From assembly GCA_910575585.1 (NCBI GenBank), contig CAJTGF010000047.1, positions 1-40,217 on the forward strand: DNA of 40,217 nucleotides. Direction: 5' to 3'. Below the pieces are notes generated by a model. The model ran no database searches, had not been told where the DNA came from, and saw nothing but the letters and a program-made list of their open reading frames with translations. The position numbers and the translations under genes were made by a program. The stretch comes from Clostridiaceae bacterium (lineage in GTDB: Bacteria; Bacillota; Clostridia; Lachnospirales; Lachnospiraceae). Numbering within the stretch: position 1 is the first letter of the stretch; each line of letters starts with the position of its first letter. Positions 1 through 40,217 of the stretch are shown here, in pieces.

Positions 1-32
1 ATTTTGTCAGCGTATTTATCCGTAAGTAACAT
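1..32 (-). CDS. 5' end of an unidentified leftward gene (partial)
   Basis: Only the first eleven codons lie in the window, reading MLLTDKYADKI on the minus strand. The start at 32 is chosen because a GGAGG (41-45) lies eight bases upstream; an ATG directly against that GGAGG (38-40) is too close to use. A near-consensus promoter sits just upstream (59-87). The product cannot be identified from so few residues. Mobile-element neighbours make a transposon-related protein possible, but that is inference. Confidence 0.55.
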   Translation of the reverse strand, partial: MLLTDKYADK

Positions 33-58
33 GAACACATCCTCCAACGTTTTTCTTT

Positions 59-87
59 ATTGTACTTGAAATGTGGAGGAATTGCAA
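59..87 (-). promoter_or_regulatory. Sigma-A promoter for the gene at the left edge
   Basis: On the minus strand a TTGCAA -35 box (82-87) and a TACAAT -10 box (59-64) are separated by exactly 17 bases. Transcription would start near 52, about 20 bases before the start codon at 32. The promoter abuts the repeat motif at about 95-115. Confidence 0.75.
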
Positions 88-94
88 AATCTTT

Positions 95-115
95 TCCGGT
101 TTATCCGGGTTAGGA
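95..115 (-). repeat. Short dispersed repeat motif, copy 1
   Basis: On the minus strand this reads CCTAACCCGGATAAACCGGA. The same 20 bases occur on the plus strand at about 11266 and 39383, where they form the outer end of fold-back elements B and C. Here the flanking sequence differs from those two copies right after the motif, so this may be an end of the tnpA-bearing element or a relic. Confidence 0.7.
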
Positions 116-287
116 TATTTAGACGGCAACTCCCGAGAAACCTTTCGGTCACCCCCATCATAACTCAAAGTTTAGAAGGAAGAAAAACAGCGTATTGTAT
201 GGATAACATAATACCGAAAGCAGGTATTGGCAGGAAAGATTGCATTTAAGGATACGGGGACTGATCCGGAAAGCATGTCGGACAAAG

Positions 288-561
288 GATGTAAAGATAC
301 CATCTACTGACATCGGTGCCGCCGTATATGTCAGTAAGTAAGTTGGTGTAAAATTGGGAAAGGGAGCAGTTAGAGAAAATTACAGATGGAATATAAGGAG
401 TTGCATAAGGAATTTTTGGACGGCATCTGTGGGCAAAAGGATATTTTGTAGCAAACAGAGGAGATGTGACAGACCAGATCATACAAGAATATATACAGAA
501 TCGTTTCCTACCAAATTGTGCCAATACCTTTCCATCCAAGAAACAATTTAAGCCAGCATAA
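288..561 (+). pseudogene. Decayed IS200/IS605-type TnpA (Y1 HUH transposase) remnant
   Basis: Pieces of a small HUH transposase can be read on the plus strand, but only by changing frame and passing a stop. The clearest piece is near 425-561, with WAKGYFVANRGDVTDQIIQEYI followed after a short tail by TAA at 559-561. This resembles the C-terminal LWARGYFV...V(T)DE.I..YI block of IS200/IS605 TnpA. Upstream pieces include YVSK, an in-frame stop, a KGKGA-like patch near 345-365, and EYKELHKEF. A one-base frame error separates EYKELHKEF from GRHLWAKGY. The N-terminal half with the HUH motif is not recognisable. The remnant is directly followed by fold-back element A, so it may mark what once moved that element. 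The family call rests on motif memory, not a search. Confidence 0.6.
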
Positions 562-563
562 CT

Positions 564-741
564 TAAGCCAGCGAACCCTGCATTTGCCGAAGAGAGAGGC
601 GGTCCCGTCCGGGTGAATATATGCCATGGAGATGAGACCATAGAAAACAGGAGGGCCTAACCCCGAGTGTTTTCTGCTTTACTGGGCTCATCGGAATGTC
701 CGGCATATCTGAACCCGGACGGGACCGCCTCTCTCTTCGGC
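564..741. repeat. Fold-back element A (29-bp perfect inverted arms, conserved core)
   Basis: Arms at 586-614 and 713-741 are perfect 29-base inverted repeats. Inside, pairing continues imperfectly: ATATGCC near 618-624 with GGCATAT near 702-708, GATGAG near 631-636 with CTCATC near 687-692, and a terminal AGAAAACA/TGTTTTCT stem at about 642-675. The 29-base core at 611-639, beginning GGGTGAATATATGCC, recurs at 39912-39940 and, reversed with one mismatch, at 39568-39596. The arm sequence itself is not shared with elements B or C. The flank AGCCAGCGAA near 565-575 is also shared with the 39.8-kb copies. It lies between the tnpA remnant and the 3' end of the aldolase gene. Confidence 0.85.
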
Positions 742-809
742 CTCCCACTACGCCGCCTCATCTATCCCCCCAATTCCACTATCTTCCCACTTTCCTCAAC
801 AAATCATTA

Positions 810-1577
810 TCACACCATCCCCTCCAACTCCCTTCTCACCTGCCCGCAAGCATCACAGAAAATCCCTGTATCCACCGAATACGCCAAATACCTAACGCCC
901 AAACCGCTCCACAATCTCATACTCTCCCTGCTGTCCGTAAACGTCCCCACCAGTACCCCTCTCCCCATGGCCTTCTTAGCGATCTGCCTCATCTGTTCTA
1001 TCACAAGAGGATGCATTATCTTCCCTGGCACTCCCAAACTCTGGGACAAATCATAAGGCCCCATAAACACGATATCAATGCCCGGCACTTCCAAGATCTC
1101 ATCCAGATTCCTGATCCCGTCCATGCCCTCCACCTGAATGATCACCAGACTCTGGTTGGCTCTGGAAAAATAAACGTCTCTGTCAAGAGCCGAGTAGCAG
1201 GCTGCCCGGACAAAACGGCAGATCCCCCGCTCCCCCATAGGATAAAACTTTGCCAGCCCCACTGCCGTCTCCGCCTCCCTGGCAGTTGAGACCTGGGGGA
1301 TCTGCACACCTGCCGCGCCTATATCCAGCACCCGGCCAATATCCTCCTGGCTGCCGACCCGGACCACAGGGAGAAGCCCTGTGATCTGGGCCGCCCGGAT
1401 ATTATTCTGAAGGCTTTCCAGGCTGACAGGGCCGTGTTCCATGTCAAGGATGGCAAAATCCATCCCCCCGTACCCTGCCGCCTCCACAAATGCCGGGTCG
1501 CAGGTCTTCATAAAAGGCCCTACGACGCAGCCCTGCCCCATTTTTTCGCGAAATGCTCTTATCCGTTCCGTATTCAT
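810..1577 (-). CDS. HpcH/HpaI-family aldolase (class II pyruvate-type aldolase)
   Basis: The 255-residue product belongs to the HpcH/HpaI family of metal-dependent aldolases. These reversibly split 4-hydroxy-2-oxo acids into pyruvate and an aldehyde in the cytoplasm. Visible family marks are LDMEHGP (about 44-50, with the catalytic His), the GERG(I)CR segment, and a metal-site pattern of VEG...NLDEIL...GIDIVFMGPYDLSQSLG. The start at 1577 is preferred over a start 35 codons upstream: the product then begins like the family, GGGGATGGGG precedes it, and the gap to the upstream ABC ATPase stop is 11 bases. It is the last gene of the ten-gene operon, so it probably handles a keto acid made by the upstream enzymes. 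The substrate is unknown. The family also includes non-aldolase lyases. Confidence 0.88.
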   Translation of the reverse strand: MNTERIRAFREKMGQGCVVGPFMKTCDPAFVEAAGYGGMDFAILDMEHGPVSLESLQNNIRAAQITGLLPVVRVGSQEDIGRVLDIGAAGVQIPQVSTAREAETAVGLAKFYPMGERGICRFVRAACYSALDRDVYFSRANQSLVIIQVEGMDGIRNLDEILEVPGIDIVFMGPYDLSQSLGVPGKIMHPLVIEQMRQIAKKAMGRGVLVGTFTDSRESMRLWSGLGVRYLAYSVDTGIFCDACGQVRRELEGMV

Positions 1578-1588
1578 GTCCCCATCCC

Positions 1589-2558
1589 CTATCCGCAAAA
1601 ATGACAAGCCACCTGATGCCCCGGGGCCACAGTCTTCAGTTTTGGTATCTGCTCTCTGCACATATCCCGGCATTTGGGACACCGGGGATGGAACACACAG
1701 CCAGACGGCGGTTTCACCGGAGACGGAATCTCTCCCAAAAGAGCCATCCGCCGCCGGGGATGGTCCGGATTAGGAGACGGGATGGCCGACATCAGCGCCT
1801 GGGTATATACATGAAGCGGATTCCCATACAGTTCTGCCTTGTCCGCCACCTCCACCACATGGCCCAGGTACATGACCGCGACCCGGTGGCTGATGTGGCG
1901 GACCACGCTGAGATCATGGGAGATAAACAGATACGACAAGCCATGCTTTTCCTGAAGCTTCTTCATCAGATTCAGCACCTGGGCGCGCACGGACACATCC
2001 AGGGCGGACACCGGTTCATCGCAGACGATCAGCTCCGGATTCAGAGCCATGGCCCTGGCGATCCCGATTCTCTGCCTCTGTCCCCCGGAAAACTCATGGG
2101 GAAACCGCTTCATGTGATGGCTTCCCAGCCCCACTTCCTCCAGAAGCTCCTTCACCCTCTCCCGGCGCTCCTCTTTACTCCCTATGTGGTAGATGGCATA
2201 GGGCTCTCCCACAATCTGCTCCACCGTCATCTTAGGATTCAGGGATGCGTAAGGGTCCTGAAACACCATCTGCATCTTCCGGCGCGTCTGACGGAGCCGG
2301 GCGCCCTTCATATGCGCAATCGACTGGCCGCAGAACAAGATCTGGCCCTCTGTAGGTTCCAAAAGCCGCAGGATCATCCTGCCTGTGGTGGATTTGCCGC
2401 AGCCGCTCTCCCCCACCAGCCCCAGAGTTTCCCCCTCATACAGCTCCAGGTCCACTCCGTCCACAGCCTTAACCCACCCTGCGTTCCGCTTTAAAATGCC
2501 CTTTTTCACAGGAAAATGTTTCTTTAAGTCTCTCACCTGTAAAATCTGTCTCTTTTCC

Positions 2559-2566
<8 letters not shown>
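1589..2566 (-). CDS. Dipeptide/oligopeptide ABC transporter ATPase, DppF/OppF type
   Basis: The 325-residue cytoplasmic ATPase powers import through the DppB/DppC-like permeases of the same operon. Walker A is GESGCGKST (52-60), the signature is FSGGQRQR (about 158-165), and Walker B is LIVCDEP (about 179-185) followed by VSALD. The C-terminus holds the family's oligopeptide-transporter extension with the Cys pattern [15 protein letters not shown], typical of DppD/DppF-type subunits. The start overlaps the end of the DppD-like gene by eight bases, so the two are translationally coupled. Length is normal. Confidence 0.93.
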
Positions 2567-3560
<994 letters not shown>

Positions 3561-3570
3561 TTTCAGCCCC

Positions 3571-4512
3571 CTAATATTCAATCCGGGGATCAATATAAAC
3601 ATAAATCAGATCCACCAATAAATTGATGACAATATACGCTGCCGCTATAAAAAGCACAATTCCCTGGATCAGCGGATAGTCCCGGCGCAGGACCGCGTTC
3701 ATCAAAAGCCGGCCGATGCCCGGAAGGTTAAATACCATCTCAATGGCAATGGCTCCTCCCAAAAGCACGGAAAACGTCATTCCCACCACCGTGACCGTAG
3801 GCACCATGGCATTCTTCATCACATGCTTCATGACCACTTTCCGGTACAGCAGTCCCTTTGCCATGGCAGTCCTCACATACTCCGCGTCCAGGATCTCCAG
3901 CACGCTGGAGCGGACCATTCTGGCAATAAACGCGGCCTGGGTGATCCCTAAGGATACAGCCGGCAGAAACAAGGTCTTAATGCAGCCTGCCGGATCCTCA
4001 AAAAACGGCACATACCCTCCTATGGGAAAGATCTGGTGGTAAACGGAAAAAAACAGTATCAGGTTCAGAGCCAGCCAGAACTCCGGGATCGAAACCCCGA
4101 ACACGGAAAATATCATAGCCGCCTGGTCCAAAGGCTTTCCCCGGTTTACCGCGGACACCACACCCAGGGTCACTCCGATGGATGACGCGATCACCATGGC
4201 AAAGATCGTCAGAGCCATGGTCACCCCCAGATGTTCCCCGATGGCCTGGACCACCGGCTGGTTGAGAAAAATAGACTCTCCCAGATCCCCTTTCAGCAGA
4301 TTGGAAAACCATCTGGCCATCTGCACGGCCACCGGCTGGTCATATCCCATCTGAGTTCTTAACTGGGCGATCTGCTCCATGGTGGCATCGGGACCCAGCA
4401 TAAGGCTGGCCGGGTCCCCGGGTGAAAAAAATATCAGCATAAACACCATGACCGATGGGATCAGCATGGTAGGGATCAGCTGCAGCAGGCGTTTCAGTAT
4501 ATACGCTCCCAT
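3571..4512 (-). CDS. Dipeptide-type ABC transporter permease, DppB/OppB type
   Basis: This 313-residue membrane protein forms half of the transport channel. The N-terminus MGAYILKRLLQLIPTM is the classic DppB start. The hydrophobic first segment is followed by an extracellular domain with GDLGESIF, about five further membrane spans, and the permease loop AEYVRTAMAKGL that contacts the ATPase. It ends in YIDPRIEY as in DppB. GGAGG precedes the ATG. The partner DppC-like permease is not adjacent: it lies at 7766-8599, with the deacylase and binding-protein genes between. Confidence 0.93.
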   Translation of the reverse strand: MGAYILKRLLQLIPTMLIPSVMVFMLIFFSPGDPASLMLGPDATMEQIAQLRTQMGYDQPVAVQMARWFSNLLKGDLGESIFLNQPVVQAIGEHLGVTMALTIFAMVIASSIGVTLGVVSAVNRGKPLDQAAMIFSVFGVSIPEFWLALNLILFFSVYHQIFPIGGYVPFFEDPAGCIKTLFLPAVSLGITQAAFIARMVRSSVLEILDAEYVRTAMAKGLLYRKVVMKHVMKNAMVPTVTVVGMTFSVLLGGAIAIEMVFNLPGIGRLLMNAVLRRDYPLIQGIVLFIAAAYIVINLLVDLIYVYIDPRIEY

Positions 4513-4535
4513 AAATCACCCTCCATAAACAGTTC

Positions 4536-6140
4536 TCACTTCTCCAGGTAACAGTTCCAGAAAAACGTAAAAGGTCCTTCGTCAAAATTCTTCAGATCCT
4601 TGCTGCGGCTGGACAAAAGGAAGTAATCTCCGATCTTAATAAACGGCACGTCTCCCCAAATCCACGTCTCCTGAAATTCGTCCCAGATCTGCTGCCGCTT
4701 TTCTTCATCCGCCTGGGCGTTCAATTCCACGATCATTTGATCCTTCTCCTCATTCTCCCACCAGCCGGGCCAGGTGCCGTCCAGATGGGGCAGAACGCCG
4801 GGATCCGGGGTAAAGGTAGTGGCCCCGCTGAAAATATTGTAGGCCGAAGGGTCATTGCGGACCTGGGTGATGGTGGCCCAGTCCACAACCTGGACATCCA
4901 CGTTAAAACCTGCCTCCTTCATCTGCTGGGACGCGACCACGGCGATCTTGTACATGTAGGGATAATCCTTTGTCGTATACCAGACAACCGGTTCCCCTTT
5001 GTAATCGGTTTCCGCCAGCAGCGCTTTTGCCTTCTCCACATCATGCTGGTTATACATGTCCTTACCACCTTCACTGTACATAGGCTGTTCCTGGAACATG
5101 GCGGAACAATCGATTCTGTAAAACAGCTCATTGCCGAACGCCGCCTTCATGCACGCTTCCATATCGAGACAGGCCAAAAGCGCCTGCCTGGCTTTCACAT
5201 TGACAAAAATACCCTCTTTTTTGTTAAGCACCATCATGGGCCACCACCACGGCTTGATCACCACCGGCTCGCTGGCCGGGTCCATCTCCACCAGGTCGTA
5301 CATATCCGTGCTGATCTGCTCTCCAAAATGATACTCCCCTGTGGACACCCCGTCCTTTCGCACCGCGTCCTCCGACACGGGAATAAAAGTCAGCTGCTCA
5401 AAATACGCCGTCTTCCTTCCGCCGTGGCCGCTTGGTTCCTCTTCCCGGGGACAATACTCCTGATACTTTGCCAGCTTCACATACTGGTCCGGCCTGTGTT
5501 CCAAAAACCGGTAAGGACCTGTGCCGATGATATACTCTTCCGGGATCCCCTTTTCCCCTGCCGCCTCAATGGATTCTTTGGGATAGATCCCTCCCTGCTG
5601 GTTGGGAAACGCAAGAAGCGTAGTCACCACCACAGAGGGTTCCGTCAGATACAGTTCCACCGTATAGTCGTCCGTAACCTGGATCTTATCCAGAATCTTT
5701 CCCAAAATAGCGCCGTAGCTGGTCTTCTCCACCCACCGCTTTAAAGATGCCTCCACATCCTGAGCAGTCAGCTCCTTTCCGTTGTGAAAGGTAACCCCTT
5801 TCCGCAGCCGGATGGTGTAATGGGTGTTGTCCTCCGAAACTTTAGTATCCTCCGCCAGCATAGGCACCGTGTTGTAATCCCCGTCAATGGTGTACAGCCC
5901 CTCAAGGATATGGTATCCGATCTCCTGAGTAATAAACGCGGACGTCATATGCACGTCCAGGGTAGACGGCTCCCCGATGACGGCAACCTTCAGCTCTTCT
6001 GCCTGGATCTTTTCCGTCACTGCCCCGCTTTCCTGTGTCTTTTCCGGGCTTTCAGAACTTCCCTGGCCTCCTTTGCCGCACCCCAAAACGGATACTGCCA
6101 TCATCATCACTGCCAGCCCCATGGATAATCCTCGTTTCAT
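4536..6140 (-). CDS. Peptide-type ABC transporter substrate-binding lipoprotein (SBP family 5)
   Basis: The 534-residue extracytoplasmic binding protein delivers the ligand to the DppBC-like channel. It begins with a lipoprotein signal, MKRGLSMGLAVMMMAVSVLGC, with the lipid-carrying Cys at 21. A Gly/Ser/Glu-rich linker follows, then a family 5 body with GEPSTLDVHMTSAF near 60, the LAEDTKVSEDNTHYTIRLRKGV block and HNGKELTAQDV. GGAGG lies at correct spacing from the ATG. Family 5 proteins bind di- and oligopeptides, but also opines, nickel and glutathione. The neighbouring D-aminoacylase suggests an N-acyl-D-amino acid or a D-residue peptide. Confidence 0.92.
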   Translation of the reverse strand: MKRGLSMGLAVMMMAVSVLGCGKGGQGSSESPEKTQESGAVTEKIQAEELKVAVIGEPSTLDVHMTSAFITQEIGYHILEGLYTIDGDYNTVPMLAEDTKVSEDNTHYTIRLRKGVTFHNGKELTAQDVEASLKRWVEKTSYGAILGKILDKIQVTDDYTVELYLTEPSVVVTTLLAFPNQQGGIYPKESIEAAGEKGIPEEYIIGTGPYRFLEHRPDQYVKLAKYQEYCPREEEPSGHGGRKTAYFEQLTFIPVSEDAVRKDGVSTGEYHFGEQISTDMYDLVEMDPASEPVVIKPWWWPMMVLNKKEGIFVNVKARQALLACLDMEACMKAAFGNELFYRIDCSAMFQEQPMYSEGGKDMYNQHDVEKAKALLAETDYKGEPVVWYTTKDYPYMYKIAVVASQQMKEAGFNVDVQVVDWATITQVRNDPSAYNIFSGATTFTPDPGVLPHLDGTWPGWWENEEKDQMIVELNAQADEEKRQQIWDEFQETWIWGDVPFIKIGDYFLLSSRSKDLKNFDEGPFTFFWNCYLEK

Positions 6141-6151
6141 GTCTTACCTCC

Positions 6152-7753
6152 TCATAAGTTAGATTGCCGCCTTCTGATCAGTTTCCCCTGCCCCGCCTTT
6201 GGTATTCCTCCTTCCTGCCACGCGACGCAGCCATTAACTATCACACATTGGATCCCCTCCGGAAATCGCCTGGGATCCGAAAAATCCGCTTGATCACTGA
6301 TCGTTTCCGGATCAAAGATGGTCAGATCCCCAAAATACTGTTCCTCCATTCTTCCCCTTTTCTCCAGTCCAAACCGCTTTGCCGGCTGCCATGTGATCTT
6401 ATGGATGGCTTCCTCCCAGGTCAACAGCCCTTTCTCCCTGACAAACTCCCTTAAGAACTTGGGAAAGGTTCCGTAGAGTCTGGGATGGGGGGATCCTGCC
6501 CCCGGAAGCCCGTCAGAAGCCACCGACACCCCGGGAAACAAAATGGTCTCTTCCATATCCTCCTGGGCAATATGGTTTAACAAGATGGATGCCTCCCCCT
6601 GCTCCTCCAAAAACAGATCCATAAAAACCGCTTCTTCCCCCATCTGCCGCCTGTCTGCGATCTCCTTCACAGATAAACCCATAAACTCCCTGTTTTTCCT
6701 TGTGGCCGCCGAAGAAAGGATCACGTTCTCCCACCCGCACAGCAGGCTCAGATTATCCTCCTCTCCCCAGCTTTCCCTAAGACGCTTTGTAACAGCCTCG
6801 CGAAATTTTTCGTCCGAAAGCCCTTCAAGCAGCTTTTTTACCCCGGATCGTAAATATTCCGTTGGAAACAAGATGGCCATGGTGGTGCTGCCCATGGTGT
6901 AGGGATACATATCAAAGGACAGATCCGCCCCCTGATCCATCAGCCCCTTTAACCAGGCAAGCTTTTGCCTCATGTCTCCCCGATAGCCTGTTCCCACATG
7001 TTTCAGATGGCTGATCTCCACAGGCACCTGGCATTGGAGAGACAGCCGCGCCGCAGCCTGGACGGACTCCGAAAAACCTTCCGATTCCGATCTCATATGG
7101 ATCGTGACAATGCCGCCTCTGGCCCCCACTTCCTTGGCCAGCTGCATAAGCTCTTCCTCTTTGGAGTAACAGCCGGGAGCGTACATAAGCCCCAGGGAGA
7201 GGCCCAAGGAGCCGGCCTCCATGGCCTCCTTCACATACGCCCGTTCCCGTTCCAGCTCCTCCTTTCCCGGCGCCCGGTCCGTAAATCCGTTGGCTGACAG
7301 ATACACTGCCCCGTGGGGAACCAGGCAGGCCACATTTATGGCTTTTTTTACGGTCTCCATGTACACCATATATTCCCCGAACGTTTCAAACAAAAACTTC
7401 TGTGCCTGGGCCCCCAGAATGGGGACGTTGTAGTCCGCCAAGTCTCTGCGGCAGTGAATGGCAGCAGGGGCCGCGCCGAATCCGCAGTTGCCTGTGATCA
7501 CTGTGGTAACCCCCTGACGCAGTTTCGGCATATTCATGGGATCTATGTCAAACACCAGGTCATCATGGGTATGAACATCGATAAATCCCGGGCTGACTAT
7601 CTTTCCCTTTGCCTCGATGACCACCTTGGCGTCACCGTCAATAGAATCGGCGATCTTAACGATCCTTTGGCCTGCCACCGCCACATCGCCCACACGCCCC
7701 TTCTTCCCTGTACCGTCAATGAGAAATCCTTCTTTTATCAGCAGATCATACAT
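6152..7753 (-). CDS. N-acyl-D-amino-acid deacylase (D-aminoacylase)
   Basis: The 533-residue amidohydrolase should cleave N-acyl-D-amino acids to a free D-amino acid and a carboxylate in the cytoplasm. The metal-site residues can be seen: HTHDD (61-65), the family-specific cysteine in GNCGFG (Cys90), His219 in IHMRSE, His249 in ISHLKHVG, and the catalytic Asp414 in VASDG. Cys90 and the late SDG set apart D-aminoacylases from dihydroorotase-like relatives. Length matches the usual 480-530 residues. AAAGGAG precedes the ATG. It sits within the transporter operon, between the DppC-like permease and the binding protein, which links uptake to deacylation. The side-chain preference cannot be read from the sequence. 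Confidence 0.9.
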   Translation of the reverse strand: MYDLLIKEGFLIDGTGKKGRVGDVAVAGQRIVKIADSIDGDAKVVIEAKGKIVSPGFIDVHTHDDLVFDIDPMNMPKLRQGVTTVITGNCGFGAAPAAIHCRRDLADYNVPILGAQAQKFLFETFGEYMVYMETVKKAINVACLVPHGAVYLSANGFTDRAPGKEELERERAYVKEAMEAGSLGLSLGLMYAPGCYSKEEELMQLAKEVGARGGIVTIHMRSESEGFSESVQAAARLSLQCQVPVEISHLKHVGTGYRGDMRQKLAWLKGLMDQGADLSFDMYPYTMGSTTMAILFPTEYLRSGVKKLLEGLSDEKFREAVTKRLRESWGEEDNLSLLCGWENVILSSAATRKNREFMGLSVKEIADRRQMGEEAVFMDLFLEEQGEASILLNHIAQEDMEETILFPGVSVASDGLPGAGSPHPRLYGTFPKFLREFVREKGLLTWEEAIHKITWQPAKRFGLEKRGRMEEQYFGDLTIFDPETISDQADFSDPRRFPEGIQCVIVNGCVAWQEGGIPKAGQGKLIRRRQSNL

Positions 7754-7765
7754 GTTCTGACTCCT

Positions 7766-8599
7766 TTATTTTTTCAGCCTCGGATCCAAAAAGTCCCGCA
7801 GTCCGTCCCCAAGCATATTGAGCCCCAGCACCGTGATCATAATGGAAAGTCCGGGAAAAACCGTAAGCCATGGGGCGATCTGCATATACACCCGCCCTTC
7901 GCTTAAGATATTCCCCCAGCTGGGAAGCGTAGCCGGAACGCCGACGCCCAGAAAACTTAACGCCGCTTCCCCCAATATGGCATAGGAAAAAATAAAAGAC
8001 GCCTGGACCACAATGGGAGAAAAGCAGTTGGGCAGGATGTGATAAAAAAGTATCCGCGTATCCAAAGCCCCCATGGCCCTGGCCGCTTCAATATACTGGC
8101 TCTCCCTGACCGTCAGGATAAACGAGCGCACGACCCTGGCAACCCTTGGCGTATAGACGATTCCCAAAGCCACAATGACATTTAACATACTGGGGCCCAT
8201 GGCGCCCATCATGGCGATCGCCAAAACGATCCCCGGAAACGCCATCAGTCCGTCCATAACCCTCATGATAACCGTGTCCATCCTGGGATAGTAGCCCGCC
8301 ATCAGACCGAACACAAGTCCCATGCCCACCGCCGCCACAACGATGAAAAAGGCTACTGTCAGAGAATTTCTTGCCCCATACAAAACCCTTGCCAGCAGAT
8401 CCCGGCCAAACTCATCGGTTCCCATAAGATGTTCCCAGGAAGGGGCCAGCAGCCGATTGGTCACATCCATCTCATCGGGCGTAAACCTGGCAAACCATCC
8501 GGCCCCCAAAGCCGCCGTCAGGACAAAGCCCACCAGCACAAGGCCCATGAGCGCGGACCGGCGCTGCTGCAACATTTTTTTCCAACGCGTCATCTCCAT
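7766..8599 (-). CDS. Dipeptide-type ABC transporter permease, DppC/OppC type
   Basis: This is the second permease half, about 277 residues. An N-terminal membrane span (QRRSALMGLVLVGFVLTA) is followed by the DppC-typical HLMGTDEFGRDLLARVLYGAR motif, about five more spans, and the EAARAMGALDTRILFYHILPN coupling loop. It ends in FLDPRLKK. The start is uncertain. ATG at 8599 overlaps the upstream stop as TGATG, GTG at 8602 is possible, and ATG at 8593 has the best-spaced GAGGTG. The split from its DppB-like partner is unusual for this family, where the two permease genes are normally adjacent. Confidence 0.9.
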   Translation of the reverse strand: MEMTRWKKMLQQRRSALMGLVLVGFVLTAALGAGWFARFTPDEMDVTNRLLAPSWEHLMGTDEFGRDLLARVLYGARNSLTVAFFIVVAAVGMGLVFGLMAGYYPRMDTVIMRVMDGLMAFPGIVLAIAMMGAMGPSMLNVIVALGIVYTPRVARVVRSFILTVRESQYIEAARAMGALDTRILFYHILPNCFSPIVVQASFIFSYAILGEAALSFLGVGVPATLPSWGNILSEGRVYMQIAPWLTVFPGLSIMITVLGLNMLGDGLRDFLDPRLKK

Positions 8600-9825
8600 C
8601 ACCTCACCAACCGGTCTATCTGGTCCTCGCTGTCGATCACCGGCGGCTTTTCAGGCTGCCGCCCGCTGTACTTAAACCCGTGTCCCGTAGTCAGGCACAC
8701 CGCCAGCGCTCCCTTTTTAAGAACCCTCTGGTCCCACAGCTTCTTCACAGCCCCCACAGACACGGCTCCCGTGGGTTCACAGTAAAGACCCATCTTTGTC
8801 TCCACCATCCGAAAGGCATCCCGGACCTCATCCTCCGTAAGGGAGACCATCCTGCCTCCTGTCCTTCTCACCGCTTCCAGGGTCAGCTCCCCGTCCCCCT
8901 CATATCCCATTAGGGGATCGGAAATCCCGCCTGCCATGGTCTCGATTTGGCCTTCCCAGCCTCTGACCCTGGCGCTTCCTTCCTCGTAAGCCCGCGTAAT
9001 AGGCTCACAGGCCGTCACCTGGACGCCTACCATGGCCGGAAGACGGCGGATCAGCCCCATTCGTTTCAGTTCCTCATAGCCCTTAAGGATCCCCACCAGC
9101 AGCGGCCCGGAACCGATGGGGACAAAGATGTGATCCGGAACTCTTCCCTGCAGCTGATAATACAGCTCGTAAGCCGGCGTCTTATCCCCCTCCACCGTGT
9201 AGGGGTTTAGGAACGTGGATGTGACATTGGCCCATCCGTACCGTTTCGCGCACAGCTTTGCCATGTCAAAGGACCGGCTGTAATTGCCTTTTACGCAGAT
9301 GACCCTGGCTCCATAGGACTGGGCCTGGACCACCTTATTGGGGTCTGTGGAATCCGGAACAAACACCACGCATTCCATGCCGGCCCTGGCCGCGTAGGCG
9401 GCTGCGGAGGCTGACGCGTTGCCTGAAGAGGCCACTACGATCTTCTCAAATCCTTTTTCCTTTGCCACCGACACCCCCACCGATGTGGGCCGGTCCTTAA
9501 AAGACCCTGTGGGGTTTAGCATCTCCGCCTTCACCGCCATCTCCAGATCGCAGCCCCATACTTCAGCTATGGATCCTGCGTCCAGCAGGGGCGTATCCCC
9601 TTCCCCCAGAGTCACGATATGGCTCTTATGCTCCACAGGAAGAAGGCCCCTGAACTTCCACATCCCCGGAAGATCCCTATGAGGATTTCCAATGGGGTTT
9701 TTGGAAAACACCTTTCCGTAATCATATGTGACCTCCAAGATCCCCTTGCAGCCATCACAGGAATACCTGTTCTCAAGAGGATAAACCGCCCCGCATCTTC
9801 TGCAGGTCAGATTCTTCGCGTCCAT
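8599..9825 (-). CDS. Threonine-synthase-like fold-type II PLP enzyme with N-terminal zinc ribbon
   Basis: The 408-residue product begins with a small zinc ribbon (Cys8-x2-Cys11 and Cys23-x2-Cys26), then a fold-type II PLP domain. The PLP lysine is Lys110 in NPTGSFKDRP. The phosphate and substrate loops appear as ASSGNASASAAAYAARAGM and IGSGPLL. A longer open frame extends to 10149, but its extra 108 residues are low-complexity and overlap ridA in another frame. The ATG at 9825, with GGTGGAGG upstream, gives the proper N-terminus. The family includes true threonine synthases and many catabolic beta-eliminating enzymes. Placement beside RidA and a D-aminoacylase makes a serine/threonine-type ammonia-lyase role more likely here than threonine biosynthesis; this is inference. 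Confidence 0.82.
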   Translation of the reverse strand: MDAKNLTCRRCGAVYPLENRYSCDGCKGILEVTYDYGKVFSKNPIGNPHRDLPGMWKFRGLLPVEHKSHIVTLGEGDTPLLDAGSIAEVWGCDLEMAVKAEMLNPTGSFKDRPTSVGVSVAKEKGFEKIVVASSGNASASAAAYAARAGMECVVFVPDSTDPNKVVQAQSYGARVICVKGNYSRSFDMAKLCAKRYGWANVTSTFLNPYTVEGDKTPAYELYYQLQGRVPDHIFVPIGSGPLLVGILKGYEELKRMGLIRRLPAMVGVQVTACEPITRAYEEGSARVRGWEGQIETMAGGISDPLMGYEGDGELTLEAVRRTGGRMVSLTEDEVRDAFRMVETKMGLYCEPTGAVSVGAVKKLWDQRVLKKGALAVCLTTGHGFKYSGRQPEKPPVIDSEDQIDRLVR

Positions 9826-9890
9826 GCCTCCACCTACTCCTTTCCTTTCACCCGGTGCCGAAAAATCAGGCTTTCCGTCACCACCGCCTC

Positions 9891-10355
9891 CTATTTCAGT
9901 TCCAGCAGCAATTCGATCTCCACCGGGATATTCCCCGGCAGCACATGAACGCCGATAGCCGACCGGGCCGGAAGTCCCGCCTCCTCCCCGAACACATCCA
10001 GCAAAAGCTTGGACGCTCCGTTGGCCACCTGAGGCTGCTGAAAAAAATCTTCCGCGCTGTTGACAAAGACCAGCATCTTCACCATCCTCTTGATCTTGTT
10101 CAAATCTCCCGTGGCGGCGTGAAGATTGGCCAGAAGGTTTATGGCGCACCTGCGTGCCATCTCCTGCCCTTCCTCAATGGTCAGATCCCTTCCCACCCGG
10201 CCGGTCCGATCCAAAAGCCCTTCCCTTGCGCCTCCTGTTCCGGAGGTATATACCATCTTCTCACTGTAAAATCTCACCGGTGAATAGATCCCCCCCGCCG
10301 GCGTCGGCTTTCCCAGTTCCAGCCCCAGTTCCTTCAATCTCGCGTACACATCCAT
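9891..10355 (-). CDS. RidA/YjgF-family enamine/imine deaminase
   Basis: The 154-residue protein belongs to the RidA (YjgF/YER057c/UK114) family. RidA hydrolyses reactive 2-aminoacrylate-type enamines released by PLP dehydratases. The catalytic Arg lies in GLPARSAIGV (Arg131). An N-terminal YTSGTGG and a C-terminal VPVEIELL-like strand (IPVEIELLLEL) fit the fold. Length slightly exceeds the usual 125-130 residues because of an N-terminal extension, as in the YoaB-like subgroup. It lies directly upstream of the PLP enzyme, so the pair probably forms a make-and-quench unit for an enamine intermediate. Confidence 0.88.
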   Translation of the reverse strand: MDVYARLKELGLELGKPTPAGGIYSPVRFYSEKMVYTSGTGGAREGLLDRTGRVGRDLTIEEGQEMARRCAINLLANLHAATGDLNKIKRMVKMLVFVNSAEDFFQQPQVANGASKLLLDVFGEEAGLPARSAIGVHVLPGNIPVEIELLLELK

Positions 10356-10373
10356 AGATTCGGCCTCCTTTTT

Positions 10374-11045
10374 TCATCCTTCCGTCTTTTCCCCATTGCC
10401 CTTTCGCACGGTCTCCAGATAATTGTAAAATGTATACTTGGATATCCCCAGTACCTCGCAGACCTTTTCCCCTGATTTGGATATGAGAAACGCCCCCTTT
10501 CTGTCAAGAAATTCCAACAGCTGCATCTTATTCTCTTTATTCATCTGGGAAGGCTGCCTCCCTACAAACTGGATCCCCTTCTGCAGAAGATCCTCCAGCA
10601 GATCATGGACATTATCCACGAAGATCTCCTCTGTCTGTTCTTCACTCTCTCCAATATTGTACCGATTATTCTCATGGAGATAATTCTCCAGCCGAATGGA
10701 CTCGGTAATGTCCACATTGACGCACAGAGAATACCGCACCGTCCCCTGATCATCCTTTAAATAGATCGAAGAAGAACGCAGGACCTTTCCGTCCCTGGTA
10801 TTGGTAAAATAATTAAACTTGTCCCCGTTCTTCACGGTCCCCCGGATAACCTCAAGCCCCAGGTTGCTGCCGCAGTCTCCCACCCTCCTTCCTGTGATAT
10901 GCCCGTTGCGGATATCAATGATCGTGCTGTCATAGGGCCTGGACAGATCATGGAGCACCACTTCGCACCTGCTGCCAAACTGCTGCTCCAGCAAATCCAG
11001 TATCTGCTTTAACCATTCTTCCCCTATCTCAAATCTCTCCTCCAT
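10374..11045 (-). CDS. YheO/DauR-like PAS-domain transcriptional regulator
   Basis: The 223-residue product has an N-terminal YheO-type PAS region (about 1-120). Landmarks are CEVVLHDLSRPYDSTIIDIRNGHITGR and a later YSLCVNVDIT segment. An alpha-helical linker follows, then a C-terminal helix-turn-helix of the HTH_22 type with LLEFLDRKGAFLISKSGEKVCEVLGISKYTFYNYL. This is the layout of DauR, which controls D-arginine catabolism in Pseudomonas. It is the first gene of the ten-gene operon and is preceded by AAGGAG. Three direct repeats lie just upstream of its promoter, so it probably binds there and regulates its own operon in response to the imported substrate or a D-amino acid. Confidence 0.85.
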   Translation of the reverse strand: MEERFEIGEEWLKQILDLLEQQFGSRCEVVLHDLSRPYDSTIIDIRNGHITGRRVGDCGSNLGLEVIRGTVKNGDKFNYFTNTRDGKVLRSSSIYLKDDQGTVRYSLCVNVDITESIRLENYLHENNRYNIGESEEQTEEIFVDNVHDLLEDLLQKGIQFVGRQPSQMNKENKMQLLEFLDRKGAFLISKSGEKVCEVLGISKYTFYNYLETVRKGNGEKTEG

Positions 11046-11084
11046 AACAATCTCCTTGCTCGCCTCATTTTCTTTTGTATCTCT

Positions 11085-11113
11085 ATAATAACAGAAAAAA
11101 TGTTAGAAGTAAA
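11085..11113 (-). promoter_or_regulatory. Promoter of the ten-gene D-amino-acid operon
   Basis: On the minus strand a TTTACT -35-like box (11108-11113) and TATTAT -10 box (11085-11090) are 17 bases apart. TG one base upstream of the -10 makes it an extended -10. The weak -35 overlaps the first of three direct repeats, which fits activator-dependent control. Confidence 0.6.
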
Positions 11114-11201
11114 TAACTTTTTGTATGATTTTTACTTATTTTTTGATATTTTAATAACTTTTTGTATGATTACTGCTTTTAAATATAACTTTTTGTCCAA
11201 T
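11112..11201. promoter_or_regulatory. Three phased direct repeats, probable operator of the PAS regulator
   Basis: AATAACTTTTTGTATGATT occurs exactly at 11112-11130 and again at 11153-11171. A third, partial copy (ATAACTTTTTGT) is at 11185-11196. Unit spacings are 41 and 31 bases, near four and three helical turns, so all three would face the same side of the DNA. The array is upstream of the -35 on the minus strand, where an activator would bind. Confidence 0.65.
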
Positions 11202-11221
11202 CACTCCATTTTTTCTCAAAT

Positions 11222-11251
11222 AAAAAAGGTCTTCTGATCATCAGAAAACCT
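11222..11251 (-). terminator. Intrinsic terminator downstream of dusB
   Basis: On the minus strand AGGTTTTCTGAT and ATCAGAAGACCT form a 12-base stem with one U-G pair, followed by TTTTTTATTT. On the plus strand the same position would be an A-C mismatch, which supports leftward use. It ends the dusB transcript after passing through element B. Confidence 0.8.
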
Positions 11252-11265
11252 TTCGTGAAACATGA

Positions 11266-11427
11266 CCTAACCCGGATAAACCGGAACTTTAAATTCGTTA
11301 TGTTGCTGTTTGGTTGAGTGTGCAAAGGGCGGGTTTCGTCGTGAAGCCAGTCAGAGAAGGAGAGATGTGCCGTCCCTCCCGGGCTTCACGACGAAATCCG
11401 CCCATTGCTCACTCAACAATACAGCAC
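11266..11427. repeat. Fold-back element B (minimal palindromic copy)
   Basis: The left end, CCTAACCCGGATAAACCGGA, and the sequence up to GGTTGAGTG near 11320 match element C at 39383-39440 with few changes. Arms at 11302-11348 and 11382-11427 are nearly perfect inverted repeats of about 46 bases, including GGGCGG followed by TTTCGTCGTGAAGCC, which is specific to this copy. The loop carries GCCAGTCAGAGAAGGAGAG (11346-11364), also found at 39882-39900. The outer part of both arms is shared with element C; the inner part is not. It lies about 15 bases past the dusB stop codon. Confidence 0.85.
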
Positions 11428-11442
11428 TTAAAGGTCTAACAA

Positions 11443-12408
11443 TCACCTCACCCGCTCCTCAACCAGCTGCCGCAGACACTCATAACTCTCCGCCTGGTTG
11501 ATCTCATTTCGCAAAGCCGACGAGTGGGCCAGACCTGCGGTATACCAGGAAATATGTTTCCGCATCTCCCGCACGCCCAGATACTCCCCCTGATACGCCA
11601 CCTGCATATCCAGATGCCGCAAAATCTCCTGCCGCACCGTATCGACAGACGGCCCGGGAAGCGTCTGTCCCGTCTCCAGAAAATGGACCAGCTGTGAAAA
11701 GATCCAGGGATTCCCTTTTGCCCCTCTTGCCACCATAACCCCGTCGCACCCGGTCTCTTCCATCAACCGCACCCCGTCTGCGGCTGTAAATACATCCCCG
11801 TTGCCGATAACCGGGATCCTCACAGCCTCCTTTACCTGACGTATGATATCCCAGTCCGCCTTCCCCCCGTAAAACTGTTCCCTGGTACGCCCATGGACCG
11901 CCACGGCGGACACGCCGCAGGCTTCCGCGATCCTGGAAAGCTCCACCGCATTGACTTTAGAATCGTCAAACCCTTTGCGGATCTTAATCGTCACCGGCTT
12001 TCGCACCTTCCTGACCATGGCCGTCAAAATCCGCTCCACCAGCCGGGGATCCTTCATCAGAGCCGATCCTTCCCCATTATTCACCACCTTAGGCACAGGG
12101 CAGCCCATATTAAGGTCGATCCACGCGTAAGGACCGTCCTCCACCTGGGCTGCCATCTCGCTTACGATATCCGGGTCCGAGCCAAACAGCTGCAAGGCCA
12201 CCGGCCCCTCCCCAGGCCCCACCTCCATAAGAGTCTTTGTATTCCGGTTCTTATACAAAATGGCCTTGGCGCTGACCATCTCCGTGTAGGCCAAACCGCA
12301 CCCCTGCTCTCTGCACAGCATCCGAAAGGGCCTGTCTGTCACCCCTGCCATAGGCGCCAGGATAAAGGGATTATCCGTCTCCACATTTCCAATCCGTAAG
12401 GTCCTCAA
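11443..12408 (-). CDS. dusB: tRNA-dihydrouridine synthase (DusB-like)
   Basis: The 321-residue flavoenzyme reduces uridines to dihydrouridine in tRNA. It has the N-terminal FMN-barrel motif APMAGVTDRPFR, the substrate and active-site segment DLNMGCPVPKVV with catalytic Cys103, KIRKGFDD, VHGRTREQFYGGKADW, and the phosphate-binding IGNGDV and VMVARGAKGNPW segments. The start codon is TTG, overlapping the preceding stop as TTGA, with GGAGGG eight bases upstream. No in-frame ATG gives a full-length N-terminus. Coupling to the small upstream gene is therefore expected. Element B lies directly after the stop. Confidence 0.93.
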   Translation of the reverse strand: MRTLRIGNVETDNPFILAPMAGVTDRPFRMLCREQGCGLAYTEMVSAKAILYKNRNTKTLMEVGPGEGPVALQLFGSDPDIVSEMAAQVEDGPYAWIDLNMGCPVPKVVNNGEGSALMKDPRLVERILTAMVRKVRKPVTIKIRKGFDDSKVNAVELSRIAEACGVSAVAVHGRTREQFYGGKADWDIIRQVKEAVRIPVIGNGDVFTAADGVRLMEETGCDGVMVARGAKGNPWIFSQLVHFLETGQTLPGPSVDTVRQEILRHLDMQVAYQGEYLGVREMRKHISWYTAGLAHSSALRNEINQAESYECLRQLVEERVR

Positions 12409-12782
12409 CTGTCCTGCCCTCCTAACCCTTCCAAAATCTCCCCGCTGCCGAAAACCTTCTCCCCCATAAAAAACACCCGGTAAAACAGTTCCAATGACTC
12501 CAGAAGCTGACGTTTCTCCATCTGATACTGTTTGATCTTCAGCACGCTGCCGATCTCGTCAAACAGATAATCCCCCTCATCAGACGTCACCGCAAACTCC
12601 AGATTTCCCTCCCTGTCAAACTCCATGGTCAAAACGCCGCCTACATCCTCGGTGTACAGGACACACAGGACCTTAAGCTCCTGACGGATGCTCTCCGGCA
12701 AAGCCGAAAACTTTTCATTAAAATAAAACTTCTGCTCATAAGAGCTGGCGCCGCAGAGCACCACACGCTCCTCCATATCCAT
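12405..12782 (-). CDS. Small conserved Lachnospiraceae protein of unknown function (DUF6145-like)
   Basis: The product is about 125 residues and I cannot assign it a function. It is acidic and soluble, with no signal peptide or membrane span. An N-terminal MDMEERVVLCGASSYEQKFYFN is followed by a beta-rich middle (VLYTEDVGGVLTMEFD..GNLEFAV) and a C-terminal helix. I recall similar proteins next to dusB in Lachnospiraceae labelled DUF6145, but this is memory, not a search. The start at 12782 has an AAGGAAGG ribosome site; an open extension to 12803 lacks one. It is translationally coupled to dusB. Confidence 0.7.
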   Translation of the reverse strand: MDMEERVVLCGASSYEQKFYFNEKFSALPESIRQELKVLCVLYTEDVGGVLTMEFDREGNLEFAVTSDEGDYLFDEIGSVLKIKQYQMEKRQLLESLELFYRVFFMGEKVFGSGEILEGLGGQDS

Positions 12783-12855
12783 ATAACCTTCCTTCCAACC
12801 CAAAAGAAAGGCCCCTGCCTATGAAAGCGGAACCTTCCTGTGTCTGATCTTTTGC

Positions 12856-12886
12856 AACAGTTCAGATAACCCTTGAACTGTTATGA
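12856..12886. other. Stem-loop after pfkA
   Basis: AACAGTTCA and TGAACTGTT form a perfect nine-base stem with a nine-base loop just after the pfkA stop. No U-run follows on either strand, so it is not a clear terminator. It could be an RNA 3'-end processing or stability element between pfkA and the small gene before dusB. Confidence 0.5.
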
Positions 12887-12892
12887 CTTTTC

Positions 12893-13984
<1,092 letters not shown>

Positions 13985-13993
13985 TCAATTTCC

Positions 13994-16900
13994 TTAGACT
14001 TTCAACCCTTTTTGTACTGCTCTGACATTTTTTTCACCAAGAATTTTTGTAAGCGTTTCCAAAAGGGCGGTGTCGCAGCTGACATTCCAGTTGGCAGGCA
14101 GGATCTTCTTGGCCCTCTCCTTTGACAGCCAGATGACCACCTGGTCAGACCCCTCGCTGGCCTTTAGACATTCCATCACCGGCCCCACGGACTTGTCGTA
14201 AGCCGCCTTGTCCTCAAACTGCAGCCACAGCTGCTTAGGCAGCCTTTCAAAAGGCGTTACCCGCTCGCAGATCAATTTCCCCACCGGGTCCTCCCCTATG
14301 GACACCCGGCCGGATATAAACACCTTAGACTCCTCTGCCAGAATATCCCGGTTCTTCTCATAATCCTTGGGAAACACCAAAACTTCCACCGATCCTGCCA
14401 AGTCCTCGATGGTGATAAACGCCATCATCTGATTGGTCCTGGTGATCTTGGTCACCTTGCCCGTGATGATGCCGCCGATGGTCACCCTGGAATTGTCCTC
14501 CGCCTTTGCCCGCTCCGTCTCCTCATCCACCACAAAGTCCGACGAAACCGCCGTCACACAGGACCGCCACAAAGCCTCAAAAGCCTCCAAAGGATGACCG
14601 CTGACGTAGATGCCCAAAGTTTCCTTTTCAAAAGCCAGAAGCTCCTCCTTGCGAAACTCCTCCACATTAGGAAACGTGATCTGAAAATTCTGCTTCTCCT
14701 CCTCGGACACAAAATCAAACAGGGACATCTGCCCCTCCATGGCATTTTTCTTCTCCTTGTTTTTGTGTTCCAGCATCTCCGGCGCCACCATTACCTTCTG
14801 ACGCCGGTTCCCCGGAAGGCTGTCCAGGGCCCCGGACTTAATAAAATTCTCCAGCGTCCGCCGGTTCACTTCCTTATTGCTCATCCGCTCCACAAACTCG
14901 TCCATGGTGCGGAACGGCCCGTTTTTCGTCCTCTCTGTCACAATGGACTCCACCACAGACCTGCCCACGCTCTTAATGGCCGACAGCCCGTAGCGGATAG
15001 CCTGTCCGGACACCGAAAACCCGCTGCCGCCCTCGTTGATATCCGGAGGCAGGATCGGGATCCCCATCTGACGGCATGTAAGGATATATTCCGCGCTTTT
15101 GTTCCCGTTGTCGATCACCGAGGTCATCAGCGCCGCCATAAACTCCTTGGGATAATAGTATTTCAGGTACGCCGTCTGATAGGCCACCACCGCGTAGCAG
15201 GCAGCATGGGACTTGTTAAAAGCATAGCTGGCAAAATCCGTCATCTCGTCAAAGATGTGGTTGGCGGTCTTCTCGTCAATGCCGTTGTTGACACAGCCCT
15301 TAACCCCCTCTTGCGCATTGCCGTAGACAAAGTTCTGCCTTTCCTTCTCCATCACCGACGCCTTTTTCTTGGACATGGCCCTGCGCACCAGATCGCTTCT
15401 GCCAAGGGTATAACCTGCCAGGTCCCGGACGATCTGCATCACCTGCTCCTGGTATACGATACACCCGTAGGTGGAATTTAAGATAGGCTCCAGCTGCGGA
15501 CAGTCATAGGTTACGGACGCCTGCTGATTCTTGCCTTTCAGATACTTGGGGATAAAATCCATGGGGCCCGGCCGGTACAGGGAGATCCCGGCGATGATGT
15601 CCTCCAGGTTCTGGGGCTTTAACTCTTTCATAAACCCTTTCATCCCGCTGCTTTCCAACTGGAACACCCCGTCGTCCTTCCCTGTGCCGATGGAATCCAG
15701 AACTTTTTTATCATTAAAATCAATCTTATCAATATCCAGCTCAATGCCCTGGTTTTTCTTCACCTGCTCCACTGCGTCCTGGATCACGGTCAGGGTCCGG
15801 AGGCCCAGAAAATCCATTTTCAAAAGCCCCAATTCCTCCAAAGTGGTCATGGTGAACTGGGTGGTTATGGTCCCGTCCTGGGCTCTTGAAAGAGGCACAT
15901 AGTTGTCCACTGCCGTACGGCTGATAACCACCCCCGCCGCGTGCATGGACGTATGCCTGGGAAGCCCCTCCAGCCGTCTGGACATGTCCACAAGGTACTT
16001 TACCTCCTCATCCTCGGCATAGGCTTTCTTAAGGTCAGGGCTGACCTTAAGGGCTTTCTCCAGGGTGATGCCAAGATCCTTAGGGATCATCTTGGCCACG
16101 GCGTCGCATTTGGCAAAGGGCATGTCCAGCACCCGCCCCACGTCCCGCACCACGCCTCTGGCCGCCAGCGTACCAAAAGTCACGATCTGCACCACCTGGT
16201 CTTTCCCGTACTTTTCCACCACATAGTCGATGACCTCCTGACGCCGCTCATAGCAGAAGTCAATATCGATATCCGGCATGGACACCCGCTCCGGGTTAAG
16301 GAAACGCTCAAACAGCAGGTTATATCGGATAGGGTCGATGTTGGTGATCTCCAGGCAGTAGGACACGATGCTCCCCGCCGCGGACCCCCTCCCCGGCCCT
16401 ACCATGATGCCGTTTGACCGGGCAAAATGGATAAAATCCCACACGATCAGAAAATAGTCCACATACCCCATGGTGTGGATCACATCCAGCTCATAATCAA
16501 GCCTTTTTCTAAGAGTCCCGTCATCCTTGGGATACCGCCTGGCCATGCCCTCATCGCACAGCTTGTTCAGATACCCCCAGGAATCATACCCGTCCGGCAC
16601 GTCAAATCTCGGCAGCTTTGTGACCCCGAACTCAATCTCCACATTGCACCGTTGGGCGATCTTGTGGGTGTTGTCCAAAGCCTCCTGGGCATAGGGAAAC
16701 AGAGCCCGCATCTCCTCCTCGGACTTTACGTAAAACTGTCCCCCCTCATAGCGCATACGGTTCTCGTCAGCCACCTTCTTCCCTGTCTGGATACACAAAA
16801 GGATGTCATGGGGGACGGCGTCATCTGCCAGCGTATAGTGGATGTCATTGGTAGCCGCCAGCTGGATCCCCAGATCCCTGGAAAGGCGCAGAAGAGCCTG

Positions 16901-17461
16901 GTTCACCGTCTTCTGGGCCGGGATCCCGTGGTCTTGCAGTTCCAGGAAAAAATTTCCCTTCCCGAAGATCCCCTCATACCGCAGTGCCGCCTCCCTGGCC
17001 TGCTGGTACAGCCCTCTTTCCAGATACTTCTGAACCTCGCCCGCAAGACACGCGGAAAGGCAGATGATTCCTTCATGGAACGTCTCAAGGACCTCATAGT
17101 CCACCCTGGGCTTATAGTAAAAACCGTCAACAAACCCTTTGGACACGATCTTCATCAGATTCTCATAACCTTTATTAGTTTCCGCCAGCAGCACCAGATG
17201 GTAATACCTGTCCTCCCCGCTGACCGTCTCCCTGTCAAACCGGGAACCGGGCGCCACATAAACCTCGCAGCCAATGATGGGCTTTATCCCCGCCTCCTTG
17301 GCTGCCCGGTAAAAATCAATGACCCCGTACATGGCTCCATGGTCCGTAATGGCCATACTGTCCATGCCAAGCTCCCTGGCCCTGGCCGCCAGCTCCTTGA
17401 TCTTACAGGAACCGTCCAGAAGGCTGTATTCCGTATGGACATGCAGATGTGTAAATGCCAT
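13994..17461 (-). CDS. dnaE: DNA polymerase III alpha subunit, DnaE type
   Basis: The 1155-residue polymerase begins with the PHP domain (FTHLHVHTEYSLLDGSCKI). The palm domain carries the catalytic aspartates PDIDIDFCYERR near residue 400, preceded by GPGRGSAAGSIVSYCL. The fingers/tau-binding region follows, then helix-hairpin-helix and an OB fold near 1000 (VTIGGIITGKVTKI). Length is normal for DnaE1. GGAGGAG precedes the ATG. A terminator (17528-17585) separates it from the upstream whiA/HPr-like run, and an extended -10 promoter is present, so it is probably transcribed independently. Confidence 0.96.
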   Translation of the reverse strand: MAFTHLHVHTEYSLLDGSCKIKELAARARELGMDSMAITDHGAMYGVIDFYRAAKEAGIKPIIGCEVYVAPGSRFDRETVSGEDRYYHLVLLAETNKGYENLMKIVSKGFVDGFYYKPRVDYEVLETFHEGIICLSACLAGEVQKYLERGLYQQAREAALRYEGIFGKGNFFLELQDHGIPAQKTVNQALLRLSRDLGIQLAATNDIHYTLADDAVPHDILLCIQTGKKVADENRMRYEGGQFYVKSEEEMRALFPYAQEALDNTHKIAQRCNVEIEFGVTKLPRFDVPDGYDSWGYLNKLCDEGMARRYPKDDGTLRKRLDYELDVIHTMGYVDYFLIVWDFIHFARSNGIMVGPGRGSAAGSIVSYCLEITNIDPIRYNLLFERFLNPERVSMPDIDIDFCYERRQEVIDYVVEKYGKDQVVQIVTFGTLAARGVVRDVGRVLDMPFAKCDAVAKMIPKDLGITLEKALKVSPDLKKAYAEDEEVKYLVDMSRRLEGLPRHTSMHAAGVVISRTAVDNYVPLSRAQDGTITTQFTMTTLEELGLLKMDFLGLRTLTVIQDAVEQVKKNQGIELDIDKIDFNDKKVLDSIGTGKDDGVFQLESSGMKGFMKELKPQNLEDIIAGISLYRPGPMDFIPKYLKGKNQQASVTYDCPQLEPILNSTYGCIVYQEQVMQIVRDLAGYTLGRSDLVRRAMSKKKASVMEKERQNFVYGNAQEGVKGCVNNGIDEKTANHIFDEMTDFASYAFNKSHAACYAVVAYQTAYLKYYYPKEFMAALMTSVIDNGNKSAEYILTCRQMGIPILPPDINEGGSGFSVSGQAIRYGLSAIKSVGRSVVESIVTERTKNGPFRTMDEFVERMSNKEVNRRTLENFIKSGALDSLPGNRRQKVMVAPEMLEHKNKEKKNAMEGQMSLFDFVSEEEKQNFQITFPNVEEFRKEELLAFEKETLGIYVSGHPLEAFEALWRSCVTAVSSDFVVDEETERAKAEDNSRVTIGGIITGKVTKITRTNQMMAFITIEDLAGSVEVLVFPKDYEKNRDILAEESKVFISGRVSIGEDPVGKLICERVTPFERLPKQLWLQFEDKAAYDKSVGPVMECLKASEGSDQVVIWLSKERAKKILPANWNVSCDTALLETLTKILGEKNVRAVQKGLKV

Positions 17462-17491
17462 GGTGTCTCCTCCGTTTTTTTCTCTGGTAAA

Positions 17492-17519
17492 AGTATACCA
17501 TACTTTCCCTCAATTTGCA
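17492..17519 (-). promoter_or_regulatory. Extended -10 promoter for dnaE
   Basis: On the minus strand TATACT (17492-17497) is preceded by TGG, giving an extended -10. A weak TGCAAA lies 16 bases upstream at 17514-17519. The transcript would start just after the upstream terminator and about 25-30 bases before the dnaE ATG. Confidence 0.5.
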
Positions 17520-17527
17520 TTCTTTTC

Positions 17528-17585
17528 CAAATAAAAACAAGGCCAGGCAGATCCGTCCCTTCTCAACGCGCCTGCCCGGCCTGTC
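17528..17585 (-). terminator. Intrinsic terminator after the HPr-like gene
   Basis: On the minus strand AGGCCGGGCAG and CTGCCTGGCCT pair in a GC-rich stem of about 11 bases with a loop of about 20, followed by TGTTTTTATTT. It ends the long uvrC-to-HPr-like transcript before dnaE. Confidence 0.8.
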
Positions 17586-17664
17586 CCTATGTATTCTATG
17601 CCTTGATCTTATCTGTCCCCCAAAGATCCTTCCTTCGCTTAACCATCCTCTATGCTTACGGGCT

Positions 17665-17919
17665 TCATCCCACCGTCAAATACTTCTCGATGCCGGCCAC
17701 GGCGTTCTCCTCGTCGGCGCCCTCCGCCGTCACGATGACCTGTTCCCCGGCTGTCAGCCCCAGGGTCATCATTCCCATGATGCTTTTGGCATTTACCCGC
17801 CTGGAATCACATTCCACATAGATGCTGCTGTCATACTGACTGGCTACCTGGACCAGCATGGCCACCGGCCTTGCCTCCAGCCCCGATTCCAGTTCGATCG
17901 TAATCGTTCTTCTTATCAT
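17665..17919 (-). CDS. Crh-like HPr paralogue lacking the active-site histidine
   Basis: The 84-residue HPr-fold protein keeps the regulatory serine, Ser46, in NAKSIMGMMTLGL, but has Glu at position 15 (SGLEARPVA) where HPr has the phosphorylated His15. It therefore cannot relay phosphate from Enzyme I but can be phosphorylated by HPr kinase. This is the pattern of Bacillus Crh, which has Gln15, and points to a CcpA co-regulator role in catabolite repression. The neighbours whiA and rapZ match the Bacillus yvcJ-yvcL-crh order. The start at 17919 is used because the upstream ATG at 17934 lies inside the AGGAGGAGA ribosome site. Confidence 0.88.
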   Translation of the reverse strand: MIRRTITIELESGLEARPVAMLVQVASQYDSSIYVECDSRRVNAKSIMGMMTLGLTAGEQVIVTAEGADEENAVAGIEKYLTVG

Positions 17920-17958
17920 AATTCTCCTCCTCATTCCTTTGAACGGCCACAGGCCATT

Positions 17959-18915
17959 CTACGCCCCGCCTTTCTCCCGCAGTTCTTCCGCCAGGATACT
18001 CAGCTTTCTGAGACGGTGGTTCACTCCTGATTTCCCCACAACGGGGTCCAGCGCTTCTCCCAATTCTTTAAGGGATGCTTCCGGCCGCTCCAGGCGAAGT
18101 TTCGCTATCTGGCAAAGCCCTTCGGGAAGCTGTTCCAAGCCAATCATATCCCTTATGAAGACAATGTCCTCCATCTGCTTCACAGCCGCTGACACAGTCT
18201 TATTGATGTTGGCTGTCTCGCAGTTTACCTGCCGATTGACGCTTCCGCGCATCTCTTTCAAAATCCGGATGTTCTCCAGCTCCATAAGCGCCACAGGAGC
18301 CTCCATCACGTTAAGGAGATTTACAATCTGGCTGCCCTCCTTGACATAAACCACGAAATATTTTTTCCTCTTCACGATCCTGGCGTCCATATCAAAAGTT
18401 GCCATGATGTCCTGAAGCTGCCTGGCCTTGGCCTGGGCAGTGCAGGCGATCTCATAATGGTAAAACTTCTCCGGGTCGCTTATGGACCCTGCCGCCAGAA
18501 ACGCGCCCCGCAAGAATGCCCGCCTGCAGCATGGGTTCTGGACCACCAGATTTCCCACCACAGACAAGTTCTCGCCGATCTCCCCATGCTCATCCAAAAG
18601 CCTTGCGGCAAGGAGCACCCTCCTGGCATCTTCGTCCTCTAAGACCGACACCTGAAACGAAGGTTTCTTGTTCAGATAAGCATTGCGGCGGATGACAATA
18701 TCCGTACTTATATTAAATGTTTTTTTCAATAATGTAAAGTACTTTCTTGCAACAGCTGCGTTTTCCGTGGTGATCCAGATGCGCAGCCTGTCTTCCTCGT
18801 CAATCTCTATCTTGCCGCAAAGGCTTAAGATGGCCGCTGTTTCCGCTATCTGACAGTGCCTGGCAGGGCTTAACTGCCTGGACAGCTCCTCCTTTACCCT
18901 GGAAGAAAATGACAT
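17959..18915 (-). CDS. whiA: WhiA, DNA-binding regulator
   Basis: The 318-residue protein has an N-terminal LAGLIDADG-like homing-endonuclease fold without nuclease activity, beginning MSFSSRVKEELSRQ as usual for WhiA. CRRAFLRGAFLAAGS is the conserved central motif. A C-terminal helix-turn-helix follows with ANINKTVSAAVKQMEDI and ERPEASLKELGEALDPVVGKSGVNHRLRKL. In Firmicutes WhiA affects cell division and chromosome segregation. It starts 14 bases after rapZ and is followed closely by the HPr-like gene. Confidence 0.95.
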   Translation of the reverse strand: MSFSSRVKEELSRQLSPARHCQIAETAAILSLCGKIEIDEEDRLRIWITTENAAVARKYFTLLKKTFNISTDIVIRRNAYLNKKPSFQVSVLEDEDARRVLLAARLLDEHGEIGENLSVVGNLVVQNPCCRRAFLRGAFLAAGSISDPEKFYHYEIACTAQAKARQLQDIMATFDMDARIVKRKKYFVVYVKEGSQIVNLLNVMEAPVALMELENIRILKEMRGSVNRQVNCETANINKTVSAAVKQMEDIVFIRDMIGLEQLPEGLCQIAKLRLERPEASLKELGEALDPVVGKSGVNHRLRKLSILAEELREKGGA

Positions 18916-18929
18916 GGCGCCCGCCCCCT

Positions 18930-19805
18930 CTACTTCTTCCTCTTGCTGTCATTGTCAATATCCCGGTGTTCGATCTTTACGCCCAGCTCCTTATTTCCCT
19001 CCAGATGCCCGTAAAGGGCATTGGCAATGGTGACCGATCTGTGCTTACCGCCGGTACAGCCCACCGCGATGACCAGCTGGTTCTTCCCCTCCAGGATGTA
19101 GTTGGGCATGAGAAAATCCACCATATCGTAAAGCTTTAAGAGAAACATCTCCGCCGTATTGCCCTGCATCACATAATCCTGCACGTCCTTCTCCTCCCCG
19201 GTCCTGGCCCGAAGCTCCTCCACATAGAAAGGATTGGGCAGAAACCTGACGTCAAACACCAGATCCGCGTCGGCAGGGATCCCGTATTTAAACCCAAAAG
19301 ACAGCACTGTGACAAACAGGTTGCCGTAGCTTTTATCCTCCATGAAGATCTTCTCCAGCTCCTGCCTTAACTCCTTGGTCAAAAGCTTGCTGGTGTCAAT
19401 GATGATACCTGCCTGCCTCTTTAAAAAGGCCAGCTTCTCCCGCTCCCTGCGGATCCCCTGATCCACCCGGCCGCTTCCTGACAGCGGATGGCTGCGCCTG
19501 GTCTCCTTGTACCGCTTAATCAGCACCTGATCCCCTGCGTCAAGGAACAAGATCTCAAAGGGGACCGCCTCCGCCTTCCAGGAATCAAGGATCCCGTCCA
19601 GCATGGACAGATCCTCGCCGCTGCGAATATCAATGCCCAGAGCTACCTGGCTGCTCTTGCCCTGGCTGTCTAAAACCAACTGGGCAAACTTCTCCATCAG
19701 CGGGATAGGCAGGTTATCCACACAGTAATATCCCATATCTTCCAGCATTTTCAACGCCACGGTCTTGCCTGCCCCTGACATTCCCGTCACAATCACCAGC
19801 TTCAT
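18930..19805 (-). CDS. rapZ: RapZ/YvcJ family nucleotide-binding protein
   Basis: The 291-residue P-loop protein has Walker A GMSGAGKT (8-15), a DMGYYCVDNLP segment, Walker B-like LFLDAGDQVLIKRYKETRR, and the C-terminal GCTGGKHRSV motif that binds amino-sugar metabolites or RNA in relatives. In E. coli RapZ controls GlmZ/GlmS; in Bacillus YvcJ affects competence. The start at 19805 places the Walker motif at the family's usual position, with GGGGAAGGAG upstream. The longer open frame from 19904 is rejected. A seven-base stem (GCTGACA/TGTCAGC) follows murB in the 115-base gap upstream. Confidence 0.94.
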   Translation of the reverse strand: MKLVIVTGMSGAGKTVALKMLEDMGYYCVDNLPIPLMEKFAQLVLDSQGKSSQVALGIDIRSGEDLSMLDGILDSWKAEAVPFEILFLDAGDQVLIKRYKETRRSHPLSGSGRVDQGIRREREKLAFLKRQAGIIIDTSKLLTKELRQELEKIFMEDKSYGNLFVTVLSFGFKYGIPADADLVFDVRFLPNPFYVEELRARTGEEKDVQDYVMQGNTAEMFLLKLYDMVDFLMPNYILEGKNQLVIAVGCTGGKHRSVTIANALYGHLEGNKELGVKIEHRDIDNDSKRKK

Positions 19806-19920
19806 GGCCAATAACTCCTTCCCCTTTTTCCGGTATGTACCTCCGGCTGCCTTTCGGCTCCCGCCAAAGGCCCTTTTGTCCTGGAGCGTGTTTATCGCTG
19901 ACATCGCTCCCTGTCAGCTT

Positions 19921-20826
19921 CTATAGCTTTTTTACCTCCAGCTCCAGTTCCACCCCAAATTGTTCCTTTACCCGGCGTCTCACTTCCCGGCACAGCTCTG
20001 TCACCTGCGCTTCAGTGGCATTTCCCCGGTTAATGACAAAACCGCAGTGTTTCTCGGACACCTGGGCATCCCCGATCCGAAAGCCCCGCAGCCCCGCGTC
20101 GTCAATCAGCTTTCCGGCAAAATGTCCGGGAGGTCTTTTAAACGCGCTGCCGGCGCTGGGATACTCCAGCGGCTGCTTCTTTCGCCTTCTTGCGGCAAGG
20201 TCCTCCATCTTCTTATAGATCTCCTCCTGGCAGCCTTCGGCCAGCCTAAGCCCTGCCTCCAGGACCACGTACCCTTCTGCCGGCACCCGGCTTGTACGAT
20301 ACCCAAGCCCCAGCTCCTCTAAAGTCAGCGTCCTTACGACGCCCTGTCTATCCAGTACCCGGGCCCAGCAGATCACGTCCTTCATCTCAGACCCGTAAGC
20401 CCCGGCGTTCATCACCACCGCGCCGCCCAGGGTTCCCGGTATCCCGGCGGCAAATTCAAGTCCTGTCAGGCTCTTTGACGCCGCTGCCTTTGCCAGACGG
20501 GAAAGAAGGATCCCGGCGCTGGCCGAAAGGACTGCTTCCCCGTCTTCGGCTGCCTGCCATGACGCCAGCCCTTCCGTGGATATGATCACTCCCTCATATC
20601 CCTTATCGCTTACCAGCAGGTTGCTGCCGTTGCCTATGACATAGAAGGCCATGGATTCCTTTCTGCACAGCCCCACCGTGTCCGTCAGTTCCTTCTGTGT
20701 CTTCGGGGTCACAAAATACTTTGCCGGACCTCCGATTCGAAACGTGGTGTGATCTCTCATAGATTCCTCTGTCCTGACAGAATCGGCAGCCAGGACCTTC
20801 TGTAAACGCTCATGAAACTCTGCCAT
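19921..20826 (-). CDS. murB: UDP-N-acetylenolpyruvoylglucosamine reductase
   Basis: The 301-residue FAD enzyme reduces UDP-GlcNAc-enolpyruvate to UDP-MurNAc in peptidoglycan synthesis. FAD-binding segments include TFRIGGPAKYFV, VIGNGSNLLVSDKGYEGV and the GIPGTLGGAVVMNAGAYG signature. The catalytic PSAGSAFKRP with its serine proton donor and the C-terminal VSEKHCGFVIN follow. The short C-terminus without the extra tyrosine loop marks type II MurB, as in most Gram-positives. It lies 21 bases after hprK. Confidence 0.95.
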   Translation of the reverse strand: MAEFHERLQKVLAADSVRTEESMRDHTTFRIGGPAKYFVTPKTQKELTDTVGLCRKESMAFYVIGNGSNLLVSDKGYEGVIISTEGLASWQAAEDGEAVLSASAGILLSRLAKAAASKSLTGLEFAAGIPGTLGGAVVMNAGAYGSEMKDVICWARVLDRQGVVRTLTLEELGLGYRTSRVPAEGYVVLEAGLRLAEGCQEEIYKKMEDLAARRRKKQPLEYPSAGSAFKRPPGHFAGKLIDDAGLRGFRIGDAQVSEKHCGFVINRGNATEAQVTELCREVRRRVKEQFGVELELEVKKL

Positions 20827-20847
20827 CTTTGCCCCCCGAACTTCTGA

Positions 20848-21777
20848 TCACATCTTAGGCTTTGCCAGATTGGCCTGCACCCGGTTGTACAGCTCTTTGG
20901 CCGCGTTATACCCCATCTTCTTCTGACGGTAGTTAATGGCTGCCGTCTCCACGATAATGGCCACATTCCTTCCCGGCCGCATAGGGATCGCGTGGCACAC
21001 CACCTGATTGCCCAGAAACTCCGTGTACTGGTTCTCCAGCCCCAGCCGGTCGTACTCCTTATCCCGGTTCCACTCCTCCAGCTTTATCACCATGTCAATG
21101 GCCTGGGTATCCTTGATGCTCTCTACGCCGTACAAACTTCTAACGTCAATAATTCCTATGCCCCGCAGCTCAATAAAATGCTTCGTAATATCTGGAGCCG
21201 ATCCCACCAAAGTGTCATCGCTGACCTTCTGGATCTGCACCACGTCATCGGTCACCAGACGATGGCCCCGCTTTATCAGCTCCAAAGCCGCCTCGCTTTT
21301 GCCGATGCCGCTTTCCCCCATGATCAGCACGCCCTCGCCGAACACATCCACCAAAACCCCGTGGATGCTGATGCAGGGCGCCAGCTTTACGTTCAGCCAC
21401 CGGATGACCTCCGCCATAAGGGCCGACGTGCTCTGCTCCGACACCATGCAGGGAACGTCATAGTAATTGCACATGGCCAGAAGCTCCTCCTCCGGCATAA
21501 ACCCCCGGCTGAAGATCAGGCAGGGGATATGCTCCGCCAAAAGCCGGTCATACATCTCCTTCTTCCGCTCCGGCTCCATCTGCCGCAGATACTCCTGCTC
21601 CACAAACCCGATGATCTGCACCCTGTCCTTGTCAAAATGATCAAAAAATCCGGCCAGCTGCAGCGCGGGACGATTTACGTCCGGATGGGTCAGGACCGCC
21701 TTCTCCACATCAATCTCGGGAGTCATGTTCTTTAACTTCATCTTTTCTATCAGTTCCGCAATGGTTACTCCATACAT
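20848..21777 (-). CDS. hprK: HPr kinase/phosphorylase
   Basis: The 309-residue bifunctional enzyme phosphorylates and dephosphorylates Ser46 of HPr and Crh. It has the catalytic His139 in SIHG, Walker A GESGIGKS (154-161), the basic loop RLVTDDVV, and the HprK signature LRGIGIIDVRSLYG. The C-terminal VRPGRNVAIIVE-like segment reads MRPGRNVAIIVETAA. An upstream ATG at 21822 is open, but 21777 has AAGGAGAAGGG and gives the family N-terminus. The Crh-like substrate lies at 17665-17919 in the same leftward run. Confidence 0.95.
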   Translation of the reverse strand: MYGVTIAELIEKMKLKNMTPEIDVEKAVLTHPDVNRPALQLAGFFDHFDKDRVQIIGFVEQEYLRQMEPERKKEMYDRLLAEHIPCLIFSRGFMPEEELLAMCNYYDVPCMVSEQSTSALMAEVIRWLNVKLAPCISIHGVLVDVFGEGVLIMGESGIGKSEAALELIKRGHRLVTDDVVQIQKVSDDTLVGSAPDITKHFIELRGIGIIDVRSLYGVESIKDTQAIDMVIKLEEWNRDKEYDRLGLENQYTEFLGNQVVCHAIPMRPGRNVAIIVETAAINYRQKKMGYNAAKELYNRVQANLAKPKM

Positions 21778-21829
21778 AATTTTCCCTTCTCCTTTTCCAT
21801 TCTCACTGTCCCGCATAAACAATACCGCC

Positions 21830-23701
21830 TCACCGGAAGAACTGATACACGCTCTTTGCCGCTTTCCGGTTCATGCCAGGCGTCTCTGCCAGCTGTTCCA
21901 AAGTGGCTTCCTTTACCGCTTCCAGGGATTTAAACTGTCTCATCAACGCCTTGCGCCTGGCAGGCCCGATATCGGGAATATCGTCCAACACCGACTTGAC
22001 CTGCCCTTTGCCCCTCAGGCTCCTGTGATACTCAATGGCAAACCGGTGGGCCTCATCCTGTATCCTGGTAATAAGCCGAAACCCTTCCGAGTGCCTGTCA
22101 ATGGGAACCTCCACATTGTTATAGTATAACCCTCTGGTCCGATGATTATCATCCTTTACCATGCCGCAGACCGGGATCTCCAGCCCCAGCTGGGAAAGCA
22201 CCTCCAGAGCGATATTAACCTGCCCTCTTCCGCCGTCCATCATCAAAAGATCGGGAAATCTGGTAAAACTTCCCATCTCCTGATCCATGCCCTCTTTTTT
22301 CAGCTGCAAAGATTCCTTCATCCCGTGGGTAAACCGCCGGGTCAGCACCTCTTTCATGGAAGCGTAATCGTTAGGCCCTTTCACGGTCTGGATCCTGAAC
22401 TTCCGGTAATCGCTGCGCTTGGGCTTGCCGTCCTCATACACGATCATGGAGCCTACGGATTCCAGGCCGCTGGTGTTGGAGATATCGTAAGCCTCCACCC
22501 TCCTTATATGGTCCAGCCCAATAAGACTTCCGATCTGATTCATGGCCCCGATGGTCCGAAGCTCCTCCCGCTTGATCTTCTCTTTATCCTGGGACAGCAC
22601 AAGAGCCGCGTTTTTCTCCGCCAGCTCCACCAGACGTTCCTTCTGCCCCTTTTGAGGCACCACGATCTTAACCTTCTGCCCCCGCTTCGCCGTCAGCCAT
22701 CGGGTGATGACCTCGCTCTCCTCCGGCTGGATCTGCATCCACAGCTCCCTGGGGACAAAAGGCGTCCCGGAATAAAACTGCTTCACAAAGCTGGTGAGCA
22801 CCTGCTTATCATCCTCCTCGGCCCCTACGGCCACATGAAAATGATCCCTGCCGATGATCTTGCCCTCGCGGACAAAAAAGACCTGCACCACCGCGTCCGT
22901 CTCGTCCTTTGCCATGGCAATGATGTCCCGGTCCTCCATGGCGCTGCTGGTGATCTTCTGCTTCTGGGCCACTTTCTTTACGCTGCCAAGCAGCTCCCGG
23001 TACTCGATGGCTTTCTCAAAATCCATCCGCTGGGAAGCTTCTTCCATCTTCTGTTCCAGCATTTTCAGAAGCTTCCCGTAACGCCCGTTTAGAAACTCCA
23101 GGGCCTCCCCTATGGATCCGGCGTACTCCTCTTTGTCAATATACCCCTGACAGGGGGCGGCGCACTGTTTAATATGATAATTGAGGCAGGGCCGCTCCTT
23201 TCCCGTATCCTTTGGCAGGTTACGGCTGCAGGTGCGGATCTGGTACAGTTTGTGAATCAGATCCACGGTGTCATTGACCGCTCCCACGCTGGTGTAGGGA
23301 CCGAAATACTTATTTTTGTCCTTCTTCATGGTCCTGGACATCATAACTCTGGGAAAATCCTCGGATACGGTAACCTTTATATAGGGGTAGGCTTTGTCAT
23401 CTTTCAGCATGGTATTATACCTGGGCCTGTGTTCCTTTATCAGGTTACACTCCAGCACCAGAGCCTCCAGCTCCGAGTCGGTGATAATATACTCAAATCT
23501 GGCGATCTTTGACACCATCTGCTCAATCTTTGCCGTCTTTCCCCGGCTGCTCTGAAAATACTGCCGCACCCGGTTTTTCAGGCTGATGGCTTTGCCCACG
23601 TAGATGATCTCATCCCTGGCGTCATGCATAATGTAAACTCCCGGCTGCGCCGGAAGCTTTTTCAGCTCTTCTTCAATATTAAATGAAGGTTCCTGGTCCA
23701 T
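21830..23701 (-). CDS. uvrC: Excinuclease ABC subunit C
   Basis: The 623-residue nuclease makes both incisions in nucleotide excision repair. The N-terminal GIY-YIG domain shows [19 protein letters not shown]. The UvrB-binding UVR motif lies near 200-235 with [19 protein letters not shown]. The RNase H-like C-terminal nuclease has [19 protein letters not shown] and [13 protein letters not shown]. The protein ends in a helix-hairpin-helix pair ([32 protein letters not shown]). The start at 23701 is chosen because the upstream ATG at 23722 overlaps the GGGGAGAGG ribosome site region. Confidence 0.96.
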
Positions 23702-23754
23702 GTGCCTCTCCCCTTTTTCCATTCCTCTTTAAAACCCTCTGCCCTGCTATCGGG

Positions 23755-24312
23755 TCAGTCTTGTCCGCGCAGCCGCTTATTGTCAAATTTTTTCTGCATC
23801 TCCAAATACTGTCTTATCCGCCGGATCTGTTCTGTCATATCCCCTGTCCGTTTCGGCAGATCCAGCGCCTCGCACAGCGCGTCCACATCCTCCTGGGTCA
23901 CACGGTCCTCCATGGCCGAAAGGATCTCCAGCTTCACGCCAAAGTCCCTGGTATCCACAAATGACAAAAGCAGGGGATTTAAGACCTGTCCGGACTCTTT
24001 TTCTGCCTCCGGCCCCAAAGTCTCACCCTCTGCCCCGCCAGACTCCAAAGGCTTTTCAAAAACCTCTCCCGCCAAAGCGGCTTTATCCACCTGCTCAAAC
24101 CGGTATATCTGTTTTACATCAGGGTACTTGTCTGTATCCACCTTCCCCGTAAAATCGGCAAGGGGCCTGGCATAAACCCCGTAGGTCCCGTAAAGGGCCT
24201 GGTAGATGACCAAATGCTCCTCCGTCTCCGTGTGGCATGCCACAGCTATAACCTGATACAGTTTATTCTTAAAATGCCGATAGATCTCTCCTGGTCTTGG
24301 AGTATGCTCCAT
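23755..24312 (-). CDS. DUF1653 domain protein
   Basis: The 185-residue protein carries an N-terminal DUF1653 domain (about 5-65): RPGEIYRHFKNKLYQVI, then LVIYQALYG and YARPLADF. The domain is a small beta-fold often found alone; its biochemical role is not known. The remaining 120 residues are acidic and end in a charged helix (EQIRRIRQYLEMQKKFDNKRL). The ATG at 24327 lies within the GGAGGAAAAG ribosome site, so 24312 is the likely start. It lies between a lipoprotein hydrolase gene and uvrC with short gaps, so it is probably in the same transcript. Confidence 0.82.
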   Translation of the reverse strand: MEHTPRPGEIYRHFKNKLYQVIAVACHTETEEHLVIYQALYGTYGVYARPLADFTGKVDTDKYPDVKQIYRFEQVDKAALAGEVFEKPLESGGAEGETLGPEAEKESGQVLNPLLLSFVDTRDFGVKLEILSAMEDRVTQEDVDALCEALDLPKRTGDMTEQIRRIRQYLEMQKKFDNKRLRGQD

Positions 24313-24327
24313 TGTCTTTTCCTCCAT

Positions 24328-25707
24328 CTAAGCCGCTGCCCTGTCCAGTCTCCTGAACAATTGCCTGCCAAGTCCGTCAAGCCGCCCCACCGGAATCCCC
24401 GGCTGCGTATCCTCTTCCTTTGGGGATTCGCCGTCCGTTCTGGTCATATCCTGCACAACGACGCCGGACTCCCGGTCCTGGGCTTCCTTTGCCTCCTCGG
24501 CGCTCTTAAGTCCGCCCCAGTGGTAACGGCAGGCCGCGCTCCAAAGCATCCACTCATCGTAACCCGCGTCGTAAACCGCCTGGATCTGCTGCCGGATCTC
24601 CTCGTCGCCGTAATGGATATAGTGGTTCAGATAGGAAGCCGTAAAATCCTGGAGCCAGGGCCGCACCTTGGCCTGGGAGCCGTCTTCGTCCTTATGGCTT
24701 TCAAGCACTTCCCTGGACCCTTTCAGCGCCGCCAGAATGGTGTTGTAGGGCTCCATATCCGGATGGGCGATGCCAAAGTTGCCGTCCCCGTAGTGGGATG
24801 GATAGATCATAGGGCAGATATAGTCCAGATGGTTGGCCATATCCCCGTAGGACTGCCCCACAGAGTCGGAATCCACGCCGCTTTCGATAATGGCCCCGAA
24901 CACGTCCGCCGCCACGTACACGCCTTCCTTCTCCAGCTTCTCATGGGCATAGTCAATAAACTCCGTGATAATATCCGTCCTGCTGCGGCCCTGCATGTCG
25001 GCCTCGTCATAGACCACGCGGTTGACACCCTTTTCCGTGGAAAACCGGATGTAATCAAACTGCACCTCGTCAAACCCGGCCTCGTGGGCTCCGATCCCCA
25101 CCTCCACCAGATAGTCCCAGATCTCCTGCTTATAGGGATTCACCCAGGCAAGCCCCTTGCTGTCCCGGTAGATGCTCCCGTCCCCAAGCTTTAAGGCCAG
25201 TTCCGGCTTCTGCTCCGGCAGATACGGATCCCGAAACGCCACTACCCGGGCAATGGTATAGATATTATGCTCCTTTAAGGTCTTAATTAAACTCTGGATA
25301 TCCGGAATAAATTTTTTCACAGCGCCTATTTCGCTGACCATGGGAGTGTCCATGGAAAATGTGATCCTGCCGTTGTCATCTTTCACGTCAATGACCACCG
25401 CGTTGATCTCGGTCTCGTCGATCTGCCGGATGATCTCATCCATCATGGCCTTTGTCCCCGCCACATAGGCGGAAATATAAATGCCTTTTACCTTCACCGG
25501 CGCGCGCCGGGACTTTGGCCGTTCCGTGGTCACCTCTATCTCGATCTTCGGCGTCCCATCTCCCTCTTCTTTTGTCTCGGCTTCCTCCTGCCCTCTGGTC
25601 ACCACAACCGGCGGCGGGACCGTCGCCGGCTCCTCCCTCCGCTCATATCGGCTGCATCCGCTTGCCAACGCAACGCAGATCAAAAACAGGCTCAGTTTCG
25701 TCTTCAT
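24328..25707 (-). CDS. Putative glycoside hydrolase lipoprotein (DUF4015 family)
   Basis: The 459-residue protein has a lipoprotein signal (MKTKLSLFLICVALASGC, Cys at 18), an acidic linker, and a DUF4015 barrel from about 80. Visible blocks are VKGIYISAYVAG, INAVVIDVKDDNG, IYTIARVVAFRDPYL, a WVNPYKQEIWDY segment and AGFDEVQFDYIRF, the family's probable catalytic strand. YICPMIYPSHYGDGNFG follows. The family resembles alpha-amylase-like barrels and is labelled putative glycosyl hydrolase; the substrate is unknown, with a cell-wall or surface polysaccharide plausible. It is the first gene of the leftward run that continues through uvrC. Confidence 0.86.
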   Translation of the reverse strand: MKTKLSLFLICVALASGCSRYERREEPATVPPPVVVTRGQEEAETKEEGDGTPKIEIEVTTERPKSRRAPVKVKGIYISAYVAGTKAMMDEIIRQIDETEINAVVIDVKDDNGRITFSMDTPMVSEIGAVKKFIPDIQSLIKTLKEHNIYTIARVVAFRDPYLPEQKPELALKLGDGSIYRDSKGLAWVNPYKQEIWDYLVEVGIGAHEAGFDEVQFDYIRFSTEKGVNRVVYDEADMQGRSRTDIITEFIDYAHEKLEKEGVYVAADVFGAIIESGVDSDSVGQSYGDMANHLDYICPMIYPSHYGDGNFGIAHPDMEPYNTILAALKGSREVLESHKDEDGSQAKVRPWLQDFTASYLNHYIHYGDEEIRQQIQAVYDAGYDEWMLWSAACRYHWGGLKSAEEAKEAQDRESGVVVQDMTRTDGESPKEEDTQPGIPVGRLDGLGRQLFRRLDRAAA

Positions 25708-25786
25708 AGCATTTTTCCTCTGTCATCGGTATTTCTTTGATGTCTCGACTCTCACCATCTTACCACATCTTTGGCTTTTTGAGAAG

Positions 25787-26446
25787 CTATATGCCCTCCA
25801 AAATCCCCGTCACCTGGCTGGGATGATCCACAAGGTACTTCGGTTTGAACGCCTCCAACTCCGCCCGGTCACGGAATCCCCAGGTCACGCCCACCGTATC
25901 CATGCCTGCCGCGATCCCTGTCCGCATGTCGGTGTTGGTGTCCCCCAGATACAGACACTCTTTCCGTTCCACCCCCAAGGTCTCTGCCACGTACAGCGCC
26001 CCCGCCGGGTCCGGCTTTCTCTTTAAGCCCTCCCGCTCGCCTATGATCAGGTCAAAATACCCCGGCCCGTACACCATGTCAATATTCTTCACCGCCTGGG
26101 CGTGAGCCTTGTTGGTTAAGACCGCGATCTTTATGCCCCGGCCTTTCGCATACTCCAAAAGCTCCTTCATGCCGTCGTAAGCCTCGATCCGGTACAGGCA
26201 ATTTTCCGAAAACACTTCCCGGTACACAGCCAGGGCCCGCTCAAACTTCAAAAGCTCCAGATCCCCGCTGTACACCAGAGCCCGCTCCACAAACTTCTCA
26301 TATCCGTCCCCCACAAAGACCTTGGTGTGAGCTTCGTCCACAGGGCCATAGCCTATCCGCCCAAGGGTCAAATTGATGGTCCTGTTCAATGCGTAAATAC
26401 TGTTTATCAGCGTCCCATCCAAATCAAAAATACAGCATTTGTACAT
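25787..26446 (-). CDS. HAD-family hydrolase, phosphoglycolate-phosphatase-like
   Basis: The 219-residue haloacid-dehalogenase enzyme has motif I FDLDGTLINS near the N-terminus (catalytic Asp pair), motif II IAVLTNK, motif III with Lys in KRKPDP, and motif IV YLGDTNTDM. The helical cap between motifs I and II fits the PGP/Gph-like class. Substrate is not predictable. The start at 26446 has GGGGAGGAAG upstream; the longer open frame to 26635 runs through the promoter region and overlaps the divergent gene, so it is rejected. Confidence 0.88.
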   Translation of the reverse strand: MYKCCIFDLDGTLINSIYALNRTINLTLGRIGYGPVDEAHTKVFVGDGYEKFVERALVYSGDLELLKFERALAVYREVFSENCLYRIEAYDGMKELLEYAKGRGIKIAVLTNKAHAQAVKNIDMVYGPGYFDLIIGEREGLKRKPDPAGALYVAETLGVERKECLYLGDTNTDMRTGIAAGMDTVGVTWGFRDRAELEAFKPKYLVDHPSQVTGILEGI

Positions 26447-26504
26447 TTCGGCTTCCTCCCCACTGCCTGCCGTCCATTGGGGACGGCTAATTTCTACTCC
26501 CCCC

Positions 26505-26533
26505 ATATTACCATAATTGACGCCATTTCTCAA
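26505..26533 (-). promoter_or_regulatory. Promoter for the HAD hydrolase gene
   Basis: On the minus strand TTGAGA (26528-26533) and TAATAT (26505-26510) are 17 bases apart. It overlaps the rightward nfo promoter, whose -35 lies inside its spacer. Confidence 0.75.
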
Positions 26534-26545
26534 CCATGGTACAAT
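26517..26545 (+). promoter_or_regulatory. Promoter for nfo
   Basis: TTGACG (26517-26522) and TACAAT (26540-26545) are separated by exactly 17 bases. Transcription should start near 26552, about 50 bases before the nfo ATG. Confidence 0.85.
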
Positions 26546-26600
26546 AATATGGGAAAAAAACCGAAAAAAAATAAGAATTTTAACAGATAGGAGATACATT

Positions 26601-27437
26601 ATGTTAACAATAGGCTGCCATCTCTCCTCTTCCAAAGGCTATTTGGCCATGGGAAAGGATGCCGTAGACATAGACGCCAACACCTTCCAGTTCTTTACCC
26701 GCAATCCCAGAGGAACCAAAGCCAAGGCTTTAGATCCCACAGACATCGCCTCTTTTCTCGCCTGGGCCAACGATCACGGCATAAAAAAAATCCTGGCGCA
26801 CGCTCCCTACATCCTTAACGCCGCCTCCGCTGACCAGCATCTTAGAGAGCTTGCCAGGGATATTATGGCGGACGATCTCACACGACTGGAGCATACGCCC
26901 GGAAATTGTTATAATTTTCATCCCGGGAGCCACGTGGGCCAGGGGGCCGAAGCCGGGATTGCCCACATCGCCCATATGTTAAACCAGATCTTACAGCCTA
27001 AGCTCCATACCACCGTGCTTTTAGAGACCATGGCGGGAAAAGGCAGCGAGATCGGAAGGGAGTTTGAGGAGCTGCGGGAAATCCTTGACCGGGTGGAATT
27101 AAAAGACCGCTTGGGCGTGTGCCTGGACACCTGCCATGTATGGGACGCCGGGTATGACATCAAGGACCGCCTGGATCAGGTGCTGGGCCATTTTGACGCG
27201 GTCATAGGTCTTGACCGGCTGAAAGCCATCCACCTTAACGACAGTCAGAACCCTCTGGGGGCCCGCAAGGACCGCCACGCCAGGATCGGGGAAGGCTGCA
27301 TCGGCCTGGAAGCCATGGCCCGCATCATCAACCACCCCGCCCTGAAACACCTGCCTTTTTATCTGGAAACGCCCAATGAGCTGGACGGCTACAAAAAGGA
27401 GATCGCCCTTTTGCGCCAGGCCTTTGACCAGTCATAA
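26601..27437 (+). CDS. nfo: Deoxyribonuclease IV (endonuclease IV, AP endonuclease)
   Basis: The 278-residue zinc-dependent AP endonuclease of base-excision repair starts [14 protein letters not shown]. The TIM-barrel and metal-site motifs are visible: [79 protein letters not shown] and LETPNE. All usual zinc ligands are in place. AGGAG lies nine bases upstream. It is divergent from the HAD gene and convergent, with an eight-base gap, to the ABC-F gene. Confidence 0.96.
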
Positions 27438-27444
27438 AAACAGG

Positions 27445-28965
27445 TTACAAAAAGACCGTCCTGGCTCCCACGGCTTTCTCAAAAGCCCTGTCATGCTCCA
27501 CGCACAGAAGGGTGGGCTTCCACCTGCGTATCAGCTGCTCGATCTGCATCCTGGAATAGATATCCATGTAATTGAGAGGTTCATCCCACACATACAGGTG
27601 GGCCTGCTGACACAGGCTGCCTCCGATGAGCACCTTCTTTTTCTGCCCCTCGCTGTAGGATTCCATGGGCCTGTCAAACAGTTCCCTGGAAAAGTCCAGC
27701 TTCCGCAAGAGAGCTTTCAGCAAGGTGACGTCCACCTCCAATTCCCTGGCATACGCCTCCAAAGAGCCTGTCAGATGGTCCGCGCTCTGGGGGATCCAGG
27801 AGATCTTTAATCCGCTGCCGACCAAAAGGTCACCGTCTGTTTTTTCCGGCATCTTTCCGGCAACGCGTTCCGCCTGGCCAAAAGTTTCCGCCAGGATCGC
27901 TTTCATAACGCTGGACTTCCCGCACCCGTTAGGACCGCAAAGCAGCAGGATATCCCCCCGGTTTATCTGAAAGCTCACAGGCCCGCACACCGCCCTGCCC
28001 TCATAACCTATGGTTAGATCTTTAGCTGTTATAAAGGTTTCTTTGTGGTACACAGCAGGCTCCAGACGCAGATCCTCCACGGTCTCCACATTTTTCAAAA
28101 GTCCGCTTTTTTCCTGGATGGCCTGCTCCTGCCTCCGCTCCAGATTCTTTCGCCGCTGCTGCATCCTGCGGGACTTCTCCCCTACGTAATCCCGTCCCCT
28201 CTCATAATTTACGGACTTTTTCCCGATCTTTGTGGATTCCACCTGATCGCCCCAGTTCTTTGTCTGAGATGCCGCCTGGCAAAGCCGACCGATCTCCTTT
28301 TTCAGCTGCTCCTGCTTCGACATCTCAAAAGCATCCTGCCGCTCCTTATTGGCATACCACGTGGAAAAATTCCCTTTCCGCACCTGGATATCCGTCTTGT
28401 TGATGGACAACATATGGTCCACGCAGGAGTCCAGAAACGCCCGGTCATGGGATACCAGGATAAACCCTTTTTTCTGATCCAGATACTCTCCCAGCAGTTT
28501 TCGCCCCTCCAGGTCCAGATGGTTCGTAGGCTCGTCGATCAAAAGAAACCGATTCTCCCTGGCAAACAATGAGGCCAAAAGCACCTTGGTCCGCTCCCCG
28601 TAAGACAGGGTGTTCATAGGCCGGTACAGCGCGTCCTCCTTTACATGAAGCTTGCCAAGCTCCCGCTTGATCTGCCAGAACTCCACATCCGGCATCATCC
28701 CCAGGATCACCTCCCGCACATCCGCCTCCTCATCAGGAACGGGAACGGGAAAGGGAAAATAATCAAACTCCACACTGGAAGAGATATTCCCCTCATATTC
28801 ATAATCTCCCCGCAAAAGCCTAAGAAACGTAGTCTTCCCTCTTCCGTTTCTCCCCGTAAATCCCAGCTTCCAGTCCGTATCGATCTGGAACGACACATGC
28901 TCAAACACCGGGGCGTAATTGTCCTCATAGGCAAATGACAGATCCGACACTTGAATCAATGACAT
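27445..28965 (-). CDS. ABC-F ribosomal-protection ATPase (Lsa/CplR-like)
   Basis: The 506-residue protein has two soluble ABC domains and no membrane spans. The first has Walker A GRNGRGKT (38-45), signature LSYGERTK and Walker B FLLIDEPTNHLD. The second has GPNGCGKS, SEGQKKK and VWDEPLN. The central linker (about 190-290, KERQDAFEMSKQEQLKKEIGRL) is the antibiotic-resistance domain. The N-terminus MSLIQVSDLSFAYE matches Lsa-type proteins, which displace lincosamides, streptogramin A and pleuromutilins from the ribosome. The second Walker B is relaxed (EPLNYMD). The start at 28965 is seven bases from AAGGAGG. A leader with a tiny ORF and a terminator precedes it, as expected for an antibiotic-induced gene. 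Confidence 0.88.
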   Translation of the reverse strand: MSLIQVSDLSFAYEDNYAPVFEHVSFQIDTDWKLGFTGRNGRGKTTFLRLLRGDYEYEGNISSSVEFDYFPFPVPVPDEEADVREVILGMMPDVEFWQIKRELGKLHVKEDALYRPMNTLSYGERTKVLLASLFARENRFLLIDEPTNHLDLEGRKLLGEYLDQKKGFILVSHDRAFLDSCVDHMLSINKTDIQVRKGNFSTWYANKERQDAFEMSKQEQLKKEIGRLCQAASQTKNWGDQVESTKIGKKSVNYERGRDYVGEKSRRMQQRRKNLERRQEQAIQEKSGLLKNVETVEDLRLEPAVYHKETFITAKDLTIGYEGRAVCGPVSFQINRGDILLLCGPNGCGKSSVMKAILAETFGQAERVAGKMPEKTDGDLLVGSGLKISWIPQSADHLTGSLEAYARELEVDVTLLKALLRKLDFSRELFDRPMESYSEGQKKKVLIGGSLCQQAHLYVWDEPLNYMDIYSRMQIEQLIRRWKPTLLCVEHDRAFEKAVGARTVFL

Positions 28966-28986
28966 ACACATTCCTCCTTAAAGCCT

Positions 28987-29025
28987 AAAAAAGACTGCAA
29001 GAATCGAACCCTCAATTCCGCAGTC
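28987..29025 (-). terminator. Leader terminator (attenuator) in front of the ABC-F gene
   Basis: On the minus strand GACTGC and GCAGTC close a stem extended by GAAT/ATTC, followed by six T residues at 28987-28992. It ends about 22 bases before the ABC-F start codon and after its promoter, so it would cut transcription before the gene unless disrupted. Confidence 0.78.
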
Positions 29026-29103
29026 ACTTGGCGTAAGGAGAAAACTTCCCCTAATATTCGCGCAAAACTAAGAGGCGGACAAGGAAACGTTCCTGCAAAA
29101 CAG

Positions 29104-29143
29104 GCATAAGAAAATAACGGGCCAATGCCCGGACTCCTTATGC
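29104..29143 (-). promoter_or_regulatory. Leader hairpin with alternative pairing partner
   Basis: On the minus strand GCATAAG and CTTATGC enclose an inner CGGGC/GCCCG stem. The 5' arm GCATAAGGAG (29134-29143) can alternatively pair at nine of ten bases with CTCCTTACGC (29031-29040), just ahead of the terminator. This could be a switch between two leader folds. Confidence 0.55.
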
Positions 29144-29161
29144 GGTTACATTCGCAGGTCG

Positions 29162-29170
29162 TTACCTCAT
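29162..29170 (-). CDS. Three-codon leader ORF (Met-Arg-stop) upstream of the ABC-F gene
   Basis: ATG AGG TAA follows a strong GGAGAGGGGTGAG ribosome site (29171-29188) located at the very 5' end of the predicted transcript. Such a short translated leader in front of an attenuator suggests that a drug-stalled ribosome controls the downstream fold. It is a reading from layout, not shown by experiment. Confidence 0.55.
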   Translation of the reverse strand: MR

Positions 29171-29199
29171 CTTCTCACCCCTCTCCTTGATCTGACCGT

Positions 29200-29228
29200 A
29201 TTCTAGCACGGAAACAGCGGCGTGTCAA
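29200..29228 (-). promoter_or_regulatory. Promoter of the ABC-F leader transcript
   Basis: On the minus strand TTGACA (29223-29228) and TAGAAT (29200-29205) are 17 bases apart, nearly consensus. The predicted start near 29193 gives a leader of about 230 bases. Confidence 0.85.
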
Positions 29229-29314
29229 TATGCTATTTTCCTGTCATACTTTCTTCATATATTGGGATACTAAGCGTGTAAAAATTTATGGCAAAGCAGA
29301 AAAGAGGTCGAATC

Positions 29315-30280
29315 ATGGTAACAGATAATCGGAAGGTAGTATTGATCGGCGCGGGGATGGTTGGAATGAGCTACGCGTACTCTCTTTTAAACCAAAATGC
29401 CTGCGACGAGCTGGCGCTTATTGACTTGGACAAGAAAAGGGCGGAGGGGGAGGCCATGGATCTAAACCACGGCCTGGCCTTCTCCGCCGCCAACATGAAG
29501 ATCTATGCCGGAGAATACGAGGACTGCAAAGACGCGGACATTGTCGTCATCTGCGCGGGCGTGGCCCAGAAACCGGGGGAGACCCGGCTGGCCCTTTTGA
29601 AACGCAACGCCAAAGTCTTCCGCTCCATCATAGAGCCGGTAACCGCCTCCGGCTTTGACGGGATCTTTCTCGTGGCCACCAACCCGGTGGACATCATGAC
29701 AAAGATCACCTATGTGCTGTCCGGCTTTAACCCCCGCAAGATCCTGGGAACCGGCACAGCCCTGGACACAGCCAGGCTTAGGTATCTTTTGGGGGAGTAT
29801 CTGCGGGTGGATCCCCGCAATATCCACGCTTACGTCTTCGGCGAACACGGCGACAGCGAGTTTGTCCCCTGGAGCCAGGCCCAGTTAGCCACCAAATCCA
29901 TCCTCCAGCTGTGCGACGAAAATCCGGAGATTGACAGAGAACGGCTAAAGGAGATCGAAAATGAGGTCCAGGGCGCCGCCTACAAGATCATTGAAGCCAA
30001 AAATGCCACCTACTACGGCATCGGCATGGCCATGACCCGCATCACCAGGGCCATATTCGGTGACGAAAACAGCGTGCTCACCGTGTCAGCCATGCTCAAA
30101 GGCGAATATGGACAAAGCGACGTGTTCTCCGGCGTTCCCTGCATCATCAACAAAAACGGTGTCCAGAGAGTGCTGAAACTGGCCCTGACCCAGGAAGAAC
30201 TGGGACGTCTGGAACAATCCTGCAATGTGCTGAAAGACAGCTATGAGGAGCTGGCCAGGGACGGGGAATCGGCTATGTAG
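29315..30280 (+). CDS. ldh: L-lactate dehydrogenase
   Basis: The 321-residue NAD-dependent enzyme reduces pyruvate to L-lactate. It has GAGMVG (12-17) for NAD binding, the specificity loop AGVAQKPGETRL with Gln85 (lactate rather than malate specificity, where MDH has Arg) and Arg91, GTGTALDTARLRYLL, and the catalytic His178 in GEHGDSE. The ATG at 29315 with GAGGT is preferred over 29288, which adds nine residues without a ribosome site. It is divergent from the ABC-F gene and convergent with the ROK kinase. I see no convincing promoter in the 60 bases upstream. Confidence 0.95.
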   Translation: MVTDNRKVVLIGAGMVGMSYAYSLLNQNACDELALIDLDKKRAEGEAMDLNHGLAFSAANMKIYAGEYEDCKDADIVVICAGVAQKPGETRLALLKRNAKVFRSIIEPVTASGFDGIFLVATNPVDIMTKITYVLSGFNPRKILGTGTALDTARLRYLLGEYLRVDPRNIHAYVFGEHGDSEFVPWSQAQLATKSILQLCDENPEIDRERLKEIENEVQGAAYKIIEAKNATYYGIGMAMTRITRAIFGDENSVLTVSAMLKGEYGQSDVFSGVPCIINKNGVQRVLKLALTQEELGRLEQSCNVLKDSYEELARDGESAM

Positions 30281-30297
30281 TCCCATAGGCGGCCAGA

Positions 30298-31227
30298 TCA
30301 CAAGCGGTTTAAGTGAAAGGACAGGGCTCCTATAAGATTGGCGTCATTGCCATACTTGCACGGCACGATCTCCGGCTTGCCAAAAGGCGTAAACGGAATC
30401 AGCTCAAACTGCCGGTCCACGCACTGGCGGATCTTCTCTGCCACCTCCGGCCGGGCGCTGATTCCGCCGCCGATGGCAAACCGCTGCAGATCCAGAACCG
30501 ACTGCACCGCATGGATCCCCGCCGCCGTGTATCGCCCAAATTCCTCAAAAGCCTCCACGGCCTCCGTTTCCCCTGCGTCATATGCTCTGAAAAATCCCAA
30601 ACCGTCTATGCCGTGTCCATACTCCGGCAGTCCCTTTCTCTTGGCATAAAGCCGCAAAAGCCCGGTTGTGGACGTGTAACTGCTCCATGTTGCCTTGGCG
30701 TTCTCACAGCCGATCTCCGGTATCCCCTCGGACAGTTTTGCCAGATCCACGGCAAACACCGACAGCTCTCCGGCTCCAAACGTGTTGCCCATCCAGACTT
30801 TTTTGTTCAGCACGATCCCGCCGCCGATGCCTGTCCCCAGCACCAGCACCGCCCCGTTGTCAATATCCGCCAGGGCGCCGCTCCACGCCTCGGCGCTGGC
30901 AGCGCATTTGCCGTCATTGGCCACCGTCACTGGCACGTGGAGACGTTCTTCAAAACACTGTCCCACAGCCGCGTCCTTAATAAACCGGAAAGCCCCGCCT
31001 GTGTGGGCAATGCCCTTTTCTGTGTCGATCCGCCCCGGCATGGATACCGCGGCTCCCTGATACTGGCCTTCCCACTCCTTTCCGATGCCCTCAATGGTGT
31101 CAAGAAGGGACTCCATACAGTCCAGCGGGGACTGGGTTTTTCCCTGTTTGAGGAATGTGCCGTCCTCTCCCATTAGGGCATATTTGATGTAGGTTCCTCC
31201 TATGTCCAGTACAAGATATTGTTTCAT
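30298..31227 (-). CDS. ROK-family sugar kinase without the zinc motif
   Basis: The 309-residue kinase has the N-terminal phosphate-binding loop DIGGTYIKYAL, VSMPGRIDTEKG, the catalytic Asp in VANDGKCAA, and LGTGIGGGIVLN. The ROK zinc motif CxCGxxGC is absent: after FGAGELS there is no such cluster. This suits the beta-glucoside kinase (BglK)-like subgroup better than zinc-containing glucokinases. Phosphorylation of a sugar or a derivative in the cytoplasm is likely; the exact substrate is unclear. It has its own promoter (31255-31283) and is separated by a terminator from the sugar operon upstream. Confidence 0.87.
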   Translation of the reverse strand: MKQYLVLDIGGTYIKYALMGEDGTFLKQGKTQSPLDCMESLLDTIEGIGKEWEGQYQGAAVSMPGRIDTEKGIAHTGGAFRFIKDAAVGQCFEERLHVPVTVANDGKCAASAEAWSGALADIDNGAVLVLGTGIGGGIVLNKKVWMGNTFGAGELSVFAVDLAKLSEGIPEIGCENAKATWSSYTSTTGLLRLYAKRKGLPEYGHGIDGLGFFRAYDAGETEAVEAFEEFGRYTAAGIHAVQSVLDLQRFAIGGGISARPEVAEKIRQCVDRQFELIPFTPFGKPEIVPCKYGNDANLIGALSFHLNRL

Positions 31228-31254
31228 GATAAAGCTCCTTTCTTTTTACCACCT

Positions 31255-31283
31255 ATTATAGCCCAAACCCCCTTCCAAAACAA
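31255..31283 (-). promoter_or_regulatory. Promoter for the ROK kinase gene
   Basis: On the minus strand TTGTTT (31278-31283) and TATAAT (31255-31260) are 17 bases apart, about 28 bases ahead of the ATG. Confidence 0.75.
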
Positions 31284-31298
31284 TTCCTTTTCCGCATC

Positions 31299-31336
31299 AA
31301 AAGAGACTGTCTTTCCATCCCGGATAAGACAGCCTC
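31299..31336 (-). terminator. Terminator at the end of the sugar operon
   Basis: On the minus strand GAGGCTGTCTT and AAGACAGTCTC form an 11-base stem with one G-U pair, followed by TTTTGATG. It lies directly after the last Gfo/Idh gene and before the ROK promoter. The U-run is short. Confidence 0.75.
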
Positions 31337-31343
31337 TCCATGA

Positions 31344-32453
31344 TTACCCTATGATTTCTGTCAGCTTTACCTTCCTGTTTTCAAACCGCGACTTTGCGCA
31401 GGCATCGGCGGTGGCAATGGCGTTCCTGGCCGCCTCCCCCGTAAGCAGAGGCTTAAACTCCTCATCCGGCGAAGCCCCATGCATGATCCCGTTAAAATAC
31501 TCCATCTCATCATACATAATGCTGTGAAGCCACATCGGCGGCTTCTTCCCCGGCTTCCCATACATGATGGCTCCGTCCATCTCCGTCCCGTGATAGATGC
31601 GGGTCCGGTCGTCATCCTCCTCCTGGGTCTTGTGGATCAGGAAATGCTCCTCCTTGTCCCCCTTTTTCAGCGTGCCGCCGCAGTTAAACATATCCAGGCG
31701 GATGGCGCCCTCGGTTCCCTGGATCAGAACGTAGTGCTCCGGCCAGTGGAAGGCGGAACCGTACTCCAAAACGGCATACCGATTATCCGGATACTCCATG
31801 GTGATAAACAGCATGTCATCCTCATCCCCGAAGCCTTCCCCCTGGTGAGCCACATTGCCCCCTGCCATGGTCACCTTCTCCGGACAGCCGCCCATCAAAA
31901 ACTGGATGCAGTCCAGCTCGTGGATGTGATGGTACAGATGGCCCCCTGATTTGGAACGGATCTTCTTCCAGCTGATGGATGGCTGCACATCCTCCCAGCC
32001 GTTTCTGGCAGAATGACAGTACAGCACTTTGCCGATGACTCCATCATTGATCATTCTCTTAGCCGCACGCACGCCCCGGAAGAAATTCATCACATGGCCC
32101 GCCATAAAAGTCACATGGCAGCGGTCACAAATTTCCACCATCTCTGCGCAGTCTTTATAAGAAAGGGCAATGGGCTTTTCACAAAACACATGGACCCCGT
32201 GGTTTGCCGCCTTCATGACCGGTTCCTTGTGAAGGTAATTGGGGGAAGCCACGATGACGGCATCCACGTCCTCTCTGCTATACAAAACATCCAGATCCGT
32301 CTCCACCTGACAGCCCAGCTCCCGGGCCACTGCCTCGGCGTTTTCCGGATCATACACAGCCACCACCTTAGCGCCTTCCTGCTCCTTCATGATGCGGGCC
32401 AGCTCCGCCCCAAAATATCCTGTTCCAACTACTGCGTATCCTATTGTTTTCAT
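31344..32453 (-). CDS. Gfo/Idh/MocA-family oxidoreductase (second of a tandem pair)
   Basis: The 369-residue NAD(P)-dependent dehydrogenase has an N-terminal Rossmann fold with VVGTGYFGAELARIM, VASPNYLHKEPV and the signature CEKPIALSYKDC (Lys of the EKP motif). A C-terminal substrate domain follows with the HIHELDCIQFLMGG histidine segment. Such enzymes oxidise sugars, inositols or amino-sugar derivatives. It is very similar along its whole length to the gene at 32543-33658, so a tandem duplication is likely. AAAGGAG precedes the ATG. It is followed by a terminator. Confidence 0.93.
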   Translation of the reverse strand: MKTIGYAVVGTGYFGAELARIMKEQEGAKVVAVYDPENAEAVARELGCQVETDLDVLYSREDVDAVIVASPNYLHKEPVMKAANHGVHVFCEKPIALSYKDCAEMVEICDRCHVTFMAGHVMNFFRGVRAAKRMINDGVIGKVLYCHSARNGWEDVQPSISWKKIRSKSGGHLYHHIHELDCIQFLMGGCPEKVTMAGGNVAHQGEGFGDEDDMLFITMEYPDNRYAVLEYGSAFHWPEHYVLIQGTEGAIRLDMFNCGGTLKKGDKEEHFLIHKTQEEDDDRTRIYHGTEMDGAIMYGKPGKKPPMWLHSIMYDEMEYFNGIMHGASPDEEFKPLLTGEAARNAIATADACAKSRFENRKVKLTEIIG

Positions 32454-32542
32454 GACTGTTCTCCTTTATTCTGATTTACTTCCCCTTTCCCCCAAAGTCA
32501 TCCTCCCGCCAGGCTTACGATCCCCCTGAAAGCCGCCTTCTG

Positions 32543-33658
32543 TCAACGGCCGTTTAAGATCTCCCTTAAACTTACTTTCCGGTTTTCTTTCAAAGACAAC
32601 GTACAGGCGTCCGCTGTGGCGATGGAATTTCTGGCCGCCTCCCCGGTGAGCAGAGGCAGAAACTCTTCGCCGGCCTCTTCCCCGTGGAGTATGTTATTGA
32701 AAAATTCCATCTCCTCATCCATGATCCCCTGGAGCCATAAAAACGGCTTTCTTCCCGGACGTCCGAACTGGTTGCCGTTATCCGCCTGGGTCTCTTCATA
32801 GATCCTGGTCCTGTCGTCATCCTCCTCTTTTGTCCGATGTACCAGGAAATGTTCCTCGCTGTTCTCCGTCTTAAGGGTCATGCCGCAGCAGCACATGTCG
32901 ATCTTAATGGCGCCCTTTGTCCCCTGGATCAGCAGGTAATGCTCCTGCCACCGGAACGCGGAGCCGTACTCCAAAAGCGCGTACCGGTTTTGGGCATACT
33001 CCATGGTGATAAACAGCATATCGTCCTCATCCCCATAGGCGTCCTCCTGATGGGCCACATTGCCCCCTGCCATGGTCACCGTCTCTGGGCAGCCGCCCAT
33101 TAAAAACTGCACGCAGTCCAGTTCATGGATGTGATGGTACAGATGGCCTCCTGATTTGGAGCGGGTCTTTTTCCACGTCTGCGACGCCCCTGTTCCCTCC
33201 CAGGCGTTGCGGGCTCCGTGGCAGTACAGGATATCCCCGATAACCCCCTGGCCGATCAGCTCCTTTGCCTTTCGCACGCCTCTGAAAAAGTTCATCACAT
33301 GACCGGCCATAAAGACCACCTTGTTCTTCTGGCAGATCTCCACCATCTCTTGGCAGTCGCCGTAAGAAAGGGCAATGGGCTTTTCACAAAACACATGGAG
33401 TCCATGGCTGGCAGCTGCTATCACCGGCTCCCTGTGCAAATAATTGGGAGTTGCCACGATGACGGCTCCTATGTCTTTTCTGGACACCAAAGCTTCCAGA
33501 CTCTCCGCCGCCTCACAGCCCAATTCCTCCGCCACCGACGCCCCGTTTTCCGGGTCATAGACGGCCCGAATCTGCGCCCCTGGCTTCGTATTCATGATGC
33601 GCGCCAGCTCCGCCCCAAAATAGCCGGAACCCACTACCCCGTATCCTATGATTTCCAT
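32543..33658 (-). CDS. Gfo/Idh/MocA-family oxidoreductase (first of a tandem pair)
   Basis: The 371-residue dehydrogenase has the Rossmann GSGYFGAELARIM, the CEKPIALSYGDC signature, AGHVMNFFRGVRKAKELI and HIHELDCVQFLMGGCPE, closely matching its downstream paralogue. Differences concentrate in the loop near residue 300 (QADNGNQFGRPGRKPFLW against MDGAIMYGKPGKKPPMW in the other copy), where substrate contacts may lie. The start at 33658 has GAGGTGGAG; an open extension to 33703 is rejected. It lies 50 bases after the permease gene, so it is part of the sugar-uptake transcript. Confidence 0.93.
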   Translation of the reverse strand: MEIIGYGVVGSGYFGAELARIMNTKPGAQIRAVYDPENGASVAEELGCEAAESLEALVSRKDIGAVIVATPNYLHREPVIAAASHGLHVFCEKPIALSYGDCQEMVEICQKNKVVFMAGHVMNFFRGVRKAKELIGQGVIGDILYCHGARNAWEGTGASQTWKKTRSKSGGHLYHHIHELDCVQFLMGGCPETVTMAGGNVAHQEDAYGDEDDMLFITMEYAQNRYALLEYGSAFRWQEHYLLIQGTKGAIKIDMCCCGMTLKTENSEEHFLVHRTKEEDDDRTRIYEETQADNGNQFGRPGRKPFLWLQGIMDEEMEFFNNILHGEEAGEEFLPLLTGEAARNSIATADACTLSLKENRKVSLREILNGR

Positions 33659-33710
33659 AATCTCCACCTCTTGTTCTCTCTTGATCCGTTCTCCATGTTC
33701 CATCCCGTCA

Positions 33711-34556
33711 TCACGACTTCACAGCTCCGTCCGCCATGCCTCCCGCGATCTTGTTCTGTATCAGGCAGAAGAAGATAACCGATGGCAGCACCACCAGCGC
33801 CGACGCGGCCATCATATCGCCCCAGTCCAGGATCTCCGCTCCGTCCAGGGAGCGCAGGGCCACGGCCACCGTCATTTTGCTGGTATTGTTCATCAAGATC
33901 AGGGCATACAAAAACTCATTCCAGGTATTGATAAATGTGTAGATAGCCGTAGCCACAACGCCGGGAGCCACCAAAGGCAGCACCACCTGCACAAAGGTCT
34001 GCATCTTGTTGGCCCCGTCGATCCTGGCAGCCTCCTCGATCTCCACCGGCACGGTCCTGAAAAATCCGGTCAAAAGCCACACTGCATAAGGTACGGAAAA
34101 TGACAGATACACGATGACCAGACCAATCCTGGTGTTGATCAGTCCCAATTTTCCCATGACCACGGAATAGGGGATGGCCAGCAAAATAGGCGGGAATATG
34201 TAAGTGGTAACCAGCACCTTTGACATGGCGGATCCTAATTTCTTAAAAAACCGCACAATGCCGTAGGCCGCCAGGGATGCCACCGTAATGGCGATCACGG
34301 TGGTTACCAGCGATATAATCACGCTGTTTTTAATATTGCCGAAAAATTTCAGATCCCTGATCACATGGGCATAGTAGTCAAGGGTCCATGTCCTGGGCCA
34401 GAAGGCCGTGGGATTGCCGGTCAGCTCCCCCTTTCCCTTCACCGACGAGATCAAGATCCACACCAGCGGAAAAATGGATACAAAGGTAAGGAGCATCAAA
34501 TACACATGACTGATAACCGAACCTGCCCGGATTTTTTTCTTCTGCCTTCTTTTCAT
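33711..34556 (-). CDS. Sugar ABC transporter permease, MalG type
   Basis: The 281-residue inner-membrane permease of the CUT1 carbohydrate family has about six membrane spans. The first follows a basic N-terminus (MKRRQKKKIRAGS). The ATPase-contact EAA loop reads EIEEAARIDGANKMQTFVQVVLPLVAPG. The start at 34556 overlaps the stop of the MalF-type gene as ATGA, with AAGGAGGAG upstream, which indicates coupled translation. No ATPase gene is present nearby, as is common for CUT1 systems that share an MsmK-type ATPase. Confidence 0.92.
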   Translation of the reverse strand: MKRRQKKKIRAGSVISHVYLMLLTFVSIFPLVWILISSVKGKGELTGNPTAFWPRTWTLDYYAHVIRDLKFFGNIKNSVIISLVTTVIAITVASLAAYGIVRFFKKLGSAMSKVLVTTYIFPPILLAIPYSVVMGKLGLINTRIGLVIVYLSFSVPYAVWLLTGFFRTVPVEIEEAARIDGANKMQTFVQVVLPLVAPGVVATAIYTFINTWNEFLYALILMNNTSKMTVAVALRSLDGAEILDWGDMMAASALVVLPSVIFFCLIQNKIAGGMADGAVKS

Positions 34557-35434
34557 TTGCTCTCCTCCTTCTCCCACTTATTGATCACCGCGAAATAGAT
34601 ACCGCATATCACCATCAGGAACAAAAACAGCAGGACCGTCACCGCCGAGGAGCGGCCGATCAGCTTGGTACTCCAGCCCATGTTGTAGGCGTACAGCGGA
34701 ATGGTCTGGGTGGTCCCTGCAGGCCCGCCCCCTGTAATCAGGTAGATCAGATCAAAATTATTGAATATCCACACCGTCCTAAGGACCACCAAAAGCCCTA
34801 CCACCATCTTAATATGAGGCACTGTCACATAGTAAAATGACTGCCACGGCTTTGCGCCGTCGATCTGGGCCGCCTCGTACTGATCTCTTGGCACCGTCTC
34901 CAGGGCGGAAAGCACATTCACCATGATCATAGGCGCGTCGAACCATATATTGATCATCACCAGAGTGATAAACGCCATGGTTCCGCTGGTGAGGAACTGG
35001 GGCGCAGTCTGGCACAGCCCAAGTTTTACAAGCACATTAGGCAGAAATCCGTACACTCCGTTGAGGATCCATTTCCATGAAAACGCGATGACAATGGAGG
35101 GAAATGCCCACGGGATGATCAGCAGCGTCTTATAAACGCCTTTGCAGACTTTGATCCGCTTCAAAGCCAGGGCAGCCGTAAATCCAACCACGATCTGTCC
35201 GATCAAAGACAAAACCGTCCATTTCAGGGAGTGGAAGAATGAAAGCCAGAACCCGCTGTCCTTAAGCACCTCCACATAGTTTTTAAAGCCTATAAATTTG
35301 TACGCGGGTTTGATCAGGTTTTTGTTGGTAAAGCTGTATACAACACTGGAACAGATGGGATAAATGAACAGCGCGATCACGATGATGATGGCGGGCAGCA
35401 CAAACAGCCATCTGGTATAACTTTTCTTTCCCAA
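34553..35434 (-). CDS. Sugar ABC transporter permease, MalF type (TTG start)
   Basis: The 293-residue permease has about six membrane spans and the EAA loop QYEAAQIDGAKPWQSFYYVTVPHI. The start is inferred to be TTG at 35434, preceded by a strong GGAGGAG at five bases, giving a product beginning MGKKSYTRWLFVLPAI. An ATG at 35533 is open but yields a polar extension and lies beside the upstream terminator. It forms the channel with the MalG-type subunit. The upstream terminator at 35532-35564 would lower its expression relative to the binding protein. Confidence 0.9.
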   Translation of the reverse strand: MGKKSYTRWLFVLPAIIIVIALFIYPICSSVVYSFTNKNLIKPAYKFIGFKNYVEVLKDSGFWLSFFHSLKWTVLSLIGQIVVGFTAALALKRIKVCKGVYKTLLIIPWAFPSIVIAFSWKWILNGVYGFLPNVLVKLGLCQTAPQFLTSGTMAFITLVMINIWFDAPMIMVNVLSALETVPRDQYEAAQIDGAKPWQSFYYVTVPHIKMVVGLLVVLRTVWIFNNFDLIYLITGGGPAGTTQTIPLYAYNMGWSTKLIGRSSAVTVLLFLFLMVICGIYFAVINKWEKEESK

Positions 35435-35531
35435 ATCTTCTCCTCCTTTTCTCGTAAATCGTACTCTTAACTGCTCTTCGCTGCTGCCGGTAAGTCTTTG
35501 CAACCCTTCCCGGCAGCAAATTGGGGCAAAC

Positions 35532-35564
35532 AAAAAAGCAGGATAATATAAAGGCTATCCTGCT
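35532..35564 (-). terminator. Terminator between the binding-protein and permease genes
   Basis: On the minus strand AGCAGGATA and TATCCTGCT make a nine-base stem with a ten-base loop, followed by TTTTTTG. Partial read-through would give more binding protein than permease, the usual ratio for ABC importers. Confidence 0.78.
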
Positions 35565-35600
35565 TTCTACATTTCATAATAAAAATGCCTGGGCAGCCGC

Positions 35601-36968
35601 CTACTGGGCTGTTTCAAATAGCGCGTTTAATTTGTCTTCCGCTGCCTTTGCGGCAGTCTCCACATCCGTCCCATTGGTGATAATATCCTGGAACATCTCC
35701 TCGATCACATGGTTGTTCTGCATGATGCCTGCCTGCACATTGGGGCCGTGCTCATATCCAAAGGCGGTTCCGATGTCCGCAGCCTCTGTCAGCACTTCCT
35801 CTGCATGGGCAAACTGTTTAATGGTTTCATCATTTTTGTAAGCATCCGTGTCCGCGATCCCCTTAATGGCCGGAAGCATCCCCACCGGCGTGGCGTGAAG
35901 GAACTCCACATACGTCTCCTCGTCATACAAGGTCTTCATAAATGCCTTGCAGATCTCCGGATGCTTCGATGCCTTCCACACTACCATGGGCGTGTTGGTG
36001 GTCATGATCCCCTGGGTCTCACTGCCCGGGTCGATCTTGGGGATTGGGTAGCAGTCCACATACTGGAGCAGATCCGGGGAGTTGGCCGCAACTCCTGAGA
36101 TCTGGAACCCGGAGTTAAAGTCAAACGCGGTCTTGCCCTGATAGTAAAGGGTAGCCTGATCCAGCACGTCAAAGTTGATGGAATCCTTGGGCGAGCAGTC
36201 ATTGTACACTTTCACCCAGTACTTGATCCCCTCAATGGCAAGGTCGCTGGTAAGGTCTGCCTTTAAGTCATCGGTCAAAAGGCTTTTGCCGCCGCTGCGC
36301 ACATAGAAGTCCAGGAAAAAGGTTGCCTGGAAATCATTTGTGCCGCAGGGGAAGGACAATCCGTACATCCCGTCTTTTGTCAGGGTCTTGGCTGTCTCAT
36401 AAAGCTCATCCCAGGTCTTTGGCACTTCCAGGCCGTTCTGCTCCAGAAGATCTTTCCGGATCCACATCACATGGGCATGGCGGTAAAGAGGCACGGAATA
36501 ATTATTGTCGTCCATGGAACCCTCGGCAATGGCTGTCTCGGCAAACCGATCCCTGCCGATGTCGTCAATCAGGTCATTGATGGGTGTCAGCGCGTCCGCG
36601 TTGATCATCTCCGCCACCTGGGCCGGAAGTGCCGTGCTCATATCCGGCACGTTTCCTGACGCAAGACCGGTGGTCCATTTGGTGTAAAAGTCATTCCAGG
36701 AAAATGTTTCGATGGTGATCTTTACATCGGGATTTTCCGCCATAAATTTATCCGCCGCTTTCTGGATCGTCTCCAGCCTGGGTCCCTGGGTAAAGGAATG
36801 CCAGAAGGTAATCTCCCCGGAAAGCTCCCCCGCGTCGGCCTGTCCAGCGGTTCCGCTTTCTGCTGTCTTTGAGGACGCAGGCGCCTCGGTCCCGGAACCC
36901 CCGCATCCGGCCAGCGCTGCCGCTGAGACCGCCGCTGCAAGAATAAGACTTGTGTAACGTTTTTTCAT
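35601..36968 (-). CDS. Sugar ABC transporter substrate-binding lipoprotein
   Basis: The 455-residue CUT1-type binding protein (SBP family 1) has a lipoprotein signal, MKKRYTSLILAAAVSAAALAGC with lipid Cys at 22, and a Ser/Ala/Glu linker. The mature domain begins LSGEITFWHSFTQGPRLETIQKAADKF. Later landmarks are NVPDMSTALPAQVAEMINADALTPI, PKTWDELYETAKTL, FPCGTNDFQATFF and GKTAFDFNSGFQISG. The start at 36968 has AAGGAGAAG and gives a proper signal peptide. It should be anchored outside the membrane and feed the two permeases. The ligand is unknown; the two dehydrogenases downstream suggest a sugar or cyclitol. Confidence 0.93.
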   Translation of the reverse strand: MKKRYTSLILAAAVSAAALAGCGGSGTEAPASSKTAESGTAGQADAGELSGEITFWHSFTQGPRLETIQKAADKFMAENPDVKITIETFSWNDFYTKWTTGLASGNVPDMSTALPAQVAEMINADALTPINDLIDDIGRDRFAETAIAEGSMDDNNYSVPLYRHAHVMWIRKDLLEQNGLEVPKTWDELYETAKTLTKDGMYGLSFPCGTNDFQATFFLDFYVRSGGKSLLTDDLKADLTSDLAIEGIKYWVKVYNDCSPKDSINFDVLDQATLYYQGKTAFDFNSGFQISGVAANSPDLLQYVDCYPIPKIDPGSETQGIMTTNTPMVVWKASKHPEICKAFMKTLYDEETYVEFLHATPVGMLPAIKGIADTDAYKNDETIKQFAHAEEVLTEAADIGTAFGYEHGPNVQAGIMQNNHVIEEMFQDIITNGTDVETAAKAAEDKLNALFETAQ

Positions 36969-37013
36969 TTTCTTCTCCTTTTCTTGGTTGGTCAATCTGC
37001 TGTTTCTAATGGT

Positions 37014-37042
37014 ATTATATTCAATTTCTTTATGCATTTCAA
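37014..37042 (-). promoter_or_regulatory. Promoter of the sugar-uptake operon
   Basis: On the minus strand TTGAAA (37037-37042) and TATAAT (37014-37019) are 17 bases apart, about 45 bases ahead of the binding-protein ATG. The remaining 100 bases up to the AraC gene terminator are AT-rich and may hold regulator sites, but I see no clear repeat. Confidence 0.82.
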
Positions 37043-37142
37043 CATACAGGACAACTTATATTAGCATAAAACGATCATTATATCATTTTTTTGTCATGTT
37101 ACTTTTCTTTCACTCTCTCAGCCGAAACCAGGATGTCCGGCC

Positions 37143-37180
37143 ATAAAAATAAGGCTCCGGCCGCGCACTGCCGGAACCTT
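37143..37180 (-). terminator. Terminator after the AraC-family gene
   Basis: On the minus strand AAGGTTCCGGC and GCCGGAGCCTT pair over 11 bases with one U-G pair and an eight-base loop, followed by ATTTTTATGG. Confidence 0.8.
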
Positions 37181-37225
37181 CTGCTTTCTGTTTATGATCA
37201 GGCGTTTTTCTCCCGAAGCCGCCTC

Positions 37226-38104
37226 TTACTCCTGTGACCGCTTTCGGTACTGATTGGGCGTCATCCCAAAGGCCTGCCGAAACACCCGGGTAAAATGGTT
37301 GGCATCCTCAAATCCCACGTCATGGGCAATGCAGTTCACCGGGTCATTGGACACCAAAAGGAGCCTGGCCGCCATGGTCAGCCGGACCTGCCGGATAAAT
37401 TCCGTAGCCGTCTTCCCTGTGGCGTCTTTAAACAGGCGGCGAAATGTGGTGGCTGCCACCTCCGCCATATCGCTGAGCTTTTTCGACGTGTATTCCTCCG
37501 TAGGGTGGAGCATAATGTAATCGATCACGGTCTGTATCCTGGGGTCTGTCTGCACCGCGGAACTTTTTACCCGCCTGCGGATCTGCTCCAAATTGTACTC
37601 CACGCTGTTTATCTCCGCCTTTACATCTCCTGGCTCTTCGAAATTCAAAACATCGATCAGGCATGCGATCAGACTGTCCAAAGCGCCTCTTACATGGAAC
37701 ACTTTGGACTTCTTGTCCGTGCGCACCCATTTATAGATCCCTCTGAAATGGGCTTCTATGTCCTGCCCCACATCCATGACCAGAGGAAAATTGTAGTATT
37801 CCCTGAGGAAATTGGCTCCCTCATAAAATACGGAGGTGGTAAAACGAATGCTGTAGAAGGAAAAATTATCTTCCAATGCCCGGCAGGACAGCCGGCAGCT
37901 TTCCGGTATATACGCAACCTGCCCTTTTTTCACCATAACGATCTCGTCATCCACCATAAACTCGGCGCTGCCGTCAATGATATAGCGCAGCATGTTGTAG
38001 GGTATGGCGCTCTCCGGATAGATCCATGTTCTTCCAAAGGAATATTTGTCAATGTAGAGAAAATTGAAGCGGATCTTATTCATAAATGAGGACGATGACT
38101 GCAT
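37226..38104 (-). CDS. AraC-family transcriptional regulator
   Basis: The 292-residue regulator has an N-terminal cupin-like ligand domain (about 15-150) with ILYNMLRYIIDGSAEFM-like text (PYNMLRYIIDGSAEFMVDDE) and KKGQVAYIPESC. The C-terminal 100 residues hold two helix-turn-helix motifs: SKKLSDMAEVAATTFRRLFKDATGKT and the AraC signature CIAHDVGFEDANHFTRVFRQAFGMTPNQYRKR. It is adjacent to the sugar-uptake operon with separate promoter and terminator, so it probably senses the sugar and controls that operon. AAAGGAG lies about nine bases before the ATG. Confidence 0.93.
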   Translation of the reverse strand: MQSSSSFMNKIRFNFLYIDKYSFGRTWIYPESAIPYNMLRYIIDGSAEFMVDDEIVMVKKGQVAYIPESCRLSCRALEDNFSFYSIRFTTSVFYEGANFLREYYNFPLVMDVGQDIEAHFRGIYKWVRTDKKSKVFHVRGALDSLIACLIDVLNFEEPGDVKAEINSVEYNLEQIRRRVKSSAVQTDPRIQTVIDYIMLHPTEEYTSKKLSDMAEVAATTFRRLFKDATGKTATEFIRQVRLTMAARLLLVSNDPVNCIAHDVGFEDANHFTRVFRQAFGMTPNQYRKRSQE

Positions 38105-38137
38105 GGCTGGGGCTCCTTTCTGAATCTCCGTAAAATC

Positions 38138-38166
38138 ATTGTATCAGGCCCGGCAGCCGGCGTCAA
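38138..38166 (-). promoter_or_regulatory. Promoter of the AraC-family gene
   Basis: On the minus strand TTGACG (38161-38166) and TACAAT (38138-38143) are 17 bases apart. Confidence 0.82.
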
Positions 38167-38281
38167 TCACGCAGACAACACTTGCAGCTGCCTATCAGTA
38201 ATCCACAAAACAAAAGGGAAAATCCTGGCACTTTTCACAATATATTAAAACAGCCCAACCTTTTTTGTGCATATTTTATCC

Positions 38282-38310
38282 TTGCATAATTCCTCCATTG
38301 CCGCTATAAT
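38282..38310 (+). promoter_or_regulatory. Promoter of the DUF5688-like gene
   Basis: TTGCAT (38282-38287) and TATAAT (38305-38310) are 17 bases apart. The predicted leader of about 120 bases runs to the ATG at 38440. The 110 bases between this promoter and the leftward AraC promoter show nothing further I can name. Confidence 0.82.
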
Positions 38311-38439
38311 GAAAACACCGTTTTCCGGTATTCTATATATCACATGATTCAGGCTAAACTTCAGCCAGCTGCCCGCCAGTCACTGCTTGCGAGGTATCTA
38401 TCTGCGTGTACAGTCTGCACAACAAAAGGAGGTATACAT

Positions 38440-39387
38440 ATGGTATACGAAACATTTCAAACGAAGATCGCCAACACTCTGCAATCCCATCTGGGCGCTG
38501 ACTATCAGCTCATATTCCAGAAAGTCCCAAAGAACAACGGTATTCTTCTGGACGGCCTGTGCATCATCCAAAAAGACCGCAAAGCGTCGCCTACCATTTA
38601 TCTCAACAGTTACTATGATCGCTATCAGGAAGGGATTCCGTTTCACTCCATTATCAAAGAGATTCTTCAGATTTATCAGGACAATTCTTCTGTGACCAAT
38701 CTTGATTTTTCCATTCTCAATGATTTTTCCCGGCTGAAAGAAAAAGTTGTCTATAAGCTGATCCACACCGCATCCAACAAGCGTCTGCTGGCTGACATGC
38801 CCTCGGTTCCCTTTTTAGACTTATCCATTGTCTTTTATCTGTTCCTGGAAAAAAATGAATCCGGCCAGATGACGGCTCTGATCCACAATGATCACATGAA
38901 AGCCTGGGACACCAGTAAGGACGAACTGTACCGTCTTGCCGTGACCAACACGCCGGCTCTTCTTCCCGCCCGGCTAAGCACCATGGCGGAAGTCATGAAG
39001 ACCATAGCCAGAGAACATCTGGGCAGCGATTACCGGGAAGAGTTTCTTGACAGCCTGCTCTCACCCTGCGCGTTCTCGCCTTTGTATGTCCTGTCCAACT
39101 CCTCAGGCATCAGCGGCGCCGGCGCCGTCCTTTATCCCCATTTGCTAAAAAACTTCGCGGACACCATGAAAGCGGATCTTGTTATCCTTCCTTCCAGTGT
39201 CCACGAAGTCCTGCTGATACCCAATGATGAACATGTTTCCTTTGACGATCTGGCCGATACGGTGTCTCATATCAACCGCGCGGAAGTCCCTGTGGAAGAC
39301 CGCCTTTCCGACCAGATCTATCTCTATTCCAGAGAACGGGACGCCGTAATCTTCGCGGGACCGCCGGTATCCTCGATTCTGTCCTAA
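38440..39387 (+). CDS. DUF5688-like protein of unknown function
   Basis: The 315-residue soluble protein has no signal peptide or membrane span. Its N-terminal half matches what I know of the Lachnospiraceae DUF5688 family: a block of GILLDGLCIIQKDRKASPTIYL, then YYDRYQEG, and LADMPSVPFLDLSIVFYLFL. The C-terminal half includes YVLSNSSGISGAGAVLYP and LVILPSSVHEVLLIP. The function is unknown; these proteins often occur in several copies per genome. The ATG at 38440 with AAAGGAGGT is preferred over 38344. Its TAA stop (39385-39387) lies inside the first bases of the repeat cluster, so the last residues may have been changed by insertion. Confidence 0.78.
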   Translation: MVYETFQTKIANTLQSHLGADYQLIFQKVPKNNGILLDGLCIIQKDRKASPTIYLNSYYDRYQEGIPFHSIIKEILQIYQDNSSVTNLDFSILNDFSRLKEKVVYKLIHTASNKRLLADMPSVPFLDLSIVFYLFLEKNESGQMTALIHNDHMKAWDTSKDELYRLAVTNTPALLPARLSTMAEVMKTIAREHLGSDYREEFLDSLLSPCAFSPLYVLSNSSGISGAGAVLYPHLLKNFADTMKADLVILPSSVHEVLLIPNDEHVSFDDLADTVSHINRAEVPVEDRLSDQIYLYSRERDAVIFAGPPVSSILS

Positions 39388-39627
39388 CCCGGATAAACCG
39401 GAACTTTAAATTCGTCATGTTGCTGTATTGTTGAGTGAGCAATGGGCGGGGATTGTGGCGGAGCCCGGGAGGGAAGGGAGGCTGTGTGCCGTTCGGGTTC
39501 AGATATGCCAGACATTCCGATGAGCCCAAAGCGGAAATCAGGAGGGGTTAGGCCCTCCTGCTTTCCCGGTCTCATCTCCATGGCATAGATTCACCCGCCC
39601 GGCACACAGCCTCCCTTCCCTCCCGGG
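39383..39627. repeat. Fold-back element C (28-bp perfect inverted arms)
   Basis: The left end (39383-39450) matches element B. Arms at 39464-39491 and 39600-39627 are perfect 28-base inverted repeats, unlike those of A or B in sequence. Inside, the core (39568-39596) is the reverse complement of the A core with one mismatch, and CAGGAGGG/CCCTCCTG (39539-39560) makes a terminal stem. Read on the minus strand it has the same order as element A: arm, core, terminal stem, GGGCTCATC, GGCATATCTGAACCC, arm. It begins exactly at the stop codon of the DUF5688-like gene. Confidence 0.85.
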
Positions 39628-39883
39628 CAAAAGCAGAATTCGCTGGCCGGGATTTGCTCGCTTAAGGTGGTTTCGATAGGGAACGCCGTTTCGACTCTGT
39701 AGTGAAAAGATAACTGCTTTGTCTGCAGATCCTTTCAGGTTCACAGTAACATCGCCTTAACCTTACTCAACAATATACTTGAAGCCCTAAAAAGAAGATA
39801 TTTTTTGCTGCAAAGTTGAAGCAGCGTCCCCTACCGAAACCACCTTAAGTGAGCAAACCTTAGCCAGCGAATTCTGGTTTTGC
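39627..39883. repeat. Large inverted repeat with about 60-bp arms (MITE-like)
   Basis: GCAAAAGCAGAATTCGCTGG onward (39627-39686) is repeated inverted at 39824-39883 with a few mismatches, the best-kept part being GGTGGTTTCG next to TTAA. The 137-base interior has no open frame of note. Arms carry the AGCCAGCGAA sequence also found beside element A. Beyond the right arm a second core copy follows, so the whole 39568-39940 segment is a larger inverted structure. Confidence 0.8.
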
Positions 39884-39940
39884 CAGTCAGAGAAGGAGAG
39901 ATGTCCCGGCAGGGTGAATATATGCCATGGAGATGAGACC
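39882..39940 (+). repeat. Partial fold-back copy C' (loop segment plus core)
   Basis: GCCAGTCAGAGAAGGAGAG (from 39882) is identical to the loop of element B at 11346. It is followed by the 29-base core at 39912-39940, identical to element A at 611-639. No complementary arm follows: the sequence changes to unrelated AT-rich DNA at 39941, so this copy appears truncated. Confidence 0.8.
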
Positions 39941-40044
39941 CAATGTCATTAAGTTAAGCTGATTGAAAAAATCTCATCCTACGGTCTAACTCAAATTTAT
40001 CAATAAATTTAAGAAAAGGGGTTGACACAGAGACCAAAATGTGC

Positions 40045-40091
40045 GGCCGCTCTCGCTGCTGATTGTATTTTAAGAAGTAGCGAGAGCGGCC
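40045..40091. other. Perfect 13-bp hairpin ahead of the IS4-like transposase
   Basis: GGCCGCTCTCGCT (40045-40057) and AGCGAGAGCGGCC (40079-40091) are perfect inverted repeats with a 21-base loop. It lies 50 bases upstream of the transposase start and 20 bases inside a possible element end near 40020. Such hairpins can block read-through transcription into a transposase gene; no U-run is present. Confidence 0.65.
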
Positions 40092-40140
40092 CTTGATATT
40101 GAACTCAGAACTATCATTTCAATTTCAAGGAGGTACCTAT

Positions 40141-40217
40141 ATGTCATTCCCACATAAGGTTAAGTCCACTCTCTGGGCAATCGTGGACACCATGGACCGC
40201 AACTCTGAACGCTTCGT
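40141..40217 (+). CDS. IS4-like transposase, N-terminal fragment
   Basis: Twenty-five codons are in the window, beginning MSFPHKVKSTLWAIVDTMD and running off the right edge. The ATG follows AAGGAGGT at a good distance. The opening resembles the start of IS4-family DDE transposases of Clostridia (a K-V-K-S-x-L-W-x-I pattern), which is a recollection rather than a search. A hairpin and a possible element left end lie upstream. The match is short, so identity remains tentative. Confidence 0.55.
   Translation, partial: MSFPHKVKSTLWAIVDTMDRNSERF

Follow-up and report, generated by a model that had tools for sequence, protein, structure and literature searches.

We found that element A, a large hairpin in the window (the whole stretch of 40,217 nucleotides analysed here, which is contig C47 of a 6.13-Mb host genome in 253 contigs), is probably one hairpin of an inverted pair belonging to a palindromic, MITE-like mobile DNA that is decayed and non-autonomous. 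In this reading, its arms are homogenised by copying and its tip is selected as a strand-specific hairpin. Directly backed by our data are the structure, the dispersed copies, the head-to-head pairs of hairpins, the covariation of the tip across Lachnospiraceae, the terminal repeats and target duplications of relatives and the concerted arms. The two halves of the hairpin differ in behaviour: the outer arms look DNA-copied, and the tip looks selected.

A sequence-only reading had described element A as a hierarchical hairpin with perfect 29-bp arms, and the fold of 586-741 agrees, reaching -104.1 kcal/mol against a mean of -51.2 (sd 4.5) for 200 shuffles, none of which equalled it (z = -11.8), with 29 consecutive perfect outer pairs and stems nested inward. 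Within the window, only the downstream hairpin of a two-hairpin element is seen at element A (Table 1). The same reading was right that the arms of A and of element C differ around a related core, the element-C hairpin bearing other arms, but it had called the two cores nearly identical, while their matching segments (I3, I6, I9) are 80-84% alike. Its example of inner stems changing in step, AGAAAACA/TGTTTTCT in A versus CAGGAGGG/CCCTCCTG in C, was an error of register: CAGGAGGG is present in both cores, its pairing with CCCTCCTG alone is specific to C, and the position in C that corresponds to AGAAAACA of A reads GGAAAGCA. Genuine stepwise changes were found at other core pairs.

Table 1 Features of the repeat family and of the neighbouring IS200-type relic in the window.
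Feature	Positions	Strand	Remarks
Isolated end sequence TTCCGGTTTATCCGGGTTAGGA	94..115	+	
Decayed IS200-type relic	137..502	+	leader 137-185, tnpA pieces 185-502; Pfam Y1_Tnp 301-501, 39.2 bits, 3 stops
Element A inner flank	503..585	+	common to other A-type copies; 94% to C37 copy over 503-789
Element A hairpin	586..741	+	outer arms 586-614 / 713-741, 29 bp perfect, nested core between
Element A conserved tip (core)	618..709	+	106.3 bits against covariance model R1
Element A outer flank, toward element end	742..805	+	aligns with A-type copies to 789 (C37) or 805 (C36)
Collapsed derivative, tip-less junction of two element ends	11266..11439	-	
Element C terminal sequence TTAAAGTTCCGGTTTATCCGGGTTAGG	39383..39409	-	
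Element C hairpin, beta-type arms	39463..39628	-	tip about 39502-39589
Element C inner inverted repeats and middle	39629..39881	.	inverted repeat I1
Element C pair, second hairpin with gamma-type arm	39882..39940	+	breaks off within tip at 39940

Searching the own genome by BLAST with the 156 bases of element A, we obtained at least eight full-length same-strand matches of 96-100% identity, itself included, among the best 40 of 179 candidates; six of these have identical arms and two (on C17 and C1) variant arms. The arms are thus not private to this copy, as had been claimed, since the genome holds at least seven other full-length copies of the arm type, five of them identical. Nor are arms identical in all copies, the arm strings differing within this genome, and many further matches among the best 40 of 179 candidates carry other arms. 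A pattern for half of the core, with up to three mismatches, occurs at 160 sites in the own genome, G000 (79 on the plus and 81 on the minus strand; reversed-pattern control, 0), and is present in five of 26 genomes of the same genus, the own genome included, while the tip pattern was also found in at least 33 stretches from other genomes of Hungatella sp. Among the first 100 sites, 25 of the 26 neighbours less than 1000 bases apart are arranged minus-then-plus, one is minus-minus and none plus-then-minus (assessed by eye), so that two inverted palindromes form one unit, as in REPINs. In the minus-then-plus pairs that were fetched, the outer edges of the half-cores lie 404-841 bases apart, and from either side of the element an outer end is followed by a hairpin and an inner repeat, with a non-coding middle between the two inner repeats; the two hairpins bear different arms in the pairs examined.

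Stems of at least 17 bp were counted in 76 of the 81 distinct hairpins from the own-genome loci fetched, of 12-16 bp in one and of less than 12 bp in four, some of the latter being chimeras of two arm types. The 76 long-stem hairpins carry 24 arm strings, several of which are length or one-base variants of one another. In the other Hungatella loci fetched, ten of 22 hairpins have stems of at least 17 bp and twelve of less than 12 bp, which counts against a uniform maintenance of the arms, although this count misses stems with mismatched first pairs as well as loci truncated by a contig end. The sequence-only reading had named a lack of complementary arms in most copies as its refutation; in the own genome most copies have them, but in the other Hungatella loci fewer than half were scored with long stems. 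In one own-genome locus (L116, G000:C17:82200-84700), the two arms of an A-type pair carry identical rather than complementary bases at two adjacent positions, which might be the leftover of a template-switch error.

Concerted change of the arms was observed in the genome G132, where 25 hairpins were recognised among 30 loci, the other five loci (some at contig ends) showing none. Over arms of 66-161 bases, 2489 of 2538 pairs (98.1%) are Watson-Crick, with 22 A-C, 15 G-U and 12 other mismatches, in local alignments that are biased toward matches. The left arms of different copies are 63-91% identical where BLAST aligns them, often over part of the arm, and the mismatch between the arms of one copy is about ten times below the divergence between copies, which is not expected of independently evolving arms. 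In addition, G-U shows no excess over A-C, which is not expected of selection for an RNA duplex. Template-switch copying accounts for both observations, and the outer arms look like products of DNA copying; homogenisation of inverted-repeat arms by template switching has been described (PMC8604942, PMC7202029). An all-arm count in seven genomes (G-U 83, A-C 119) likewise does not favour RNA, and it was set aside because its alignments overrun the true stems. Two other origins of the arms were weakened. Nine G132 arms compared with their genome gave at least 68 matches (best 40 of 88 candidates), of which the strong ones were the arms themselves and most others plus/minus pairs from further hairpins, besides contig ends and some isolated weak matches, which speaks against captured gene fragments or guides, and many G132 arms are homologous between different copies, which speaks against copies of flanking host DNA.

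The tip behaves differently. When one whole element was used as BLAST query, its core segment alone was found in further genomes of the same genus, most clearly in G003, where the tip sits inside different 211-bp hairpins, and in G005. The tip of about 90 nt is thus a wider module set on unlike backbones, and a covariance model built on 34 sequences detected it in 20 of 397 Lachnospiraceae genomes, representing 18 of 334 genera, often with at least ten matches per genome. In an alignment of 116 matches (106 distinct tips), 97.0% of the cells pair, compared with 72.3% in shuffles and 36.5-45.2% in slid versions. Double-sided changes amount to 680 cells among the 106 distinct tips against 193 after shuffling. 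The number of pairs with such changes, 24 of 26, only slightly exceeds that of shuffles, which average 20.3 and reached at least 24 in 4 of 500 cases; this alignment was fitted to the covariance model and is thus biased toward pairing. An unfitted MAFFT alignment of 34 tips gave 96.4% pairing, and its double changes fell on 13 of the 26 pairs, compared with a mean of 6.6 in shuffles; further pair types were not above shuffles (20 versus 18.6). The claim that covarying stems around a conserved core are kept by selection or by copying is borne out, the pairing of the tip lying far above the slid controls. Some tips lack the inner hairpin and have a GCTTTTT-type loop with self-complementary arms of their own (L183 and L184 in G024, L186 in G008; seen by eye).

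Evidence for mobility came from relatives in G003, G001, G200 and G416, here called TIR-type elements, whose ends are TAGGTAATTGCG and its complement. A target duplication was found in 20 of 28 of these, compared with six of 756 mismatched flank pairs, where repeats of about 9-13 bases (a few longer) at most 4 bases from the ends were scored; in three more loci no pair of TIRs was recognised. The ends of window-type elements read CCTAA|CCCGG...GGGTCTAA, and a duplication was seen in one of 18 (mismatched control, 6%); because they show no target duplication, these elements either have a mode of movement unlike that of the TIR type or are of greater age. The end pattern closes with TTAGG at 44 of 46 sites, although the search pattern itself contains these bases. 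Among the matches listed from three genomes (G003 sites were outside the listing), no autonomous long element with TIR ends was recognised, and one spaced TIR pair that was inspected encloses, as judged by eye, an ORF for a MutS-like ATPase.

The strong covariation of the tip would also fit a structured RNA, a non-coding or leader RNA that is selected as RNA and merely carried by mobile elements. Over 2707 cells of the tip, the mismatches on the canonical strand are 32 G-U, 13 A-C and 69 others, ten of the G-U falling on one pair; the excess of G-U over A-C (p = 0.007) assumes independent cells, which they are not. With this excess, and with many conserved unpaired bases around the stems, the tip looks to be under selection, and the mild G-U excess speaks for some strand-specific constraint, as RNA would likewise give. 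A further point for RNA is that, in two genomes, copies lie in the sense direction immediately 5' of a start codon with its Shine-Dalgarno-like word: nine of ten copies in G200 and seven of seven in G416 have such a same-strand gene start no more than 90 bases from the element end, mostly at 26-34 bases, compared with 135 of 1331 random points in one direction. On the other side, G-U makes up just 1.2% of the 2707 cells beside 680 cells with double changes, a share that is low for an RNA helix, and the outer arms are without G-U excess. Moreover, the adjacent gene start in G003 is on the opposite strand in seven of ten copies, on the same strand in one and absent in two (one more locus was unrecognised), and a cis-acting leader RNA is disfavoured because these seven copies are antisense to the gene. 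A uniform placement near gene starts is not seen on other backbones either, with same-strand starts within about 200 bases of the tip in four of nine copies (G132), one of ten (G343), four of ten (G256), three of seven (G107) and two of six (G222).

Furthermore, Rfam 15 yielded no family at gathering threshold in the window, in line with the earlier statement that no named family fits, and none at 20 tip loci except TwoAYGGAY, located more than 1 kb from the tip. This TwoAYGGAY RNA (RF01731) lies at 2598-2758 of locus L194, about 1 kb from one tip copy. In lax mode, seven microRNA, snoRNA or lncRNA matches to 560-760 scored far below gathering (best MIR1858, E 0.00026) and were rejected. Overall, we regard selection as RNA as unlikely and prefer a tip that acts as folded DNA.

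Since unlike backbones carry the same tip, the tip might instead be a small mobile element in its own right, with the loops of pre-existing palindromes as its insertion sites and the arms being merely host or MITE palindromes. Versions of the TIR element without the core, of about 63 bp, do exist (L302 and L303 in G416), and Haloquadratum offers a precedent, with SMR-A repeats described as entering the palindromes of PATEs (PMC3119063). However, the short tip-less versions could equally be deletions, and the stem formed by the tip itself is apical and merges into the arms in the copies inspected; we consider such insertion distinctly improbable. L302 has a short flanking repeat and a Shine-Dalgarno-like word directly after it.

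A further alternative, which we hold to be doubtful although less so than the RNA reading, is an element of the IS200/IS605 type (HUH Y1), in which the hairpins would be transposase-recognised ends and the family REPIN- or PATE-like and driven by TnpA. Pfam Y1_Tnp matches occur at eleven places in the genome, one of them directly upstream of element A, and comparable tnpA relics lie between the hairpins of the C36 and C37 copies. In a related genome, locus L154 has an intact TnpA of 146 aa between two hairpins (the downstream one truncated), which scores 138 bits as IS200 type (cut-off 55) and 26 bits as RAYT (cut-off 80). The downstream hairpin has the same orientation relative to tnpA in all four cases, and the upstream hairpin was seen in three. 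Window-type elements are without duplications and stand beside a constant CCTAA, i.e., they share the lack of duplication and the fixed left-end motif of IS200/IS605 elements, and an insertion site is displayed at L118 (G000:C22:23400-25800), where an element is inserted within another's tip and paralogues provide the empty beside the occupied site; the TTAG flanking L118 on both sides is, however, also compatible with a 4-bp duplication.

Against this alternative, the IS200 has ends of its own: on the left ATTGTCTG, which the C36 copy contains in intact form, and on the right an end in which a palindrome is visible by eye. An A-type copy without tnpA match exists (C17, L116), TIR-type relatives do make target duplications, and the RAYT model (NF047646) stays below its cut-off for three TnpA proteins (26-36 versus 80 bits). 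An intact tnpA between hairpins was seen in L154 alone, beside the relics of C36, C37 and the window, and among the 25 elements taken from the site list no clear match appeared (best E 0.21); clear matches were confined to L146 and L151, both added for containing the gene. The relic beside element A would thus descend from an IS that had entered an ancestral element and then travelled with it, and would not be the element's own gene, because the IS200 owns both ends and no clear tnpA occurs in the 25 listed pairs.

Compared with known systems, MITEs, REPINs and PATEs are the nearest kinds, and the family is best described as a variant of these because none of them could be matched in every defining feature. 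Like MITEs, the elements are short, non-coding and of high copy number, with terminal inverted repeats, and the TIR-type relatives duplicate about 9-13 bases of their targets; unlike in MITEs, the parent transposase was not found among the TIR matches listed, a structured tip is common to unlike end types, and duplications are restricted to the TIR type (20/28, versus 1/18 in window-type elements). The paired inverted palindromes, the high copy number and the Y1 transposase gene beside some copies recall the REPIN/REP and RAYT system, whereas the present tnpA is of the IS200 type with a RAYT score under the cut-off. Integron attC sites have self-complementary arms of variable sequence around conserved features, and they resemble the family in this respect, by description only. 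The present hairpins of about 155 nt, with halves hundreds of bases apart, differ from REP hairpins, described as 21-65 nt (PMC6006769). PATEs are described with palindromes near their ends and no target duplication (PMC3119063), and window-type elements agree in both; here, however, the big hairpins lie about 100 bases inside and in inverted orientation, small palindromes near both ends, or IS605-like terminal hairpins, are suggested by eye only, and TIR-type relatives bear terminal repeats and duplications. Among the papers listed in our literature search, whose scope left out most subscription journals, none was recognised as describing the element.

For the MITE-like element that we favour, movement in trans by a putative enzyme may be proposed. 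The arms would be kept complementary mainly by template switching during replication, each new mutation being copied from arm to arm, and the tip would be kept by selection as a folded single strand for a putative trans-acting enzyme, with DNA, not RNA, as the presumed active form. More speculatively, and with little confidence, the family may be an undescribed superfamily of palindromic mobile DNA, in which the family-wide tip would serve as DNA turn-round for one cognate enzyme. This enzyme would relocate the element, in some genomes to a position immediately 5' of a Shine-Dalgarno site, and would also bring about the arm-to-arm copying, leaving each copy with ever-changing but matched arms. 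The hairpin separates, in one object, two causes of 'covariation', copying between arms and selection on the tip, which warns that covariation alone is no proof of RNA function, and it offers a natural system for measuring arm homogenisation. Landing just upstream of Shine-Dalgarno sites in several genomes would amount to an unusual rule of targeting and would bear on gene expression in gut bacteria.

The repeat family probably also breaks up assemblies, because copies lie near both ends (1 and 40217) of the window, which is an entire contig, and many listed sites are likewise at contig ends. For a viral origin, exact matching against viral_contigs returned 0 hits. At the right end of the window (39941-40217), CAATGTCATTAAG interrupts element C's second tip and is followed by the apparent start of another mobile element's gene and the contig end. 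The junction CCCAATGTCATTAAG recurs in a tip of G008 (L185), and this common junction suggests that a third element may have entered the tip.
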